A stretch of 62,806 nucleotides of DNA from a virus: positions 1-62,806 of IMG/VR virus record IMGVR_UViG_3300028840_002499; one strand, written 5' to 3'. Below, piece by piece: positions 1 to 62,806 of this stretch. The position numbers and the translations under genes are program-made. The notes beneath the pieces are model-generated. The model did no database searches. It saw only the letters and a program-made list of their open reading frames with translations, and was not told the origin of the DNA. Within the stretch, counting starts at the first letter, position 1, and every line of letters starts with the position of its first letter.

Positions 1-144
1 ACATTGCTTGTCTTGTAGTTCGCAAACATGTACCAAGGCAAGTTCGGTGCAGTTCCAGCCATATAAGGGTCTTTGATGGGGATGAAGTTGACCACGTTTT
101 CAGCATTCGTAGCTAACTCTGGCACGAGTTGAGAATTGAGAATT
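1..144. repeat. Terminal direct repeat, left copy
   Basis: Bases 1-144 are identical to 62663-62806. The repeat lies inside the major capsid gene, which continues in frame from one end of the window to the other. This is best read as assembly overlap of a circular or circularly permuted molecule, giving a genome of about 62,662 bp, not as a biological terminal repeat. Confidence 0.97.
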
Positions 145-899
145 GTCAACACAGTGTCATGCAGTCCACGATGGTAAACCAAGTAGATGGCCTCAACTTC
201 AATAGGTTGGTTACGAGCATCCACACGTTGACCAAAGGCCATTCGTGCCTCAGAAACACGAGCAGTTGTCAACCGTCCGTTCTGAGAATAGAGCGCACCC
301 AACCCAACCAAACGGGCAATACTCGTAGCATTGGTGTAAAAACGGGAAACGTATTTACCCAAAGTGCGTCGAGCAGCATCACCCATTAGAGTGGCTTGAT
401 CTGCGAAGTACCCAAGATCATCATTGATGAGTGCCTCGTGGGAAAAGTCGAATTCCTTTTTCCATCGCCAAACCTGATTCGTGCGTTTGGTAGCATCGTC
501 TTTCGACCCTGCACGAGGACGTGCCTTCTCGCCAACTAGCTCAAGATCATCCAAGGATGAACGATGTTGATACCGATAAACAGGAAGGTAATTCGGAACT
601 GTGTCAGGTTTTACCAAGGGTTCCCAAGCAAAGTCCATCATCTTGTACCCATCGAGGGCAAGACGCTGAACAAATTCCTGAATAGCGAAAGTGAAATCAG
701 CAGAAACCATAACCTCTTGCAGAGGTTCAGTGTTTCCCTGATGACCGATAAAGTTCAAGTTTGAATTGAACTCTTTGAACATTGCGTCAACTTCTGAAAT
801 CCGTTTGTTGTAACTTTCGGACATCGAAGGATTGGCAAGTGCCATTGTTCGCAATTGTTCTTGACGAATTCGGCTCATTTTAGAAATTATATTACGCAT
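1..899 (-). CDS. Major capsid protein, N-terminal part (continues at the right window end)
   Basis: The reading frame starts with ATG at 899, preceded by GGAGG about 8 bases upstream, and stays open to base 1. Joined to 62662-62416 it gives a 381-residue protein. The segment HEALINDDLGYF followed by an Ala/Arg-rich helix and GKYVSRFYTNA resembles major capsid proteins of the Mu gpT-type HK97-fold group. Its position directly after a protease-scaffold gene and a probable decoration gene supports the call. It should form the icosahedral shell. The family is recognised from motif style and gene order only. Confidence 0.85.
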   Translation of the reverse strand, partial: MRNIISKMSRIRQEQLRTMALANPSMSESYNKRISEVDAMFKEFNSNLNFIGHQGNTEPLQEVMVSADFTFAIQEFVQRLALDGYKMMDFAWEPLVKPDTVPNYLPVYRYQHRSSLDDLELVGEKARPRAGSKDDATKRTNQVWRWKKEFDFSHEALINDDLGYFADQATLMGDAARRTLGKYVSRFYTNATSIARLVGLGALYSQNGRLTTARVSEARMAFGQRVDARNQPIEVEAIYLVYHRGLHDTVLTILNSQLVPELATNAENVVNFIPIKDPYMAGTAPNLPWYMFANYKTSN

Positions 900-910
900 A
901 ATTAAGCCTC

Positions 911-1528
911 CTACGCCAGTTCACGAGTTGGAGCACATAACAAGACACAAAACTCTTGTTGCACCAACGAGTTAGCTAAAGATGTGTCAAACGTATAGGT
1001 TTCGTTGGGGCCACCTTGTCCGCTATCAGCCATCTCGTCCTGACAATACCAGAGAACACCGGCTTGCGGATTTTTTACACCCGCATCGTTCAATGGTGAC
1101 ATTGACAGGGTAACACCTTCTCCAAGATCGTCCGAATCGTCAACGTAAACGGGCTGACCAACAATAGGTGCTTGTTCAAATGTCGCTGGAACTCCAGCAG
1201 CATAAGTGAGAACATTGGCAACCCACTGATGAACCACAAACCCATCAGCGATGTTGAGAATCACACGACCTAGCGATGTGGTAAGTCCAGGAATTGCACT
1301 AACCACAACACCAACAACATTAAGCGGACGACCATCAGCAGCAGTACGTCCACCAACTGCAACCACCGGATGAACACCGGCATAGTCACCGTTTGCGTCA
1401 AAAATGGAGTCTTTTGTGCCTGATCCTGAATTATCATCTACAGGCCAAATGTCCTTTTCGTGAACGTCAACGGTGACGAAAGGCCCACTGGTATCTTCCC
1501 AGGGAGCGAGTTGAAATACATCACTCAT
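911..1528 (-). CDS. Probable head decoration protein
   Basis: This 205-residue protein has no membrane segment and is rich in Val, Gly and Asp, as expected of a beta-structured virion protein. It lies between the protease-scaffold gene and the major capsid gene, 11 bases upstream of the latter's start, which is the usual place for a capsid cement or decoration protein. No specific motif was recognised, so the role is inferred from position and composition. A head-stabilising accessory protein or short fibre are alternatives. Confidence 0.55.
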   Translation of the reverse strand: MSDVFQLAPWEDTSGPFVTVDVHEKDIWPVDDNSGSGTKDSIFDANGDYAGVHPVVAVGGRTAADGRPLNVVGVVVSAIPGLTTSLGRVILNIADGFVVHQWVANVLTYAAGVPATFEQAPIVGQPVYVDDSDDLGEGVTLSMSPLNDAGVKNPQAGVLWYCQDEMADSGQGGPNETYTFDTSLANSLVQQEFCVLLCAPTRELA

Positions 1529-1543
1529 AGAAAACCTCCTATG

Positions 1544-3043
1544 CTAACCCCGAATGATCGCATCCATGCGTTTATTGTGATCTTCAATTATCTCTTGTTC
1601 AGATAACTGTTTGACAGCGGAACCAGTTTCACCTAGTTCACGAGGTTGCCCAGACCCAATCAAAGCTGTGATGTGATCAATTTCGGCTTTAATGTCATTT
1701 TCCAATTCAGCAACAGTTGTATACTGAATCTTTGCTAAACGAGATTTAGTGAATTCGTCTAGCTTTGAACTATCCAAAACTTCCGAAACTTCTGCTTCTG
1801 TCAACAAAGTCGGCTCATCTTTGCTAACCTCTTCCACCGTTTCATCTTCTGATTCATCGGTTTCAGATGTTTCCACTTCGGTTTCATCCATCTCGGTTGA
1901 TTCCTCTTCGGTTGATTCGTCTTGTTCGTGCAGAATTACTTCTTCAAGTTCTTCTTTTTCGGTGGTTTCATCAACCTTGTCATCTTCTTGTACATCCATT
2001 TCATGTACCTCCTTTTCCATTTCGACTAGTTGCAAGGCATGACCACCTGCACCAGCGTTAGTCACGAAATCAACGTTTGTACGTGTTGACGGCAAAATAG
2101 CCTCAACAATGTTAGCATCCCTGTCATCGATCTTGCCTTTTTTAGCACGACCCATTGCAAGGATAGAACATTTCAAAGTATCGAGTTCCCCCATTTTGTC
2201 ACGGTTCCGAATATCTTCTGCAAAATCTGGGTTCCAAACCTTCACACGAGCGATTGGTGCGCCGGTTTCTGAGAACTTTATGATCTTTTCAACTTTTGCA
2301 ACTTCGGTTCTTACGCTTTTCTCTTCTTGACGGTGATCTGTAGCATACATCTTTGCACCCTCAAAGATATGTGCATCACGCCTTAGAACTTCGGCGGGGT
2401 AATAGTGATTGTCCTTCGGGTTTCCCCATCCTGGTTCAATCACAACAATGTCCATCTTGAGAGGAGCGCGATTGTCAGCGTTTGATTTATCTGATTCGCT
2501 AATGTTTATCACGGAACCAGTGTTGAATTCCATTTCCTCAAACTCTGCCATAGCATTTGCTTCTACAGCCATTTCTGTATTGAAAGCGTCAAAGAAGTCA
2601 TCAACAAGTGCTCTCCAGGCAGAAGTTTTCTCACTCATTGGAACATCACTGTCACGCCAGATACGCCAGAAAAGAGTATAGAAAACGGAAGTGTGACCTT
2701 CAAGCCTCTCCATCATTTGAGTTGCTTCACGAGCAGCAGCGACATCAGCAAACGAAGTAGCACCCCAAGGAACATTCGCTTTGTCCATCATATCGTATGC
2801 AGGATATGACTCCTCAGCGGTTGTACCAACTGTAGTTTCTACTTCTGGAAGTGGCTCAGTGTGATCAGTCTGAATAAAATTTTCCATAATTCCCTCGGTT
2901 ACACTTGCGTTTAACGCTGCAAGTTGCTTATTCGCAGCACCAACAGTTGGATGACACCCCAAAGTTGGCCCAGTTTTTTCACCATCAGAGTTTTCTTTGT
3001 AAACACAGTGTTTGTTACCTTGTTTGACTATTAGATACGGCAT
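1544..3043 (-). CDS. Prohead maturation protease fused to scaffold
   Basis: The 499-residue protein has a Gly/Asn-rich N-terminus, a central protease-like domain (about residues 190-330) and a very acidic Glu/Asp/Thr/Ser region (about 345-425). The central domain carries the pattern FEGAKMYATDHRQEE, with a candidate catalytic His, and DTLKCSILAMGRAKKG, with a candidate Ser, as in phage prohead proteases of the HK97/Mu type. The acidic tail is typical of a scaffold that is later degraded. Its place before the decoration and capsid genes fits. It would direct procapsid assembly and then cut itself and capsid partners. The catalytic assignment is by motif only. Confidence 0.75.
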   Translation of the reverse strand: MPYLIVKQGNKHCVYKENSDGEKTGPTLGCHPTVGAANKQLAALNASVTEGIMENFIQTDHTEPLPEVETTVGTTAEESYPAYDMMDKANVPWGATSFADVAAAREATQMMERLEGHTSVFYTLFWRIWRDSDVPMSEKTSAWRALVDDFFDAFNTEMAVEANAMAEFEEMEFNTGSVINISESDKSNADNRAPLKMDIVVIEPGWGNPKDNHYYPAEVLRRDAHIFEGAKMYATDHRQEEKSVRTEVAKVEKIIKFSETGAPIARVKVWNPDFAEDIRNRDKMGELDTLKCSILAMGRAKKGKIDDRDANIVEAILPSTRTNVDFVTNAGAGGHALQLVEMEKEVHEMDVQEDDKVDETTEKEELEEVILHEQDESTEEESTEMDETEVETSETDESEDETVEEVSKDEPTLLTEAEVSEVLDSSKLDEFTKSRLAKIQYTTVAELENDIKAEIDHITALIGSGQPRELGETGSAVKQLSEQEIIEDHNKRMDAIIRG

Positions 3044-3047
3044 AGTG

Positions 3048-4385
3048 CTACCTCAAATTCGTTCCCACATCGAACCAAACTTTTATAGTTACATTTCTCC
3101 AGTAAGTTTGAGCATTCGGTCCAAAGTGTACATCCAGCCAGAATCCATCTGTTGAACCATCAAGAGTTTTCCCAACATTTCCTTTACGCAAGCGATAAGC
3201 CAAGTTAGCAGCAGTTTCACCAACAGGAAGTTCAAGTGACACTTCTCTACTAATGTCGCAAAGTTGATTTGATCCAACTTCCACAACATATAAGTAACCG
3301 TAAAACCATGCTGAATTGTTTGTGGCTAACATGGTTGCATCAAGTGTAGTAAGTTCTAATCTGTCCGAATCGTTCACCTGTTCAAAAGCAATATTCCACA
3401 CATCTACATCAGTAAAGTTTGTATCCGCTGTAGTGATTGCAACTGCACCTTTGAACCATTTGGTAGAAATCAAACCGTTTACAAATGCGTGTCTGACATT
3501 TCCCTCTGCATCGTTAGACGAGTTGTCAGTTGTCAAAGTGGAAACAGTCAGCACATCTGTATCGCCTGGAGTTTCTACTCCTGTGTTTCGATTTACAGAT
3601 GTTCCAGTAATTGTGATTGACCCAGTAAAATCCGCACCGGCATTGAAAACGAAAAACAGTTTTCCAAGTCCATTTGTTACGTTGATAGGTGCACCATTGT
3701 TAAGAGCAGAACCGTTTACAATTTGCTCAAAAATACCATGAATTGCCTCGTCAAGGTTTCTGGTATTCTGTTCAATGAAGTTTGTAAACACTACAGGAGT
3801 GTCAACCTCCAGCGCACCTGTATGAGTGATAATTACTGTTCCATCAGTTGCACTGTCCAAACCAACTACACCAATCTTCACAACAAAGTCAGGAATGGAT
3901 GGTTCTACGTTTGTCATCCCACCAGCAACGGAAGGATCAAGATAAATGTCATCGCCAGCCGACCAAGCTAAAGTGTTCAACCCACGAACAACACCCTCAG
4001 TTGTAATAAGTCCCTCTGTGCCATCAAGAATGTCAGACGTTGCAACTCCAGCAACTAATGAAGTTGCAAAAGTATCGGCCTGTGCAAGTTCAATAGTAGG
4101 ATGACCAGTAACAGCCTCAGCACCAGAAATATAGACAACATCACCGTCATCGATGTCTGCCCCAGAATCGTTGTAAACTCGCAAGTATGACTCTTGTCCA
4201 ACCTGCAAAACAACATCAGTGATGTCTGCCATAACAGACAAAGTTCCATTGTCTGCATCCCAATAAACAAGTCCAGGACTATGAGCCCCAGGCCCAGCAT
4301 ATCCAGTGTCAAACTGTGCGCTCTCAATTGGTGACGGCAACTCAGCAGTAACAACTTGATTAGTTAGTCCACGAATACCAAACAT
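3048..4385 (-). CDS. Virion structural protein, beta-rich
   Basis: The 445-residue protein has a segment (LRVYNDSGADIDDGDVVY and following) of the kind seen in phage fibre or capsid-associated beta proteins, followed by a long Thr/Val/Asp-rich C-terminal half. It has no signal peptide or membrane segment. It sits between a small structural gene (3 bases upstream) and the protease-scaffold gene, in the operon driven by the promoter near 4960. A head fibre, decoration protein or baseplate-like protein are all possible. The exact role is not recognised. Confidence 0.5.
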   Translation of the reverse strand: MFGIRGLTNQVVTAELPSPIESAQFDTGYAGPGAHSPGLVYWDADNGTLSVMADITDVVLQVGQESYLRVYNDSGADIDDGDVVYISGAEAVTGHPTIELAQADTFATSLVAGVATSDILDGTEGLITTEGVVRGLNTLAWSAGDDIYLDPSVAGGMTNVEPSIPDFVVKIGVVGLDSATDGTVIITHTGALEVDTPVVFTNFIEQNTRNLDEAIHGIFEQIVNGSALNNGAPINVTNGLGKLFFVFNAGADFTGSITITGTSVNRNTGVETPGDTDVLTVSTLTTDNSSNDAEGNVRHAFVNGLISTKWFKGAVAITTADTNFTDVDVWNIAFEQVNDSDRLELTTLDATMLATNNSAWFYGYLYVVEVGSNQLCDISREVSLELPVGETAANLAYRLRKGNVGKTLDGSTDGFWLDVHFGPNAQTYWRNVTIKVWFDVGTNLR

Positions 4386-4387
4386 GT

Positions 4388-4867
4388 TTACTCCGAGTTC
4401 GCAACACCTATAATCTGAAACGTTCCAGGATTAGCAACGTCACCAGACTCACGAGCAAAAATCCGTATTCTCTCAACAGTCTGTTTCAGTTGCAACGGCC
4501 CATAACCAAAAGTTTCAACAGTTGCCCCAACAGAATCGTATGAAACTATTTCTCTCTGAACATTGCTAGTGATGTCCGTTCCGGCAGCCATAACGCCAGC
4601 AGCGTATAGCGACATTCTAAACCAGTTTTCAACACCAACTAAGTCTGCAGAGTATGGCGAGTATTCGATATAAAAATCTACAACACCGTTTCCAGCAACG
4701 GCAGCATCTTCATCGTATGCGAGATAAAGTGAAAGTTGGTCAAAGGCAATAACGGGGATTTCTTCTGGAGTGCCATCCCAAGCACCAGCAGCAGGGAGAA
4801 TGGCATCAGCACGAAAAGTTATTGGATTGGCTTGACCAGTAGGGTGAGGGTGAGAGAGTGGAAACAT
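4388..4867 (-). CDS. Small structural protein, first gene of capsid operon
   Basis: This 159-residue protein has no motif I recognise. Its sequence is beta-like (FYIEYSPYSADLVGV, QIIGVANSE) with no membrane segment. It is the first gene after the minus-strand promoter at 4948-4977 and lies just behind a terminator-like hairpin. GGAG stands 5 bases before its ATG. It is 3 bases from the next gene, suggesting that the two structural proteins are made together. Confidence 0.5.
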   Translation of the reverse strand: MFPLSHPHPTGQANPITFRADAILPAAGAWDGTPEEIPVIAFDQLSLYLAYDEDAAVAGNGVVDFYIEYSPYSADLVGVENWFRMSLYAAGVMAAGTDITSNVQREIVSYDSVGATVETFGYGPLQLKQTVERIRIFARESGDVANPGTFQIIGVANSE

Positions 4868-4876
4868 AATTTCTCC

Positions 4877-4912
4877 AAAAGAAAAAGACCGTGAAGTATA
4901 GAATCCTCACGG
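4877..4912 (-). terminator. Hairpin plus U-tract in the capsid-operon leader
   Basis: On the minus strand CCGTGAGG and CTTCACGG form a stem around an 8-base loop (4889-4912), followed by TCTTTTTCTTTT and then at once by the ribosome site of the 4867 gene. It has the form of an intrinsic terminator but lies between the promoter and its first gene, so it may be an attenuator, an antitermination target or an mRNA 5' stabiliser. Confidence 0.6.
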
Positions 4913-4947
4913 CCTCCCAATGCGTTTTGGTATGCCTAGTTGTCAAC

Positions 4948-4977
4948 AGTGTAGCACAGCTTGATTTTTCTTGTCAA
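4948..4977 (-). promoter_or_regulatory. Minus-strand promoter for the capsid operon
   Basis: On the minus strand TTGACA (4977-4972) is followed after 18 bases by TACACT (4953-4948), preceded by TGC to make an extended -10. The layout matches the promoter before the small terminase gene (also an 18-base spacer with TGC before the -10). Transcription would start near 4941 and read the structural genes. Confidence 0.65.
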
Positions 4978-5024
4978 GTGCGATAGAATAGTTCATATGG
5001 AAACCTTCGGTTTCCATCCCCCCC

Positions 5025-5061
5025 AAAAAGACCCCAGACGCACCCCCCGTTTGGGGTTTTT
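5025..5061. terminator. Bidirectional intrinsic terminator
   Basis: CCCCA (5032-5036) and TGGGG (5052-5056) pair and are flanked by A- and T-runs on both sides. For the minus strand it directly follows the stop of the glycoside hydrolase gene at 5061. A second perfect 9-bp hairpin (4997-5017) lies between it and the next promoter. Confidence 0.75.
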
Positions 5062-6104
5062 CATGGGAAAGCATCGCATTCGATCATTTCGTTATAGTAG
5101 CAACAGACTGGCTTGCAGCGACTTCTCCGCATCATTCCGGAGTATCGCCATCCGGAGTCTTCCAAAGTGAACCAGTTAAAACCCGACAATCTGGCATCTC
5201 GCTCAACAATTTTATACAGGTCTACTTGCATTTGTTCTACTTCTGGGGAGTTCTCATAACAGAAACTGTCCTCATTTGTTGAGGTAATTACAGACACTTC
5301 GGATAGCCACAACGGTTTACCGCCCGTTCTAACAGTCAATTGCTCAATACGTCTATCAAACCCACCATAGTTGAAATCTGAACACGACATATAGCCATGA
5401 AAAGCGACTCCATCGTAAATATCAACAGTATCTAAGAAACCTTGAAAGAAGTCCCAATCAGGGGTAGAAATTTCACCAGCCAAAATTTGAACATCTGGAA
5501 ATCTCGGCTTAACTTGAGAATACACGTAATTGTAAAATTCGGCATACTCCACACCATTTTCGTGATTCCACCCCAAGCAACCATAATAGTAAGCACTTCC
5601 TGTGTTTGGACTGTCTGGTTCTGTCCAAACAGAAATGTAATTCAAATCGTATCGTTCAATCCCTTCGATAACAAAGGAAACCCATAGTTCCCAAAACTCA
5701 GGTAACGGCAACTTACAAGTAGGCTGACCTCCATTCATCCAATAGGGTGAACCATGAAACCCTCCGTACCTTAGATCATCGTTTTGAAATACACCATCAG
5801 CTTTTGTCCAATCTGGGAGGGTGAGTGGTTCTGGAATAATGTCAACCATATGTGTTGTGTATTTCAGAATGTCACCATTGTAATATTGACCCCAAATATC
5901 AAATCTAGGGCTATAAACTTCTACTCCCTTAATTGGTAGTTTTGGCTTAAACAGTATTGGTATGAAAACTTGCCTATCCACACCAAAAAAAGAAACGTTT
6001 TCCTTGTTTATGGTAATTGTACTTATCGAAAGCATTATTACATAAATTGTCAGCAACACACCAAGCGAAACAATATGCACAACCCTTTTCTTGTTCTTAT
6101 CCAT
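5061..6104 (-). CDS. Membrane-anchored glycoside hydrolase (clan GH-A type)
   Basis: The 347-residue product has a basic N-terminus and one hydrophobic segment (about residues 8-28), indicating a signal anchor. The rest looks like a GH-A clan barrel: SVWTEPDSPN supplies a candidate acid/base Glu, WLSEVSV a candidate nucleophile Glu, and FHGYMSCSDF and FNWFTLEDSGW are barrel-strand-like. ATG at 6104 is preferred because GGGAG lies 8 bases upstream; a GTG at 6113 is also open. It lies between minor-head genes and a terminator. It could trim host exopolysaccharide or act as a lysogeny-type cargo gene. The GH39-like assignment is by motif only. Confidence 0.65.
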   Translation of the reverse strand: MDKNKKRVVHIVSLGVLLTIYVIMLSISTITINKENVSFFGVDRQVFIPILFKPKLPIKGVEVYSPRFDIWGQYYNGDILKYTTHMVDIIPEPLTLPDWTKADGVFQNDDLRYGGFHGSPYWMNGGQPTCKLPLPEFWELWVSFVIEGIERYDLNYISVWTEPDSPNTGSAYYYGCLGWNHENGVEYAEFYNYVYSQVKPRFPDVQILAGEISTPDWDFFQGFLDTVDIYDGVAFHGYMSCSDFNYGGFDRRIEQLTVRTGGKPLWLSEVSVITSTNEDSFCYENSPEVEQMQVDLYKIVERDARLSGFNWFTLEDSGWRYSGMMRRSRCKPVCCYYNEMIECDAFP

Positions 6105-6345
6105 CTTTGCCACTCCCTATTCTCATTTCGGTTTTAGCCCACCTTCGAATCTCTGCAGTAGTTGGGGAAATACCAAGTGCCCTCTCAATAGCATCGATTT
6201 TAGCAAGTTCAGCATTCCTGATCGACAAGAGCAAATTAGTTTTGCTGTCTGAATCTGATCCAGCTAAACAGGCAATGGTTTCTATATATGAGAGAGTGAG
6301 ATTTCCAGCGAATTGGAATATAAGTTTCTCGGTATCGTTGCTCAT
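6097..6345 (-). CDS. Small head-module protein of unknown function
   Basis: This 82-residue helical protein (KLIFQFAGNLTLSYIETIAC near the N-terminus) is not recognised. It overlaps the minor head gene upstream by 4 bases and the glycosidase gene downstream by 8, so translation is probably coupled. It has no membrane segment. A small head-completion or accessory role is possible from position only. Confidence 0.5.
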   Translation of the reverse strand: MSNDTEKLIFQFAGNLTLSYIETIACLAGSDSDSKTNLLLSIRNAELAKIDAIERALGISPTTAEIRRWAKTEMRIGSGKDG

Positions 6346-6923
6346 GGCACGTTTGGCATTCTCCCTCTCGACATTGGTTCATCTGTTGGGTCAAGAGTAC
6401 ACCCACATTTCCACCCACCGCAAGCTAAGTTCGGGTTTGGTGGTTGTTGGGGCATTACATATGAATCCCAATAGCTAGCCCGTTTCACCTTTCCAGCCAA
6501 TTTTTGACAAGTCTCGCAGTTATCCTTAGTTCTGCCTAAATTCCACATCAACTTAGGGTCTTTTTCTGCTGCAACTTTGGCTTGATTTTTTGTATCAAGG
6601 TATCGATTAATCCAGACTTCTAAACGGACGTAAATTTTTGACAGACTTCCTTTGACTCCCTTTGGGTTTTCCAGGATGAATCCGGCAAGCCTACCAACAT
6701 AGGAGTATTCACGAAATATGATAGTTGCTAGTGCAATCTGTTCTGCGTTTGAGATTTCATCGGGTGCAATCCCAACCTGTCTAGCACCATCAGACCATGC
6801 CTTTGTTAGACCTCGGTCAATAGTGCTATACATAAGATCAAAAAATTGATCCTGTGACCATACTCCAGACCAGAAACCACGAGCAATTGCACGAAGTTCT
6901 CGGCGGTATAGTGTTGTGCTCAT
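6342..6923 (-). CDS. Minor head protein, SPP1 gp7-type
   Basis: The 193-residue protein ends with a Cys-rich block (CETCQKLAGKV, then LACGGWKCGCTL) characteristic of the C-terminus of phage head morphogenesis proteins of the SPP1 gp7/Mu gpF family. It lies in the usual place after the portal gene. The protein is shorter than many members, so it may contain only the C-terminal core. It would be packed in the head or sit near the portal. Confidence 0.7.
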   Translation of the reverse strand: MSTTLYRRELRAIARGFWSGVWSQDQFFDLMYSTIDRGLTKAWSDGARQVGIAPDEISNAEQIALATIIFREYSYVGRLAGFILENPKGVKGSLSKIYVRLEVWINRYLDTKNQAKVAAEKDPKLMWNLGRTKDNCETCQKLAGKVKRASYWDSYVMPQQPPNPNLACGGWKCGCTLDPTDEPMSRGRMPNVP

Positions 6924-7138
6924 TCTAATGCAGTCCCTTTGATCTTGTTTGATTCAACAGTATAGCCATGATTAGCCAAGAACCCCAACAAAGAGTGAAA
7001 ACAGAAATAGCACAAGTCTATGCACACATGCTCTCCTTCGTCCGTCTTATAAATCCACCGGAAATAAGATTGACCAGAATTATGAGCAGCCATATGTTCA
7101 CAAATAATTGGCTTTACGGATTCCGTTTTGTTAGTCAT
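6920..7138 (-). CDS. Small Cys/His protein
   Basis: The 72-residue protein carries IICEHMAAH and CIDLCYFCFHSL, which could bind one zinc. It overlaps the minor head gene by 4 bases and the preceding gene by 8, so it is part of the late operon. The function is unknown. Confidence 0.55.
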   Translation of the reverse strand: MTNKTESVKPIICEHMAAHNSGQSYFRWIYKTDEGEHVCIDLCYFCFHSLLGFLANHGYTVESNKIKGTALE

Positions 7139-7331
7139 CTAGCCAGCCTCCATGAATCGGGCATTCTCGATCAACAGTTGGAATAGCCAAAAAATCGAAA
7201 TCGCAAGTGCAACCACGTTTCTTCATTTCTCGTATTTGCGACTCAGTGACATCCCTAATGAAATAGTACATCACTCCAATAAGAGATCCAAGCACCAAGA
7301 CACCAATTAAAAACTGTTCAAGGTAGCTCAT
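7131..7331 (-). CDS. Small single-pass membrane protein
   Basis: The 66-residue protein has one hydrophobic segment at about residues 7-24 (FLIGVLVLGSLIGVMYYF) followed by a charged Cys-containing tail (GCTCDF, ECPIHGG). Its start overlaps the portal stop by one base. The role is unknown; a membrane protein between portal and minor head genes is unusual. Confidence 0.55.
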   Translation of the reverse strand: MSYLEQFLIGVLVLGSLIGVMYYFIRDVTESQIREMKKRGCTCDFDFLAIPTVDRECPIHGGWLDD

Positions 7332-9097
7332 TAGATTGTTCCAAGTTCTTCTGCAAATTGACCAGTCAACATGAGTTCTACAACTTCCTCAACGTTACCA
7401 TCTTTGAATTTCTCTTTTGCATCTCTCAGTAGCAACTGTTGATTTTTGGTCAAGTTGGCTAAGTCACTTTCCTGAATTTCAAAAGCATCTTTACTAGCAA
7501 TCTCACTACTTGTCTGCAGTCCAAGTGCTTGCAGCATGATCAACCAGAGTTCACGAAGGATCAGTTTACCTGTTTTCTCTGGGATAATTCCACTCTCCAA
7601 GTAAGGTTCCAGCATATCCCGAGTGGCCTGTGAAAGAGACTTGACAACATCAGGAAAGTCCACCAGTGAGAGAGTATCGATACTCACATTTGCACCATAG
7701 TCGGCCTGGTCACCTTCGGTCACGAAACTCTCGCCACCGTACTCTTCGGCAAACTGCAAAACGATAGTTACAATACGTTGAAACTGTGCAGTCCAGAAAG
7801 TCTGATACCTTGACCACTGCATAGCCAGTGTTTTATCCATCGCAAGAGCAGTTGCCCATCTCTGAGTGTCCATCCCTGCAGTTTGTGGAAACAGACCACC
7901 ACCAAGTAATGCTATCCATGAAAACATCTCACCATCTGTTTTAGCATCACTAGCACCGGTTGTCATTGGTTTCTCAGTGGTAGTGATTGCAGTGTTATCA
8001 AGTTCAACACTTCCAGCAGGAGCAGCAGGGTTTCTCTCCGAATATCCACCACTGGCAAGAGTTGACGCAAGTGTACTTTTCACATCAGCAATAGCACGAC
8101 TACCCCCCACTATTTTCTTGTTCCTTGTGTACATTGCTTTACTAGCTGCAACTGTCAAACGATCTTCGAGGAATCTCTTGTGAGATTTTATGTACGGGCT
8201 TGCGGATGTCAGAATAGGCCACCCCCACAATGATTTCCTTTCCTTGCGGTTATGCGCAATGTGCATCACTACAACATCAGTGCCTAGTTCTTCTTTGAGA
8301 TCGTTTATGAGTTCTGTATCCCCAACTTCGACATCAGCCCTCTCAGCATCTTCTGGCAGGATGTCACCAACAGCATCCAATCGACCTGATAATTTAGCTT
8401 TGTAATCTGGATAGTAGATTGTTCGAGTAGAGTCACCACTCTTGAACACCCTTTTGTAGAACAACTTTTCAGTACTTCGCATGGGGTTTGTGATAATCTC
8501 GACAATTTCATCACATGGTATTTCATCAACAGTCACCATCCCATCAGCTTTTGATGCAAAGAATACCAAAAAAGTGTTTCCATCTTGCAGGGTAAATTGA
8601 CTAAGATACTGCAAGTTGTCATCAGCGAGAACATCGGAGTTTCGTTCTGCATTCCAGAACTCATCAAACACAACTTTTGCATCATCGTTATTCGGAGTGA
8701 TCCTAACGCTATCACCCATACCATAATTAGTCCACACAGCCAGTATCCAAGTTGCTAATGGAGAGTAAGTAGCGAGGTATCTTGAATCCCGAATAGCCCT
8801 ATCCCGAACCTGATCATAGTCAGTGTACAAGTTCATTCCCAACCCACCAATAGCATCCCATTGGCGTAGGTTGATAAGTTCATCTACAAACTGACTGTCA
8901 TACTCTCCAAGTCTAGCAACAAGTTCTTCTGGCTGTATTGGCATTGCCCCCTCGTACATAGCATCTTCAACTAAAAACTGAACTGCTCCCTGTATTCTCG
9001 CAAGTTCAGCTTGAAAATTCTCTTCGAGTTCTTTGCGTTCAGATTGAAACTCTTCTCTTAGCGCAGTCTTTCCTGTTAGATTATCGAAAATCGACAT
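7331..9097 (-). CDS. Portal protein
   Basis: The 588-residue protein follows the terminase genes and precedes the minor head gene, the usual position of the portal. It has a long mixed alpha/beta core and a helical C-terminus (QATRDMLEPYLESGIIPEKT) as in SPP1/HK97-type portals, and lacks membrane segments. Length fits large portals. It would form the dodecameric vertex through which DNA is packaged. The call rests on gene order, size and style. Confidence 0.75.
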   Translation of the reverse strand: MSIFDNLTGKTALREEFQSERKELEENFQAELARIQGAVQFLVEDAMYEGAMPIQPEELVARLGEYDSQFVDELINLRQWDAIGGLGMNLYTDYDQVRDRAIRDSRYLATYSPLATWILAVWTNYGMGDSVRITPNNDDAKVVFDEFWNAERNSDVLADDNLQYLSQFTLQDGNTFLVFFASKADGMVTVDEIPCDEIVEIITNPMRSTEKLFYKRVFKSGDSTRTIYYPDYKAKLSGRLDAVGDILPEDAERADVEVGDTELINDLKEELGTDVVVMHIAHNRKERKSLWGWPILTSASPYIKSHKRFLEDRLTVAASKAMYTRNKKIVGGSRAIADVKSTLASTLASGGYSERNPAAPAGSVELDNTAITTTEKPMTTGASDAKTDGEMFSWIALLGGGLFPQTAGMDTQRWATALAMDKTLAMQWSRYQTFWTAQFQRIVTIVLQFAEEYGGESFVTEGDQADYGANVSIDTLSLVDFPDVVKSLSQATRDMLEPYLESGIIPEKTGKLILRELWLIMLQALGLQTSSEIASKDAFEIQESDLANLTKNQQLLLRDAKEKFKDGNVEEVVELMLTGQFAEELGTI

Positions 9098-9135
9098 ACG
9101 TCACTTCTCCTTGCTCCCAATGCAAGTTTGATTAA

Positions 9136-9393
9136 TCACTCTTCTTTTTCATCGCCTTTACTCTCGTACACATCCAGTGATTGAAAGTGCATCACAAACA
9201 CGAGCCCAAAATAATCGGCAATCTTCATCAGATCATCCACCGTAATGAAATTGTAGTTATTCTGCATCACTGCAGTGTACAAACTATCACCCAACAACTC
9301 CATAAAATCATCGTCCGTAGCACCAAACTTTTGCTTGAGTGCTTTTATCGATGCTGCAATTCCAACTTTATCATCTAGTTCTAGGTCTGACAT
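9136..9393 (-). CDS. Small helical protein, possible HTH
   Basis: This 85-residue protein has helices around VDDLMKIADYFGLVFVMHFQ that resemble a Cro/C1-type helix-turn-helix, though the match is weak. It overlaps the previous gene by 13 bases and lies before the portal gene. Its role may be regulatory or packaging-related; I cannot tell which. Confidence 0.5.
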   Translation of the reverse strand: MSDLELDDKVGIAASIKALKQKFGATDDDFMELLGDSLYTAVMQNNYNFITVDDLMKIADYFGLVFVMHFQSLDVYESKGDEKEE

Positions 9394-9734
9394 AGTTCAT
9401 CCGTCCTAACCCTCACTGGAACACCAGGAGCAAACACAGAATCAGGTTCAACCCTGATACCATCTGTAAGTGTATTTCTGTGAGGAGAACACATGGCCCA
9501 CGAGCCATAATACTCACGCATAAAGTCACCATCCGATAACGCCATTCGCTCTGTAGCAAGAGAAAGTAAACTCTCTCTAACAGCAACACCCCCCACCCCC
9601 ATAGCATGTGCTGCTAAATTTGCAAGAGTTGACTGAACACGATTCCCCAGCTTCTCTCTCACTTCATCCGAAACTTCAACAGGTACAATCATGCACCTGC
9701 ATCTCAATTCAACACTGTAACCCTTCTCACTCAT
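9381..9734 (-). CDS. Late-operon protein of unknown function
   Basis: The 117-residue protein begins MSEKGYSVELRCRCMIVPV. The ATG at 9734 is chosen because it forms an ATGA overlap with the stop of the preceding zinc-ribbon gene. No motif was recognised. Confidence 0.55.
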   Translation of the reverse strand: MSEKGYSVELRCRCMIVPVEVSDEVREKLGNRVQSTLANLAAHAMGVGGVAVRESLLSLATERMALSDGDFMREYYGSWAMCSPHRNTLTDGIRVEPDSVFAPGVPVRVRTDELCQT

Positions 9735-10006
9735 TCTATCGGCCCTCCACAATAGCTACACGCAGTTTTCCTTGCTCCCCACTGATTGCACCACTGGCAC
9801 GTAACCAACACATCACCACAAAAAAGATCAGCCACGTTTTCGCTGTCGAATACTTTTCTGTCAACGCTGGATGGAACTTGCAACTCAAGTTCAACAGTTG
9901 AAAACTCATTCCTAGGTTCCTCTAGGCGATTGTCCGCTCCAACAAGGACACTTGCCCCTGCATCCACCATCTCGGTCACACTTGTTACAATTACCCTGTT
10001 ATCCAT
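9731..10006 (-). CDS. Small protein with C-terminal zinc ribbon
   Basis: The 91-residue product ends with CQWCNQWGARKTACSYC, a two-CxxC zinc ribbon. ATG at 10006 has GGAGGT 8 bases upstream. It overlaps the next gene by 4 bases. The function is unknown; it lies between the terminase and portal genes. Confidence 0.6.
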   Translation of the reverse strand: MDNRVIVTSVTEMVDAGASVLVGADNRLEEPRNEFSTVELELQVPSSVDRKVFDSENVADLFCGDVLVTCQWCNQWGARKTACSYCGGPIE

Positions 10007-10027
10007 TCTCAAATACCTCCGATTTCA

Positions 10028-10156
10028 CTACACGCAACACCGTACAACTCCAACACAGCCTAAAACACTTTTGATTTTTTCTGGCTGCAGTGTTAATGGG
10101 GACTTTTCTATATATAGCACATCGTTTCCTTTTGAAAAAGTTAGTGGGACTGGCAT
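10028..10156 (-). CDS. Very small protein after large terminase
   Basis: A 42-residue reading frame beginning MPVPLTFSKGND fills the only sizeable gap in this part of the operon. Its ATG lies 5 bases after the large terminase stop, but the ribosome site is weak. Coding status is plausible, not certain; no function is recognised. Confidence 0.4.
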   Translation of the reverse strand: MPVPLTFSKGNDVLYIEKSPLTLQPEKIKSVLGCVGVVRCCV

Positions 10157-10161
10157 TGTGC

Positions 10162-11652
10162 CTAGTGGATGCTGATACGATTATACACCACCTCTTGAAC
10201 ATCATCACCAGTAGTGAGCCAACCAATGAGATAGCGGAGTGCATCGGGCAAGTGCCATATATCCTTGTCCTCGATCTTGTCGGTGAGATTACCATGCCGA
10301 TCTTCTAATCTCTTCATCACACCCAGGTCAGCGATGAGCCGAGGGCAAGAGTCATGGATGACCATCGACTCTTCTTTGAACAGTGCGTATACCTTTCTGA
10401 TCTGTGACCATACATCACTAACAGGGCAAGCACCCATCGGGAGGCCAGCACCAGTCCAGTCAACCCTTGCTTGTCTCTCACTTGGGCCACCACCAATGAC
10501 CCGAAGGATTTCCCCATCCTCAGCGCAAGCACGAAGGATTTCTACAACATGACCACGAGTGGTGCGACCGAAGGGCTGTTCATACTCACGGTACACATGC
10601 AATCGCTCTGTATCAGGATCAAAGGCAACCCATATAGCTGCGGTCATCTGTCCGATTGGATCAACACCAATAAGACCCTTGGGCCATTCCTTGGGGATGG
10701 GATGGGATGGGATAACATGAGTGGTACTGTCGAATACATCATAGATGAGGGAGCGAAGTTTGGCAGTGATGCCCCTGTAGAACATATCAAACTCATCAGC
10801 GGCTAGTTTACTCCTAGCATCCTCGAACTCTTCGATTGAGAACATGGGGTTGAGTACTGAATCGTATTGAACTAGGGTGACACTCTGATCCTCATTCTCA
10901 GTATGGGTCAATTCGGCGTGACCAACAGTATGCTTGTGAACCTTGCCGCCTTTCCTAGCAGGGTCAATGATCTGAGACTTCACCCACCCCAGATTGTAGA
11001 GAGTGGTGGTTAGGAGTTGACGGCCCCTGAACAGGGACAAGCGGCGAATGATAGCTTGGTATGCCTTGAGGGTGAATTCGTCTTGACCAGCCTCGTCCAA
11101 CCATGCAGCACGAGCAGTTGCAGATTCCAACCCGCCCATAGCACTAGCGGAGCGGAGAATGATCCTGCCCCACATTTTGTCTGTTGACTTGCTTGCCCAG
11201 AACTCGCCAGTTTCAGGATCGCATAGCTCAATGATCTTGTCACCTAACCAATAGCGACCACGGCCCAAGATGTTCTCAAAAACTCGTAACATCTCTGGCA
11301 GCATTTTCAGCTTGAACAAGTCGTATGATGAAGTGACGGCAATGTAGTCGTTTCCTCCATCTGGAGATGCAGTTCTGTCAATTTCGGAGTTCAACCACCA
11401 CGGCCCCCAGGATGTCTTACCAGATTGAGTTCCAGCGATTAGTGCAATGATGCGACTGGTGCTGTCGTACCCAATATTCTGCGCCAAGTGAAACGGTACA
11501 GGATCACCATCAAGCCCGATCAAGTGACGTTCAGGCCACTGTTTGACCTTAGCCTTCATCCTGGTCTTGTTCGCAGTGGCAGTCCGGTACTTGCTGACGG
11601 CCCTCCGATAGCGTGCCCCATCAAGTGTACTCAAATCAGGTTGCTGAGTCAT
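10162..11652 (-). CDS. terL: Terminase large subunit
   Basis: The 496-residue protein has a Walker A motif GTQSGKT (about residues 74-80), a Walker B-like WLDEAG (about 184-189) and a C-terminal RNase H-like nuclease part beginning near GVDPIGQMTAAIW and ending with HLPDALRYLIGWL. This is the ATPase-nuclease that translocates and cuts DNA at the portal. It follows and overlaps the small terminase gene. Its type of packaging (headful or cos) cannot be deduced from this sequence alone. Confidence 0.9.
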   Translation of the reverse strand: MTQQPDLSTLDGARYRRAVSKYRTATANKTRMKAKVKQWPERHLIGLDGDPVPFHLAQNIGYDSTSRIIALIAGTQSGKTSWGPWWLNSEIDRTASPDGGNDYIAVTSSYDLFKLKMLPEMLRVFENILGRGRYWLGDKIIELCDPETGEFWASKSTDKMWGRIILRSASAMGGLESATARAAWLDEAGQDEFTLKAYQAIIRRLSLFRGRQLLTTTLYNLGWVKSQIIDPARKGGKVHKHTVGHAELTHTENEDQSVTLVQYDSVLNPMFSIEEFEDARSKLAADEFDMFYRGITAKLRSLIYDVFDSTTHVIPSHPIPKEWPKGLIGVDPIGQMTAAIWVAFDPDTERLHVYREYEQPFGRTTRGHVVEILRACAEDGEILRVIGGGPSERQARVDWTGAGLPMGACPVSDVWSQIRKVYALFKEESMVIHDSCPRLIADLGVMKRLEDRHGNLTDKIEDKDIWHLPDALRYLIGWLTTGDDVQEVVYNRISIH

Positions 11653-12220
11653 CGCCCACCCACACCCCAGCTCTCTCGATTAGTTCAATAGCAACACCCT
11701 CGCCGAAGTCATTACGTACATTGTCGGGCGTGATTGCACCAGTACGAAGCAGGTCGATGATCTCGTCCTTCCAGGAGAACACCACTTCTTGTGGCGAGTC
11801 CAGCCCAAGTATCTCACACCGTTTGTCAATACACCACTGTATGCCAGCCAAGAACCTGGGGTCACCAGCAAGTTTGTCCTTGGTGATAGTCTTTTCCAAC
11901 TTCTCAGCACTCCCTTTTGCTGGCCCACTCAGTTTGCTGGTTTCCCGCACACTCTCGCCCACTGACCTGCTCCAGGCCTCCCAGTACTCTAGCTCCAGTG
12001 CATCGATCTTGCCCAGTTCCATTGCCTTCGCAGTGTTGATGTCCACGAGTGCACTAGCCATCCACTGATCACGAAGTTCAGCCAAGTCACGACTCACAGT
12101 TGACTGTGAACACCCGATTTCACTCGCTATTTCCATCTGTTCAAGCCCCTGCATGTACAGCCGACTCACCTCACGGCGGCGCAGCTTCATGTCAGCGATT
12201 TGGTCCCGATTTAGTGCCAT
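11636..12220 (-). CDS. terS: Terminase small subunit
   Basis: The 194-residue protein has an N-terminal helix-turn-helix (YMQGLEQMEIASEIGCSQST and following) and a helical middle region, as expected of a DNA-recognising small terminase. It overlaps the large terminase gene by 17 bases and is the first gene after the promoter at 12288-12317. It should bind the packaging site and regulate the motor. Confidence 0.8.
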   Translation of the reverse strand: MALNRDQIADMKLRRREVSRLYMQGLEQMEIASEIGCSQSTVSRDLAELRDQWMASALVDINTAKAMELGKIDALELEYWEAWSRSVGESVRETSKLSGPAKGSAEKLEKTITKDKLAGDPRFLAGIQWCIDKRCEILGLDSPQEVVFSWKDEIIDLLRTGAITPDNVRNDFGEGVAIELIERAGVWVGDDSAT

Positions 12221-12287
12221 ATTTTTACCTAAGAGTTGTATATAGTTGTATGGTGTGGTACAGTGCGTTGTTAAACTAGTTAATAGT

Positions 12288-12317
12288 GTTGTAGCATAGG
12301 TGTGGTGGGAGTGTCAA
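12288..12317 (-). promoter_or_regulatory. Minus-strand late promoter before terminase
   Basis: On the minus strand TTGACA (12317-12312) is followed after 18 bases by TACAAC (12293-12288), with TATGC just before the -10. The same 18-base spacing and TGC are found at the capsid-operon promoter, so these may be coordinated late promoters. Confidence 0.55.
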
Positions 12318-12343
12318 GAGTGGGAGGGGGTGTTTGGGGAGTT

Positions 12344-12372
12344 TTGACGAATTTAATCCTATATGATATAAT
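12344..12372 (+). promoter_or_regulatory. Plus-strand promoter for MgsA-like gene
   Basis: TTGACG (12344-12349), a 17-base spacer and TATAAT (12367-12372). It faces away from the terminase promoter and drives the gene at 12443. Confidence 0.7.
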
Positions 12373-12442
12373 CTAGGTTAGATTATGATGAATACGAGAA
12401 GTGTGATTTTAGCGTGATTTTTAGTACTTTAGGAGAGTTAAT

Positions 12443-12991
12443 ATGAGTTATAAATTTGTAACGAAGAGAGGATATGCACTGTTGGATGTGAGTAGTGCAT
12501 TGCAGAAGAGTATTCGAAGAGGGGATGCAAAGATGGCGGGATATATGGCGATTGAGTTGTTTGAGAGTGGGTATGCGGCGTATGCTTGGAGGCGGTTGTT
12601 GACCATTAGTGCGGAGGATTGTTGGGGGGTGATAACGCATGAGGTGGAGGCGTTGTATCGGAGTTGGATGGTGATACATAAGAAAAAGAAGGGTGCGGGG
12701 AGAGTGTTTCTGGCAAAGGCAACTATTTTGTTGGCGCAGTGCAAGAAATCCAGGGATGCTGATCATCTTACGAATTTAGTCTATGATCCTGATGGGATGG
12801 ATGAGGAAGTGCAAGTGGCGTTGGATCAACCGAATTTGCCTAAGTTGGAAATTCCAGAGTACGCTTATGATGTGCATACAAAGAGAGGGAGAATTTTAGG
12901 GAAAACAAAAAAGGATTTCATGGTTGACGAGCAAGATGCCTTGAAACCCTTTCAGCCTGGGTTGTTTGATGATCTAGTGGAAAGAGATTAG
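12443..12991 (+). CDS. MgsA/RarA C-terminal-domain-like protein
   Basis: The 182-residue protein lacks an ATPase domain but its first 80 residues (QKSIRRGDAKMAGYMAIELF, then RRLLTISAEDCWG) resemble the C-terminal tetramerisation region of MgsA/RarA AAA+ proteins, in which helices with GDAA and SEDIG-like patterns occur. Stand-alone versions are found in phages. It could modulate the host clamp-loader-like MgsA. GGAG stands 7 bases before the ATG. It is the only plus-strand gene between late minus-strand genes and overlaps the glycosyltransferase-like gene by 4 bases at the tail. Confidence 0.6.
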   Translation: MSYKFVTKRGYALLDVSSALQKSIRRGDAKMAGYMAIELFESGYAAYAWRRLLTISAEDCWGVITHEVEALYRSWMVIHKKKKGAGRVFLAKATILLAQCKKSRDADHLTNLVYDPDGMDEEVQVALDQPNLPKLEIPEYAYDVHTKRGRILGKTKKDFMVDEQDALKPFQPGLFDDLVERD

Positions 12992-13719
12992 TCCAGTTTT
13001 ATTTTCAAAGTTCTCTCGATATTCAAAGTCAGTCGAATAGAGTTCCTCTTAGTTACTACAATATTCAGGTACTTACCCCATTTTCGGAGTAGGCACTTGA
13101 TTTCGTCTTTGTCAGTAATCTTACTTCGGAACTCACTGTTGCCACCCTTCATGCTAAACAGATTGGCAATGAGTGAGTACCTGCTGTCAACGAATATGAT
13201 CCTGTCGTGTAGTATAGATTCAATGCAATAGTCTATATCTGCCCTAAGTTTGTTGTCTGAGTATCGATAGTCCCTACGACCGACAAACCCGATAGCGCCA
13301 CCCAACCAGGAACAGAGAGTGAATGGTTTAGTGGGAACATACTTTCTGTTATCAGCCATTGGATTGAAACCGAATACATGTAACCCCAAATCATAGGCAC
13401 AGTTAGCAGTGTTGGCAATGATATTCATGATTTCATGAGGATCAGTGATGTGGTATCCAGAAATCCCCATATTGCACCATAAGTCTTTTATGTCATCATC
13501 CGAAATGAACAAAACATCATCAGAATAGTTGTCTAATATCCATTGACGAACAGGCCCAACACCAGTAACACTGTCAGGGTGAGTAGTAACATTCTCACAT
13601 CCAACTTTCAAGTAAGCGTCGTACTCAGACTCGGCAACACACATGTCGGAGTTCACATAAAGACCTTGAGTTTTCTTGGCAGCATCAGGTCTGTTCTTTG
13701 ACATTATGACCACTTTCAT
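12988..13719 (-). CDS. GT-A-type glycosyltransferase-like protein
   Basis: The 243-residue protein contains VLFISDDDIKDLW, a DDD metal-binding pattern after a hydrophobic strand, and TLCSWLGGAIGFVGRRDYRY, as in GT-A enzymes of the TET/JBP-associated glycosyltransferase type found in phages. Its start overlaps the ParB-like gene, a known pairing in phage DNA-modification operons. It may glycosylate a modified base, but no enzyme that makes a hydroxylated base is visible here, so the substrate is unknown. Confidence 0.55.
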   Translation of the reverse strand: MKVVIMSKNRPDAAKKTQGLYVNSDMCVAESEYDAYLKVGCENVTTHPDSVTGVGPVRQWILDNYSDDVLFISDDDIKDLWCNMGISGYHITDPHEIMNIIANTANCAYDLGLHVFGFNPMADNRKYVPTKPFTLCSWLGGAIGFVGRRDYRYSDNKLRADIDYCIESILHDRIIFVDSRYSLIANLFSMKGGNSEFRSKITDKDEIKCLLRKWGKYLNIVVTKRNSIRLTLNIERTLKIKLD

Positions 13720-14402
13720 TGATCGTCACCCTCTAGTAGTTCAGTCACACGTTCACCGAAGATCGCACGACCTATGCCAACCTTTTCAACCTTGTCACTC
13801 AGGGTGACTTTAGCTTTACCAATGTCGAGTAGTTCTATAATTCTCAACCAGTCCAAACGATTTCTGAATACCAGAACAAGATAGTCATACGACTCGTAAG
13901 GCTGCAGTTCCATCTCTGGGATTTCAATTTCTGTTTTTTCCTCTAGTATTTCATCGATGTCAGTGAATTCAGTACTAGATTCCTTGAACCCTTGGTCGAT
14001 TAGTTCCTGAGACTCAAACCCCCATCCGACAAGTTCATCGTACTCGTAAAGTTTTTTCATGTCATCCCAATTCCAGTCACCCATAGCGGAATTGTGCTTC
14101 ATGACAATGTACTTTTTTCTCTCTTCTTTAGTCAATTTGCGATTGGAGACTCTCACTTCGATTTCTATGTCAGCACCGAATTCATCCATTCGTAGCATCA
14201 CTTCGTCACGCTGATGACCGTCAACGATAGTGTTATCCGGCTCGATCTCATAAAGCTGCGAGTATCCAAAGTCGATGATAGACTGTTTCAGTCTTTTGGC
14301 TTGATCCTTGCTAAGATGTCTGGGGTTTTCATCCCATTTTATCAAGTCACCAAGTCTACGTTTTTCAGTTTTCCATTCGAGGGGAGGAAGATTTTCAGTC
14401 AT
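13716..14402 (-). CDS. ParB-like nuclease-domain protein
   Basis: The 228-residue protein has ParB/Srx-type motifs: GDLIKWDENPRHLSK, SIIDFGYSQ and the NTIVDGHQRDEV segment with the conserved GHQR. Phage proteins of this type often act in DNA modification or restriction rather than partition. The start at 14402 is preferred because the -10 element of its promoter covers the alternative ATG at 14411; this would make the mRNA nearly leaderless. It overlaps the glycosyltransferase-like gene by 4 bases. Confidence 0.7.
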   Translation of the reverse strand: MTENLPPLEWKTEKRRLGDLIKWDENPRHLSKDQAKRLKQSIIDFGYSQLYEIEPDNTIVDGHQRDEVMLRMDEFGADIEIEVRVSNRKLTKEERKKYIVMKHNSAMGDWNWDDMKKLYEYDELVGWGFESQELIDQGFKESSTEFTDIDEILEEKTEIEIPEMELQPYESYDYLVLVFRNRLDWLRIIELLDIGKAKVTLSDKVEKVGIGRAIFGERVTELLEGDDQ

Positions 14403-14409
14403 ACTGTAC

Positions 14410-14439
14410 ATTATAGCATAAAATTAGTACTTGACATAA
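14410..14439 (-). promoter_or_regulatory. Minus-strand promoter for ParB/glycosyltransferase pair
   Basis: On the minus strand an extended -10 TATGC-TATAAT ends at 14410; the -35 is weak (TTATGT at 18-base spacing). The start site would be within a few bases of the ATG at 14402, and no ribosome-binding site is seen. Confidence 0.5.
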
Positions 14440-14475
14440 ACCTATACTATTTGATATAATATTTATATCAGATAA
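14431..14475 (+). promoter_or_regulatory. Early promoter with operator-like motif
   Basis: TTGACA (14431-14436), 18-base spacer, TATAAT (14455-14460), then TATCAGATAA (14466-14475). The last motif recurs just after several early promoters of this genome and is probably a protein-binding site. Confidence 0.75.
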
Positions 14476-14500
14476 TCACTTTTTGAAATCGGAGAAAATT

Positions 14501-15163
14501 ATGAACTACAAAGATTTACCCAAGAATGAACAACCCATCAACCGAGTTTGTGAATTAGGTGCAACTGCAGTTACCATTTCGGAGTTGTTTTCGGTCGTTC
14601 TCAAGAAACACGATAGAGACATCACCGACCAGTTAGCAGAGTTGTATCACAAGCGAGGTTCGTTAGCAAATATCACTGATAAAGACCTGACAGACATCAA
14701 AGGCATTAGTACAGCCAATGTTGCTACAGTTCGAGCCATCATTGAATTCGGTCGAAGAGAAACAGTTGAAAAGGAACCTCGCCCGAAAATTAGTTCTCCC
14801 GCCGATGCAGCCAATTTAGTAATGTACGAGATGGGTTCACTACAACGGGAAGAATTGTGGGTAATGATCCTGAATACCAGAAATGAAGTTCTGGAAATCG
14901 ACAAGGTTTACAAGGGATGTGTGAATGCTTGCACTGTCAGAGTTGGTGAATTATTCAAAAAAGCTATTGAGTTGAATGCTCCGGCAATGATCGTCCTACA
15001 TAATCACCCATCAGGTGATCCAACACCCTCCCCAGACGATGTTGGCATAACACGAGCCATTGTTGAATCTGGCAATTTGCTGGACATCCAAATACTAGAC
15101 CACTTAGTTGTCGGACAGGGACGGTTCGTGAGCATGAAGGAACGAAGATTGGGATTTAACTAG
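14501..15163 (+). CDS. radC: RadC family JAB-domain protein
   Basis: The 220-residue protein has an N-terminal helix-hairpin-helix-like region (TDIKGISTANVATVRAIIEF) and a C-terminal JAB/MPN domain with the metal motif VLHNHPSGDPTPSPDD. This is the RadC layout, found in many phages and plasmids; the cellular role is uncertain (once linked to repair). ATG at 14501 has GGAG 7 bases upstream. It is the first gene of the plus-strand early region. Confidence 0.9.
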   Translation: MNYKDLPKNEQPINRVCELGATAVTISELFSVVLKKHDRDITDQLAELYHKRGSLANITDKDLTDIKGISTANVATVRAIIEFGRRETVEKEPRPKISSPADAANLVMYEMGSLQREELWVMILNTRNEVLEIDKVYKGCVNACTVRVGELFKKAIELNAPAMIVLHNHPSGDPTPSPDDVGITRAIVESGNLLDIQILDHLVVGQGRFVSMKERRLGFN

Positions 15164-15199
15164 TTTTTAATTTAGTTCGATTTTAGTCCAAATTAGTAC

Positions 15200-15228
15200 T
15201 TGACAAAACCTATACCATTTGATATAAT
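15200..15228 (+). promoter_or_regulatory. Early promoter
   Basis: TTGACA (15200-15205), 17-base spacer, TATAAT (15223-15228). The flanking sequence AATTAGTACTTGACA and CCATTTGATATAATAT closely resembles the promoter at 14431. Confidence 0.7.
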
Positions 15229-15259
15229 ATTATTAAATCGAGATCAAATGGAGAAAAAA

Positions 15260-15463
15260 ATGACCTACCATCAAATTATTGACCAACTTTCACAAGAAAT
15301 TGATTACAGTCTGCACTCATACAGTGCATACGATTTTGCAAGTGCCTTGGCACACGATCTACAATTTTATGGATTTTCCAAGGCTGGGTCAATCGGGATT
15401 TTATCGGATTTCTGCAGTGTTTCAAAAGATGACATTTTAGAAATCGTTTCACGAGTATTCTAA
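15260..15463 (+). CDS. Small early protein of unknown function
   Basis: A 67-residue protein beginning MTYHQIIDQLSQEID. ATG at 15260 is preferred as GGAG lies 8 bases upstream. It has its own promoter. No motif was recognised. Confidence 0.6.
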   Translation: MTYHQIIDQLSQEIDYSLHSYSAYDFASALAHDLQFYGFSKAGSIGILSDFCSVSKDDILEIVSRVF

Positions 15464-15486
15464 TTAGTTACTTAAAGGAGTATGAA

Positions 15487-15735
15487 ATGCAAAAGGCAAA
15501 TGAGTTAGAAATTGGAATGAAGTTGATTTGCGGTAGAGTAAAGTACTTGGTAATGGAAGTGGAACTGGACACTGATACAGTTGTACTCAGGAATGAGAAC
15601 ACCAAAGCGGCCCATGACCACACTTTTCAATCACTAGATGAGATGTTCAACAGTGGGTTGGCATATGTAGAAAAACCATTCACCCAAAGCGACATTGACA
15701 ACGATGTAGCAAGTATTCTCGGAGGAATGTTCTAA
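15487..15735 (+). CDS. Small early protein of unknown function
   Basis: The 82-residue protein (beginning MQKANELEIGMKLICGRVKY) follows the previous gene by 23 bases with AAAGGAG upstream. The first half looks like a small beta-barrel. It is not recognised. Confidence 0.6.
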   Translation: MQKANELEIGMKLICGRVKYLVMEVELDTDTVVLRNENTKAAHDHTFQSLDEMFNSGLAYVEKPFTQSDIDNDVASILGGMF

Positions 15736-15767
15736 TGTCCCAAAAGTTGAACAAAAGTTGATAACAC

Positions 15768-15819
15768 GATTATACTATCTGGAACAGTCTATACAAAACT
15801 AATACCAGATAGTATAATC
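15768..15819. promoter_or_regulatory. Perfect 15-bp inverted repeat, probable operator
   Basis: GATTATACTATCTGG (15768-15782) and its exact reverse complement (15805-15819) are 22 bases apart. Each arm includes a -10-like TATAAT or its complement, so each could hold a promoter element facing opposite ways. It lies just before a helix-turn-helix gene and is a good candidate for its autoregulatory site. Confidence 0.7.
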
Positions 15820-15839
15820 AGTTTAAAAGGAGTTCATCT

Positions 15840-16049
15840 ATGAAAAAGAAAAAGAAGGAACCAGTGTACGGAACAGTCCAGGCTGCAGAGTTCCTTGGAT
15901 TGGCACATTCAACGGTCAAGTATCATATCTATGTGTCAAAGACACTAGTTCCAGATTTCACAGTGGGTAATCGGTTGATCTTCACTTGGGAAACACTGAA
16001 ACAGTTCCAACAGGATAAACGGCCTCAGGGTAGACCACAGGTGAGGTAA
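15840..16049 (+). CDS. Helix-turn-helix DNA-binding protein, excisionase type
   Basis: The 69-residue protein has a basic N-terminus and the pattern YGTVQAAEFLGLAHSTVKYH, followed by a wing-like GNRLIFTWETLKQFQ, as in MerR/excisionase-like HTH_17 proteins. It is preceded by a perfect inverted repeat. Its stop overlaps the ATG of the next gene (TAATG). Confidence 0.75.
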   Translation: MKKKKKEPVYGTVQAAEFLGLAHSTVKYHIYVSKTLVPDFTVGNRLIFTWETLKQFQQDKRPQGRPQVR

Positions 16050-16873
16050 TGGGTAAAACGAAAATTGAGTGGACAGATTACACATTCAATCCCTGGGTGG
16101 GATGTCATAAGATCAGCGAGGGGTGTGCGAACTGTTATGCTGAAAGACAGATGACACGGAACACCACATGGAGTAACACATGGGGGCCAGAAGTCCTTAC
16201 TCAGAGAATACCAACAGCAGACTCCAACTGGAGGAAACCAGTGCGATGGAACACCCAAGCGAAGGCACAAGGGAAACCACTATTCGTTTTTTCTGGCAGT
16301 CTTTGTGACATATTCGAGGAACATAGAGATGTAACAGATTCCAGGTCGCGTTTAATTGAGTTAATAGATTCTACTCCCCATCTCATATGGTTACTTCTTA
16401 CTAAGCGGCCAGAGAATGTGAACGATATGGTTCCCCCACATTGGCGTATGGTTCCACCAGAAAACCTTTGGATCGGCACGAGTGTTGAAAACCAGAAGAA
16501 TGCCGTCAATCGCCTAAGGCACTTTCGACACATCAACGCAGTTGTGAAATTCGTCAGCTATGAACCGGCAATTGGGCCAGTGAGTTGGAGTGGATGGGAA
16601 CCTTACCTGCAGTGGATGATTTTCGGTGGTGAGAGTGGCGCAAGATCAAGAGATGCAAACTCACGTTGGGCAATCATGGCAAAGAATTGGTGCGAGAGAA
16701 ATGGTATCCCGTTCTTCATGAAACAGATGGGAACAGCGTGGGCAGTGGAAATGCAAATGAGTAAGCAATACCCGAAAGGTGAAAACTTTGATGCGTTTCC
16801 AAAAGAGTTACAAGTAAGGGAAGTACCAGAAGTAGTGTATCAACCGAAAGGATCGGTGGCGGGCTTGTCTTAG
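16049..16873 (+). CDS. DUF5131 / phage Gp37-Gp68 family protein
   Basis: The 274-residue protein has IEWTDYTFNPWVGCHKISEG and then CANCYAERQ, the Cys pattern of the DUF5131 family, and FGGESGARSRDANSRW near the C-terminus. The family is common in phages and related in motif style to iron-sulphur/radical-SAM-like proteins; its reaction is not established to my knowledge. Translation is coupled to the HTH gene. The last 13 bases of the gene are part of a long hairpin element. Confidence 0.85.
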   Translation: MGKTKIEWTDYTFNPWVGCHKISEGCANCYAERQMTRNTTWSNTWGPEVLTQRIPTADSNWRKPVRWNTQAKAQGKPLFVFSGSLCDIFEEHRDVTDSRSRLIELIDSTPHLIWLLLTKRPENVNDMVPPHWRMVPPENLWIGTSVENQKNAVNRLRHFRHINAVVKFVSYEPAIGPVSWSGWEPYLQWMIFGGESGARSRDANSRWAIMAKNWCERNGIPFFMKQMGTAWAVEMQMSKQYPKGENFDAFPKELQVREVPEVVYQPKGSVAGLS

Positions 16874-16979
16874 CTTAACGGAACGGTAGAACAGGTCAAG
16901 GGTTGCTCGCTTTGCTCGCAAGTCCTTCGGACAAACCCTTGACAAGTCCTCCCTTATCCGTTGCTCGACAAACAAGCCC
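16861..16979. repeat. Long imperfect hairpin element, copy 1
   Basis: GGGCTTGT (16861-16868) pairs with ACAAGCCC (16972-16979). Inside, AACGGA pairs with TCCGTT and GTCAAGGGTT (16895-16904) pairs with AACCCTTGAC (16934-16943), closing over two small hairpins including GTCCTTCGGAC. On the minus strand the segment GATAAGGGAGGACTTGTC is nearly shared with the element at 30650-30777, which lies in the other orientation. It could be a terminator, a small RNA or an attC-like site; the sequence does not decide. Confidence 0.65.
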
Positions 16980-17021
16980 TACCCCCTCCCCAGGAACATC
17001 CATCGAAGTGCGAGAGTTGCC

Positions 17022-17222
17022 ATGAAACCATTCGACATCACATGCAATCAGTGCGGAAGTCAGGAAGTGTCATTCAGCATCCCAGACAGAAGTAACAAGA
17101 TGACAATCTTTTGTGACCACTGTCCAGCGAATTACACGATCCAACTGTTTTCAAATGTAGTCAAAAAGGTGAAACCGGCAGAGCCCCAACAAACGAGTTT
17201 TAAATTGGTACTTGACAACTGA
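17022..17222 (+). CDS. Small zinc-ribbon protein
   Basis: The 66-residue protein has CNQCGSQEV and CDHCPANY, a two-CxxC zinc ribbon, then a basic tail. Its end overlaps the -35 box of the next promoter. Role unknown; possibly nucleic-acid binding. Confidence 0.65.
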   Translation: MKPFDITCNQCGSQEVSFSIPDRSNKMTIFCDHCPANYTIQLFSNVVKKVKPAEPQQTSFKLVLDN

Positions 17223-17240
17223 TACCGAATAGACTAAGAT
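17212..17240 (+). promoter_or_regulatory. Promoter of the structured leader
   Basis: TTGACA (17212-17217), 17-base spacer, TAAGAT (17235-17240). The segment TAGACTAA before or within the -10 recurs at the promoters at 22065 and 24222. A transcript would start near 17247, about 290 bases before the gene at 17537. Confidence 0.65.
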
Positions 17241-17264
17241 AGAAAACGTAAGATAACAACTGAA

Positions 17265-17388
17265 CGGGCGTGGCTGCCCGATATGCAACGAACAGGAAAA
17301 TTCTTTTTTCACTGGTCTTGAGTTCTACCCTATTCGTTGCAGGGAACAGCCACACAAGACCAAGACCGGTGAAAAGAGAATTTTTTTT
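17265..17388 (+). ncRNA. Structured RNA leader with pseudoknot and terminator-like stem
   Basis: Hairpin CGGGC-GCCCG (17265-17280) presents loop GTGGCT, which complements AGCCAC at 17348-17353. GCAACGAA (17285-17292) pairs with TTCGTTGC (17333-17340). The 24 bases at 17297-17320 pair along their whole length with 17361-17384; the only two non-Watson-Crick positions are G-U pairs, which points to RNA. The long stem is followed by eight Ts (17381-17388), like an intrinsic terminator. The two inner helices cross the long stem, so this is either a pseudoknot or a switch between two folds. Confidence 0.7.
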
Positions 17389-17401
17389 GATTGTATCGGT
17401 T

Positions 17402-17519
17402 GGGTGCGAACATTGCGATTTATCGCTTACCGAGATGCCTTGTACAAATGGTAGATTTCCTGGCATAAATAACGCACAAAGAAAAATGGTTGGTGGGGTA
17501 CTCGACTGCTCCACCAACC
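17402..17519 (+). promoter_or_regulatory. Second structured part of the leader
   Basis: Downstream of the U-run, GTGCG (17407-17411) can pair with CGCAC (17473-17477) around two inner hairpins (GCGA-TTTA-TCGC and TGCC-GGCA), and a perfect 9-bp hairpin (GGTTGGTGG at 17488-17496 with CCACCAACC at 17511-17519) stands 17 bases before the start codon of the next gene. The stretch has no convincing reading frame on the plus strand. Confidence 0.5.
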
Positions 17520-17536
17520 AAAGGAAGTTAAGAATT

Positions 17537-18307
17537 ATGAAAATCGAAAGAGTTGTAATTTGGTTTAGTGCTGGAATTACATCTGCAGTTGCAGCCAAGA
17601 TTGCTACTATAGAATATTATAATGTTCATCCAGTACATTTAGTCAATACTGACACTGGAAGTGAAGATATTGACAACTATAGATTCATGGATGATGTTTC
17701 AAAGTGGGTTGGCGTAAATCTTGAAGTAATTAGAAATGAGAAATTTAACAATACATTTGAAGTATACGACAAGTTCAAGTTTTTTAAGAATCGATATGGA
17801 GCCCGTTGTACACTTGAATTGAAAAAGAATGTTCGTAGAAATTACGAGAACTTAGAAACGGATTTACAAATTTTTGGATATAGTTCGGATGAAGAAAAAA
17901 GAGCGCAGTTGTTTTGTGAAAACAATCCAGAAGTAAACACGTATTTTCCATTGATTGAACATGGAATTACAAAAGAGATGTGTCGCGAAGTTATTTTCAA
18001 ACAAGGAATATCAGAACCAAGAACTTATGGTTTAGGATTTAAAAATGCAAATTGTTTAGCTTTTGGATGCGTAAAGGGTGGAATGGGGTACTGGAATCAT
18101 ATAAGAGAAGTGTTCCCAGATGTTTTTTGGAAAATGGCAGAAAAGGAACGAGAGTTATCTTTTTCAATTAACGCAAAAGAAAAAGTTGAAAACGGAAGGC
18201 GAGTAAAAATTCCTATCTTTTTAGATCAGCTTGATAAAAGCGATGGCAATTATAAATTTGAAAAAGAAATACAATGTGGATTGTTTTGTCAAGACTACAG
18301 TCTGTAA
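17537..18307 (+). CDS. PAPS-reductase-like PP-loop protein
   Basis: The 256-residue protein starts with a strand and a PP-loop-like VVIWFSAGITSAVAAK, then GARCTLELKKNV and a C-terminal Cys pattern NCLAFGCVKGGMGYW, typical of phage phosphoadenosine phosphosulphate reductase-like proteins. The loop is SAGITS where SGGxDS is usual, so the nucleotide chemistry may differ. ATG at 17537 follows AAGGAAG; the frame is open further upstream but that region is the structured leader. The role could be nucleic-acid thiolation or another adenylating reaction. Confidence 0.7.
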   Translation: MKIERVVIWFSAGITSAVAAKIATIEYYNVHPVHLVNTDTGSEDIDNYRFMDDVSKWVGVNLEVIRNEKFNNTFEVYDKFKFFKNRYGARCTLELKKNVRRNYENLETDLQIFGYSSDEEKRAQLFCENNPEVNTYFPLIEHGITKEMCREVIFKQGISEPRTYGLGFKNANCLAFGCVKGGMGYWNHIREVFPDVFWKMAEKERELSFSINAKEKVENGRRVKIPIFLDQLDKSDGNYKFEKEIQCGLFCQDYSL

Positions 18308-18314
18308 GGGAACG

Positions 18315-18395
18315 ATGAAGAGAAACCTAGCTTGTATACTAATAATTGCAATATTTATAGCTATATTCATTATTGTTGCCAATGGAGGGATTTAA
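18315..18395 (+). CDS. 26-residue single-pass membrane peptide
   Basis: A short frame starting MKRNLACILII, with a hydrophobic helix through most of its length, begins 7 bases after the preceding stop, with AAGGGAACG just before the ATG. A similar tiny membrane frame occurs at 24101. Function unknown. Confidence 0.45.
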   Translation: MKRNLACILIIAIFIAIFIIVANGGI

Positions 18396-18449
18396 CTTGC
18401 ATTATAAACACATTTTTGTTATAGTTGAAATCACTGGAGAAAAACAGTT

Positions 18450-19313
18450 ATGACATTGACACAAGTAGACATTAGGGCATTTGAAGTATCAGTACTTGAT
18501 GCAGAAATTGAAAAGCAGAACTGGAAAAAAGAACAGCACGAAACTAGACTAGCGAATTGTGGGAAATTCAGAAGTTATCGGCTCAATCCTCAATCAGGTA
18601 ATTATTACTTGCAAACGATGTATTGTGGAGATCACAACGGATGTCCAGTATGTGCCAAACGCAGGGGTGAAAAACTCAAGAAAATGATAACCGGATACTC
18701 AGATGATACGTGGGACAGTCGAGTAGCAGAATTTGAAAGCGATGATCAAGCAAAAGAATATTGTAAGTTACTGGAAGGAAAACAGAACTACCTGTTGTAC
18801 CCTCAGTCGGATGGAACAGCGATAGTATTCTTTGATGACGATCCTGTTGACGAAACGCAGCCAGGAGAACTTCTAACAAACGAACTAGCTGAGTCCATGG
18901 ACTGGACACAGATTTCAAAGACTCCAAAAGGCAGAAGGTCATCCGGCTCATATGCTAAACCATCGAGGAGCAAAAAGGAAACGGAAGAGATAGCAGTAAT
19001 CTATCACAACCGTCCAACCTCCAATGCCCCGAGACGGTACGAGGAAAAAGCTGCACAATTAGCCTACGATCAAACCAGTCATCTAAACCCAGAAAATGCA
19101 ATACAGGCAGAGTTGGCAATGGAAGAGCGAACTAATGCCTACATTGCAATTCTCGCCTATTGGGGGTTCGAGATCATCACCCTGGAATACGTCACTTTGA
19201 GAGTAAAAATAAAACGTATACAATGGGTTAAAGATGATAAACCATTCATCAAATTTACTCCAGATGAAGAAAAAAGGTATCCAATCCCACCAGAGTCGTG
19301 GTTTCATCAATAG
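18450..19313 (+). CDS. Protein with Rep-like Cys cluster, function unknown
   Basis: The 287-residue protein has YCGDHNGCPVCAKRRGEKL near residues 58-76, reminiscent of the N-terminal zinc cluster in some plasmid rolling-circle Rep proteins. I do not see the HUH metal motif or a clear catalytic Tyr context, so a Rep function is not supported. The C-terminal part is Lys/Glu/Tyr rich. GGAG lies 9 bases before the ATG. Confidence 0.55.
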   Translation: MTLTQVDIRAFEVSVLDAEIEKQNWKKEQHETRLANCGKFRSYRLNPQSGNYYLQTMYCGDHNGCPVCAKRRGEKLKKMITGYSDDTWDSRVAEFESDDQAKEYCKLLEGKQNYLLYPQSDGTAIVFFDDDPVDETQPGELLTNELAESMDWTQISKTPKGRRSSGSYAKPSRSKKETEEIAVIYHNRPTSNAPRRYEEKAAQLAYDQTSHLNPENAIQAELAMEERTNAYIAILAYWGFEIITLEYVTLRVKIKRIQWVKDDKPFIKFTPDEEKRYPIPPESWFHQ

Positions 19314-19434
19314 AAATCACGAAAATCTGGCAGAAAAATAACAAAGTTTGATAAAGTTCCCAAGTTGGGAGAATTCACTATACAAATTCCAATGTTTCCA
19401 GATCAAGTTGGTTGGACTCTTTCAGGAGAAAGCA

Positions 19435-19650
19435 ATGAGCAATAAATATGCTGAAATGAAATGTGAAGGTGCTTGCGAAAAACACGTTGGAGAAATTGTC
19501 CACGTGCAGGTTATTAGCCCAAAAGGATACGACTGGGGTGATTTTTTGTACTGCGAAGAAGCGGTAGCCGAAGACAGGCGGCGTGATTTCACTGTGCGCC
19601 ACCTAACCACCAATGCAACGGAATTGACTAAACGCTGCGTGCAACCCTAG
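19435..19650 (+). CDS. Small cassette-like protein of unknown function
   Basis: The 71-residue protein (starting MSNKYAEMKCEGACEKH) has AGGAG 8 bases upstream of the ATG. The 13 bases GTTGGTTGGACTC at 19407 that precede it are identical to the start of a cassette at 31569. An attC-like left end begins inside its 3' part at 19601. This suggests the gene is a relic or active integron-type cassette. Confidence 0.55.
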   Translation: MSNKYAEMKCEGACEKHVGEIVHVQVISPKGYDWGDFLYCEEAVAEDRRRDFTVRHLTTNATELTKRCVQP

Positions 19651-19799
19651 AATTATGGCGGTGTTTCATGTGGCCGAGAAAGCTATAGAAAAAATGATGG
19701 CTACTTGCTCGCCGTACGGTCATCAGGTTGGCGAAGATGCATTGCAAGAAATCAAAGATTTACTAACACCGCCAAGCCGGTGATTATAGTTCGTTAGAG
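19601..19799 (+). repeat. attC-like site (lone, long)
   Basis: ACCTAAC (19601-19607) matches the attC R'' consensus and is followed by CACCAATGCA, like the left ends at 31787 and 32480. The right end TGATTATAGTTCGTTA (19781-19796) is identical to the right ends of the two sites at 31891 and 32589, and GTTAGAG (19793-19799) is the R' box. At 199 bp it is longer than usual attC sites, so its exact left-right pairing is uncertain. Confidence 0.5.
19655..19783 (+). CDS. Possible 42-residue protein within the attC-like site
   Basis: A frame beginning MAVFHVAEKAIEKMM runs to a TGA inside the conserved attC right end. No good ribosome-binding site is seen. It may be coding, or simply the inside of a long attC site. 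Confidence 0.3.
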   Translation: MAVFHVAEKAIEKMMATCSPYGHQVGEDALQEIKDLLTPPSR

Positions 19800-19807
19800 A
19801 ACCAGGA

Positions 19808-19987
19808 ATGAAACAAATCGTAGTTCATGTTTACAAGTACAATGGCGTAGATGGAACTCAGAAGTTTTCAGCATCAATTGGAAACGGGTGGTGGTTTGCA
19901 ACTTCCAACGATCCAAACGCAGCAGTCAAAGCTGCAATCAAACGATACGAGAATGAAACCGGCAAGAAGGTGACAAGTAGCAAGTAG
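19808..19987 (+). CDS. Small protein of unknown function
   Basis: The 59-residue protein (MKQIVVHVYKYNGVDGTQKF) begins 9 bases after the R' box of the attC-like site, the distance at which cassette genes usually start. It has a beta-beta-alpha look. The ribosome site is weak (CCAGGA). No attC site follows it. Confidence 0.5.
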   Translation: MKQIVVHVYKYNGVDGTQKFSASIGNGWWFATSNDPNAAVKAAIKRYENETGKKVTSSK

Positions 19988-20006
19988 TATTTTTTTAATT
20001 TAGTAC

Positions 20007-20049
20007 TTGACATTTTACGATAAATGTATATAATTAGGTTATCAGATAA
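20007..20049 (+). promoter_or_regulatory. Early promoter with operator-like palindrome
   Basis: TTGACA (20007-20012), 16-base spacer ending TGTA, TATAAT (20029-20034), then GTTATCAGATAATC around 20038-20051. The same architecture is found at 28856 and 33671. Confidence 0.8.
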
Positions 20050-20071
20050 TCACATTCAATCGGAGAAAAAA

Positions 20072-20617
20072 ATGTCTAAAAAATGTACAAACCCTTTTCT
20101 TGAATCAGATGGATTTTGCACAAGATGTAGTGAGTACCATTTCAAAACAAATAAAAGAGGGGACGTTTTGACCACAAGGAAACCCACAATAAATAAACGA
20201 GAAAAATTACAAGCTGAAAAATCAGCCAGCATTCAGAGAACCATTGAAAATACTCCTCAGTATAAAGTAGCCAAAGAGACGGTTGAAATGTTGTCTGAAA
20301 TTTATGACATCCAAGTGAAAATTGTTTTTACGAATTTACAAGCTAGTTATCACATTAAAAGGAAAACTGGACACGTAATTAAATTTGGTTATCAGTCTTT
20401 GGATCGATCTTTTGAAAATGGGTTTGACGAGTACAAAATCTTACAATGGATGATCAACTACAAGAAAATTGATGGTATTGAAGGTGCAAGGCAAGAGGCA
20501 ATGCACGAGTTTTCACACGTTTTACAAACTGAAATCCCAGGTGGCAGAACTTACGGTTCATGCCACAACGAAACTTTCATCAAGTGCTACCAGGAAGTTA
20601 TGGAGTTGGTGAACTAA
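20072..20617 (+). CDS. SprT-like zinc metalloprotein
   Basis: The 181-residue protein has a Cys-rich N-terminus (CTNP, CTRCSEYHF), a long middle region and a zincin motif HEFSH within REAMHEFSHVLQ, followed by CHNETFIKCY. This HExxH with a downstream H..F pattern resembles SprT/Spartan-type peptidases. Phage versions may act on DNA-bound proteins. ATG at 20072 has CGGAG 8 bases upstream. Confidence 0.7.
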   Translation: MSKKCTNPFLESDGFCTRCSEYHFKTNKRGDVLTTRKPTINKREKLQAEKSASIQRTIENTPQYKVAKETVEMLSEIYDIQVKIVFTNLQASYHIKRKTGHVIKFGYQSLDRSFENGFDEYKILQWMINYKKIDGIEGARQEAMHEFSHVLQTEIPGGRTYGSCHNETFIKCYQEVMELVN

Positions 20618-20643
20618 TTTAGTTAGATGACTGGAGAAATATA

Positions 20644-20877
20644 ATGGACGAAACAGAAGTTAAATCACAAATGAGTGAAAAAGAAGTTGCATTGAGGTTG
20701 GCAGGATTATTGAACGAATTCTTTTATGATGGTGAACTGCTTGAAGAGTTTTCCGTTCAAGAGTTTGAAGATGCGGAAGTCCTCACCTACGATGATGTTG
20801 GAATGTTGACCATGAATAGCGGGATCGTTATCCGTCTGGAGAATGGGCAAGAAATCAGAATGACGGTTCACGCATAG
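20644..20877 (+). CDS. Small acidic early protein
   Basis: The 77-residue acidic protein (YDDVGMLTMNSGIVIRLENG near the C-terminus) has CTGGAG upstream. Acidic small proteins in this position may mimic DNA or inhibit host factors, but nothing specific is recognised. Confidence 0.55.
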   Translation: MDETEVKSQMSEKEVALRLAGLLNEFFYDGELLEEFSVQEFEDAEVLTYDDVGMLTMNSGIVIRLENGQEIRMTVHA

Positions 20878-20885
20878 GAGTTGCA

Positions 20886-21137
20886 ATGGCTGGAAAAGTG
20901 ATAGTGAAAGCGAAATGCAGATGTAGCATTTGTGGGTGTAACCTAAGACGGCAAAAGACCATCAAAGTTGCTGCAAGCACTCCAAAAGATGCACAAAGAG
21001 AGATCAGTGGAGTAGTTGAAGAGTGGAAAACAACTCTAACAGATCAACAGTGCAAAATTTGCAATGACATTCTAATGGCAACAGTTAGTGGAGTTGTCAA
21101 CCAAAGAAAACGAAAGGAGCAAGATCATGCCAAGTGA
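20886..21137 (+). CDS. Small zinc-binding protein
   Basis: The 83-residue basic protein has CRCSICGCNLRR and CKICNDIL, giving two Cys pairs for one zinc. TAGGAG is 8 bases upstream of its ATG. It overlaps the next gene by 11 bases. Function unknown. Confidence 0.6.
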   Translation: MAGKVIVKAKCRCSICGCNLRRQKTIKVAASTPKDAQREISGVVEEWKTTLTDQQCKICNDILMATVSGVVNQRKRKEQDHAK

Positions 21138-21297
21138 AAAGGACAAACCAAAGGGAATGAGTAAGTACGGCAAGAAAGTTCAACGCCGTAAACGATTAGC
21201 ACGAACGTTGGGTGTAAGCCCTGACACACCGTATCCAGTTCTTCGTCAGATACAGTCTAGCCAGGATGAAGATGGAAAACAAGAGAGTGAAAACTAG
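21127..21297 (+). CDS. Small basic protein
   Basis: The 56-residue protein (MPSEKDKPKGMSKYGKKVQR) is Lys/Arg rich. ATG at 21127 is chosen for the AAAGGAG upstream. It could bind nucleic acid; it is not recognised. Confidence 0.5.
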   Translation: MPSEKDKPKGMSKYGKKVQRRKRLARTLGVSPDTPYPVLRQIQSSQDEDGKQESEN

Positions 21298-21378
21298 CTA
21301 GTGATCCTTGATAATGTTTTGGTGGCAATCTGGAGAATTGCCATCAAAGCACAGTCAATGAACACGAAGGAGCAGAAA

Positions 21379-21624
21379 ATGTCTGAAAAAGATGTTGGGT
21401 CTTTTGAGATGAAGCACAGGAACGGGGATACAATTTTCACTCAAGAAGAAGTTTCAGTTAGAACGGCAATACTACATCATGTAAAAGATGTTGATAAAGC
21501 AATAGAAAGAATGAAAAAGTATCCCGAAATATGGATGATTTCAACTCCTCATGCTCTGTATAGATGGAGTGAGATTGGAGTCTATATGGATGTTCAAATT
21601 CGAGTTTCAACAAGGAATAAATAA
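21379..21624 (+). CDS. Small early protein of unknown function
   Basis: The 81-residue protein begins MSEKDVGSFEMKHRNGDTIF. The start at 21379 has GGAG 10 bases upstream; an ATG at 21358 is in frame. The stop overlaps the ATG of the next gene by one base. Confidence 0.5.
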   Translation: MSEKDVGSFEMKHRNGDTIFTQEEVSVRTAILHHVKDVDKAIERMKKYPEIWMISTPHALYRWSEIGVYMDVQIRVSTRNK

Positions 21625-22055
21625 TGGAAATCTCAGAAGTAAAGTTGGATCATATCTACCCAATTACAATTAGAAAAATATTTAGTACCCGTGATGAAGA
21701 GTACGAAGCTGCACAATTACAATTTGAATTGAATTATGTAAGTTCTGATACAGGAACAGACTACGACAGGCCATCAGTTTTAGATATAGAAAGTCACTCG
21801 GTTACTGTTACCTTTGATAACAAGGGTAAGGCTACATATCCAATTAATTCACAACTGTCACGAATGGGTGCATCTGTGGCGATCTTCGGAAAACTGCTGT
21901 CTGTTGTTCCTACGATAATTTGCATGTATCAATTCTACTGGATGTGCATTGGTGATTCCTCGATTATATCTCAACTGGAGGACGAAGTTGACAAAGTTCT
22001 TGGTGATGGAACTGCTCAGAAAATTGTGAACGCATTTAGTGAATTGAACTCCTAA
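21624..22055 (+). CDS. Early protein of unknown function, one hydrophobic segment
   Basis: The 143-residue protein has a beta-rich first half and a hydrophobic stretch near residues 85-112 (KLLSVVPTIICMYQFYWMC). It is translationally coupled to the previous gene. No family was recognised. Confidence 0.5.
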   Translation: MEISEVKLDHIYPITIRKIFSTRDEEYEAAQLQFELNYVSSDTGTDYDRPSVLDIESHSVTVTFDNKGKATYPINSQLSRMGASVAIFGKLLSVVPTIICMYQFYWMCIGDSSIISQLEDEVDKVLGDGTAQKIVNAFSELNS

Positions 22056-22064
22056 AACCTGTAC

Positions 22065-22093
22065 TTGACAATACAGTTGGCGTAGACTAAAAT
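22065..22093 (+). promoter_or_regulatory. Early promoter, TAGACTAA type
   Basis: TTGACA (22065-22070), 17-base spacer, TAAAAT (22088-22093), with TAGACTAA spanning the spacer end and -10 as at 17212 and 24222. Confidence 0.65.
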
Positions 22094-22139
22094 TATTGTA
22101 TCATATTACACAATTCGACAAACTGGAGTGAATAGAAAT

Positions 22140-23819
22140 ATGAACGATGTTCTTGTTGCAATAAAAGCTAGTGATCAAGATTTTGAGTGGTATCCCACTA
22201 CAGATGAAATGATTTCTGTGGTGGCTCGTAAAATTCCTATGAACGCTGAATCAATCATGGACATAGGAGCGGGTGACGGTCGGGTACTGATGGCACTTGC
22301 TAAGAAGTGCGAGGATGCTGAATTGTATGGCATTGAGAAATCCCTTGGATTAGTTCAGGTGCAGGATAAAAGGATCATTCCAGTAGGAACGGAAATGTAC
22401 GAACAGAACCTGTCTGCCCTACCAGTGCAGTATATCTTCTGCAATCCTCCGTACTCAGATTATGAGGAGTGGACAAGAAAAATCATTTCTGAGGGTTATG
22501 CTAGGAAAGCATACTTGGTAATTCCTCAGAGATGGTCAGAGTCTAATCTGATAGCCGATGCACTACATAGTCGGGAGGCCACCGCAAATGTCATCTATTC
22601 GGGTGACTTCTCTGCTGGTGATCGGCAATCAAGGGCAAAAATAGATATTGTTGAAATTGTATATAAAAGTGATAATAGTTACCGTAGGGACTGGAAGAGT
22701 TGCGTTGCTGATCCTTTTGACCAGTGGTTTGATCAGAACATTGATATGTTTGACAAGGTAAAGGAAAAGCGCGATCCTGATGAGTCCAAAAACTTTGCAG
22801 AACGCATTGCGCTCAAGTTGCGGGGAACTGACATCGAGGAAATGGTTGAAAGTTACCAGGAGCATTACAACAAACTGGAGAAAAATTATCGAGCCATTTT
22901 TCAGCTTGACGGTGAACTCTTACTAGAAGTTGGAGTTAACAAAGATACAGTCAGGCAGGGATTAAAGAAAAAGTTGCGAGGACTAAAGGTAACATACTGG
23001 GGCATACTATTTGATCGATTGGATTCCATTACAAGTCGATTGACCACCAAAAGTCGCAAACAGTTGTTAGATAAACTGGTAGCAAATAACACCATCGATT
23101 TCACAGTCAAGAATGCTCTTGCAATAGGGTTGTGGGCAATCAACAACGTCAATGAATACCTGGATGATCAGCTAGTGGAGTTGTTCAAAGAGTTAGCTAC
23201 TTTTGAAGGTGCAAGTAATTACAAGAGTAATCAGAAAACTTGGGTAAAACATTACTGGAGATACAACGCTGATGATCATTCGCATTTCAAGTTGGATTAC
23301 CGAATTGTCACTAGCAAATGGAAAGCGATGTACGATGGTGGTTATAGCCAGTACGAATACCCAGGTGATCTACACAGCAATTGTCACGATATGATTGCAG
23401 ATATGACAGCAGTATTCTCAAATCTAGGTTTCAAAGTGTTTGACCTCCATTCAAAGTCTCGCGAATGGAAGCGTGGAAAATGGCAGAACTTCACAGACAT
23501 CAGCGGGGAAACAGTGTTCCAGGTGAAGGGTTTCCTGAATGGGAACCTACATATAAGAGTAATGCCATCAGCAATGCAGGCCTTGAACATCAAGGCAGCG
23601 CAGTTGTTGAAGTGGGTTGGCAGTATCGAGGAAATTGTAGAAGAGATGGACATTGACAAGCCCACTGCTGAGAAGTATTTCAACTGGAACCAGTACATCA
23701 CTGTGAATAACTTGCCATTGCTGCAGGGCAGTGTTGAAGTTCCAAGCGAACTACCAGAACCGGATGAAGATACTGTAAGCATTGCAAGTGCGGAACTATC
23801 ACAGATCGAGATGTTTTAG
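22140..23819 (+). CDS. DNA methyltransferase-like domain fused to DUF4942-type domain
   Basis: The 559-residue protein begins with a Rossmann methyltransferase domain: SIMDIGAGDGRVLMALAKK is motif I and FCNPPYSDYEEW the catalytic NPPY of N6-adenine-type enzymes. After about residue 185 comes a long helical part and a C-terminal KGFLNGNLHIRVMPSAMQ region, as in DUF4942 proteins. It may protect phage DNA from restriction or modify another target. ATG at 22140 has GGAG 11 bases upstream; the GTG at 22128 leaves no room for a ribosome site. Confidence 0.75.
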   Translation: MNDVLVAIKASDQDFEWYPTTDEMISVVARKIPMNAESIMDIGAGDGRVLMALAKKCEDAELYGIEKSLGLVQVQDKRIIPVGTEMYEQNLSALPVQYIFCNPPYSDYEEWTRKIISEGYARKAYLVIPQRWSESNLIADALHSREATANVIYSGDFSAGDRQSRAKIDIVEIVYKSDNSYRRDWKSCVADPFDQWFDQNIDMFDKVKEKRDPDESKNFAERIALKLRGTDIEEMVESYQEHYNKLEKNYRAIFQLDGELLLEVGVNKDTVRQGLKKKLRGLKVTYWGILFDRLDSITSRLTTKSRKQLLDKLVANNTIDFTVKNALAIGLWAINNVNEYLDDQLVELFKELATFEGASNYKSNQKTWVKHYWRYNADDHSHFKLDYRIVTSKWKAMYDGGYSQYEYPGDLHSNCHDMIADMTAVFSNLGFKVFDLHSKSREWKRGKWQNFTDISGETVFQVKGFLNGNLHIRVMPSAMQALNIKAAQLLKWVGSIEEIVEEMDIDKPTAEKYFNWNQYITVNNLPLLQGSVEVPSELPEPDEDTVSIASAELSQIEMF

Positions 23820-23837
23820 TACAGGAGAATTAGTGCA

Positions 23838-24104
23838 ATGAGATGTGAAGTTTGCAAATCGAAAATAGTTGGTTACATTGACTCCGATGGTCGTTTTATC
23901 TATGAGGAAATATACAAGTGTGAAAATTGCAATATGTACTGTTATGAAACGATCACAGGAAATACAAGTATCTGGTTGCGACCTTTCAGATTTCCGGCAC
24001 TAGCTTTTAGTTACAATATAAAACCAACACGATTAGATGAGTTTCTATTTAGCTTGAAACTGTTGGTAACGAGAACTATTTGGATGATTAGGAGTTTACA
24101 GTGA
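23838..24104 (+). CDS. Small zinc-ribbon protein
   Basis: The 88-residue protein has CEVCKSKIV and CENCNMYCYE (zinc ribbon) and an aromatic C-terminal half. AGGAG is upstream. Its stop overlaps the GTG of the next frame (GTGA). Confidence 0.55.
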   Translation: MRCEVCKSKIVGYIDSDGRFIYEEIYKCENCNMYCYETITGNTSIWLRPFRFPALAFSYNIKPTRLDEFLFSLKLLVTRTIWMIRSLQ

Positions 24105-24199
24105 AAGACGAAAACGGAATGAACAAGTGGAGTTGTGCAATATTCGCATTCGGAATTGCGATGTTAGTTGGATATGGAATATCAACACTATTTTTTTAG
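24101..24199 (+). CDS. 32-residue single-pass membrane peptide
   Basis: Starting from GTG at 24101, overlapping the previous stop, this frame encodes a charged start followed by a hydrophobic helix (CAIFAFGIAMLVGYGISTLF). It is like the tiny membrane frame at 18315. AGGAG lies 6 bases upstream. Confidence 0.45.
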   Translation: MKDENGMNKWSCAIFAFGIAMLVGYGISTLFF

Positions 24200-24221
24200 A
24201 TGAAAATCTACAGACCAGCAA

Positions 24222-24250
24222 TTGACAAATTATGCAATATGTGATAGACT
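24222..24250 (+). promoter_or_regulatory. Promoter of the recombination and partition operon
   Basis: TTGACA (24222-24227), 17-base spacer, TAGACT (24245-24250). The leader to 24338 holds an AAAGGAGTGTGACGTATG with a 3-codon frame (24283-24294), possibly a tiny leader peptide; otherwise I see nothing in it. Confidence 0.6.
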
Positions 24251-24338
24251 AAACAAGATGAAATTTGAAAGGAGTGTGACGTATGGCACGTTGAAATGTT
24301 GAAATCTGTCGGCAGTCAAATTCTAGTAGGAGAGTGAA

Positions 24339-24701
24339 ATGGAAGTTTTACAAACAGAAGTTGCAGAACAACTTGCGGGACTTTCCCAGGAATACAAAGA
24401 GTTGTACGCAAAGAGAGCGGGACTGAATAAGGATGCTAGGGCAGTTACATCCCTCTTGAACGGCATTCAAGATGAAGTCTCAGACATCTTTGCTGAAAAC
24501 GAAATCGTTGAACTGGATGGAGTTGGCAAGGAAGTTCAGACGAAACCGAGGGTATCTTGTAAGGATGCCTTGAGTTTATTCCAGAATGCTCAAATCTGGG
24601 CTGGCTCTGAAAACTCGGAGATCAAGTTGCTAGGTGATATGGTGTTGAACCACCTCACCTACATTAAACCCCAGACCAAATTAAGTCTGGACACGAAGTA
24701 A
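24339..24701 (+). CDS. Helical protein of the recombination operon
   Basis: The 120-residue protein starts with a long helix (QTEVAEQLAGLSQEYKELYA), and is not recognised. It is 10 bases upstream of the next gene in an operon with an ERCC4-type nuclease and a Rad52-like protein, so a DNA-recombination accessory role is possible. Confidence 0.5.
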   Translation: MEVLQTEVAEQLAGLSQEYKELYAKRAGLNKDARAVTSLLNGIQDEVSDIFAENEIVELDGVGKEVQTKPRVSCKDALSLFQNAQIWAGSENSEIKLLGDMVLNHLTYIKPQTKLSLDTK

Positions 24702-24711
24702 GGAGTGAATC

Positions 24712-25452
24712 ATGGCAAATCAAGCAAAAACTCAATCAGATTTCGATGCACTAGCAGCAGCGGCAGAGGCTGCAGTTGAAGATGCAGAAAAATCGCAAGT
24801 GAAGTCGCAGTTCGGGAAGTTAGCCATTGAACCACGTTATTTGAAGTGGGAAGATGGAGTACCGGAAGAGTGCGATGTGAAAGAGTACATGGCAACCGCT
24901 GGTCGATCCCGCACAATGGAAATCGAGTTTGGTATCGACATTCAAGAGTTCAATCCTGATCTTGAGTGGACTTATGAACGCCGAGTTCGAGTTGGATCAA
25001 CCGACTGGTGGAAGATTCTCAAACCGGCTTTGGAAGAGATTCCAGGTTTCGAGAACGGGTTGTCAAAAGGGAACATGGCAGAAACCCTTGGGAAGTTGAA
25101 CGGTTCTTATGTTCATGCCCATGATGTTTTGCAGTCACCCACTAAGAAACAACCTGATCCCGAATACAAGACCATCAAGATTGTCCACGTATTCGAGAGC
25201 CGTGATGAGTGCTATGCAGAATGGAAATCCATTTTCGGTGACAGTGTTGGCGGTGGTTCTGTGTCCGTTGATGCTCCTCCAGGATGGGACGAAACTTGGG
25301 CCGATGTCTCCGGTGATTTCTACAATCAACTGAGCGAACTTGTTGGGGCCAAAGGGCCACAGCGGGTGAAAGGCATTGCTGCATTAGCCAAAGATTTCGT
25401 AACTGAGAAGGATTGGGTTACGAGCGAGTTGGAAGATTTAGAGAACGCCTAA
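24712..25452 (+). CDS. Recombination-operon protein of unknown function
   Basis: The 246-residue protein has an Ala/Glu-rich start (ALAAAAEAAVEDAEKS) and an acidic C-terminus (SELEDLENA), with a beta-rich middle. A folded middle with an acidic tail, next to nuclease and annealing genes, is the pattern of some phage single-stranded DNA-binding proteins. No specific motif shows this, so it is a suggestion only. Confidence 0.5.
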   Translation: MANQAKTQSDFDALAAAAEAAVEDAEKSQVKSQFGKLAIEPRYLKWEDGVPEECDVKEYMATAGRSRTMEIEFGIDIQEFNPDLEWTYERRVRVGSTDWWKILKPALEEIPGFENGLSKGNMAETLGKLNGSYVHAHDVLQSPTKKQPDPEYKTIKIVHVFESRDECYAEWKSIFGDSVGGGSVSVDAPPGWDETWADVSGDFYNQLSELVGAKGPQRVKGIAALAKDFVTEKDWVTSELEDLENA

Positions 25453-25520
25453 TCGGAAACTTCGCAGGAGTAGTGAGAGAGGGTGACGAAAGTTGCCCTC
25501 TCTCTTGTAAGTAGGGAAAT

Positions 25521-26411
25521 ATGATAATTATTGATAGTTCAGAAAAGAGGCAGGGGAGTCGAATGCCAGCAGTGGAAGGATCAGTTGAATCTACAGTCCT
25601 TGAATCTCTTACTGGTGCTGACATCATGGTAAGTGCTAAGAACTATCCACCGAAAAGTAAAGCGATGATCGAAAAGCACATCAAAGAAGGTGCAATACTC
25701 ATTCAAAGAAAAAGTGGCAGGGATTTAGCATCCAGTATTGGCCCCAGGCTGAACTCGTCACTTGCCAAGATGTTTGAAATTGAAACATTTTTCTCAGGGC
25801 AAAGAGTATTGTTGACCACTGGACTCTTTGCGGAGGATAGTTATGGAAACTGCATTGTTGGGGAATGCACTACCAAGTCTGAAACCCCATATGTTCTTTG
25901 GCACAAAACAGGAAAACCGTACAAGGCAGTCAGAAGTGCAATCCAGTACTGGAATATTCGCGGTGGAGTGTCAACAGTCACACTGTCTGCAGACTTTGAG
26001 ATCGGTGAGTGGCTGATGGCACTTGATAAGAACATCGAGAGCATACAGGGTGAGCCCATCAAAGAAGTGCTGAATTCAGTTGATTTTCCAGATGACCCAC
26101 CGAAAGAGGATGACATTCTGCAGTTGCCCAGACGAGTTGTTGATTTTCGTAGGGTGTTAGTTGCTCATGAGAACATCGGCGTGAAGAGTGCTAATTCTCT
26201 CTGGGAGTACACGGAAGGTAATCCCTGGGGTTGCATCGAGATCATAACAGGTTGCACGACCGGCAAAGTAAAAGGAATTGGCAAGAAAACTGTAGAACGA
26301 AATAGAGAGTTATGGGGTCTTGAACCTGGAATGAAACTAGTTGTTATGTACGAGAGCGATTTCCTGGGTGAAGAGTTCAAATCTCAATTGAACTTAGGCG
26401 GTGACGAATGA
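25521..26411 (+). CDS. ERCC4/XPF-type nuclease
   Basis: The 296-residue protein begins MIIIDSSEKRQGSRMP and has ILIQRKSGRDLASSI, which fits the ERKxxxDLxxSI signature of XPF/ERCC4 nucleases, then a C-terminal region with KGIGKKTVERNRELW, a helix-hairpin-helix-like DNA-binding part. It would cut branched or flapped DNA. It overlaps the Rad52-like gene by 4 bases (ATGA), consistent with joint action in recombination. Confidence 0.75.
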   Translation: MIIIDSSEKRQGSRMPAVEGSVESTVLESLTGADIMVSAKNYPPKSKAMIEKHIKEGAILIQRKSGRDLASSIGPRLNSSLAKMFEIETFFSGQRVLLTTGLFAEDSYGNCIVGECTTKSETPYVLWHKTGKPYKAVRSAIQYWNIRGGVSTVTLSADFEIGEWLMALDKNIESIQGEPIKEVLNSVDFPDDPPKEDDILQLPRRVVDFRRVLVAHENIGVKSANSLWEYTEGNPWGCIEIITGCTTGKVKGIGKKTVERNRELWGLEPGMKLVVMYESDFLGEEFKSQLNLGGDE

Positions 26412-27169
26412 CAGAAGAAACAGAAGTAATAGAAGGTGATGTTGTGAGTGATAGGCAGATTGAGAGTGAAATCATCGTAAGTGCGTTTGACAAGATTGTT
26501 GCGTCAACCATTACGGATGCTCAGTTTGCTATCATCTCAGGCAGAACCCCATCGAATGTGATTAAAAAACGTCCTGGAAAGGGCGGTAAGATTTTTAGTT
26601 ATGTTCCTCATGGGTATGTCATAGCCGTGTTGAACAGGGCATTCGGTTTTGATTGGGATATAGAAACCATTCCACAAAAAGATGGTCAAATGTTTTTGTA
26701 CATGGATGAAGTGTACGGGCCAAACCCGAAAAGACCGGAAAAAGAAGTCTTGTATCGTGGTGCAAGTGTCCTGGTAAATGTCCGGTTGACGGTAAGGATC
26801 AGAAACCCAGAAGCTCCACAAGATGTCTTAGCAACCATCACAAAGACGGCAACTGGAGAGAAAGAAGTCATTCGTGGTATGTCATGGGGTGGCTTGATCA
26901 AAAGTGCTGAAAGTGATGGTTTCAAGAAAGCTGCGAGTAAACTTGGTGTTGCTCTTGATCTTTACTGGAAGGATGAAGATAACGAGTACATGCCAATGTC
27001 ACAAGAGCAGATCGAAGAGGAAAAGGATAAGTTGGCTGCTGCAGAGTTGAGGGCAGAGCGCAGAGATGAAATTGTTACACTGTCCGAAAGTCTGTCACCA
27101 TCTGAGATAGCCGAAAGGTTTGATGATATGAGTGCGATGGATGTTGTACTCACACTGAAAGGAAAATAG
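26408..27169 (+). CDS. Rad52-family single-strand annealing protein
   Basis: The 253-residue protein has SNVIKKRPGKGGKIFSYVPH followed by AVLNRAFGFDWDIE, and AESDGFKKAASKLGVALDLY, both typical of the Rad52/22 fold in phage recombinases. The C-terminal tail is charged and helical. It should anneal complementary strands during recombination-dependent replication or repair. Confidence 0.8.
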   Translation: MTEETEVIEGDVVSDRQIESEIIVSAFDKIVASTITDAQFAIISGRTPSNVIKKRPGKGGKIFSYVPHGYVIAVLNRAFGFDWDIETIPQKDGQMFLYMDEVYGPNPKRPEKEVLYRGASVLVNVRLTVRIRNPEAPQDVLATITKTATGEKEVIRGMSWGGLIKSAESDGFKKAASKLGVALDLYWKDEDNEYMPMSQEQIEEEKDKLAAAELRAERRDEIVTLSESLSPSEIAERFDDMSAMDVVLTLKGK

Positions 27170-27170
27170 T

Positions 27171-28151
27171 ATGAAAACGATTGGAGTGGATATTGGCTAT
27201 TATGCGACAAAGGCAGTATGTGGAAAAAAGGTAGTCACCTTCCCATCTGTTGCTGGAACGCCGAATGTATCACAGTTAGTTCATGGTGTTGGTGATGGAG
27301 AGACTATCATCAATCTTGGTATCGGTGATAGTTACAAGTATATTGTTGGTCGGGATGCTATTTTGAAATCCAGATCAACAGAGCGAAGAGAGGAGCGGGA
27401 GTGGATCACATCTCACCTCTGGAAAGTTCTTTTTTATCACGCTATTAGTCAGCTTGAGCCGGAAGGTGGGGAGTTCAGAATTGTTACTGGACTTCCAGTT
27501 GACTATTTCAGTTCAGATCATGTGATGCTCAAAAAGATTGTTGAAGGGTTGCACAAGTTCGCAGTGAACGACAAGAGACTGGAACTCCGTCTTTCGTCAA
27601 TAGTCACGATGCAACCATTCGGAGCAGTCTGCAATGAAATTCTGTCATTCGATGGAAACCTGAAAAATAAGTCATTGTCTCAGTCCAGTATTGGTGTTAT
27701 CGATATTGGCGGGAAAACGACAAACATCTTAACGGTTGACCAGATGGCAGATATTGGAGCGCAGTCATTCAGTACCGATACTGGAGGATGGGATATTGTT
27801 CGTGCTGTGAAAACATCCATCCAAGAAAAGTTCTTTGACTACGAATTGAAAGATCATGAAGTTGCAGAGATTGTCGCATCGAAAACCATGAAACGGTTTG
27901 GTAAGGATGTTGACGTTTCTGATCTAGTTGAGCCGGTGACAGATTCAATCACCAGAGAGATAGTTGCACTCACGACCCAGGTATGGGGTAATGCGAGTGG
28001 ACTGGACAAGATTTTCATCTCTGGTGGCGGTGCAAACCTGATCGGTGAAACCATTGCTGATGAATTTCCTCATGCAGTTGTAGTCAGTGATCCAGAAGTT
28101 GCTAATGCGAAAGGGTATTACAAGTATGGGAAATTCATCGAAAAAATCTAG
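27171..28151 (+). CDS. ParM/Alp-type actin-like ATPase
   Basis: The 326-residue protein has the actin-fold motifs TIGVDIGYYATKAV (phosphate 1), SSIGVIDIGGKTTNI (phosphate 2) and FISGGGANLIGE (adenosine), as in plasmid ParM/StbA proteins. It would form filaments that push DNA copies apart. Two small genes follow in the same operon and may be its DNA-binding adaptors. It lies one base after the Rad52-like stop. Confidence 0.85.
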   Translation: MKTIGVDIGYYATKAVCGKKVVTFPSVAGTPNVSQLVHGVGDGETIINLGIGDSYKYIVGRDAILKSRSTERREEREWITSHLWKVLFYHAISQLEPEGGEFRIVTGLPVDYFSSDHVMLKKIVEGLHKFAVNDKRLELRLSSIVTMQPFGAVCNEILSFDGNLKNKSLSQSSIGVIDIGGKTTNILTVDQMADIGAQSFSTDTGGWDIVRAVKTSIQEKFFDYELKDHEVAEIVASKTMKRFGKDVDVSDLVEPVTDSITREIVALTTQVWGNASGLDKIFISGGGANLIGETIADEFPHAVVVSDPEVANAKGYYKYGKFIEKI

Positions 28152-28329
28152 TCAGAAACCGGATGCACTGGCAGTTGCTCAAGTTTTCATTGACGAACTG
28201 AGAACGGCAAGAGAACAGTTAGACAGGATCGAGTCGAAACTTGATAAACTGTTGGATAGTGAACCGGAAGTGGAAAAAGTTAGCGTGGATGAAGAAGTTT
28301 TGAGTAATATGCTGAAAGCAGGAGTGTGA
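28126..28329 (+). CDS. Small coiled-coil protein of partition operon
   Basis: The 67-residue protein overlaps the end of the actin gene by 26 bases and has a heptad-like helix (LRTAREQLDRIESKLDKLLD). It may link the actin filament and a DNA-binding partner. The pairing is inferred from position. Confidence 0.5.
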   Translation: MGNSSKKSSQKPDALAVAQVFIDELRTAREQLDRIESKLDKLLDSEPEVEKVSVDEEVLSNMLKAGV

Positions 28330-28331
28330 TT

Positions 28332-28808
28332 ATGGATGACAAAAGAATAGTAGAAGAGATTTCGTTTGATGAACCAGTTGTTCCCGAACCGGATGTACCA
28401 GCAGAGAGTGAACCGGAATTCTACACAATTTCAGAGGCAGCGACATTGTTGGATATGACCTACGATGCAGTTTATCGGAGGGTGAACAGGAAGTCACTCA
28501 GAGCCGAAATGGTAGACGGTGTTTGGTTGATTTCATCTGTTGACCTTCACGAAATACGGCACGTGAGATCAACCAACGGAATCAACCGAGTGACAGCAAA
28601 TGTGTCCAACGAACTCTATGCGGTGCTGAAAGCGCATGGTCACAAGATCAACCAGAGCGCATTGTTTGAGGCTGGAATGTGGATGCTGTTAGCAGAGTTT
28701 GTTCCAGATGTTTCCTATGAGTATGCAACTAATCAAGCAAGAAAATCGATTGGTCAATCTGAGATCATCAATAGTGCATCCGAAACACTGACAGCAATTC
28801 TGGGTTAG
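28332..28808 (+). CDS. DNA-binding protein: HTH plus ribbon-helix-helix-like region
   Basis: The 158-residue protein has an excisionase-type HTH (FYTISEAATLLDMTYDAVYR) and then a segment NRVTANVSNELYAVLKAHGH with a helix after it, which resembles a ribbon-helix-helix. Such a protein next to a ParM-like gene is a candidate ParR-type adaptor. The HTH-RHH fusion is unusual for ParR, so the role is a proposal. ATG at 28332 has GGAG 7 bases upstream. Confidence 0.6.
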   Translation: MDDKRIVEEISFDEPVVPEPDVPAESEPEFYTISEAATLLDMTYDAVYRRVNRKSLRAEMVDGVWLISSVDLHEIRHVRSTNGINRVTANVSNELYAVLKAHGHKINQSALFEAGMWMLLAEFVPDVSYEYATNQARKSIGQSEIINSASETLTAILG

Positions 28809-28812
28809 TCTG

Positions 28813-28843
28813 GTGGGGTGGGGAAATCTCACCCCACTTTCCT
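28813..28843 (+). terminator. Intrinsic terminator after the partition operon
   Basis: GTGGGGTG (28813-28820) and CACCCCAC (28830-28837) form a perfect 8-bp stem followed by TTTCCTT, 5 bases after the stop of the HTH gene. Confidence 0.75.
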
Positions 28844-28855
28844 TGAAATTAGTGC

Positions 28856-28898
28856 TTGACATTTTACCCAATTTGTATATAATATAAGTATCAGATAA
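28856..28898 (+). promoter_or_regulatory. Early promoter with operator-like motif
   Basis: TTGACA (28856-28861), 16-base spacer ending TGTA, TATAAT (28878-28883), TATCAGATAA (28889-28898). Same form as at 20007 and 33671. Confidence 0.8.
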
Positions 28899-28920
28899 CC
28901 TTATTTTTTCGGAGAGAAAA

Positions 28921-29328
28921 ATGTCAGAAACCTATGTTATAGCAAAAGATAAATCAATCAGGGCAAGAGTTTATGCCCGTTACTGCATGGCAGCCTACAA
29001 TCGGGCGAAATCGTGCGGGAAATTTGAGATCAAAAGAGTGCATCGTGCTTTTGGGTTGGCATTCAAAGAGTTGACCACTGGTGAAACTCCAGATTACCAG
29101 ACCACCATGAAGTCATGCACTTGCAAGGATTACCAACTAGGAAAGCGGTGGAATCGTGGTTTCTGCAAGCACATGATTGCAAAGATGATTGTTCGCAGGG
29201 CAAAAGATTATATGCACGATGAGCACATGAAAGTTATTCGTGAGAAAAAAGCGGAAGAGGAAAAGGAACGGAAGAGGCTAGTTGCCTTTCAAATTGAACT
29301 ACGGCGAAAAGCATTGGAGTTGGGATAA
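28921..29328 (+). CDS. SWIM zinc-finger protein
   Basis: The 135-residue basic protein has KSCTCKDYQLGKRWNRGFCK then HMIAK, which matches the CxCx(n)CxH SWIM zinc finger. The C-terminus is a charged helix. SWIM fingers usually bind DNA or partner proteins. GGAG precedes the ATG by about 6 bases. Confidence 0.7.
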   Translation: MSETYVIAKDKSIRARVYARYCMAAYNRAKSCGKFEIKRVHRAFGLAFKELTTGETPDYQTTMKSCTCKDYQLGKRWNRGFCKHMIAKMIVRRAKDYMHDEHMKVIREKKAEEEKERKRLVAFQIELRRKALELG

Positions 29329-29368
29329 TTAGAACTGGCAACCAAGTTGCTAACTGGAGAGATTGAAA

Positions 29369-29836
29369 ATGCTATACGATAGACTTGTAAAAAGTACAGA
29401 AGATGACCTGAAAATGAGTCTGATAAGGATCGAGAAAAAGTCAAAGTTTTTCAAGGCAGTTACAAGGAAATTGCCACCGTATTTCCCTCATTCGTTGGAT
29501 GATTTTGAAAATCTAGATGGTTATTCGTTTTTCTGGAACTGCTATGTAGATGAAGTTTCCTTGTACATTATCATGCCTTGGATACCAAAAAAGTTTGATG
29601 AAATATGTCTTTTACTAGAACTCTTTGGTTGGGAGTTCGAAAGTGAGCGCAAGGAAACAAACGGTTATCCTGAGTACTATCGATACTACCGTCACCCTGC
29701 AGTTCCAAAAGTGAAAGTCACTGTAAACATGGAAAGTGAAAAAGAGCAGTCAACCTGCGAGTTAGTTGTTGATCGAATTGAACTAGTTGAAAAACCAGTG
29801 TATAAAGTTCAGTGTTCGGATAGCACTGACATATAA
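29369..29836 (+). CDS. Early protein of unknown function
   Basis: The 155-residue protein (MLYDRLVKSTEDDLKMSLIR) is rich in aromatic and charged residues and has a beta-rich C-terminal half. ATG at 29369 has CTGGAG 9 bases upstream. It is not recognised. Confidence 0.5.
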   Translation: MLYDRLVKSTEDDLKMSLIRIEKKSKFFKAVTRKLPPYFPHSLDDFENLDGYSFFWNCYVDEVSLYIIMPWIPKKFDEICLLLELFGWEFESERKETNGYPEYYRYYRHPAVPKVKVTVNMESEKEQSTCELVVDRIELVEKPVYKVQCSDSTDI

Positions 29837-29852
29837 AAGGAGATTTTGAAAT

Positions 29853-30260
29853 ATGATTGACAGGGAGAACAATTGTAAGAGTTGTGAAATCAAGTTCCGT
29901 TATTACATGCTCCAACCTGGGGATGCAACACGGTACGAGATCGGGATTGCCCCATTACCGGCAAGTGCGAGTGGAGTTGTAAGGGGAACTGGCAATGAAA
30001 AGACCACACAAGAGTACGTTATGATCCTTGTGTCAATGCCAAGTGGCAGTGGAGTGACTATAGTCTCAAAAACCGCTTTGAAGCACGATGTTGATACGGG
30101 ACATTTACTTGGTTACGCAATGTCTCACGGATTCGCTGATGTCCACGAATGGACGGCCTGTGCAGCCTTACTTGCTGCGAGTGTCTTGACATTCGATCCT
30201 GATGACATCAACGGTGCTTGCGAGGCAATGCTAAAAACAGTGGAGGTTCTAGCACAATGA
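29853..30260 (+). CDS. Early protein of unknown function
   Basis: The 135-residue protein begins with a short Cys-containing start (NNCKSCEIKFRYYMLQPG) and ends in helices. AAAGGAG lies upstream. Its TGA overlaps the ATG of the following lipoprotein gene (ATGA). Confidence 0.5.
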   Translation: MIDRENNCKSCEIKFRYYMLQPGDATRYEIGIAPLPASASGVVRGTGNEKTTQEYVMILVSMPSGSGVTIVSKTALKHDVDTGHLLGYAMSHGFADVHEWTACAALLAASVLTFDPDDINGACEAMLKTVEVLAQ

Positions 30261-30400
30261 AAACGACACGGCACAAACTAACAGTGATAATTGTCATAGT
30301 CCTCATGCTGTTGACAGGGTGTAAAATAAAGAAAACACCTCACAACGGGCTAGGTACTCCGTTCCCAACATTGGAACCATCAGTAGTGGAAGGATTGTAA
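30257..30400 (+). CDS. Small lipoprotein
   Basis: The 47-residue product has a basic start, a hydrophobic segment and a lipobox LLTGC at about residues 18-22, giving a short Pro-rich mature peptide. Size resembles outer spanins (Rz1), but it lies among early genes and not by the endolysin, so superinfection exclusion or another surface role is also possible. Confidence 0.55.
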   Translation: MKTTRHKLTVIIVIVLMLLTGCKIKKTPHNGLGTPFPTLEPSVVEGL

Positions 30401-30636
30401 TGACAGAAAACGGTAAAGGTCTTTACAGACTCACCAACCGGCAAGAGCAAGTTATCAAGCTAATGTGCGAAGGATCAACACAAACGGAAGTTGCAAAGAC
30501 CCTGTGCGTCACATACGGTACAATAAAAAATCACCTGCAGCTTGCTAAAAAGAGAACCGGTATCAAGACATCTTGGCAGTTGTGTGCAGAGTGGGCAAGA
30601 TGGGACGAGCGCAAGAAACTGAGAATCACGGCATGA
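30400..30636 (+). CDS. LuxR-type helix-turn-helix protein
   Basis: The 78-residue protein has LTNRQEQVIKLMCEGSTQTE followed by VAKTLCVTYGTIKNHL, the GerE/LuxR DNA-binding pattern. It lacks any sensor domain. It overlaps the lipoprotein stop by one base and lies immediately before the hairpin element and cassette array, so it might regulate them. Confidence 0.75.
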   Translation: MTENGKGLYRLTNRQEQVIKLMCEGSTQTEVAKTLCVTYGTIKNHLQLAKKRTGIKTSWQLCAEWARWDERKKLRITA

Positions 30637-30649
30637 ACCGGAGGCGGGT

Positions 30650-30777
30650 GGCTGGCGTTTTTTGCCAGAGCAGATAAGGGACGAGTGTCAAGGGCATGTT
30701 CCGTAGGAATTTTTAGCCGAAGGCTAAAAACCCTTGCACACTCTAAGTCCCGCTCTGCTATACTGGCAGAGCCAGCC
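30650..30777. repeat. Long imperfect hairpin element, copy 2
   Basis: GGCTGGC (30650-30656) pairs with GCCAGCC (30771-30777). Inside, GCCAG/CTGGC, GAGCAG/CTGCTC-like, GGGAC/GTCCC, CAAGGG/CCCTTG and TTTTTAGCC/GGCTAAAAA stack into one long imperfect hairpin. The plus strand here shares GATAAGGGA, GA and TGTCAAGGG in order with the minus strand of the element at 16861-16979. It carries no reading frame and ends just before the cassette array. Confidence 0.65.
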
Positions 30778-30796
30778 TTGAGCCGATGAAGGGTTG

Positions 30797-30814
30797 AACC
30801 GATATATATCGGTT
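30797..30814. promoter_or_regulatory. Perfect 18-bp palindrome
   Basis: AACCGATATATATCGGTT is its own reverse complement. It lies between the hairpin element and the first gene of the cassette region, and could be an operator. Confidence 0.5.
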
Positions 30815-30854
30815 CGCTTAAATCATAGTTAGAAAGAATTGCTAGGAGAATACC

Positions 30855-31187
30855 ATGCAATCAATAGAGCAAGCAAAGTGGCTTTCGTTGGCAGTCTCAG
30901 CTGCACTAAAAGAGTTGCGAAAAGATTGGCCCACAAAGCAGATAGACGAAAGTGAAGTTTCATTCCGGTTCAAATCCGTTGAAGGTGTGCTAATCATGGC
31001 ACTAAATGAAGCACATGCCTTGGTAGAAGAATGGGAAGCAATAGAGAGCAGCCCAACTACGTGTGAAACAGACTCACCTAACGCGGTGCAAAAAATCAAC
31101 ACGGTTTGCCAGGGTTCCAATCATAGTCGGCGGGCTTGTGAGTTCAATCGTTGGGCGGACGCGTTCTGCAAGGAGTTGAAATGCTAA
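30855..31187 (+). CDS. Small helical protein at the head of the cassette array
   Basis: The 110-residue protein (MQSIEQAKWLSLAVSAALKE) is helical in its first 70 residues; the C-terminal 35 residues are encoded by attC-like sequence, as is common for cassette genes. TAGGAG is 8 bases upstream. Function unknown. Confidence 0.55.
   Translation: MQSIEQAKWLSLAVSAALKELRKDWPTKQIDESEVSFRFKSVEGVLIMALNEAHALVEEWEAIESSPTTCETDSPNAVQKINTVCQGSNHSRRACEFNRWADAFCKELKC
31051..31156 (+). repeat. attC-like site 1 (tentative left end)
   Basis: The R' box GTTGGGC (31150-31156) is a perfect GTTRRRY. Left-end candidates are GCCCAAC (31051) and ACCTAAC (31076-31082, a perfect RYYYAAC). Arm pairing is weak (ACTCACC...GCGG with CGGGC...GTGAGT), so the left end is uncertain. 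Confidence 0.5.
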
Positions 31188-31408
31188 AAGACAGAATTCA
31201 AACATGGGAAAATGCAGTCATAAGAACAGAAGAAAGAATATCTAAACTTTCCGAACTCTTAGAATCTATTGGCAAATCTCACATAAACGAACTTACCCCG
31301 CAAGAATTGTTCGCCGCCCAACTCCAAGTGCAGGGGAATAGCTACGCTATGGGAAACGCAGCCGATGTAGACGAATCAAATTGGACTGCAAATAATGTCA
31401 CGGGTTAG
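31181..31408 (+). CDS. Cassette gene 2, small coiled-coil protein
   Basis: The 75-residue protein starts at ATG 31181 with AAGGAG 7 bases upstream, 30 bases after the cassette boundary. Its first half is a charged helix (VIRTEERISKLSELLESIGK); the rest is encoded within an attC-like site. Function unknown. Confidence 0.55.
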   Translation: MLKDRIQTWENAVIRTEERISKLSELLESIGKSHINELTPQELFAAQLQVQGNSYAMGNAADVDESNWTANNVTG

Positions 31409-31437
31409 CAACGCCATACCCCTGAACATCGTTAGTT
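31316..31437 (+). repeat. attC-like site 2
   Basis: R'' GCCCAAC (31316-31322) and, with CC before it, nine bases complement the first nine bases of its own cassette (GTTGGGCGG at 31150). CAGGGGAATAGC pairs with GCCATACCCCTG across the site; R' is GTTAGTT (31431-31437). Confidence 0.75.
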
Positions 31438-31575
31438 AACTCGGAATGGTGATGAGCGGGGCCGAGTCGACGGTAACGGGTAGTTGGCGCTTCAGTGTTA
31501 GGTCGAACACCGGCAAGATCGCGTAACTACCGGCCCCGCTCAAAACTCACCATCCGGTTATGCTCAACGTTGGTT
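31434..31575 (+). repeat. attC-like site 3 (cassette without a gene)
   Basis: R''-like AGTTAAC (31434-31440) overlaps the preceding R'. GGAATGGTGATGAGCGGGGC pairs with the right arm GCCCCGCTCAAAACTCACC, with one extra base in each arm; R' is GTTGGTT (31569-31575). The cassette appears to be nothing but the site. Its arms are homologous to those of site 5 at 32113. Confidence 0.7.
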
Positions 31576-31599
31576 GGACTCGTTGGAAAGGATCGCAAC

Positions 31600-31890
31600 A
31601 TGCACACTAAAGTACAAATAATTTGCAAAAATAATAAGCCCTACGGTATCCGAGATGATGCTGGCTTCTTATTCTTCTTTACGAAAGTGAGTAAATTTCA
31701 AGGACAAGAAGAAAGATACCGCCAGGAACTTGAAGAACAGTTTACCCTTGCTGATTATCTTTTGACAGCATTGCAAGAAAGGGGCCAACCAACACCAAAT
31801 GCAGCTTATACGCCACGGCAGAAATTGGACGGTACAAATAATTCTAGTGTCCCAAACAACGGCGGCACTAATGACACGCCAACCCCCTGA
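31600..31890 (+). CDS. Cassette gene 4, small protein of unknown function
   Basis: The 96-residue protein (MHTKVQIICKNNKPYGIRDD) starts 31 bases after the cassette boundary; GGAAAGGA is upstream. Its Asn/Thr/Pro-rich C-terminal 35 residues are encoded by attC sequence, and the stop TGA is part of the conserved right end. Function unknown. Confidence 0.6.
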   Translation: MHTKVQIICKNNKPYGIRDDAGFLFFFTKVSKFQGQEERYRQELEEQFTLADYLLTALQERGQPTPNAAYTPRQKLDGTNNSSVPNNGGTNDTPTP

Positions 31891-31906
31891 TTATAGTTCG
31901 TTATGC
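31787..31906 (+). repeat. attC-like site 4
   Basis: The nine bases CCAACCAAC (31785-31793) exactly complement the start of the same cassette (GTTGGTTGG at 31569). AATGCAG near the left pairs with CTGATT at the right with one extra G. The right end is TGATTATAGTTCGTTATGC with R' GTTATGC (31900-31906). Confidence 0.8.
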
Positions 31907-31938
31907 ACTCTATTCGCTAGAAATGAAAGGAAAAAGAG

Positions 31939-32109
31939 ATGATAAACAAGAAAAGATACGCATTCAATATTGTATTTATGCTAGTGTCAGCCATAACAAT
32001 TTTATGGGCGTATATGTTTTTTAGCCTGCCTGATCTATGGCTTGTGGTTGTGTCTATTGGTGTAGGTGGATTTATGGCATTCCTAGACCATGTGTTTTTT
32101 AATAATTAG
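31939..32109 (+). CDS. Cassette gene 5, two-pass membrane protein
   Basis: The 56-residue protein starts at ATG 31939 after GAAAGGAAAAAGAG. It has two hydrophobic segments (IVFMLVSAITILWAYMFF and LWLVVVSIGVGGFMAFL). Its stop lies just before the attC-like R'' box. Function unknown; a small membrane protein of this shape could be holin-like or an exclusion factor. Confidence 0.6.
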   Translation: MINKKRYAFNIVFMLVSAITILWAYMFFSLPDLWLVVVSIGVGGFMAFLDHVFFNN

Positions 32110-32112
32110 AGT

Positions 32113-32264
32113 GCATAACAAATCACAGCACACGGAATGTTGATGAACGGGGCCGAGCCGACGGTAATGGGTAGACACGACACAGGTCTAGGTCGGACGA
32201 CAGAAATCCGCGTACCTACCAGCCCCGTTCAAAACTCACCATCTGGTGTGTTCAACCGTTAAGT
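32113..32264 (+). repeat. attC-like site 5
   Basis: R'' GCATAAC (32113-32119). The 13 bases 32107-32119 exactly complement the first 13 bases of the same cassette (31900-31912). The arms GAACGGGGC and GCCCCGTTC pair, flanked by CACAC and GTGTG; R' is GTTAAGT (32258-32264), a perfect GTTRRRY. Confidence 0.85.
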
Positions 32265-32289
32265 GTCATGTTGCCTGATAGGAGTTGAA

Positions 32290-32589
32290 ATGTACGGATA
32301 CATATTTTTGTATTTTATTCTCTGTGTGTCGTTTGCAATCGGTATGTTTGTGGGTGAATACAGGCATGAGAAGGTCAGCAAATCAACGGTCTTTTTATAC
32401 ATTGTTTTTTGTGCACTCGCAGCCCCCATTTTATTCTTTGCGTTGTTGGGTGAGTTTCTTGTTTTACAATCAAAAGTCCACCCAACCACAAATGCAGTTG
32501 ACACGCCTGCGCTGCACCGTTGCGTTGATTGTGGATCTGATTTACAACTGGTGTGCCCTGGCAAATATCAATGTCCGGCGTGCCACTGA
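32290..32589 (+). CDS. Cassette gene 6, membrane protein with zinc ribbon
   Basis: The 99-residue protein has two hydrophobic segments (about residues 2-22 and 34-58) and a C-terminal CVDCGSDLQL...CPGKYQCPACH zinc ribbon encoded by attC sequence. TAGGAG is 6 bases before the ATG. Function unknown. Confidence 0.6.
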   Translation: MYGYIFLYFILCVSFAIGMFVGEYRHEKVSKSTVFLYIVFCALAAPILFFALLGEFLVLQSKVHPTTNAVDTPALHRCVDCGSDLQLVCPGKYQCPACH

Positions 32590-32605
32590 TTATAGTTCGT
32601 TATAT
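32480..32605 (+). repeat. attC-like site 6
   Basis: R'' ACCCAAC (32480-32486) fits RYYYAAC. AATGCAGTTGACACGCC pairs with GGCGTGCCACTGATT with single extra bases, the typical form of attC arms. The right end TGATTATAGTTCGTTA is shared with site 4 and with the site at 19.8 kb; R' is GTTATAT (32599-32605). Confidence 0.8.
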
Positions 32606-32617
32606 GGCAAAGCTATT

Positions 32618-32968
32618 ATGAACACCTACGAAGAGTGGAAAGTTTTTGCAAATAAACCGGGCGCAATCACAACCGTCATGTATCAAGATTGGTTGCTACA
32701 GGGTTGCCCGAAGTGCGATGGTAAAGAGTGGGAACTCACCAACGACGGTTGGGCATATTGCTGTGGGTGCAGTAAAGGCTATTCAACCAATGGTATATGG
32801 GTTCATGCGCCCTTAGTTTTCTACGACAAGAACGGGTATCACTGTTTTATGTGTCGTGGATATGGCAAGCGAGATGGGGCAACCTGTGAAGATTGCTGTG
32901 GTAGATTTACGCAACCAGAAACGCTTTGCGCTTCTAACAAATCGTTAGAGACAGACCCGCCGCAATAG
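32618..32968 (+). CDS. Cassette gene 7, Cys-rich zinc protein
   Basis: The 116-residue protein has four CxxC-like pairs (CPKCDGKEW, CCGCSKGY, CFMCRGYG, CEDCCGRF), suggesting two zinc sites. It begins 19 bases after the cassette boundary without a strong ribosome site. The stop lies in the loop of the next attC-like site. Confidence 0.6.
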   Translation: MNTYEEWKVFANKPGAITTVMYQDWLLQGCPKCDGKEWELTNDGWAYCCGCSKGYSTNGIWVHAPLVFYDKNGYHCFMCRGYGKRDGATCEDCCGRFTQPETLCASNKSLETDPPQ

Positions 32969-32999
32969 CGGCTTGAATAGCTCAACTCAACCGTTAGGG
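32932..32999 (+). repeat. attC-like site 7 (short, classical form)
   Basis: At 68 bp this looks most like a textbook attC: TTCTAAC (32932-32938), AAATC spacer, GTTAGAG, a central CCGCCGC-AATA-GCGGC hairpin, CTCAAC and R' GTTAGGG (32993-32999). R'' is not complementary to the start of its cassette beyond TAAC. Confidence 0.7.
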
Positions 33000-33008
33000 T
33001 GAATACCT

Positions 33009-33248
33009 ATGAAAATACATTACAGCACATGGAATGGCTACTACAATACAATCGCTTGTGGCAAAAAAGCGGTTGAAGCGCGAGCCGATAAATCTCTAGT
33101 CACTTGTGGCCTTTGCAAGAAAACCAATGTATTCACCCTAACTATCAATGCAAGCGACTTTGATAAATCTCGCGCAAGAAATGAATATTGCAAGCATGGC
33201 ATTGTTTTCCCGCATTGTATAACTTGCAATAGCACTCAAAGCGCTTGA
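33009..33248 (+). CDS. Cassette gene 8, small zinc protein
   Basis: The 79-residue protein has CGLCKKTNV and CKHGIVFPHCITC. The N-terminal IHYSTWNGYYNTIACGKK resembles small phage and cassette proteins of unknown role. It starts 16 bases after the cassette boundary, and its second half is encoded by attC-like sequence. Confidence 0.55.
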   Translation: MKIHYSTWNGYYNTIACGKKAVEARADKSLVTCGLCKKTNVFTLTINASDFDKSRARNEYCKHGIVFPHCITCNSTQSA

Positions 33249-33250
33249 GT
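33136..33250 (+). repeat. attC-like site 8 (degenerate right end)
   Basis: The 14 bases 33129-33142 are an exact reverse complement of the first 14 bases of the same cassette (32993-33006). CAAGCGACTTTGA pairs with TCAAAGCGCTTG with one extra A. The right box is CTTGAGT (33244-33250), lacking the G of GTT, so the array may end here at a non-attC target. Confidence 0.7.
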
Positions 33251-33255
33251 CTAAA

Positions 33256-33492
33256 ATGAGATATTTCGTCAAATGTCAATGTGGCCTCAGATCGTTTGCA
33301 TTCAATGATCGTTGTTTGCATTGCAACTATAAATTTGAGAAGTGTGATGAGTGCGAAAAGTCAATCTCTCATGATGCTGGTCACTATCCACACGATAAGG
33401 ACTGTAATCAAAAGGATGACGACATTTTACAGTGTGATTGTGACAACACAACTTGTGAACAGTGCTGTTGGGAGTGTGCCAAATTAACTTGA
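33256..33492 (+). CDS. Cys-rich zinc protein after the array
   Basis: The 78-residue protein has six Cys pairs or triplets (CQCGLR, CLHCNY, CDECEKS, CDCDN, CEQCCWEC) plus His residues. Its stop overlaps the -35 of the next promoter. No family is recognised beyond a multi-zinc knuckle protein. Confidence 0.55.
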   Translation: MRYFVKCQCGLRSFAFNDRCLHCNYKFEKCDECEKSISHDAGHYPHDKDCNQKDDDILQCDCDNTTCEQCCWECAKLT

Positions 33493-33517
33493 CTCTAAAA
33501 ATCCTATATGCTACAAT
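33489..33517 (+). promoter_or_regulatory. Promoter before a structured RNA
   Basis: TTGACT (33489-33494), 17-base spacer ending TATATGC, TACAAT (33512-33517). The TATGC before the -10 resembles the minus-strand late promoters. Confidence 0.65.
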
Positions 33518-33557
33518 GCAGTAGAGTTCTAGTTTTCAAGCTAGTTTCACTCCAGGT

Positions 33558-33656
33558 AATTTGACGATCTCTGGAGCGGGTGAGAACCTAAAGTGGTAGT
33601 TCTCCGACTATCACGTGGTTATCTGATAACTCTCCCTCTCCCAAGATCGTCAAATT
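33558..33656 (+). ncRNA. Closed multi-branch RNA element
   Basis: AATTTGACGATCT (33558-33570) is the exact complement of 33644-33656 and closes a domain. Within it GAGAAC pairs with GTTCTC, and GTTATCTGATAAC (33618-33630) is the same palindrome as the early-promoter operator. Transcription from 33489 would include it. It may be a small RNA, a leader of the helicase gene, or a DNA site such as an origin or operator cluster. Confidence 0.55.
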
Positions 33657-33670
33657 ATTTAAATTTACTC

Positions 33671-33714
33671 TTGACAAATTACTGAAAATGTATATAATTA
33701 TAGCTATCAGATAA
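33671..33714 (+). promoter_or_regulatory. Early promoter with operator-like motif
   Basis: TTGACA (33671-33676), 16-base spacer ending TGTA, TATAAT (33693-33698), TATCAGATAA (33705-33714), then GGAGAAAA before the helicase gene. Confidence 0.8.
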
Positions 33715-33740
33715 CCTATTTTTTTGATCGGAGAAAACCT

Positions 33741-35333
33741 ATGAAATGCCCAAACTGTGGAAAAGAAATGAAATTGCGACATCGAAGGTCAGACGGCAAT
33801 CCGTTCTGGGGATGCAGTGGATTTCCTAAATGTCGTGGAACTGCACGATACATCGAAACTCAGGAAAGACTAGATGTCAATTGGTCAGAGTACCAAGTGG
33901 CAGTTTTTGACTTCATTAAAAACGAAACTGGGAACGCAGTAGTTGAGGCGGTTGCAGGATCAGGAAAAACCACCACCATCGTTGAGGGATTGAATTACAC
34001 CCCCAAAGATAAGAGAGTTGCCTTTGTAGCTTTCAATCGGAGAATCGCAAACGAACTTGGAAAACGAGCACCAGCGCATGTTCACGTTAGCACTCTCCAC
34101 TCACTTGGTCTAAAAAACATCCGTGAACACTACGGAAAGATCAAAATTGAAAATCGGAAGTTCTGGCTAATCTGGAAGGATTACATTGCCACTGTTGACC
34201 ATCTCACCAAAGACAAACTGGATGACAACGCAGTTGTAGTCCGAGATTTAGTTGGCAAGATCAAGGCAACATTGCTTGAGCCTACTCACGATAACTTGAA
34301 TTACATTTGTGATCATTTCGGAATTCATGTAAATGGGTCAGCTAACCTGATCTTCAACGCAGTAAAAGCGGTCTTTGAAATCTCAGTCCAGATGATTGAT
34401 CAGATGGTTGATTTCGATGACATGATTTATGCTCCAGCCAGCGGGATGGTTCCTTGCCAGGAATTCGATTTCCTTTTCGTTGACGAAGCTCAAGACCTGA
34501 ATGCAGCGCAAATCTCATTTGTTCTAAACTCCCAGGCCAACGGTGGCAGAATCATTGCAGTAGGCGATAGAGCGCAGAGCATCTACGGTTTTCGGGGTGC
34601 AGATACCCAGGCAATTCCCAATCTAATTAGTGCCTTGAATGCGAAAGTTCTTCCCTTATCTATCTGCTACCGATGCCCTAAGTCTCACATCGAAATGGCA
34701 CAAGAGTTGGTTCCCACAATTGAACCATTTGAGGGCAAGGAAGTTGGTACAATCGGCAACATCTCATTTTCACAACTAATGGAAACAGTAAAACCTGGGG
34801 ATTTAGTAATGTGCAGAATCAATGCTCCATTGGTTGCACCGGCATTTGAACTCATTCGACAAGGGATTAAGGCAGTAGTTCTTGGTAGGGACATCGGTAA
34901 GGGACTGGAAACTTTGATCAAGAAAATTGCAAAGAAGGGTGGCAGCAATTCTTTACTCGATCTACTTCACGATATGAGCGAGTATCGAGATCGAGAAGTC
35001 AGCAAGTTAGTTGCTGCTAAGAAAATGGGGAGAGCCGCTAGTTTAGATGATCAAATTGAAACCATCATAGCTCTAGCAAGTGGCTGCGACACAGTTGATG
35101 AACTCTTCACCAAAATTGAAACAGTGTTTGATGATCGAGAACAGGGAGTTGTCTTTTCATCAGTTCACAAGGCAAAAGGAACTGAGGCTGATCGTACATT
35201 CATCCTACGAAATGACTTAATGCCTCACCCAATGGCAACAAGCGGGTGGCAGATTGAACAGGAACTAAATTGCCAGTATGTAGCTTATACCAGGGCAAAA
35301 GAGGAAATGTACTTTGTGAGTGGGGGCTTTTAG
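33741..35333 (+). CDS. UvrD/PcrA-like superfamily 1 helicase with N-terminal zinc finger
   Basis: The 530-residue protein starts with a topoisomerase-type C4 finger (CPNCGKEMKLRHRR, CSGFPKCRG), then helicase motifs: VEAVAGSGKTTTI (I), FLFVDEAQDLN (II), GDRAQSIYGFRGAD (III) and QYVAYTRAKEEMYF (VI). It is shorter than UvrD, as phage versions often are. It should unwind DNA in replication, recombination or repair, and has its own early promoter. Confidence 0.85.
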   Translation: MKCPNCGKEMKLRHRRSDGNPFWGCSGFPKCRGTARYIETQERLDVNWSEYQVAVFDFIKNETGNAVVEAVAGSGKTTTIVEGLNYTPKDKRVAFVAFNRRIANELGKRAPAHVHVSTLHSLGLKNIREHYGKIKIENRKFWLIWKDYIATVDHLTKDKLDDNAVVVRDLVGKIKATLLEPTHDNLNYICDHFGIHVNGSANLIFNAVKAVFEISVQMIDQMVDFDDMIYAPASGMVPCQEFDFLFVDEAQDLNAAQISFVLNSQANGGRIIAVGDRAQSIYGFRGADTQAIPNLISALNAKVLPLSICYRCPKSHIEMAQELVPTIEPFEGKEVGTIGNISFSQLMETVKPGDLVMCRINAPLVAPAFELIRQGIKAVVLGRDIGKGLETLIKKIAKKGGSNSLLDLLHDMSEYRDREVSKLVAAKKMGRAASLDDQIETIIALASGCDTVDELFTKIETVFDDREQGVVFSSVHKAKGTEADRTFILRNDLMPHPMATSGWQIEQELNCQYVAYTRAKEEMYFVSGGF

Positions 35334-35359
35334 CCCCTACTCCAGATTGGAGTAATAAG

Positions 35360-35821
35360 ATGATCGAAAAATTTGATGGTGACTATGCTTTTTTGTCTAA
35401 TTTCTATCCTGCGAATATTGAGTTTCTTGGTGATGTCTATGCAACTTCTGAACATTTGTATCAAGCTATGAAAACATTAGACTCTGCAAAGCGAAGGTTT
35501 ATTCGAGGGCAACAAACTCCAGGCAAGGCAAAAAGAGTTGGTCAAAAAATTGTATCAAGATCAGATTGGAACGAAGTCAAAGAAGAAGTAATGTTGCAAG
35601 TTATGAGAATGAAGTTTTTCCAGAACTATGATGCTGCTGTCAAATTGCTTGAAACTGGAAGTAAAATTTTAGTAGAGGGCAATAACTGGCATGATAATTT
35701 TTGGGGAATATGTGATTGCAATTATGGGAGTTGTGTTTCTTGGGAACATCCACAAAACAAACTTGGAAAAATTCTAATGCAAGTTCGCGATGAAATCAAA
35801 GTTTTTGGAATTGAAAACTAA
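35360..35821 (+). CDS. NADAR family ADP-ribose processing protein
   Basis: The 153-residue protein has DYAFLSNFYPANIEF, YATSEHLYQAMKT and NNWHDNFWGIC, signature segments of NADAR (YbiA-like) domains. NADAR enzymes remove ADP-ribose from guanine or process related nucleotides, and phage members can counter DarT-type DNA ADP-ribosylation. The start at 35360 has TTGGAG 9 bases upstream; the frame overlaps the helicase end if read further. Confidence 0.85.
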   Translation: MIEKFDGDYAFLSNFYPANIEFLGDVYATSEHLYQAMKTLDSAKRRFIRGQQTPGKAKRVGQKIVSRSDWNEVKEEVMLQVMRMKFFQNYDAAVKLLETGSKILVEGNNWHDNFWGICDCNYGSCVSWEHPQNKLGKILMQVRDEIKVFGIEN

Positions 35822-35850
35822 AGCATCCAAAAGTAATCTAAGGTGAAATT

Positions 35851-36381
35851 ATGGCTATCGATATATTCACAACCGAAGAGTTTGAAAACGCTTTACCCAG
35901 AGACAAGTCAACTAATGAACCGTTGTGGATCAAACTAGGTTGCATTTCAGGTGAATATTCTTATCTAATCCCCATCGATGACAAAGTTAGTATCATGGTT
36001 CGTTCATCGATTAGTAAGAGCGGTACAAGTGCTGACACTGGAGATGATAGTATTCGTGCATGGTTAGTTACTTATGAAACAATCGAGAAAATCACAGGAG
36101 TTGTTTACCGGAATTTCAAACCACTTGGCAGTAAGGTTTCAGAGTACACAACACGAGTACCAGGATGGGGCAAGAGATTAGTAAGTAATGAGAATTCAGT
36201 TGTTAGAACTCTTTGGAGATGGCGAAAGAAAGCGGGTGACTGCAAGCACTGTGGAACTCCTCAGGGAGTTTACAAGGTGAAAAAGAATAACCAGAATAAG
36301 GGTAGACTATTCACCAAGTGCAATCATCCAGCTTGTGCAATGAGATCGAAAACTTTTGAGTGGTTGACGGAGGTGAAGTGA
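35851..36381 (+). CDS. Early protein with C-terminal zinc ribbon
   Basis: The 176-residue protein has a beta-rich first part and a C-terminal CKHCGTPQG...KCNHPACAMR zinc ribbon similar in layout to phage single-strand-binding or Gly-Arg-Phe zinc-ribbon proteins. Function not recognised. The stop overlaps the next ATG (TGATG). Confidence 0.5.
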   Translation: MAIDIFTTEEFENALPRDKSTNEPLWIKLGCISGEYSYLIPIDDKVSIMVRSSISKSGTSADTGDDSIRAWLVTYETIEKITGVVYRNFKPLGSKVSEYTTRVPGWGKRLVSNENSVVRTLWRWRKKAGDCKHCGTPQGVYKVKKNNQNKGRLFTKCNHPACAMRSKTFEWLTEVK

Positions 36382-37019
36382 TGAAAGAAAAGCCAATTCT
36401 GTTCAGTGGTGAAATGGTACGGGCAATTCTCAATGGAAGGAAAACCCAGACGCGACGAGTTGTCAAACCACAGCCAAGAACTCTTGAGAAAAACGAGCCA
36501 TATCCCAGATTTTGGTATGCAGCTCCAGGTGTTAAAAATTCTTTTCAAGATAGATTTTATGCTCCTAAGTTTCCATACGGTCAAGTGGGTGATCGATTGT
36601 GGGTGCGGGAAACTTGGCACGCTGGTAGTAAGTACGATAAAGTTCGTCCATTGGAGTTGCCAAAGAGTGCTGATATTTGGTATCGTACGCGGTTCAATGA
36701 AAAGTTTGATCCAAAAAACAGTGTTCCAATTGGTAAAACTCGTCCATCGATTTTCATGCCTCGTTGGGCAAGTAGGATCGATCTACTGGTTACGGGAGTG
36801 AAAGTAGAACAGTTACAAGATATTACTCAGGATGATGCAAAAGCAGAGGGAGTGCAACCGAAAAGCTGGATAGGAAATCATCAACTGAAAGATTATCGTC
36901 AGGGTTTTATAGAGTTGTGGAACTTGATCAACGGCAAACCCCGCAAGGATGGAGTTGACATTTCGTGGAATGCTAACCCTTGGGTATGGGTAGTTGAGTT
37001 TGAACTAATAGAACAGTAA
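36381..37019 (+). CDS. ASCH-domain protein
   Basis: The 212-residue protein has KPILFSGEMVRAILNGRKTQ and RRVVKPQP, then GDRLWVRETW and a C-terminal WVWVVEFE strand, as in the phage ASCH/PUA-like family. These proteins probably bind RNA or modified bases. It is translationally coupled to the previous gene. Confidence 0.8.
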   Translation: MKEKPILFSGEMVRAILNGRKTQTRRVVKPQPRTLEKNEPYPRFWYAAPGVKNSFQDRFYAPKFPYGQVGDRLWVRETWHAGSKYDKVRPLELPKSADIWYRTRFNEKFDPKNSVPIGKTRPSIFMPRWASRIDLLVTGVKVEQLQDITQDDAKAEGVQPKSWIGNHQLKDYRQGFIELWNLINGKPRKDGVDISWNANPWVWVVEFELIEQ

Positions 37020-37072
37020 CAATGTGATACAATACAGTATAACAATATTTTGTTTTACACTGGAGAAAATAG

Positions 37073-38698
37073 ATGAAACTACCTAGCAGAATGGCAAGTC
37101 CACGAATGGTTGGTGTTGATCACGATTTTTGGTATGAAAATCAGGAACAGGCATTAATTCAAGCAGTCAATAATGAGAATAAGTTCATGTTTTTTGAGAT
37201 GCCGACAGGTAGTGGGAAGTCAGCCTTGCCAACAGCATTGTCATCTCAGGATGATGTTCTTGTAACAGTTGGAACTTTGAACCTACTTAGCCAGTACGAA
37301 AGTGAGTACGGGTTTGATGTGATCAGGGGTAGAACTTCATACCCTTGTGAACTACCGTCTAAACTTGAAAAGTGGAGAAACAAAACTAGACTGCCGAATG
37401 CAGGTGACTGTCATTACTCGCCAATGCACGACTGTCCGATTTCTGAAACTTGTGCCTACTTGGTTGCAAAAGAAAAGGGTAAGGCAAGCAACAAACTGGC
37501 AGTAACTTACAAGTATGCGTTCTTGTCAAGAATGATTAGGAAACGATTGGGCATCATAGCCTGTGACGAGGCGCACGAGGCTGCAGAGCAGATTATAGGA
37601 TTTGCAACCTTCGAGGTAGCAGAGTACGAAAGAGCAACATGGGATTTACCGACATTGCCACTGTTGAACTTTGGCCCAGGTGGAAAGGGTGACTTGTTAT
37701 CAGCAAAAACTACTATGATAGTAGTAAGTTGGATTGACAGTTGTTTGGAGAGACTAAACAGCACTTTGTCAATGATAGATGAAAGTACAGAGGAGGGAAC
37801 GAAGTGCAAGAGAATGATCATGAAGTTTCAAGGCATGTTGGACAACCTTCACACATCGGCATCGCAATGGTTCTTTGAATGTAAGAGTGATCTAATCTAT
37901 TTTAAGGGTTCAACTTCTCCAGGATTGAAAATACGTCCTCTTGATCCATCTATTATTGCTAATCGTTTGTGGGAGAATAAACAACAGGCAATCTTTATGA
38001 GTGCGACAATCGGTGATCCTGCTCCATTAGCGCAAGCCTTGGGAGTTAATCATTATTTCCACCAGTCTTACCCTCACCCTATACCAATATCAGCAAGGCC
38101 AGTTCTTGACCTTGGGTTCCCAAAGATGACCTGGGGCAACATCAAAAAAGACCCAAGTATATTTCTCAGACAGGCTATAAAGATTTCAAGTTGGGTGAAA
38201 ACAGTTGATCCGTCTTGGCGGGGAATCGTCCTCACTAGCTCATATGCCAAGATCAAAGGGTTAGGTGAGCAACTAAGTGACAGAATGACAGGTCGAAGGA
38301 TCATTGTTCAGCAGCCAGGAGTACCATTAGCTGACATCACAAAACAGTTTATCGAAGATCAAAGAGATGGTGACATCCTGTTAGCATCCATCCAAGGGTT
38401 CGGACAAGGATTAAACCTCAGAGGTGACTTAGCTAGATTTGCAGTGATAGCCGGTGTTCCATTTGACAACTACACTGACAGATACGAGCGACTTCGTAAG
38501 AAAATGAACGGCAAGTACGGGTGGTGGAAGTCTTACAACTCAGTACCACAAGGCTGTGGGCGAGTTTCGAGGGGAAGTAAAACAGATAAAGGGAACCATC
38601 TTATAAACTACGGAATTCTAGCCGATGGGAGTGCTACAACGGCACAGGCATTCAAGTATTATTCGGATTGGTTCAAGAATGCAATCCAGCGAGTGTAA
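37073..38698 (+). CDS. DinG/XPD-like superfamily 2 helicase
   Basis: The 541-residue protein has FEMPTGSGKSALPTA (Walker A), IIACDEAHEAAEQ (DEAH) and a Cys group (YPCELP, GDCHYSPMHDCPISETCAYL) in the place where DinG/XPD enzymes hold an iron-sulphur cluster, then IQGFGQGLNLRGDLARF and a C-terminal GCGRVSRGSKTD motif. It should be a 5'-3' DNA helicase. CTGGAG lies 10 bases upstream of the ATG. Confidence 0.85.
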   Translation: MKLPSRMASPRMVGVDHDFWYENQEQALIQAVNNENKFMFFEMPTGSGKSALPTALSSQDDVLVTVGTLNLLSQYESEYGFDVIRGRTSYPCELPSKLEKWRNKTRLPNAGDCHYSPMHDCPISETCAYLVAKEKGKASNKLAVTYKYAFLSRMIRKRLGIIACDEAHEAAEQIIGFATFEVAEYERATWDLPTLPLLNFGPGGKGDLLSAKTTMIVVSWIDSCLERLNSTLSMIDESTEEGTKCKRMIMKFQGMLDNLHTSASQWFFECKSDLIYFKGSTSPGLKIRPLDPSIIANRLWENKQQAIFMSATIGDPAPLAQALGVNHYFHQSYPHPIPISARPVLDLGFPKMTWGNIKKDPSIFLRQAIKISSWVKTVDPSWRGIVLTSSYAKIKGLGEQLSDRMTGRRIIVQQPGVPLADITKQFIEDQRDGDILLASIQGFGQGLNLRGDLARFAVIAGVPFDNYTDRYERLRKKMNGKYGWWKSYNSVPQGCGRVSRGSKTDKGNHLINYGILADGSATTAQAFKYYSDWFKNAIQRV

Positions 38699-38790
38699 AA
38701 ATTCAGGCAAGGTGATGCAGATTTCACTGGAAACGGGTCAAAATGGCTTGTTACCAAAAGTAACAGAAATCTAGCATAAAGGATACGAAA

Positions 38791-39216
38791 ATGAAGTTGG
38801 ACATCGTAGAACTAAGGTTGCTACTTACCGAACAGTATGGTATATTAAGAACATGGGAACGAGTTGCAGAGGAACTATACCAGGATCGAGTTTCTAAAAC
38901 TCTATTGTGGAAAATAGTTGAACGTGACCACATTCCCACTAGAAAGCACATTGTTGAAATTTTAAATCTCAAGACCTTGATAGAAGTTGAGCCGTGTCCA
39001 AGTTGTGGTGGTGCTTGCACTTACGATTGTGGAACTAAGAAGGTAATAAGAAAATCAGGCACTACCAGGAAACGAGCCCCAAGGATTGAGATAGCCCTAA
39101 GTGATCCAGTAAAGGCAGTAGAAAGACTAGAGAAGGCATTGGTACAAGTTCATGGCAAGGAAGTCCAACAACACTTACTTAGACTATCAGGCGTTTGTAA
39201 CAAAGAAAAAACGTAA
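38791..39216 (+). CDS. HTH-like protein with zinc site
   Basis: The 141-residue protein has an HTH-like first half (GILRTWERVAEELYQDRVSK), a CPSCGGACTYDCG knuckle and a basic C-terminus. Such proteins occur in phages as putative DNA binders. Its 3' end overlaps the following gene by 65 bases in another frame. Confidence 0.55.
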   Translation: MKLDIVELRLLLTEQYGILRTWERVAEELYQDRVSKTLLWKIVERDHIPTRKHIVEILNLKTLIEVEPCPSCGGACTYDCGTKKVIRKSGTTRKRAPRIEIALSDPVKAVERLEKALVQVHGKEVQQHLLRLSGVCNKEKT

Positions 39217-40288
39217 TCAGATATTCACTGTAATTGTTGTATGTCTGTCCTTGTGTCCATTTGCATTGACAGTAGCGTGGGCAATAAACGAAGAAATTGA
39301 AAACCCAACAGTTGCACCAACTCATGTATCAGACAAGAACATGGTAGTCGCCAACTCAGAGAGCGCAGAAAATAAACAGAGCTCAAGTGGCCCAAACTAT
39401 CAGAAAACAATTCAAGCACTTAATAATGAGAAGTTGAACATTAGCAACGAAATGGCAAAAGCTACATCTGAGGCTTATTATTGGGAAGTGAAGGTTGCCA
39501 AGGAAAAAGCAGAAAACGAGATCGAGGACTTGGAGTTAGCGCAGTCAGTGTCCCACACTCAGACGGCAATTGCATTAGGAGCGCAGGAAACACTAGCAGT
39601 AGCCACTGTGCAACACGGCAAACAACTCATGGCAAACGAACTTGCTGCAAGTTCCGATAGGTTGCAATCTGAAAAGGAAAAGAACGACATAGATGTTGCG
39701 AACCATGAGTACGTTCAAAAGATCAAACATTATTCGATCATCTCTATAATTGTTGGATGTTCCGTTATTTTCTTGCTATTTATCGCTATTACGCTCTATA
39801 GAGCACAGAAAAATCAAAAATGGACTATGAATCAAGCACAAGTATTAAAACGTGAGAGAACGAAACTGGAAGTTGCAGAATCTGTCTCAGCCATTATAAA
39901 TCAAGAGGAAACCGAAAGAGAACTTGTGAAAATGTTAGTGGATGCAATTGCAACGTCAACTCACAAAGATGTCAGACTTGATAACCATTTTGTTCCTCGC
40001 TTCGATAAAATTCAAGATGGAATTTCCCAACCTGACAGGGACAAGGCAGTTGAAATTCTTGTGAAGTACGGATATTGTTTACCAGTCCAGCAGGGTAAGG
40101 CAACACAATTAACTAAGGGAACATTTGTAGAATTGCGTGAAGAAATTAAGTATCGTGACTTCCCACCCACTTCTCTTGTAAATCAGCGATTGCGAAAAAC
40201 GTACCTTCAACAGTCAACAGTTCCAAACAGTTCTCAACAGTTATCAACAGTTCGCGAGATAGGTAATGGCGTACTTGTTGGAAAGTAA
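39152..40288 (+). CDS. Two-pass membrane protein with periplasmic coiled coil
   Basis: The 378-residue protein has a transmembrane segment near residues 23-45 (IFTVIVVCLSLCPFALTVAW), a Lys/Glu-rich coiled coil (about 90-190), a second segment near 195-215 (HYSIISIIVGCSVIFLLFIA) and a cytoplasmic C-terminal domain that looks like a winged helix (DKAVEILVKYGYCLPVQQGK). The role is unknown; membrane-bound regulation or attachment of replication is possible. Confidence 0.55.
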   Translation: MARKSNNTYLDYQAFVTKKKRNQIFTVIVVCLSLCPFALTVAWAINEEIENPTVAPTHVSDKNMVVANSESAENKQSSSGPNYQKTIQALNNEKLNISNEMAKATSEAYYWEVKVAKEKAENEIEDLELAQSVSHTQTAIALGAQETLAVATVQHGKQLMANELAASSDRLQSEKEKNDIDVANHEYVQKIKHYSIISIIVGCSVIFLLFIAITLYRAQKNQKWTMNQAQVLKRERTKLEVAESVSAIINQEETERELVKMLVDAIATSTHKDVRLDNHFVPRFDKIQDGISQPDRDKAVEILVKYGYCLPVQQGKATQLTKGTFVELREEIKYRDFPPTSLVNQRLRKTYLQQSTVPNSSQQLSTVREIGNGVLVGK

Positions 40289-40314
40289 ATCAATAAAAAA
40301 ATAAGGAGAGTAAT

Positions 40315-40539
40315 ATGTCATTTGTAAATTGGGTAATCGATTCACTCGCCAGTGAGGATGTAATCGACTTGTATTTTGTTCTTTCAGATTTAGTAGATAT
40401 CGATTTGAGTCCAGAACAAATTGCTGAACAGGGCATAGGTGATGCGCTCTCACAAAGCAATCCAAGTGGATTTCGCTGCAATAGTCGAGGAGAAATTTAT
40501 CTTGAATCAGATGTTGATTTTGGTAAACAGGTGTACTGA
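40315..40539 (+). CDS. Small acidic protein, last plus-strand gene
   Basis: The 74-residue acidic protein (MSFVNWVIDSLASEDVIDLY) follows AAGGAGAG. It ends 18 bases before the convergent terminator. Not recognised. Confidence 0.55.
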   Translation: MSFVNWVIDSLASEDVIDLYFVLSDLVDIDLSPEQIAEQGIGDALSQSNPSGFRCNSRGEIYLESDVDFGKQVY

Positions 40540-40557
40540 TTAAATTCGATTGGCAAC

Positions 40558-40595
40558 AAAAAAGTCCCTCCAGTGTGAGGGACTTTTCTTTTTAT
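40558..40595. terminator. Bidirectional intrinsic terminator between converging operons
   Basis: GTCCCTC and GAGGGAC pair around a 6-base loop, flanked by A-run on the left and TTTTCTTTTT on the right. It ends both the plus-strand early operon and the minus-strand late operon. Confidence 0.85.
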
Positions 40596-40609
40596 ACGTT
40601 GTAACTCTT

Positions 40610-41014
40610 TTATGCAAACTCGTCTTTTTTGAATTTCGGAGCAAGCAAGAAAGCACCCTGACTTCCAATAGCAGCCAGAATAAAATACTCCACCATCAAC
40701 CATGCGCCAGCAGTAGTGCATGGCACTAGATTGTAAATGTTAGCACACGACAATCCGTAAATCGCTCCTGCAGCAACTAATAGAGATAGTAACATAATTA
40801 ATCGTTTGTAATCACCATCGAGAGCATCGTAAGCGGTTTTCAACTTTGGTACATATGAGAATATAAGCGATATGCCAATACCAGCGACAAAAGAAATCAT
40901 CTCAGGTGATGGGGTTGACAAGTCCGGCACTTCTTGACCAACACCAGCAGCAAGCGCAGGGGTAGCAAGCACCAGAAGTAAAGCGACTATAACAAATACA
41001 GTTATTTTTTTCAT
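40610..41014 (-). CDS. Membrane protein with signal peptide, holin candidate
   Basis: The 134-residue protein has a signal peptide (about 1-22, ending PALAA), and three further hydrophobic segments. It follows the GH25 endolysin gene by 11 bases and is the last late gene. Size and hydrophobic pattern fit a holin or a lysis-associated membrane protein, but this is inference from position. Confidence 0.55.
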   Translation of the reverse strand: MKKITVFVIVALLLVLATPALAAGVGQEVPDLSTPSPEMISFVAGIGISLIFSYVPKLKTAYDALDGDYKRLIMLLSLLVAAGAIYGLSCANIYNLVPCTTAGAWLMVEYFILAAIGSQGAFLLAPKFKKDEFA

Positions 41015-41025
41015 TTGAACTCTCC

Positions 41026-42090
41026 TTACAGTTTTTCGTAGAATTTAGTTCCCCAATGGACTAATGCAGTGTAGTAGGTTTTTTCGTCTTCTTCAAACTC
41101 AAGCCACACTTCATAGCCATTCGGAATAACAACAGATTTAGCCTCAACAGTTTGTCCAGGGTCTTTGAACCCATACTCATACTGAGGTTGTGTAATTGGT
41201 TGAGTGCGATAACGCACCCTTTTTACGCATTCAAAATTCCATAAGCACTCTCCGTTTTCTGGTGGGTCGATAGGGGGTACATCGATCAAACCATAATGAA
41301 TTAGTAAATCGTTCCAAGTTCCTCTGAATAAGTTTAGGTCTATTGAAATTGCACCACTGGAACCGAAGTACGAACCTAGTCCGTTTCCATCGGCTAAATA
41401 TTGCCAGTGATAATCATCAAAGTCATCAAGAGTATATTGCCAGTCTGCAGGTCGATAGTATCCATCAGACCAGGGAGAACTTAAGCCCAGGTGGTATCGA
41501 GCTGAATTCAAGCCAATACTGTTCCTGTGCCAAAAGGATGATCTAGCAACGGCAGTGGTAAAAAATGAGTGACGAGTATAGACTTCGATCATCCTGTCAT
41601 CGATAGACTTGTAAGCATCGTGCCAACGAATAAGATAGTTTAGCAACCCTTGTGCGTCAAGGTTGCCTCTCCATTCTACATCCATCCACATTGACAGATG
41701 TCCAACACCTTTAGTCAGTCTTGCAGCTTGTTCTGCTGCTTCTTCTGGGGATACACTGGTTTGAGTAGGGTCAATAAAATGATAGAAACCAACAAGCATT
41801 CCAGCGTCAATTGCAGCCTGAACTAGCTGGTAGAACCTACTGTCAACCCATGCACCTTGTGAAACCTTGATAAAGACAATCCGAATGCCTCGTGCATAGG
41901 CAACCGCAAAGTCCATAGGCCAGTTCCACTTTGACAAGTCCAAGTATAGAACAGTGTCACCCAGAACAGGTGGCAATGGAACTGGAGACGCATTCGGTAA
42001 AACACTTAGTAACTGGTTTTTTCTTTTCAGATACCAGGGAGTTTCATCTGGGAAAGCGCCTCGACCGTGTTGTTCTCTTAGGTTGATCAT
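41026..42090 (-). CDS. GH25 muramidase endolysin
   Basis: The 354-residue protein has YLDLSKWNWPMDFAVAYARG, RIVFIKVSQGAWVDSRF, GFYHFIDP and LSMWMDVEWRG, the strands and DxE motif of GH25 lysozymes, with a C-terminal region of about 100 residues that may bind the wall. It cleaves the glycan chains of peptidoglycan at lysis. The start at 42090 forms a TAATG overlap with the upstream gene and has GAAGGA 8 bases before it; an ATG at 42099 is also open. Confidence 0.9.
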   Translation of the reverse strand: MINLREQHGRGAFPDETPWYLKRKNQLLSVLPNASPVPLPPVLGDTVLYLDLSKWNWPMDFAVAYARGIRIVFIKVSQGAWVDSRFYQLVQAAIDAGMLVGFYHFIDPTQTSVSPEEAAEQAARLTKGVGHLSMWMDVEWRGNLDAQGLLNYLIRWHDAYKSIDDRMIEVYTRHSFFTTAVARSSFWHRNSIGLNSARYHLGLSSPWSDGYYRPADWQYTLDDFDDYHWQYLADGNGLGSYFGSSGAISIDLNLFRGTWNDLLIHYGLIDVPPIDPPENGECLWNFECVKRVRYRTQPITQPQYEYGFKDPGQTVEAKSVVIPNGYEVWLEFEEDEKTYYTALVHWGTKFYEKL

Positions 42091-42368
42091 TATAGACATC
42101 CTTCAAAAATAACGTCAACGGTAGGAAGTACAATGAAAACTGTAAGTCCAGAAAGAAAAGCTAATAGAATAAGTAGTAACAATTTTTCAACTTTGTCACC
42201 ATTGAAAATGATAGACAGAATAGGAGTTATCCAGTCCAAGTTAGCAATGAGATCAAGACCTTCGTCAAGTCTATCCCAATTGCATTTACAAACGTCCCAA
42301 CGTGGGCCAGTAATCAGATGACCACAGGTATTGCATCTCATTTCGTCAATACTACTTTTGATCATCAT
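42090..42368 (-). CDS. Small membrane protein with N-terminal zinc knuckle
   Basis: The 92-residue protein has CNTCGHLITGPRWDVCKC then a hydrophobic C-terminal helix (KLLLLILLAFLSGLTVFIVL). The start at 42368 overlaps the previous stop. It lies next to the endolysin, so a lysis role is possible. Confidence 0.55.
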   Translation of the reverse strand: MMIKSSIDEMRCNTCGHLITGPRWDVCKCNWDRLDEGLDLIANLDWITPILSIIFNGDKVEKLLLLILLAFLSGLTVFIVLPTVDVIFEGCL

Positions 42369-43009
42369 TTCACCCCATAAAGTGAAATCACTGTACCAGC
42401 ACCAAAGGAACCAGTAGGGTGATTGCATCCAATGTCTAGTAGAGTGACATTATCTGTACTCTTGAAAAATCCAACAACGTTGAATTCCATAAGGTGTGAA
42501 AAGTTTCTAATTCCAGAACTTCCAGATGCAAAGTAATACTTGTACATACCAGGAATATTGTTGATTTCAATTTTTATGGAGTATGGATAGTTTCGATCTT
42601 CCGGTCGCATTGTTCCAGGCAAATACATGCGATCGAAGAGATTGTCATCGCTATCTGGCTGTTCATCAGTCAAGTAAAGCGAACTTTTTTGTTCGTATAC
42701 CTTGTTTTTATTCCTATTGATAAGAACATGTGGAGCCCAAAATAATCCATTACCAACCATTCGTGCTGTAATTTCAATAATGTACTTTTGACACTTTGGA
42801 AAATCTGTAAATGTAAATCCTGGTGCTATCTGCCCAAAAGGGACTGAATACTCATTCAGTTTGAGATAATCACCGGAACCACAACTTGATACAGTTGGAA
42901 GGTAGACGGTATATTCGTCTGGTTTTGGTTGACCACGCTTACTAGATAACAGCCCCATTCCAAACACCCCTAGTGAACCCAAAAAGTCACGCCTTGAAAT
43001 CTTAGTCAT
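42365..43009 (-). CDS. Exported protein with twin-arginine signal
   Basis: The 214-residue product begins MTKISRRDFLGSLGVFGMGL, a Tat signal with the SRRDFLG core, then a segment ending YTVYLPTVSS. The YLP segment after a leader is common in exported Chloroflexota proteins. The rest is beta-rich (FTDFPKCQKYIIEITARMVG). A Tat leader on a phage late protein is unusual; it may be a host-derived surface protein. Function unknown. Confidence 0.6.
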   Translation of the reverse strand: MTKISRRDFLGSLGVFGMGLLSSKRGQPKPDEYTVYLPTVSSCGSGDYLKLNEYSVPFGQIAPGFTFTDFPKCQKYIIEITARMVGNGLFWAPHVLINRNKNKVYEQKSSLYLTDEQPDSDDNLFDRMYLPGTMRPEDRNYPYSIKIEINNIPGMYKYYFASGSSGIRNFSHLMEFNVVGFFKSTDNVTLLDIGCNHPTGSFGAGTVISLYGVK

Positions 43010-43059
43010 ATAGTTGCTCCCTTACTACATGATGTTTATAACACTATTGTTGAATTTAT

Positions 43060-43494
43060 TCAAGTACTCCTAGCTTCAAGTTCACTGATACGTTGTCTCA
43101 ATCTGGCAGTCAATTGCTTCTCTTGGGAGTAGGCTTGACTTAGTTTGTTGTGTTTATTTGCCAAAACATTGTGTTCCAATTTGAGAGTGTTATAAGACTT
43201 TTGCAGTTCATTATACTTTTCAACAAGATCATTGTATTTTTCATCTAATCTCTGGTACTCATTATCAAGTCTGTCAAAATGCTTCTGACTTTCTTCAAGT
43301 TGTTCTTTTGCACTCTCCAGAACTAATTGACGGATTTCCTCAGTGAGTTTATCACTTTCATTTTCAGTTTTATCTACTTCGGCTAACTTCTGTTTTCGAT
43401 GTTCACGTAAAACAAATAGTCCAGGAATGGCGCCAAGGAAAGCGATGAAAATCGATGCAATGATTGGTAGCAAATTCCAAAATGTGTCAGACAT
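43060..43494 (-). CDS. Anchored coiled-coil protein, spanin-like
   Basis: The 144-residue protein has one N-terminal transmembrane segment (LLPIIASIFIAFLGAIPGLF) and then about 110 residues of heptad-like coiled coil. This is the layout of inner-membrane spanins and of tail-tip or lysis adaptors. The adjacency to lysis genes favours a role there. Confidence 0.55.
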   Translation of the reverse strand: MSDTFWNLLPIIASIFIAFLGAIPGLFVLREHRKQKLAEVDKTENESDKLTEEIRQLVLESAKEQLEESQKHFDRLDNEYQRLDEKYNDLVEKYNELQKSYNTLKLEHNVLANKHNKLSQAYSQEKQLTARLRQRISELEARST

Positions 43495-43496
43495 AT

Positions 43497-43772
43497 TTAC
43501 CCATCCAGAAGTCGAGAAACCGCAAGGGATAAAAACCCCATTGTAATAACACCGTGAGTTACTAGGCCAGCAGACCAGATCATGACAAACGAACCTAAGT
43601 CACCACAGAAAACGAAAGCGTAGAAAGTAATTACATGAGCAAGCCATAGTAGAGGAGCAATCAGAATTTTATGGTAACGTCTTTTTAGTTTTGTCCGCTG
43701 AACGAACATTCCAGCAGCAATAACTATCGAGAGCATCACACTCACAATTTGAATTATCTTTCTGTCTATCAT
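43497..43772 (-). CDS. Three-pass membrane protein, holin candidate
   Basis: The 91-residue protein has three hydrophobic segments (about 7-23, 34-56 and 63-82) and a short charged middle. Length, topology and its position between tail and endolysin genes fit a class I holin. Two other membrane proteins nearby also compete for that role. Confidence 0.55.
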   Translation of the reverse strand: MIDRKIIQIVSVMLSIVIAAGMFVQRTKLKRRYHKILIAPLLWLAHVITFYAFVFCGDLGSFVMIWSAGLVTHGVITMGFLSLAVSRLLDG

Positions 43773-43776
43773 TGTA

Positions 43777-44574
43777 TCACTTCCCGAATAAAGCTCTGCT
43801 AATATGATACAGGGATAAAATGTAGGAATCTCTTAACGTTGCAGCTGCATAAAAACATAATGTTGCACGTCCACCAAACTTGAAACCACCACCAGATAGT
43901 GCTCCAATTGTAAAATCAGCAGTAGAGTTAAAAATAGCAGCTGGAACACCTGCAGCCAGAGTTTCAATCGTATCATCAATAAATATCTTAATTTGCCCTA
44001 AAAGTGGATTAAATGTTCCAACAATAAAATACCATGTACTATCTGAAACCACAGTAGTGCCTACCGTTGCCGCGCCGCCGCCACCACCAGCCGCATATAC
44101 ACTAAATGTAACAACATTGAGCGCACTCTTTGCAAGTAAAAATGATTGTTGTGCACCTGCATCGCTCTTTGCCATCAAAATATCCGTTGATCCAAGAGAA
44201 GAAAATCGAAACCAGCCACCCACAGTCATTCCACGATGCCCAGGCCCAATATATGCCTCAGTGCCAAGGATATCAAGAGCAGCCTCATCTGGTCGCGAGT
44301 GCCAATCATTTACCCCATCATAATCAGCATACTGCACGAGAGCAGCAGACCTAAAAACCGGAGTGCCATTTGCCGTTAGTGTGCGTGCATTATGAGAATG
44401 ATCAATCGCATTGGCAGAAGTAAATACACTGCTCATAGGCCAAAAACAACGTAATCCAAGAATTGCAGAATATGCAGAAATTGCATCAGCCCAGGCATAG
44501 GTGGGTGAGTATGTACGCCTATACTGAGAGTCTATTTGTTGTGAAAGTGGATCGTTCTTTTTATTTTCTGGCAT
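43777..44574 (-). CDS. LamG-type concanavalin-like tail protein
   Basis: The 265-residue protein has VGGWFRFSSLGSTDILMAKS, then WYFIVGTFNPLLGQIKIFID and FTIGALSGGGFKFGGR, the typical strands of a LamG/concanavalin fold that binds glycans. It overlaps the upstream tail gene by one base and may form part of the receptor-binding tip. Confidence 0.7.
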   Translation of the reverse strand: MPENKKNDPLSQQIDSQYRRTYSPTYAWADAISAYSAILGLRCFWPMSSVFTSANAIDHSHNARTLTANGTPVFRSAALVQYADYDGVNDWHSRPDEAALDILGTEAYIGPGHRGMTVGGWFRFSSLGSTDILMAKSDAGAQQSFLLAKSALNVVTFSVYAAGGGGGAATVGTTVVSDSTWYFIVGTFNPLLGQIKIFIDDTIETLAAGVPAAIFNSTADFTIGALSGGGFKFGGRATLCFYAAATLRDSYILSLYHISRALFGK

Positions 44575-45797
44575 TAGCTAACACCTAACTTAGCAAGATA
44601 TTGTGGAAGTTCACTAATTCCAACGCCATTCATCGACAATCCGTATGGAGCATTAAAAGTAACATCCTCCAGAAACATAGCTCTTGGATCATCTTTTTTA
44701 TTGACTGTGCTTGTAAATCGTCCAGGCAACCAATCGCCAAGGAATAACCACTTGCCAGCCTCAACGTCCCAAGGGTCAACTACATTTCCAACTGAGTTAC
44801 CAGTAGAGTACCGTCTAATCTTTTGATCTCTACTCGATATCCTATACAAGTAATCAAACTCATCAGGAATACTCTTATAAACAACTTTTTGTTCATCGAA
44901 AACACCGAAAATACGCCTTGTATCATCTGTGTCGTTTCCTCTTTCAACCATCTTTTCTATGATGGTTTGTGCAGTTCTATTGTCGTTATCGTAAACTGGA
45001 GTTAGCAAACTATTTGTTTCGATACCGGAATAATTTGTGCTAAAAATTCCAGTAGGATCAGCGCCCAGAACAGATTGCATTTTAGCAGAAACTGTTGTGG
45101 TTCCAGTTAGGATTGTAGAATAAATATAAAGATTGAGCCAAGCGTAATAGCCTAAAACTTCAAGCTGTATAGTTGCTTCTCCAGCATTCCCAAGACTCAA
45201 CCCTTTGTCGCCGGTTCCAGGTTCCCTGTTCTCATCCAAGTACCTATCTCGATAATCTTCCGCTTCATCAGTAGTACCATCATCTAGCAGTTGACCACCG
45301 GAAAGTACCTTTTCGATAATACCGTACTTTTCTTGACTGGAACTATCCTCTGCAATTACGGTGCTTTTCTCTGCACCTGTTAGTGGTGGAGAAACTGACA
45401 CGTCGATGATTGGAGTATAAATCACACTGCAACGGTTACACAGATCAACCAGTGGCCCTCTGCTAGCGGACAAAGTTCCAGACGATAAGGTAACTCGATT
45501 GACAAAACCAGCCATGATAACCCCACCAGCCTTGTTGTAAACTTCGATATGAACTCCAAGTCCTTCATCGTACCACTTATCGAGGTATCCCATTATTGGG
45601 CCAGTTATCGAAATACCAACAGACTTGTACCCCCATTTCGAGTTTTTAGAATGTGAATAACTGACAAGTCTATTTATCATCGACTTATCAAACTCTTGCC
45701 CACGTGGTTCATAAGAACCCGCAGATGGATTTACTGTAGGTTTGAAAGCGGAAATAGAAATACCGTTTTGAGTAAAGAAACTACCAATTTGACTCAC
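44574..45797 (-). CDS. Minor tail or baseplate hub protein
   Basis: The 407-residue protein follows the distal tail gene by a 4-base overlap. It has beta-rich N- and C-terminal parts and a Tyr/Thr-rich middle (LEVLGYYAWLNLYIYST). This position after a Dit-like gene suggests a tail hub or tip protein. No enzymatic motif was seen. Confidence 0.6.
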   Translation of the reverse strand: MSQIGSFFTQNGISISAFKPTVNPSAGSYEPRGQEFDKSMINRLVSYSHSKNSKWGYKSVGISITGPIMGYLDKWYDEGLGVHIEVYNKAGGVIMAGFVNRVTLSSGTLSASRGPLVDLCNRCSVIYTPIIDVSVSPPLTGAEKSTVIAEDSSSQEKYGIIEKVLSGGQLLDDGTTDEAEDYRDRYLDENREPGTGDKGLSLGNAGEATIQLEVLGYYAWLNLYIYSTILTGTTTVSAKMQSVLGADPTGIFSTNYSGIETNSLLTPVYDNDNRTAQTIIEKMVERGNDTDDTRRIFGVFDEQKVVYKSIPDEFDYLYRISSRDQKIRRYSTGNSVGNVVDPWDVEAGKWLFLGDWLPGRFTSTVNKKDDPRAMFLEDVTFNAPYGLSMNGVGISELPQYLAKLGVS

Positions 45798-47824
45798 TGT
45801 TCCCCTCTAAGTGTTTTGTATCTCTGATTGCGCCATGCCCTTGCAGTAACAGCAGAGTGGAAGATACCGGAATACTCGATTTCACCACCAGTGAAGTAGT
45901 TGTAATTATATAACAGGAAAAACCACAATCGTTGGGCTTTTCCATGTTGCCAGTAAATTTCACCAGGAGTTCGAGTTTGCCAAGCAGTAATGTATTTTTT
46001 GCTAGTTCCATCTAACAACTCGGACAACAGCACTGTTTCAACGTCAACCTTCGGTCTTGTAATACTATCTGGATTTAGCAGATCGTTGATGTTGAATAAG
46101 TCCTCAATTGGAGTGGCATTAACAACTTGAGTGTCAAACAAGCACTCATCGATTGGTATTAGAACCAGATCGTAAACTGACACGTTACTAGCACCACCGT
46201 CATCTACACCCCAAACAGTGATGAACACATCATAGTCATAATCGCTATACTCTGAGCTTGCAGGTGGAATATCTACAATTCCCATATCAAGTGTTTGAAA
46301 CAGTGCGACATTAGCAGTAGTTGAACATCGTTTCCATTCTGTAAAATAAGAGATCGAGCCAAAAGCACCAGAGCCAAAACCTAACCTAAGTTCCATATCA
46401 CCAAGAGTTCCAGCTTGTGTCACTCTTAGGAAAGCACGATACTTTCCAGAGTACTGCCTTGATGTTGGATCAGAAAGTGTCCAGTACCCGATAGTAGACC
46501 CAGGTCGAGGTACAACACCACCGGATGACCAACGAGAAAAGCGATAGAACGGCACATAAATATTTGTTTGTGTAGCTCCAGAAACATTTGTCCAACTAAT
46601 ACCAGATGGAGTTGCGCTATTGTAAGTGTTTAGAAATGCTTGAAAACCAGAGCCGCGATCAAGAGAGCGAGTTCCAGCAACTACTTGAGTTCCTTGCACT
46701 ATGAACGCAGTATTGAAACTATTAGTTGAATCTCTTCTCCAGAATTCCAATTTCGATTGAGCGGGATAAGTACCGGCAATCTGGTCATCATCCAATTCTA
46801 TAAACGAATTGTTATTGGTATAAATTGCATCCGTTTGTTGCGTTGGGGAAATCGGAGCAGCAACGCCTGTAATCCTAAACCTAATCCACCAAGCAGTAAC
46901 ACCGTTGATAGCTCGACTTTGCCAAGGAGTTGCACCACCAACAGGATCAAATACAATTATGTTTCTACCGGAGTTAGTAAAAAAGCTAGTATTGTCTTGA
47001 TACCCATAACCTACAACTGGCAAAGCAGAAAAGCCAATTGCAGTTGAGTATTCAGCAACAATTGTCAACCCACTAGCAACAGTTCCAATATTGAACACCA
47101 TGTTACTAAATGGTGAATTAACCCCATCATCTTCAACACCGATATAAAGTATATCGCCAGCAGCAGGTACAGCGGGGAACAGGTTCACTCCATATGATCC
47201 TGTTATATTAGTCCAAGTGACCGGAGCAGCATCATAAACAAAGATATGCGTCAACTCGCAGTTGTCATAGTAATTCGATAACCACACATCTTTTCTACTT
47301 GTACTTGCTGCTATCGCTGAATTCCCACCAGTAATTTCAATAGAACTGGCTGTCCCAGGTTCATTCTCCAGCCATAATCCATGTTCAATGATTAAGGATA
47401 TATCCTGTAGTGTTCCAGAGCCGGAGAAAAGTCCTGCAAATATCTCACTAACTCCAGGAATGGAGTAATCCATTACAAGGGCGTATTGTGACTCGTCTTG
47501 GCATTCTGGACGAACTTCGAGCCATACCATTTCGTCACTTTCATCAGCAGTCCAATAGTCAACACCCTTATCCAACAACTTGATTAACAAGTTCAGTGTT
47601 GCAACGGTATCCGTTTGATTGCCAGTGGCAATATTGAGAATGAAGGTATCGATGATATTGTCGAACTGTTTATCGTACAATTGACGACCTTGAGTAAAAG
47701 ATGAGCCAGTCCAGAAACCACCATCCTTTGCGGTAGCAAGTTGTGGCAACCATTCTTTCAACATCCAAAGGATGTCAATAGTTCCAGCCTTAGTTCCATC
47801 TGTGATGATAAACTTTGACCACAT
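45794..47824 (-). CDS. Large distal tail protein
   Basis: The 676-residue protein lies directly after the tape measure gene, as Dit-like proteins do. It is much longer than typical Dit (about 250-300) and probably carries beta-sandwich insertions, seen as repeated strands such as WWIRFRITGVAAPISPTQQT and YRAFLRVTQAGTLGDMELRL. These could bind carbohydrates. Confidence 0.6.
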   Translation of the reverse strand: MWSKFIITDGTKAGTIDILWMLKEWLPQLATAKDGGFWTGSSFTQGRQLYDKQFDNIIDTFILNIATGNQTDTVATLNLLIKLLDKGVDYWTADESDEMVWLEVRPECQDESQYALVMDYSIPGVSEIFAGLFSGSGTLQDISLIIEHGLWLENEPGTASSIEITGGNSAIAASTSRKDVWLSNYYDNCELTHIFVYDAAPVTWTNITGSYGVNLFPAVPAAGDILYIGVEDDGVNSPFSNMVFNIGTVASGLTIVAEYSTAIGFSALPVVGYGYQDNTSFFTNSGRNIIVFDPVGGATPWQSRAINGVTAWWIRFRITGVAAPISPTQQTDAIYTNNNSFIELDDDQIAGTYPAQSKLEFWRRDSTNSFNTAFIVQGTQVVAGTRSLDRGSGFQAFLNTYNSATPSGISWTNVSGATQTNIYVPFYRFSRWSSGGVVPRPGSTIGYWTLSDPTSRQYSGKYRAFLRVTQAGTLGDMELRLGFGSGAFGSISYFTEWKRCSTTANVALFQTLDMGIVDIPPASSEYSDYDYDVFITVWGVDDGGASNVSVYDLVLIPIDECLFDTQVVNATPIEDLFNINDLLNPDSITRPKVDVETVLLSELLDGTSKKYITAWQTRTPGEIYWQHGKAQRLWFFLLYNYNYFTGGEIEYSGIFHSAVTARAWRNQRYKTLRGEQ

Positions 47825-47826
47825 TT

Positions 47827-50637
47827 CTACACTCCCGCAAACTGTTCTTGTATGACTTGATTGAACATGACCCTAAATGTTGCCATGTCCATAGGTGATT
47901 GAATATTGTTTTGCTGATTGACATTCATAACTCGATTGTGCGATGGTGCAATAATCGATTGTCCTCGACTGGCATTGAATACATTTGATGAACTAAGCCC
48001 GTTCAATTCGGCAACAGCCATTCTTGTACCAATCAAGTTCCTTTGAAATTCTTTCATCTGTGCATTGACAAGTTTCAATCCTTCTGCCATCGGAACAGGT
48101 GATTGTTTTGTGACATCCTTGTAAGATGGCATCTCAAGAATACGCTTTTTAATAGCATCCAATAAATCTCTAAACCTTCGTAGTTGGTCAAGTATAAATA
48201 CAAGGCCAATTCTCAGACCAATCATAGCGAGTTTCCAAAGATTAGTAGCATATTCAACAAGGTCAATCTTAGTTTTAACTTCATCAAGTTTCTTGATAAA
48301 AAATGTCTTGATAAACAAGTATAACAAACCCATTGTTTGATGGTAGAGTTCCCAAGCGGGGGTGGCAGACAAAGTTAGAAGTTCCCAAATATCATTAATT
48401 GCACCCCATACTTCTACCAAAACAGGAGTAAACAATGCTTTTAGAAATGTCCACACTGCAGTAAGGTTTGTTGTAAATGTAGTCCATGCAGCAGGTAGTG
48501 TCTCAGAAACCCATACTTTTATATTCTCAAATACTGGTGCTAATTTTTCATCATAAAATTGTTTTGCAATCCCAATAAAGTTTTGCCATGCAGCACTAAC
48601 CTCTTGAATAGCAGGCCCAAACGCTTCTTGGAACTGTTGTTTTACAGTAGCCTTTACTTCTTCCCACTTTTGCAGGAATGCTTGTTTAGCAGCTTCGACT
48701 GCCTCCCTCATTTTATCCTTGATAGCATCTGTGTCAATTTCAAATCCAGCACCAGTCGGAGGTTCACCACCAGCACCGACACCAGCACCACCAGTGCCAG
48801 CTGTAGTTCCAGGGACAATAGCCATTTTTGCAAGATCAAGCAATTGTTTTACCATCTCGCCTTGCAGTTTGACCTGTTCTTGCATAATTGCAAGAGTATC
48901 CTGTTTTTCTGCTAAATCTGCCTCTGCTGCAGTTTTTTGTTCACGTGCTAAAACAGCCTGTTCTTCTGCAGCATTAATCTGTGCAAGTTGATTTTTTAGA
49001 AGTTCGTCACTAGCTCCACCCCTCAACATTGCATTATATTCGTTAGTTAGATTTCTGACAGACTGTTCTGCACCTTTTTGATCTTCTAGTGCTTCGTTCA
49101 ATCTCTCCTGTGCATCGGCAACTTCGTTAGTAGCACCAGCAAGTTCAACCTCACCACGAACTAAATCTGCAATCTCATTGCCAAACTGTCCAGCCTGTTT
49201 AGCAATTCTATTAAACAATCCATCACCGGCAGAGTCCCCAGAAAGTGCCTTTGCAATGTCTTCCGAAAGACCAAGGAACACCTCACTTGCTTCAAGTCTT
49301 GTCTTTTGACCAGTGCTAACCATTAGATCAAAAGCAGATTTCAAAGGTGATTGAATACTCTTCAAAATTCCAAAGTCAGCGGACGTAAACCCTTTTAGGT
49401 ATTCCGTCATTGCACCAATACCCCACTTGATAATATCTGGTGCAACTCGTGGTGGTGATCCTGGAGCAAGCCATCCAGCTAGAACACTACCCAGGTAATT
49501 TATTGCTTGTACTAAAACACTCGCAGCCGCATCTATAATACCCTGTGCAAAGTTGACAACCAACTCATAGCCCCATTCAAAAGCGGATTGAACAGAGTCA
49601 CCAAACGTTGTCTGTAAACTGGCTAAGAAGTTGATAACGGCGTTAGTTCCTTTTGTGGCTAGACTGGCAAGTGCCTCAGTAATAATATCGGCAATTGCAC
49701 CCAATTTGACCATAGTAGGATAGAGCGCACCACCCTCAGAGATAGCAGCAGTAAAACTCTTGACCACTTCACGTGCAGCCTTGGCAACATTCAAAAACGC
49801 TCCTTGGAATGGTGCGCCAATGGCATTCTTAAGTGTTGGAATTTCACGGCCCGACAGAGAGCGCATTTGCTTACCTGCGCTCTCCATCGCAGTTTCGTAA
49901 ACTCCAGCAACCATAGCACCCTCTTCAATGACTGCATTGTAAGCGGCTTGTTGTTTTTCAACTTGTGTAAGTTCCCTTCCAACAATCCCCATCGATGCAG
50001 CATATTTTTCGTAAGACGTACTAAGATCAACATTAGCACCGGCATATCGGAGGGTGACAGGTGACAATCTTTGAATACCAAGCATCAAACGATCCAGGGT
50101 TTCAGACGAATCAGCACCGTCTTGAGAGATTACAGCTAAGTTCTGTGCAACTTTACCTAGCTCCAGACCAAGCGCAGGGTCCATCTCCATTCTCACTAAC
50201 TGTGCAATAGTTTTGTTGGCAACGTCAGCACGAATACCAGCATCTTGCATTTCTTGACCTAATGCGTGTACTTCATCAGATGTCATTCCAACTCTTTGTC
50301 CCATGAGTTGAGCAACCATATCTAATTCTTGCCAACGTGACGCAAGTACAACAGACTCGGCAATGAAGTCTCTCGTTGCAGTAATCATTCCCATGAAAAC
50401 TTCGATAACTTTTTTACCGATTGCCACAACACCAAGTAGAGCAGCACCAGCCGCGATTGCACCCCCAGAAACACCAGTGCCAAGAATGCCACCAAGTTCT
50501 TTTCCGGCACTCGTCATTTGAGTACTAGAATCCTTTGTGGCACTTAGGGCATCTTGCATTCCCTGTTTGTAAATTTGCAATCCAGCTTTGAACTCTTTAG
50601 TTTCAAATACTGCTTGTAAACCAGTCTTTTCTACCAT
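47827..50637 (-). CDS. Tape measure protein
   Basis: The 936-residue protein has Ala/Gln-rich helices, hydrophobic stretches (LGTGVSGGAIAAGAALLGVV) and a coiled-coil middle (QKGAEQSVRNLTNEYNAMLR). It follows the tail chaperone pair. At about 1.5 A per residue it would set a tail of roughly 140 nm, by the usual ruler relation. It fixes tail length and takes part in ejection. Confidence 0.85.
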   Translation of the reverse strand: MVEKTGLQAVFETKEFKAGLQIYKQGMQDALSATKDSSTQMTSAGKELGGILGTGVSGGAIAAGAALLGVVAIGKKVIEVFMGMITATRDFIAESVVLASRWQELDMVAQLMGQRVGMTSDEVHALGQEMQDAGIRADVANKTIAQLVRMEMDPALGLELGKVAQNLAVISQDGADSSETLDRLMLGIQRLSPVTLRYAGANVDLSTSYEKYAASMGIVGRELTQVEKQQAAYNAVIEEGAMVAGVYETAMESAGKQMRSLSGREIPTLKNAIGAPFQGAFLNVAKAAREVVKSFTAAISEGGALYPTMVKLGAIADIITEALASLATKGTNAVINFLASLQTTFGDSVQSAFEWGYELVVNFAQGIIDAAASVLVQAINYLGSVLAGWLAPGSPPRVAPDIIKWGIGAMTEYLKGFTSADFGILKSIQSPLKSAFDLMVSTGQKTRLEASEVFLGLSEDIAKALSGDSAGDGLFNRIAKQAGQFGNEIADLVRGEVELAGATNEVADAQERLNEALEDQKGAEQSVRNLTNEYNAMLRGGASDELLKNQLAQINAAEEQAVLAREQKTAAEADLAEKQDTLAIMQEQVKLQGEMVKQLLDLAKMAIVPGTTAGTGGAGVGAGGEPPTGAGFEIDTDAIKDKMREAVEAAKQAFLQKWEEVKATVKQQFQEAFGPAIQEVSAAWQNFIGIAKQFYDEKLAPVFENIKVWVSETLPAAWTTFTTNLTAVWTFLKALFTPVLVEVWGAINDIWELLTLSATPAWELYHQTMGLLYLFIKTFFIKKLDEVKTKIDLVEYATNLWKLAMIGLRIGLVFILDQLRRFRDLLDAIKKRILEMPSYKDVTKQSPVPMAEGLKLVNAQMKEFQRNLIGTRMAVAELNGLSSSNVFNASRGQSIIAPSHNRVMNVNQQNNIQSPMDMATFRVMFNQVIQEQFAGV

Positions 50638-50640
50638 TGC

Positions 50641-50871
50641 CTATCTGCCTCTAAACTGTCGTCCTGATTGTGACGAACTTCGCCTAGTTGATCTTCTCAT
50701 TTCCTCTTCTTGAATCTGTGCATCGTAGATTTGTATTTCTGCTTTAGCTTGCAAGAGTGCCATCGCATAAGCCTTATCAATTTCACTCCATTTTGTCCAA
50801 AACTCAGTGGGTCTTACTTGCCATTGCAATGCCACTTCCATTTCTGTAAATCTTTGATTATGACTCCATTT
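50641..50871 (-). CDS. Tail assembly chaperone, frameshift-encoded C-terminal part
   Basis: This frame (in which the open region runs from about 50967) continues the chaperone gene upstream after a probable +1 shift at GGGG (50875-50872). It encodes ALQWQVRPTEFWTKWSEIDK and a charged helix, a typical C-terminal region of gpGT-like fusions. No good start codon with ribosome site exists in it. The fusion would be about 263 residues. It lies immediately before the tape measure gene. Confidence 0.7.
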   Translation of the reverse strand, partial: KWSHNQRFTEMEVALQWQVRPTEFWTKWSEIDKAYAMALLQAKAEIQIYDAQIQEEEMRRSTRRSSSQSGRQFRGR

Positions 50872-51433
50872 CCCCTGTTTCAACTTCAAGTTCTTTAAGG
50901 GTGTTCCCTGATACAGCAAGCCGAAATGATTCTTTCGCGTCTTGCACGACCTCTGGAGAAACACCACTAGCTTCGATTACCTTACTCATGATTTCAATGA
51001 TGTCCTCATTGTCACCAAGGATTTCAGTTTCGATGTAATGAACTTTCAGTGCGGGTTTACTGGTTGGCAATTCAATTCCAAGATACTCCTGTTCCTCTTT
51101 CCAGTCCTCGAATTTCTTACCTTTCAGCTCAATGTCAATCCCTTTGAGCAGGATAACTTTCATCATTCTTTCGTTTTCGTCATCCTGTGCTTTTTCTAGT
51201 GCAGTCTGATAATCTGCCCACGCTTTTTTATCTTCTGGAGTTTCTAGCGTGGTTTCATCATGAGGGTGATACTCGATTTCACCACCAGCAGTTTCAGTTT
51301 CATACATGGGTATTTCAGGCCATTCAATACTCTTACTTGCCTTGTCCATAAGGTGAGGTGGAATTGACTTAATTTTTAATTTGTAACCGTTTCTTGTAGT
51401 ATGAAAAATATCCTTACTTTTTTCTTGTGCCAT
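50858..51433 (-). CDS. Tail assembly chaperone (short form)
   Basis: The 191-residue protein starts at ATG 51433 (GGGAG 9 bases upstream) and is acidic and helical in its C-terminal part. It stands between tail tube and tape measure genes, where chaperones are coded as a short and a frameshifted long product. The frame ends at 50858; the second frame overlaps by at least 110 bases. Confidence 0.75.
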   Translation of the reverse strand: MAQEKSKDIFHTTRNGYKLKIKSIPPHLMDKASKSIEWPEIPMYETETAGGEIEYHPHDETTLETPEDKKAWADYQTALEKAQDDENERMMKVILLKGIDIELKGKKFEDWKEEQEYLGIELPTSKPALKVHYIETEILGDNEDIIEIMSKVIEASGVSPEVVQDAKESFRLAVSGNTLKELEVETGEMES

Positions 51434-51462
51434 GATATTTGCTCCCTTGCAAATTGTGAGGC

Positions 51463-51503
51463 AGCCATCAAACGGGTCAGGGAGCAACCCCCGTTCAATG
51501 GCT
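51463..51503 (-). promoter_or_regulatory. Intergenic hairpin before tail chaperone gene
   Basis: The 14 bases 51503-51490 pair with 51476-51463 on the minus-strand RNA; the two non-Watson-Crick positions are G-U pairs. The loop holds GCTCCC, which complements GGGAGC found on both sides. It lacks a U-tract, so it may protect or process the mRNA, or adjust chaperone translation. Confidence 0.5.
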
Positions 51504-51554
51504 GGCTCTCTATTCAAATCGCAGTAACTTGCTCCCTAGCGATTAGAACACAAC

Positions 51555-53009
51555 TTAGAAATCTCCTACAGTGTAAATCTTATTGCAGTTGCAAACGTGG
51601 ACATCATAGAGAGGCCCAACGCCAGGAGGTAAACTCTGAGTAACCCAAGTCCACCCACCGTTTATGGTTCTGAACAAACTGCCAACAGTTCCACCGGTAG
51701 AGATGTGAGTTATGTAACCGACATAATCGTTGCAGAATTTTATTGATTGAATCTCACCAGTTGCAGAACCTGGGTAAGATCGTTCAAACCAGGAATCACC
51801 TCCATCGTTAGTGAAATACAAGTTCCCATTGTCATAACCAATCCAAACTCGATTACGATCTAGTGCAAACACAGCTTGTACAGTGTTCAATGTTTCTGCA
51901 GGTGGAGCAGTAATTGAACTCCAGTTCTCCCCATCAGTAGTTTTCAAGATTGTATTGTTAGCACCAACGGCATAACCAACCTTGTCTGATGAAAAGTGAA
52001 CAGCGTACAAGTCTTGAGTTGTTGTTGCACCACTCTCTTGTGCAGTCCAAGTTAGTCCAGCGTCATCTGAGAAGTAGATATATCCACCAGTAGTGACAAG
52101 CCAGATGTTTGAACTATTCCAAGCAAACATCGGATTTCCACGACCGATTGCATATTGACCATTTACAGAACCAACGTCTACATTAGTCCACGTTGCGCCT
52201 CTATCATCACTGTAACCAATTTCAGCGGGGTTCAATCCATCCAAAACACCACGAGCGGCAATAACACGAAACGAGTTCTTAGCAATCTGAACGTCAACAA
52301 TTCCAGAAACATCCTCATGTGACTGGAACGGATTAGTTGCAGTTGGATACCAGACAAGGCCAGCGTCATCAGTGTAATAGACATTCGTTGGAGAACCAAC
52401 AAGTCCAGTTACACCAATGTACCCATCCTGACAGGCAGAGTGAATATTTCCACATTGACCATAGCATTTTCTTGAGCCGGAGAAAGCAACAGTCAATGCA
52501 ATTTGACCGACAACACTAACAATGTTCTGTTTACCGGTTGCCATTGGAAAGACACGATGCATGGTCTTTGCAGCCACATCAAACGACTGCATAGACCGAT
52601 CTTGATCATCTGGAGTCATTATCGCAACAGATGACATTGTATCGTTTGTGATCATAGCCTTGTCGAGGATTACTGTCCTATCCCAATTGTCAAAAACATC
52701 TTTGCGCCCACAAAGTACTTGATGGACATAAATTGGAACTGGACAGTCTACAACCTCAAGCCAATCGGCACTTGATCTAAGTACAGACTGTATAGAAGTC
52801 TCGACCGGACTAGGGCCACCGGATGAGTAAATATCCAATGGTATGAATTTATTTGGATGTTCAACATCAGGAATCAGAACAAGGTTAGCATCACCTCTTG
52901 ACCTTCCGATTTCTCCTAACGTATGGCATCCTAGATAGTAGGGCTGAGTGTTGGGGCCGTCTGGTTGTAACCAGATAGCCCCCGCACCAGCAAGAAAACT
53001 CTTAGCCAT
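51555..53009 (-). CDS. Tube-like tail protein with Asp-box propeller, copy 2
   Basis: The 484-residue protein is a paralogue of the preceding gene (LAGAGAIWLQPDGPNTQPYY against LAGEGAIFIQPDGANTKPRY). Residues 1-190 form a tail-tube-like domain with repeated Cys; residues 200-484 hold Asp-box repeats of the SDDxGxTW type (YFSDDAGLTWTAQ, FTNDGGDSWFERS, RTINGGWTWVTQS), as in sialidase/Ycf48-like propellers. The propeller may face outward and bind glycans. Confidence 0.7.
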   Translation of the reverse strand: MAKSFLAGAGAIWLQPDGPNTQPYYLGCHTLGEIGRSRGDANLVLIPDVEHPNKFIPLDIYSSGGPSPVETSIQSVLRSSADWLEVVDCPVPIYVHQVLCGRKDVFDNWDRTVILDKAMITNDTMSSVAIMTPDDQDRSMQSFDVAAKTMHRVFPMATGKQNIVSVVGQIALTVAFSGSRKCYGQCGNIHSACQDGYIGVTGLVGSPTNVYYTDDAGLVWYPTATNPFQSHEDVSGIVDVQIAKNSFRVIAARGVLDGLNPAEIGYSDDRGATWTNVDVGSVNGQYAIGRGNPMFAWNSSNIWLVTTGGYIYFSDDAGLTWTAQESGATTTQDLYAVHFSSDKVGYAVGANNTILKTTDGENWSSITAPPAETLNTVQAVFALDRNRVWIGYDNGNLYFTNDGGDSWFERSYPGSATGEIQSIKFCNDYVGYITHISTGGTVGSLFRTINGGWTWVTQSLPPGVGPLYDVHVCNCNKIYTVGDF

Positions 53010-53034
53010 TTATGCCTCCTTCTGGCACGAATGA

Positions 53035-54483
53035 CTAGTTCGATGCCTTGACAATCATTGCGGTTCCACCTTGCAGTTCACCAACTGAAAACAGTTCGTT
53101 ATCACCGCAAACTTGAATCGCATTCAACCCACTATTGGTAGGCGTAGTAATGGTTTGCCAAGAGTAGCCACCATCGATAGTTCGGTACAGAACGTCAGCA
53201 GAACTTCCACCGACTAAGAAAGCATAAAGTTCATTTGCGAACTCAATACTAGGAACGGAAGAGCCAAAGTCCTGTCGAAGTGTCCAAGTTGTTCCACCAT
53301 CAAGAGAGTAATACAACTCCCCATCATCGGTTCCAACCCAGATACGGTTACGATCAACCATAGCGATAGATTGAATATCACCACCGCCACCGGTAGCAGT
53401 CACAACAGACCAAGTGTCACCACCGTCAACGGTTTTCAAAATCACATCACCAGCACCACCAGCAAACCCAACATTTGCATCAATGAAAAACACAGCGTAG
53501 AGATCAGCGGCAGTAGCAGTGCCATCTTCTTGCAGTGTCCATGTTGCACCACCATTGGATGAATAACCAATGTTGCCACCTTCGAGGACTACCCAGATGT
53601 TGTTAGGATCAAGAGCAAACAAGGCATTGCCACCGAGCGCACCAATGTTGTTCGCAGTGGGAATGTCAGATAACGTCCAAGTTGCACCATTATCATCCGA
53701 ATACGCAGCCTCCGCATTATCAGCAGCGTCCGACTCACGAACACAAAGAATGCGAGTGGTATCCTTGTCAATCGGGAAACAGACTACAGATAGAATGTCC
53801 TCATCAGCTGCGAATGGGTCAGCAGCAGTAGCAGCGAAACTTGCACCACGATCAGTTGACCGTAGAATGTGGGCAGTAACACCAGCACCAGCATCGTGAG
53901 CAGTAACCATGACATCACAAACGTCTGATCCCTCTCCACAATCACCAGCACACGCTTCATCGGAACAACTAGCAATACTGTTAGCAGCAACAGCCTCAGT
54001 TGTTGCCTTTCGTTGTCCTACAACTTCAAACCCTTTGAACAAGTCCTCACTAGCCATTGAGAATGTGTCGAGTACCTCATCCTGATTGTCTGGAGTACGA
54101 GCCGAAAGATTGGCAATTGCCTCAGTTGTGATGTAGGTTGCAGGAAGTGAATAGGCCCGTTCAAACACAAAAGTGTCTTTCCTTCCACATTTGTTCATAA
54201 GTACGTGAACTGGAACAGGACATTTCACCTTTTCTAGCCAATCGGCAGTTCTACCGACCTTCATCTCAATGTCAAAAGTGACAGCACCAGGAGCGGCTTG
54301 AGATGAGTTTTCAACCACGAACTTGTTTGGAGCAGATGGGTCAGGGCAATAGTAAAGAGTTACATCGCCCTTGGGAACATCGATACCTAATAGTTGGTGA
54401 CAACCAAGGTAACGAGGTTTGGTGTTAGCGCCATCTGGTTGAATAAAAATTGCGCCTTCACCTGCTAAATAAAAATCACTCAT
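53035..54483 (-). CDS. Tube-like tail protein with Asp-box propeller, copy 1
   Basis: The 482-residue protein has the same two-part build as its neighbour: an N-terminal tube-like part with MNKCGRKDTFVFERAYS, and then at least five Asp-box motifs (YSDDNGATWT, YSSNGGATWTLQ, KTVDGGDTWSVV, YSLDGGTTWTLR, RTIDGGYSWQTI). The place after gp10-like and neck genes fits a major tail protein. Two such proteins suggest a mixed tube or one tube and one ring protein. Confidence 0.75.
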   Translation of the reverse strand: MSDFYLAGEGAIFIQPDGANTKPRYLGCHQLLGIDVPKGDVTLYYCPDPSAPNKFVVENSSQAAPGAVTFDIEMKVGRTADWLEKVKCPVPVHVLMNKCGRKDTFVFERAYSLPATYITTEAIANLSARTPDNQDEVLDTFSMASEDLFKGFEVVGQRKATTEAVAANSIASCSDEACAGDCGEGSDVCDVMVTAHDAGAGVTAHILRSTDRGASFAATAADPFAADEDILSVVCFPIDKDTTRILCVRESDAADNAEAAYSDDNGATWTLSDIPTANNIGALGGNALFALDPNNIWVVLEGGNIGYSSNGGATWTLQEDGTATAADLYAVFFIDANVGFAGGAGDVILKTVDGGDTWSVVTATGGGGDIQSIAMVDRNRIWVGTDDGELYYSLDGGTTWTLRQDFGSSVPSIEFANELYAFLVGGSSADVLYRTIDGGYSWQTITTPTNSGLNAIQVCGDNELFSVGELQGGTAMIVKASN

Positions 54484-54498
54484 AGGAACCTCCTATTT

Positions 54499-55005
54499 TT
54501 ATCGTTTGTACGAATGTCCAGATTTTTTATTTGCGCGAGATATAGCTTGTTCAATCCTGCGCTTGTAAATGGGTTTCCATTTCTTTGAAATCACCTTGGA
54601 AAAGTTTCTAGCTTTTGTGCCAGGATGAATAACCCATTTTGCAAAAACGGTATCACCGGATGAGCCACCCGATCTTGAGCCGATCATGTTCGGAATAGTT
54701 TTCGGTCTATACCGTGATTTGAATGCTAGAACACCATCAGGTTTCTTTGGCTGAATAAGATGTTCTTTAGTTCCTCTGTCTACATATCCATAAACCTCGT
54801 TATCAGTTGCAACTAAGATGTCAACCGACTTGGGGCCAACGGCAATAATAGTTTCAAACTTTACTTTAGTATCCCAAGTAGCAACAGTTTTCTTGAAATC
54901 CTTTTCGATGTCTTTTGCGGTTTTCTTAGCAACTTTTTCAAATTCATCAAAAAACACCTTGTCGTTGAACTTCTTGGGTTGAATAGGCTTGACAACTAGA
55001 ACCAT
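54499..55005 (-). CDS. HK97 gp10-like neck protein
   Basis: The 168-residue basic protein has GYVDRGTKEHLIQPKKPDGV and a C-terminal HPGTKARNFSKVI, typical of HK97 gp10-like head-tail joining proteins. It overlaps the upstream gene by one base and precedes the tail tube genes. Confidence 0.8.
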   Translation of the reverse strand: MVLVVKPIQPKKFNDKVFFDEFEKVAKKTAKDIEKDFKKTVATWDTKVKFETIIAVGPKSVDILVATDNEVYGYVDRGTKEHLIQPKKPDGVLAFKSRYRPKTIPNMIGSRSGGSSGDTVFAKWVIHPGTKARNFSKVISKKWKPIYKRRIEQAISRANKKSGHSYKR

Positions 55006-55550
55006 TATGCGTCCGGTGCTGCTAAGATTGAAAAGTTGCGAACATCGAATTTTTCACCAGCAAATAGCTGGATAATTCGAGTGACCACCTTTCCGTAAGT
55101 CCAAGTTCCAGGAATTGTAGGCAATCCTTGATTGGTGAAAAATGTATTTATCCTACTCACAACTTGTGATGAAATCCTAACGTTGAATCTTACTTCTTGA
55201 TTTTCATCGTAACTGATAGAAACTAATGGTACTAACTGATCACCAGCTTGAGTGTTAATGGTTTGCAGTCTTGATGTGGAACTTGCCACTAACAGACAGA
55301 ACCAGTTCCCAAGTCTACCGATCTTTACATAACCACCGGCACGTAATGGAACTTCTATGTCGTATGGTTCACCAAACCCAACAAATGCTTGAATTGTTTC
55401 TCCAGTAGGTTCCCCGTCTTCGTCTAAAATAGGCCGTTCTTCAAAGACTGGATCACGTGCTAGAGTAGTGACTATTTCTCCAGTATCGAAGTCCAGAGCA
55501 TTCACCACATCTTGTGCAATATCTTTATGTACTAGAATGTAAGCTAACAT
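55005..55550 (-). CDS. Probable neck or tail-terminator protein
   Basis: The 181-residue protein is mixed alpha/beta with no signal or motif (VVSRINTFFTNQGLPTIPGT near the C-terminus). Lying between LamG proteins and the gp10-like gene, it may close the head or the tail. Function inferred from position. Confidence 0.5.
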   Translation of the reverse strand: MLAYILVHKDIAQDVVNALDFDTGEIVTTLARDPVFEERPILDEDGEPTGETIQAFVGFGEPYDIEVPLRAGGYVKIGRLGNWFCLLVASSTSRLQTINTQAGDQLVPLVSISYDENQEVRFNVRISSQVVSRINTFFTNQGLPTIPGTWTYGKVVTRIIQLFAGEKFDVRNFSILAAPDA

Positions 55551-57472
55551 TAGAAACTCTCCAATAATTCATACTCTCCGTTTGTACCGCGGGCATAAAC
55601 AGTAAAATTGTCAACATTGTTATTAATTGACCCAGAATACACCCCATGCTTTGCAGAGACAGGCAAATTGTCATTGATTACTGCTGCTCCAATAAGCACA
55701 TCATCATAATATACACGTGCATTTTGCCCATCAAGAATTAATCTCATTTCTTTACCAGCTCCATAAACTGCACCAACAATAAGCAGATTATTTTGAACAC
55801 CGGCAATTCTCTCAGTGAGTATTACGTTCCCTCCAGAATGATATACAAACAAATAATTCAAAGTATCTGTGTATCTTGCGGTTATTCCAATAGCACCAGC
55901 AGAGCGAGTTAATTCGCCGGTTATAATTACATCATTTGACTTGCAATCAATTGCTGCAATCGATCTACTGCCATCAAGAAATGAGCAATGCAATGTATTT
56001 GCATCATAATCAAATGCTCCAATCATCTGTTCCCATTTCAATCCATCACCGCCAGCTCCAATCCCGCCAGCAATGCCCTCAGCGTGGCCTAACCCATCGC
56101 TTTCAAAGGATTCGTTCATCTTCCACCATGACCACGTTCCTGTACCAAATGTGTCGTTGAGCCATTGCTCTGTCATGGTGCCTGCATCTAAATGAGCGTG
56201 AATATCTGCCATTTGTGCAGGAGTTACCACGATGCCATAAAATAAAAGCGCATTGGAAAGCCAACCAGAAAAACTGTTTAGTGGCGTATTATTAGCTGCA
56301 CCAATAACGGTATTAGCAACATTTAAATTACCAGCCCACACTCCAGCGTTAACTGAGGGAGATCCAGCAATTTCACTACCCTCAATATAAACCCTAGATT
56401 GATTATCTGTGTCCGAACAAGTAATACCAACTGTGAATTCATTTAGTGATCCAGCTAGTATATTAGAAGTGTCTGATGATAGTACACCACCTGCTCGATA
56501 AGCAGCAGATATCGAATTAACAGCATTATTTTTGAAAACATAAATCTCATTATTAGCGTCTACATAGAGTCTAACAATACCCCTAATTACTCCATCGTTC
56601 CAAACCGCAGCAGACGGAATACGACACCGTACAATAATAGACGCTTCCTGTCCATTAAATTTGTTATTAAGATCAGCAGAGTAGATGTCACAATAAGAAT
56701 TAACCCCATCAAAAAACGCTTTCCTGGCATCCCCGCCCAGGCCCACCCGCACGTAATCGCCATCGTTCACGCTCCCATAATCCACCGCATCCGGTTCGTT
56801 CGTGGAGGCAAAGCCATCACTGAGGAGGGGCGCGGGGAGCCAGAGTTTTTGGGGAATGGTAACCTCATCCATACTCATAACATTAATGTTTGAAATAGTA
56901 GGAAAAACAGATGCAGTATTATTTATTGCAGAAATATATAATAATTTCCAACCATTTCCGCTTTCATTATAAAAATGAAATGCACCTGTTTCTCGCAATA
57001 AAACGGCAAATGAATAATAGTATAATGGGTTTACTGTTGCCACATTTTGATTTAATAGACCTCCACTATCGTAGGCCCGAAGATTAATACCTGCTGATCT
57101 AAGACTGTTTACTCCTGGTGTTGATGCCGTATCCAAGTCAAACCCAAAATAACTACTAGATGTAAAATCGCTGATAATATCTTTAAATATAATAAACCGC
57201 CCCGCCTGTCTGGTAATTGCGTCATACCAAATCCCAGGATCGCCATTAATGGCAGTTACACCCAAAGATAATCTGCCATTACCAATATCCATTTTATTGA
57301 TGGTATCCGTGACCGTTCTGGTTCCAGGCCCAGGTTCAGCAGCAGTGCCATTCACCGCACCTGGCAAGCGTGGAGTCAAGAATAAATCTCGCAGCCTATA
57401 GCCAATACGAGGTACACGGTTATGGATGCTCTTGAGTGTGCTTTTAGGTAGATTAGATCTTAAGACACCCAT
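55550..57472 (-). CDS. LamG-containing virion protein, copy 2
   Basis: The 640-residue protein has an N-terminal segment YRLRDLFLTPRLPGAVNGTA shared with its neighbour, a central LamG-like domain (NGQEASIIVRCRIPSAAVWN; LNEFTVGITC) and a C-terminal second beta domain ending NGEYELLESF. Copies 1 and 2 are tandem paralogues. They lie among connector genes, so head fibres or collar appendages are likely. A stretch at about 56720-56850 is more GC-rich than its surroundings. Confidence 0.65.
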   Translation of the reverse strand: MGVLRSNLPKSTLKSIHNRVPRIGYRLRDLFLTPRLPGAVNGTAAEPGPGTRTVTDTINKMDIGNGRLSLGVTAINGDPGIWYDAITRQAGRFIIFKDIISDFTSSSYFGFDLDTASTPGVNSLRSAGINLRAYDSGGLLNQNVATVNPLYYYSFAVLLRETGAFHFYNESGNGWKLLYISAINNTASVFPTISNINVMSMDEVTIPQKLWLPAPLLSDGFASTNEPDAVDYGSVNDGDYVRVGLGGDARKAFFDGVNSYCDIYSADLNNKFNGQEASIIVRCRIPSAAVWNDGVIRGIVRLYVDANNEIYVFKNNAVNSISAAYRAGGVLSSDTSNILAGSLNEFTVGITCSDTDNQSRVYIEGSEIAGSPSVNAGVWAGNLNVANTVIGAANNTPLNSFSGWLSNALLFYGIVVTPAQMADIHAHLDAGTMTEQWLNDTFGTGTWSWWKMNESFESDGLGHAEGIAGGIGAGGDGLKWEQMIGAFDYDANTLHCSFLDGSRSIAAIDCKSNDVIITGELTRSAGAIGITARYTDTLNYLFVYHSGGNVILTERIAGVQNNLLIVGAVYGAGKEMRLILDGQNARVYYDDVLIGAAVINDNLPVSAKHGVYSGSINNNVDNFTVYARGTNGEYELLESF

Positions 57473-57474
57473 AA

Positions 57475-59388
57475 TTAAAAACTCTCCAAAAGTTCATACT
57501 CACCGTTTGTACCGCGGGCATAAATAGTGAGATCATCAATCGTATTATCTGCTATCGATGAAAAAGCACCGTGTTTTGTGGAACTGGGGATATCCACATC
57601 AATCACTGCGGTTCCAATCAACACATCATTGTAATAAAGTCGTGCTGCTGTTCCGTCTAGGATCAAACGGATTGGATTACCCGCTCCATAAGCTGCCGCA
57701 ACTAACAATAGATTATTCCTTACCCCAGATACGTATTCGTCAAGAAAGGCATTTGCCCCATTGTGATAAGCCGCAACATAGTTTCCACCTGTAGAATATC
57801 TAGCAACAATCCCAACCTCACCAGCGGAGCGGGTTAAGTTTGCCGATATAATAATGTCTTGCTTTTTTATGTCTGATACAGCCAACGCAGCGGGAGAAGC
57901 CACTGGAGCAACTGTTTCAGTGAAAGAACAATGGAATGTATTTGTCAGATAGTCAAACGCGCCCACCGGTTCATCAAATTTCAGCCCATCACCCCCAGAG
58001 CCGATCCCACCCGCGATCCCTTCCGCGTGTCCCTCTCCGTCTGATGTAAAGCTCTCATTCAGTTTCCACCATGACCAATTGTTTATACCAAATTCGCTGT
58101 CCAGGATTTGTTCGGTAAGTGTTCCCGCGTCCAGGTGGGTGTGGATAGTTGCCATTTGAGCAGGGGTTGCGACTACTCCGTAGAGCAAGATGCCATCAGC
58201 AATCCAGCCATCCCAAATTAATCCAGGGCCAATAAAACCAGCCCCAACAACCGTTGAAATAGCCGATAAGTTTCCCGCCCAAACGCCTAGACCATTTTGA
58301 GTTACACCCTCTTGTGAGCCATCTTTAAACGCTTTGAATTCATCAGCAGCAGCAGACCACGTTGAACCGATTGTCATAAATCCTGTGTCTGCGTGTCCAG
58401 CAGTTGCAACAAAATCAACTACGGCCCCAGCCGCATATTGCCATCGCAGAGTACCAGCCGCAGCAGTTTTGTATAATTCCACTGTATTATTTGCATTAAC
58501 TGAAATAGCAAGAATATATCTAGTATTTCCATCAGCCCACACACCAGCAGCAGAAACTCTACCACGAATAATCACTGACCCTTCGGCCCCATCAAATTTA
58601 TTATTCACATCCGCGGAATAAATATCACAATACGAATTCGCCCCATCAAAAAACGCTTTTCTTGCATCACCGCCTAATCCAACTCTAGTTGGCGTTCCAT
58701 CGCTCACACCACCGTAATCGATAACATTCGGAACTGCACCGAAACCGTCCGAGAGTAGGGGAGAGGGCAACCAAAGATCATTTGGAACAATGATATTGTC
58801 AACATTTGAATTTACTGTATTCAAATACCAACCAGGAGTTAAGCTGGCTGTAGAACTATTGTCTGTTATATATTCTAAAACAAAGTTGTTGCTTCCGTTT
58901 GTATCACCTTTCATAAAATGATAAGCACCAGCAGAGCGGAGGAATACCGCCGCGTAATCACTATTTAAAACCGCGGTCGTCAAGATAGAAATCCAACCAG
59001 CAAAATAATTTACAAATACAGATGTACCCGCAATAATAAACCCGTTATTGATATTTCCACTACTGAGCCAGCCTAATGCCAAGACAGTAGGATTAACAAG
59101 ATTTTCAAGTTGAGTAATCATTCCCCTGCCCGGTTCTCTAGTTTGGGCATCATAATAAAAGCTAGAAGCAACGCCAGCATTAAAAAGCTGTAATTTTCCA
59201 TGAATAATACTACAGATATTTAGTAATTCTGATCTTGTGCCAGGCCCAGGTTCTGCGTTTGTACCATTGACTGCCCCTGGTAAGCGAGGAGTTAAGAACA
59301 TATCCCGCAGCTGATAAATGGTGCGAGGTATACGATTGCGAAACCGCTGATCATGCGGTGGTGAGTTTTTACCTTCCAGAATGCCCAT
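57475..59388 (-). CDS. LamG-containing virion protein, copy 1
   Basis: The 637-residue protein has the same layout as copy 2 (QLRDMFLTPRLPGAVNGTNA; DGAEGSVIIRGRVSAAGVWA; ending NGEYELLESF), with the same final segment and similar nucleotide sequence in places. It follows a small membrane protein gene by overlap. A glycan-binding head fibre or collar whisker is the favoured role. Confidence 0.65.
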   Translation of the reverse strand: MGILEGKNSPPHDQRFRNRIPRTIYQLRDMFLTPRLPGAVNGTNAEPGPGTRSELLNICSIIHGKLQLFNAGVASSFYYDAQTREPGRGMITQLENLVNPTVLALGWLSSGNINNGFIIAGTSVFVNYFAGWISILTTAVLNSDYAAVFLRSAGAYHFMKGDTNGSNNFVLEYITDNSSTASLTPGWYLNTVNSNVDNIIVPNDLWLPSPLLSDGFGAVPNVIDYGGVSDGTPTRVGLGGDARKAFFDGANSYCDIYSADVNNKFDGAEGSVIIRGRVSAAGVWADGNTRYILAISVNANNTVELYKTAAAGTLRWQYAAGAVVDFVATAGHADTGFMTIGSTWSAAADEFKAFKDGSQEGVTQNGLGVWAGNLSAISTVVGAGFIGPGLIWDGWIADGILLYGVVATPAQMATIHTHLDAGTLTEQILDSEFGINNWSWWKLNESFTSDGEGHAEGIAGGIGSGGDGLKFDEPVGAFDYLTNTFHCSFTETVAPVASPAALAVSDIKKQDIIISANLTRSAGEVGIVARYSTGGNYVAAYHNGANAFLDEYVSGVRNNLLLVAAAYGAGNPIRLILDGTAARLYYNDVLIGTAVIDVDIPSSTKHGAFSSIADNTIDDLTIYARGTNGEYELLESF

Positions 59389-59755
59389 TGATAACTCCTA
59401 AGAAAATATAAAGTAGTCCACATCCAGAAAACCAATTGGTAAATGTAAAGCTATCCAAGATCAACAACCAGAGTAAGACAATCCAAGGCCCAAGGCAAAA
59501 GGGACAAGTGACAATCTCACCAGCACTTTTCAAAAGTTTGTTTTTTCTAAGTTCCCATTTCATACGTGTTTCACTGAGGGAGCCAGAAGTAACTAGATTA
59601 GATACATTCTGTGCTTGTTGTCCAGCAGTCTTACCAACTGTCATGCGAAATGCAGAAAAGACCATCAAAGGCCCGTTCTGTTTAGTGACAACATTTGAGA
59701 TGAAGGCACTACCAAGCGATATAAAAATTAGTCGTATTAATAATTCCGAACTCAT
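59369..59755 (-). CDS. Membrane protein with CPFCLGPW motif
   Basis: The 128-residue protein has hydrophobic segments near residues 6-22, 80-100 and 108-122, and the phrase VTCPFCLGPWIVLLW, which resembles small membrane proteins of the DUF1360 type. It overlaps both neighbours. Such a gene among connectors is unusual; role unknown. Confidence 0.55.
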   Translation of the reverse strand: MSSELLIRLIFISLGSAFISNVVTKQNGPLMVFSAFRMTVGKTAGQQAQNVSNLVTSGSLSETRMKWELRKNKLLKSAGEIVTCPFCLGPWIVLLWLLILDSFTFTNWFSGCGLLYIFLGVINGHSGR

Positions 59756-59991
59756 TGTACTTTCGACCTCAAGTCATTTCCATGATCTACATCAGCAAAC
59801 AGTCCAGGTAAATCTTGAAAGTCTACCCAAAATTCTTTTTTGCCAGTTCCAAAACTGTAAACCGTTCCGGTGCCAGTACCAACGAGTTCAACAGTCTTTT
59901 CGTCACCGATGTACTTGACAATATAGAGCCCACCGTTAGACTTGGCTGGCCCTAATTGAGTAGCACCACCTGGACAACTACCACAAGCCAT
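59752..59991 (-). CDS. Small structural protein
   Basis: The 79-residue protein (MACGSCPGGATQLGPAKSNG) is beta-rich and lies between a connector-type gene and a membrane protein gene with 1-base and 4-base overlaps. Similar small Gly-rich proteins are found in this position of other siphovirus clusters. Function unknown. Confidence 0.5.
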   Translation of the reverse strand: MACGSCPGGATQLGPAKSNGGLYIVKYIGDEKTVELVGTGTGTVYSFGTGKKEFWVDFQDLPGLFADVDHGNDLRSKVQ

Positions 59992-60647
59992 TATCCGTTC
60001 CTTTGTAAATTATTGAAAATCACATCAGCAGCAGCAAATGGAGTTTTAGCTTGTTCTGCCCATCCAGTAACAGGATAATCTTTTCCAGTTTCACCGTCAC
60101 ATGGGTCAAACTCCATAGAGCGAACCCTTTCAAGTTGTTTATCTGCCCACTCAAGTAAAATTTGCATCTGTCCGTCACTTAGCGACGGAGACGCACAAGG
60201 ACATTTGTGAAGTACTGCAGCTTCGATGATATTTATCTTTTTGGCCCATTCGTCAAACTCTGCCCACCATTGGCAATCACAAGCACCAACAGAACGAACA
60301 GCAATAGTGATGTCAACAGCAGTGATATTGAGATAATGCTCTGCAGTCGCAAGTTCACTACCATTCATAGTGCTTATTCTGTACTCATCCAGAGCATTCC
60401 AAGTGACACCATTTCCAGTGATAGTTGTATCTGTAACGGCAGTCACAACTCCATTAGTCCCTTGAGTTATATTGTATAGAACTTGACCGGTTAGAGGTCG
60501 AACACCTTTAGTGATGAAATCCCCATTGACATCGCTTAAAGCAACATCAGCAGGGCCAGCACCCCCATGAACACCTACCAACAAATTGCCAACGCAAAAG
60601 AATGCTCCATACTCCCATGCCTCTGCATACCTCGATTGACAAGTCAT
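59991..60647 (-). CDS. Head-tail connector candidate
   Basis: The 218-residue protein starts at ATG 60647 after GGGAG. It has a beta-rich first half and a helical C-terminal half (SDGQMQILLEWADKQLERVR). Its place after the capsid and beta-helix genes and before the neck genes suggests a connector or head-completion protein. No specific family match. Confidence 0.5.
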   Translation of the reverse strand: MTCQSRYAEAWEYGAFFCVGNLLVGVHGGAGPADVALSDVNGDFITKGVRPLTGQVLYNITQGTNGVVTAVTDTTITGNGVTWNALDEYRISTMNGSELATAEHYLNITAVDITIAVRSVGACDCQWWAEFDEWAKKINIIEAAVLHKCPCASPSLSDGQMQILLEWADKQLERVRSMEFDPCDGETGKDYPVTGWAEQAKTPFAAADVIFNNLQRNG

Positions 60648-60672
60648 TTTTTGTGCTCCCAAAAAATCTAAC

Positions 60673-60716
60673 CTGTGTTGATCGTGTAGAGTGAAATCGC
60701 CACACGATCAACACAG
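60673..60716 (-). promoter_or_regulatory. 15-bp perfect hairpin in the late operon
   Basis: CTGTGTTGATCGTGT and its exact complement (60673-60687 and 60702-60716) are 14 bases apart. On the minus strand it is followed by GTTAGATTTTTTGG, so it may stop part of the transcripts after the capsid genes or protect RNA ends. Confidence 0.6.
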
Positions 60717-60724
60717 TAACAAAA

Positions 60725-60934
60725 CTAGTAGCCAACAATACGGTCAGTTGCGTCTGCAATTTCCCGAACCAAAGCATTTTTGACTTCCTGTTTCAACGGA
60801 TGAACATAGTCAGTCAGTTCTTGCATAGATACAAATCCAGCAAGTTCTTTTATGTGCTTTTTTCGAGCAGCATCAGATAAAACGGGTTTATCTTTCTTTT
60901 CAGGTTTCTTTGTAGTTTTCTCTTCTTCTGCCAT
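60725..60934 (-). CDS. Small Lys-rich protein
   Basis: The 69-residue protein (MAEEEKTTKKPEKKDKPVLS) has a charged N-terminus and helical rest. It lies between the beta-helix gene and a strong hairpin. Possibly a small head protein or chaperone; not recognised. Confidence 0.5.
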   Translation of the reverse strand: MAEEEKTTKKPEKKDKPVLSDAARKKHIKELAGFVSMQELTDYVHPLKQEVKNALVREIADATDRIVGY

Positions 60935-60944
60935 AATTCACCTA

Positions 60945-61946
60945 CTACGCAGGTCGAGCAATGGTAATACCATTGTCGCCAACTTCTGCCTCGGCAACGT
61001 CCTCAGCCCAATTGCCAACCCAGGAATCAGCAGCACCAGCACGATACCCACCGGCAATGGAATAGTCGCCGGTAAAGGTATTACGATGAACAACGTTGTC
61101 ATCACCAGGGTTAGCAACGATAGAAGTGTTGAGAGTTTGAACCATCGCATAAGCATAGCCTACACTCTGGAACATGCTGTCAACAATTTCAGAACCGTTG
61201 CATGGGAAAATTGCGCCATTGTCACTGTCCCAAAACTTGCAATTCACCACATGATTGCGGTAAGGGATAGCAAGTGGGGTAGTACCAGTGATCAGACCAG
61301 TAGCATCGTTGGCAACATTGTTGAACAACTGGAACGTGCAATTCGTAATCCAAACATCATAGCACCCATGAGTTTCAATCCCATAAAGACCAGTTGTCAG
61401 ACCATCGAAAAGACAATCGTTGATAATAGTGCGTATAGCAATATCATTTGCACCGGTATCAGTGTGACGGAGAACGATACAAGCATCCGTAGTCGGAGCC
61501 AGGAATCGGAAACCTTCAACACGCCAACCAACACAACGAAGGTCAAGACAAGGATCAGTTGCAAGACCGCTATCCCAAGAGATAGCATAGTGAGATGCGC
61601 CAATGCCCTTGATGGTGCAATAGCTTGGCATTTCAGTGTAATCACCAGTGACCACACTTTCAGAGAGACTACCCGACACTATAATAGTCGAGTAGGCCAC
61701 ATCAAGACCAAGTGCCATCCAAGTCTGCAGTTGAGTTACCGCAGCCTGGAGTGTACTAAGTGGATTTTCAGGATCAGTGCCATCTGCTGTTGCACTGGCA
61801 TTAACGTGACCAGGGTCAACGAATAGAACTACACCACCTGCTTGTGAGCGCAATCCTCTTTCGACATCAGACCCAGGTACACCCATTTGACCAGGATACC
61901 AAGGCCGTTGTCTTAATAAAGGAAACGCATTATCAGAATAAACCAT
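60945..61946 (-). CDS. Right-handed beta-helix virion protein
   Basis: The 333-residue protein contains a series of short strands with Asn/Asp turns (YCTIKGIGASHYAISW; CVGWRVEGFRFLAPTTDACI; GCYDVWITNCTFQLF; NHVVNCKFWDSDNGA), the pattern of parallel beta-helices in phage fibres and tailspikes. The first 50 residues (PWYPGQMGVPGSD) may attach it to the capsid. Its place next to the capsid gene suggests a head fibre or head spike; it may bind polysaccharide. Confidence 0.7.
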   Translation of the reverse strand: MVYSDNAFPLLRQRPWYPGQMGVPGSDVERGLRSQAGGVVLFVDPGHVNASATADGTDPENPLSTLQAAVTQLQTWMALGLDVAYSTIIVSGSLSESVVTGDYTEMPSYCTIKGIGASHYAISWDSGLATDPCLDLRCVGWRVEGFRFLAPTTDACIVLRHTDTGANDIAIRTIINDCLFDGLTTGLYGIETHGCYDVWITNCTFQLFNNVANDATGLITGTTPLAIPYRNHVVNCKFWDSDNGAIFPCNGSEIVDSMFQSVGYAYAMVQTLNTSIVANPGDDNVVHRNTFTGDYSIAGGYRAGAADSWVGNWAEDVAEAEVGDNGITIARPA

Positions 61947-61957
61947 AGTGCCTCCTG

Positions 61958-62380
61958 TTACAGTCCAACGTTTGATGGTACGAGTAACATAGGTGCAGTG
62001 TCCGGAATCGGAGGTTTGCCACCTTCAAAGGATGAAATCTTTTGACGGAGTACAAGTCTTACAGATTTAGTTGGATCGATAGTTGGATATGCTTGTTGAA
62101 CACCAAGTTCGTCCTCCAGTCTCCAAATTCTTCCTGTAGATGGAGATTCATAGAAAACATAATCCATCAGTTTGGCATCTTCCAGTTCATCTTCGCCAAC
62201 TATTTCTATAAGACCAAGGAAAGCTGCATGTTTTTCACTCCCATGAGGGAAAAAGTCTGCACGTTCCTCAATGTCAACTTCGCCAGATTGAACCTCTAGT
62301 CCAGGTACTAACTTTCGTAGAAGTCGATTCTGTTCCTCTAAATCATTCAAACGTTTTTCTAATTCTTTATTTGTTGCCAT
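61958..62380 (-). CDS. Head-associated protein with N-terminal coiled coil
   Basis: The 140-residue protein starts with a short coiled coil (KELEKRLNDLEEQNRLLRKL) and is followed by a beta-rich part. It is directly downstream of the capsid gene. Trimerisation by coiled coil fits a fibre or decoration base. Function unknown. Confidence 0.5.
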   Translation of the reverse strand: MATNKELEKRLNDLEEQNRLLRKLVPGLEVQSGEVDIEERADFFPHGSEKHAAFLGLIEIVGEDELEDAKLMDYVFYESPSTGRIWRLEDELGVQQAYPTIDPTKSVRLVLRQKISSFEGGKPPIPDTAPMLLVPSNVGL

Positions 62381-62415
62381 AAGAAGTGCTCCCTTATACT
62401 TGCTACTTCATTAGT

Positions 62416-62806
62416 TTACGGTGCAGTACCAGATGAATAGTACGCCCCACGGAAATCAAATAAGTTACCCTCTGTTCCATCGACATAAGTACCGAAAATG
62501 TCAGACACTTTCAATACAATGTTGCCAGTCTCGAAGTCGCCCACAATCGGGTCAACAGCAGCACCAGCACCAAGCATGGATGTTACAGATTCAACATCTG
62601 ATTTTTTGCGGTAAATCACAGGCCCAGGCATTCCTTGTCGCCGACCCAGAATGAACGGAATCACATTGCTTGTCTTGTAGTTCGCAAACATGTACCAAGG
62701 CAAGTTCGGTGCAGTTCCAGCCATATAAGGGTCTTTGATGGGGATGAAGTTGACCACGTTTTCAGCATTCGTAGCTAACTCTGGCACGAGTTGAGAATTG
62801 AGAATT
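62416..62806 (-). CDS. Major capsid protein, C-terminal part
   Basis: The frame runs through the right window edge and, after removal of the 144-bp repeat, continues into 1-899. A GTG at 62787 is not the start. The C-terminal 82 residues after the repeat junction include VIPFILGRRQGMPGPVIYRK and VLKVSDIFGTYVDG, compatible with the last strand and P-domain of HK97-fold capsids. Confidence 0.85.
   Translation of the reverse strand, partial: ILNSQLVPELATNAENVVNFIPIKDPYMAGTAPNLPWYMFANYKTSNVIPFILGRRQGMPGPVIYRKKSDVESVTSMLGAGAAVDPIVGDFETGNIVLKVSDIFGTYVDGTEGNLFDFRGAYYSSGTAP
62663..62806. repeat. Terminal direct repeat, right copy
   Basis: Exact copy of bases 1-144. Its length near common assembly k-mer sizes suggests overlap of a circular contig. 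Confidence 0.97.

Follow-up and report, generated by a model that had tools for sequence, protein, structure and literature searches.

An integron-type cassette array without an integrase in the genome of an uncultivated tailed phage

Analysis of the record IMGVR_UViG_3300028840_002499 (the window, 62,806 nt at its full length) revealed a row of about seven small cassettes at 31051-33250 and a partial second array (Table 1). Taken together, they are very probably a phage-borne CALIN (a cluster of attC sites lacking an integrase), whose cassettes would have been brought by a host integrase supplied in trans. The sequence-only reading of this DNA had proposed a CALIN in a virus, and the attC model, the folds, the missing integrase and the relatives without the block all agree with it. 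The array that it listed is real, but it overlooked the partial one at 19407-19990. The novelty that it implied was too high: a study of 2023 had already reported phage CALINs together with recombination assays (PMC9892861).

The phage genome and its array

The window encodes the terminase, tape measure, GH25 lysin, ParM-like actin and Rad52-like annealing protein of a tailed phage, as well as UvrD-like and other helicases. Its terminase, tape measure and structural genes are collinear with those of other phages. The structural half is collinear with IMGVR 3300017971_000339 (G003), and the other half of G003 is mostly unrelated to the window. The two ends of the window are neighbours in G003, which suggests a complete, circularly permuted genome. 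An attC search of the relatives G001-G004 and G006 found none, which shows, as the sequence-only reading had suggested checking, that the block is not a fixed sequence shared by related phages. No close relative was found, and hence none that displays gain or loss of cassettes at G/TT.

As in a CALIN, at least two attCs lie within 4 kb (two when the whole window was searched, four to six on finer evidence), and no intI is nearby in the record, which is possibly incomplete, though its synteny suggests that it is whole. It is not a complete integron (intI, attI and Pc), since intI is absent. The tyrosine recombinase search (PF00589) gave no protein matches, either in the window or among those relatives that were searched, with 14/14 positive controls recovered, and so bears out the earlier statement that an IntI-like tyrosine recombinase is absent.

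An early promoter with its operator precedes the array and recurs to its right; 28843-28930 is 75% identical to 19994-20081 over 88 nt, and further copies of the promoter and TATCAGATAA operator lie at 14421, 15190 and 19994. Because this phage-specific element stands on both flanks, the array resides in phage and not in host DNA. A misassembly, in which host integron DNA was joined to a phage contig, might be suspected given that the contig comes from a metagenome and the cassettes are orphans; the flanking elements, the co-oriented genes and the contig ends that adjoin in G003, as in one entire circularly permuted phage genome, make it hardly credible.

Table 1. Features of the two arrays and their flanks, with positions in the window
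Feature	Positions	Strand	Description
Second partial array	19407-19990	+	Two-cassette remnant, 11.6 kb upstream of main array
Second-array ORFs	19435-19650, 19655-19783, 19808-19987	+	Boundary at 19793
Second-array degenerate attC	19601-19799	+	Terminates in TGATTATAGTTCGTTA
Early promoter and operator, left of array	28843-28930	+	TTGACA..TATAAT, TATCAGATAA
Cassette array	31051-33250	+	About seven small cassettes
Left junction	31076-31156	+	R'-like GTTGGGC at 31150 after TTCAATC; R''-like ACCTAAC at 31076
Cassette 1	31150-31431	+	ORF 31181-31408, 75 aa, orphan
Cassette 1 attC	31314-31437	+	CGCCCAAC...CAGGGGAATAGC...GCCATACCCCTG...CGTTAG; L''/L' stem short, imperfect; decayed
Cassette 2	31431-31569	+	No ORF; practically just an attC
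Cassette 2 attC	31434-31575	+	Strong single-strand fold; attC scorer 13.2
Cassette 3	31569-31900	+	ORF 31600-31890, 96 aa, orphan
Cassette 3 attC	31785-31906	+	Both ends present (R'', TGATTATAGTTCGTTA); L''/L' stem unrecognisable
Cassette 4	31900-32258	+	ORF 31939-32109, 56 aa, small membrane-like protein
Cassette 4 attC	32113-32264	+	Third-best regional model match, ends exactly as hand-read
Cassette 5	32258-32599	+	ORF 32290-32589, 99 aa, membrane segment and zinc-ribbon-like tail
Cassette 5 attC	32480-32605	+	L'' CAGTTGaCACGCC / L' GGCGTGCCACTG, extra-helical A; second-best window model match
Cassette 6	32599-32993	+	ORF 32618-32968, 116 aa, CxxC zinc-ribbon-like orphan, stop within attC
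Cassette 6 attC, textbook	32932-32999	+	R'' TTCTAAC, L'' GTTaGAG, hairpin CCGCCGCAATAGCGG, L' CTCAAC, R' GTTAGGG
Cassette 7	32993-33243	+	ORF 33009-33248, 79 aa, cysteine-rich orphan
Cassette 7 terminal attC-like site	33129-33250	+	GCTTGAG in place of R'; weak, fold z -1.14
Last small cysteine-rich ORF	33256-33492	+	13-nt direct repeat on both sides (33244, 33488); possibly one more cassette, or else a resident gene
Promoter and operator, right of array	33655-33737	+	Copy of the left one by sequence comparison

Cassette boundaries and complementary ends

The boundaries lie at 31150, 31431, 31569, 31900, 32258, 32599 and 32993, with an additional one near 33243 that has the non-canonical GCTTGAG. 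At least six consecutive sites had been claimed; the sites are partly degenerate or doubtful, and their count is softer. An attC-like structure was seen at 31434-31575, 32113-32264, 32480-32605 and 32932-32999. Degeneration is evident at 31314-31437 and 31785-31906, and it is doubtful whether the first (31076-31156) and last (33129-33250) are attC sites. The first has an unconvincing L'', a weak fold and no model match, and is either a degenerate attC or the place of insertion, within the 3' end of ORF 30855-31187.

Tiny ORFs on the same strand begin 16-39 nt past most boundaries and stop within the next site, much as had been described from the letters. They encode orphans of 56-116 aa, of which two or three are rich in cysteine and zinc-ribbon-like, and their C-termini are coded by the attC (e.g., PTPNAAYT, PTTNAVDT, LTTNATEL, TLTINASD).

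The R'' (RYYYAAC-type) and R' (GTTRRRY-type) boxes are accompanied in four of the seven cassettes by complementarity (9-14 nt) between R'' and the cassette's own start. Cassette 1 pairs from 31150 with 31314-31322 (9/9), cassette 3 from 31569 with 31785-31793 (9/9), cassette 4 from 31900 with 32107-32119 (13/13), and cassette 7 from 32993 with 33129-33142 (14/14). All four inverted matches had been claimed before and were present, each beginning exactly at GTT. We searched for words of at least 9 nt starting with GTT and having their reverse complement 100-700 nt downstream. There were four such pairs in 31051-33250 against a mean of 0.14 in dinucleotide shuffles (maximum 2; four reached in 0/1000), and two of at least 12 nt against a mean of 0.003. 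Across the entire window the + strand had 11 pairs, four of them inside the 2.2-kb region. No pair outside the array exceeds 9 nt, and two inside it do (13 and 14 nt).

In 55 integron arrays beside real integrases, which came mostly from an IntI scan, the self-complementary ends measured 6-14 nt, most often 8-12, where 6 nt is the selection floor. R''/R' pairing commonly reaches 9-11 nt, beyond the 7-nt boxes (PMC2727003). The signature is thus genuine and has the expected length, since the shuffles never match it and known cassettes, the Tetrasphaera phage TJE1 and the literature give similar lengths. A cassette start complements its own R'' because together they make the R''/R' stem of the attC of the former circle. 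Cassettes 2, 5 and 6 are without self-complementary ends, which counts against a phage CALIN filled from former circles.

The region might merely resemble an attC array, being a variable-gene region of the phage with small hairpins, such as terminators, between early genes. Compact early operons, tiny orphan genes and intergenic hairpins are common in phages, and the hairpin at 30640-30790, which we rejected as an attC for lack of R boxes, folds better (z -7.41) than the sites do. Such a region fails to predict, however, that the start of a unit is complemented about 110 nt before its end, exactly from GTT; nor does it predict model matches with exact ends or the in-register match to a bacterial attC described below. 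This explanation is already disfavoured, and we consider it very unlikely. Checking for self-complementary cassette ends is an inexpensive way to detect decayed arrays that attC models overlook in viral contigs.

Matches to an attC model and folding of the sites

The attCs were searched with a covariance model of our own (R2), which pairs the R, spacer and L parts explicitly. Its training set comprised 38 attCs, taken from class 1 integrons and from integron loci in several phyla. The pairs of its training set covary (score 0.283 vs 0.146 when shuffled). Outside that set it recovered all three sites of TJE1 (L036) and attCs of L063, L101, L107, L121 and the Anaerolineales locus L066; L066 had earlier been inspected and excluded from the alignment as hard to align, and a site neighbouring that of L101 had been in one discarded trial alignment. 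With default filters, R2 gave zero matches up to E 10 in 739 kb of unrelated viral contigs.

With filters off, three matches were obtained in the whole window, and the best two are both inside the array. The first, 32932-32999, scored 18.5 bits (E 0.047 for 62.8 kb; 0.0023 in a 3.1-kb search) and the second, 32480-32605, 9.2 bits (E 7.2). The score of the second is weak by itself; its identity as an attC relies on its ends, its stem and its bacterial match. When the search was limited to 30.6-33.7 kb, the top three were 32932-32999, 32480-32605 and 32113-32264, with ends exactly as read by hand, and the terminal site 33129-33250 had no match. The check with an attC model that the sequence-only reading had called for thus places the array above background, with R2 in place of the model of IntegronFinder. 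An Rfam search of the window returned nothing, permissive thresholds included.

The suggested folding of single strands gave strong folds at two sites, and others looked decayed. The site 31434-31575 folds far better than shuffles (z -5.84 for the bottom strand and -5.35 for the top), and so does the bottom strand of 32113-32264, to a lesser degree (z -2.21). A good hairpin was found at 32932-32999 (z -3.1 for 32930-33001), and the L''/L' stem with its extra-helical base or bases is clear there and at 32480-32605, as are the unpaired spacer at the centre and the terminal structure. The sites 31314-31437 (z 0.25), 31785-31906 and both end sites did not fold markedly better than shuffles. We read the array as partly decayed, judging by these predicted folds.

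With 31426-32610 as the query, a blastn-type search covered about 1,500 bacterial genomes, drawn from Anaerolineae and from the phyla of Desulfuromonas, Planctomycetales and Acidobacteria genomes. It returned six short matches in five genomes, which is about chance level for that number. Five of them fall off attCs. The sixth (L246, in genome G1155, which has at least 14 attC matches) sits on a 30-bit bacterial attC, whose L' box, spacer, R' box and next cassette start are in register with 32575-32612 of the phage. This alignment supports the attC identity of the phage site and does not serve to identify a host.

Origin of the cassettes and comparison with known systems

Judging by the arrangement of the sequence, an integron integrase has likely acted on these cassettes in the past, and a host likely supplied it in trans. 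Each cassette would be a former closed circle joined at G/TT. An integrase supplied by the host cell would bind the folded bottom strand of an attC on replicating or invading phage DNA and cut between G and TT, so that cassettes would be inserted or exchanged singly. Their genes would be read from the upstream early promoter of the phage itself, not from an integron Pc, and several attCs would have decayed afterwards. Only the better sites (32932-32999, 32480-32605, 32113-32264 and 31434-31575) are likely to remain substrates, as far as model scores and folds can predict. A virus that uses a host integron is plausible.

The partial array upstream bears on how the cassettes entered. Its first cassette starts at 19407 with GTTGGTTGGACTC, 13 nt that also open cassette 3 at 31569. 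The exact 16-mer TGATTATAGTTCGTTA is common to 31888 and 32587, the ends of two attCs of the main array, and to 19781-19796; the 3' end of 31314-31437 is related to this group. In an R2 search of 19000-20100, the site 19601-19799 came out on top with the ends predicted by hand, at only 5.9 bits (E 0.72).

A chromosomal CALIN or integron block of a host may instead have entered the phage in a single event of illegitimate or homologous recombination and have been decaying since, the integrase never having acted on phage DNA. We regard this as quite possible, and our confidence in it does not exclude that in the trans-acting host integrase, because both share the claim of identity. The decay of several attCs fits a captured block, as does the homology of 31434-31575 and 32113-32264 along their length (a 39-nt repeat, 90%), which is as in sedentary arrays, and off-target recombination has been proposed for phage CALINs (Qi et al., 2023; PMC9892861). 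The seven sites, however, mix at least three types of attC, the left end of the array has the appearance of a G/TT cassette junction, and the second array, 11.6 kb off with the same attC end, would require more than one event. The mixed attCs and the second array lead us to lean towards cassettes that entered singly on phage DNA through a host integrase.

It is also conceivable, if rather unlikely, that the early operon is a working cassette reservoir, in which a host integrase acting in trans swaps tiny early genes between phage and host at two sites of the genome. The swapped genes could possibly be counter-defence or takeover factors. In any case the array supplies several early genes, tiny and orphan, with a possible action on a host.

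No host integron bearing these cassettes was found in the roughly 1,500 genomes. The array DNA had no match in phage records or in 396 Anaerolineae genomes, the core motifs of the strong attCs and the cassette 6 protein had none in IMG/VR, the proteins of cassettes 6 and 7 had none in plasmids, and that of cassette 7 had none in phages. A Chloroflexota host, considered for the YTVYLPTV motif of ORF 42365, is unsupported, the same 396 genomes being without an array match. Two bacterial genomes gave short matches to the DNA of cassette 3, which were dismissed as chance resemblance to an unrelated gene. The motif TGATTATAGTTCGTTR occurs in more than 100 viral contigs; those inspected were unrelated, mostly of one freshwater phage lineage, and had no cassette structure.

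Sedentary chromosomal integrons (Anaerolineales L066; Vibrio L121 and L040) resemble the window in the R''-UCS-L''-VTS-L'-UCS-R' architecture of the attC, in long sites (about 130 nt) and in self-complementary cassette ends of 8-13 nt. In these integrons intI and attI are present and the attCs vary little, whereas the window is without intI and attI and its attCs are mixed. Heterogeneous attCs are also found in the cassette-rich G1155 (L246, L253 and L258), from the phylum of a Planctomycetales genome. Its L253 attC shares the architecture and, in register, GTGCCACTGATT..TCGTTAT.TGGCA with the phage site 32480-32605, but the similarity covers only about 31 nt and the two have no cassette genes in common.

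In phage genomes, Qi et al. (2023) found 17 CALINs; of the six phage attCs that they assayed, five recombined into attI1 with IntI1 (PMC9892861). The array of the window is, by its sequence, one of this kind, known since 2023. It adds to the few known phage CALINs one that is long and rich in cassettes, comes from an uncultivated phage and still shows the signature of the circles legibly, and it supports phages as carriers of integron cassettes.

The CALIN of TJE1 (HQ225832) likewise has co-oriented small cassettes in a row, with attCs and no integrase, in a tailed phage, and its cassettes show complementarity to their own starts (8 and 8 nt). The window has seven to eight cassettes, TJE1 four ORFs with three attCs, which R2 finds at 244, 1016 and 1462. 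The attCs of the window are longer and more degenerate (68-152 nt vs 50-60 in TJE1), and, unlike TJE1, it has a second partial array in the same genome and no methyltransferase cassette.

Genome ends and lifestyle of the phage

The two contig ends are neighbours in the relative G003 (IMGVR 3300017971_000339), and the window genome is therefore probably complete and circularly permuted, though it was classed as linear. The phage has no integrase and encodes a ParM/actin-like protein, a combination that may point to plasmid-like lysogeny.

Regulatory repeats and structures beside the cassette array

The early promoter occurs in several copies, and a TATCAGATAA palindrome follows several of them; these elements look like the regulon of a phage repressor. 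Immediately left of the array lies a long imperfect hairpin, very strong (z −7.4), that was rejected as an attC site and is possibly related to a CAAGGG...CCCTTG hairpin. The inverted repeat to the right of the array (28 nt, 86%) encloses a TTATCTGATAA operator copy.

Positions of features in the window
Feature	Position
Contig ends	62416-62787; 129-389
ParM/actin-like protein	27171-28151
Early promoter, TTGACA-TATAAT	14421; 15190; 17202; 19997; 28846; 33664
TATCAGATAA palindrome	14466; 19994; 28843; 33705
CAAGGG...CCCTTG hairpin	16873-16990
Hairpin left of the array	30640-30790
Inverted repeat right of the array	33557-33657

Freshwater phage leader and bacterial cassettes

The 5′ leader AATGTTATGATTATAGTTCGTTATCTCTAAAGGAGGA is conserved across many freshwater phage contigs (L124, L126, L129, and many others). 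It has a 16-mer in common with the array, an overlap due to chance as far as seen.

The bacterial genome G1155 (2.1 Mb; loci L248-L258) is cassette-rich, with at least 14 attC matches spread over many contigs. In one Anaerolineales chromosomal integron (L066, 983-5319), the attCs are uniform, of about 130 nt, and the cassettes have self-complementary ends of 8-13 nt.
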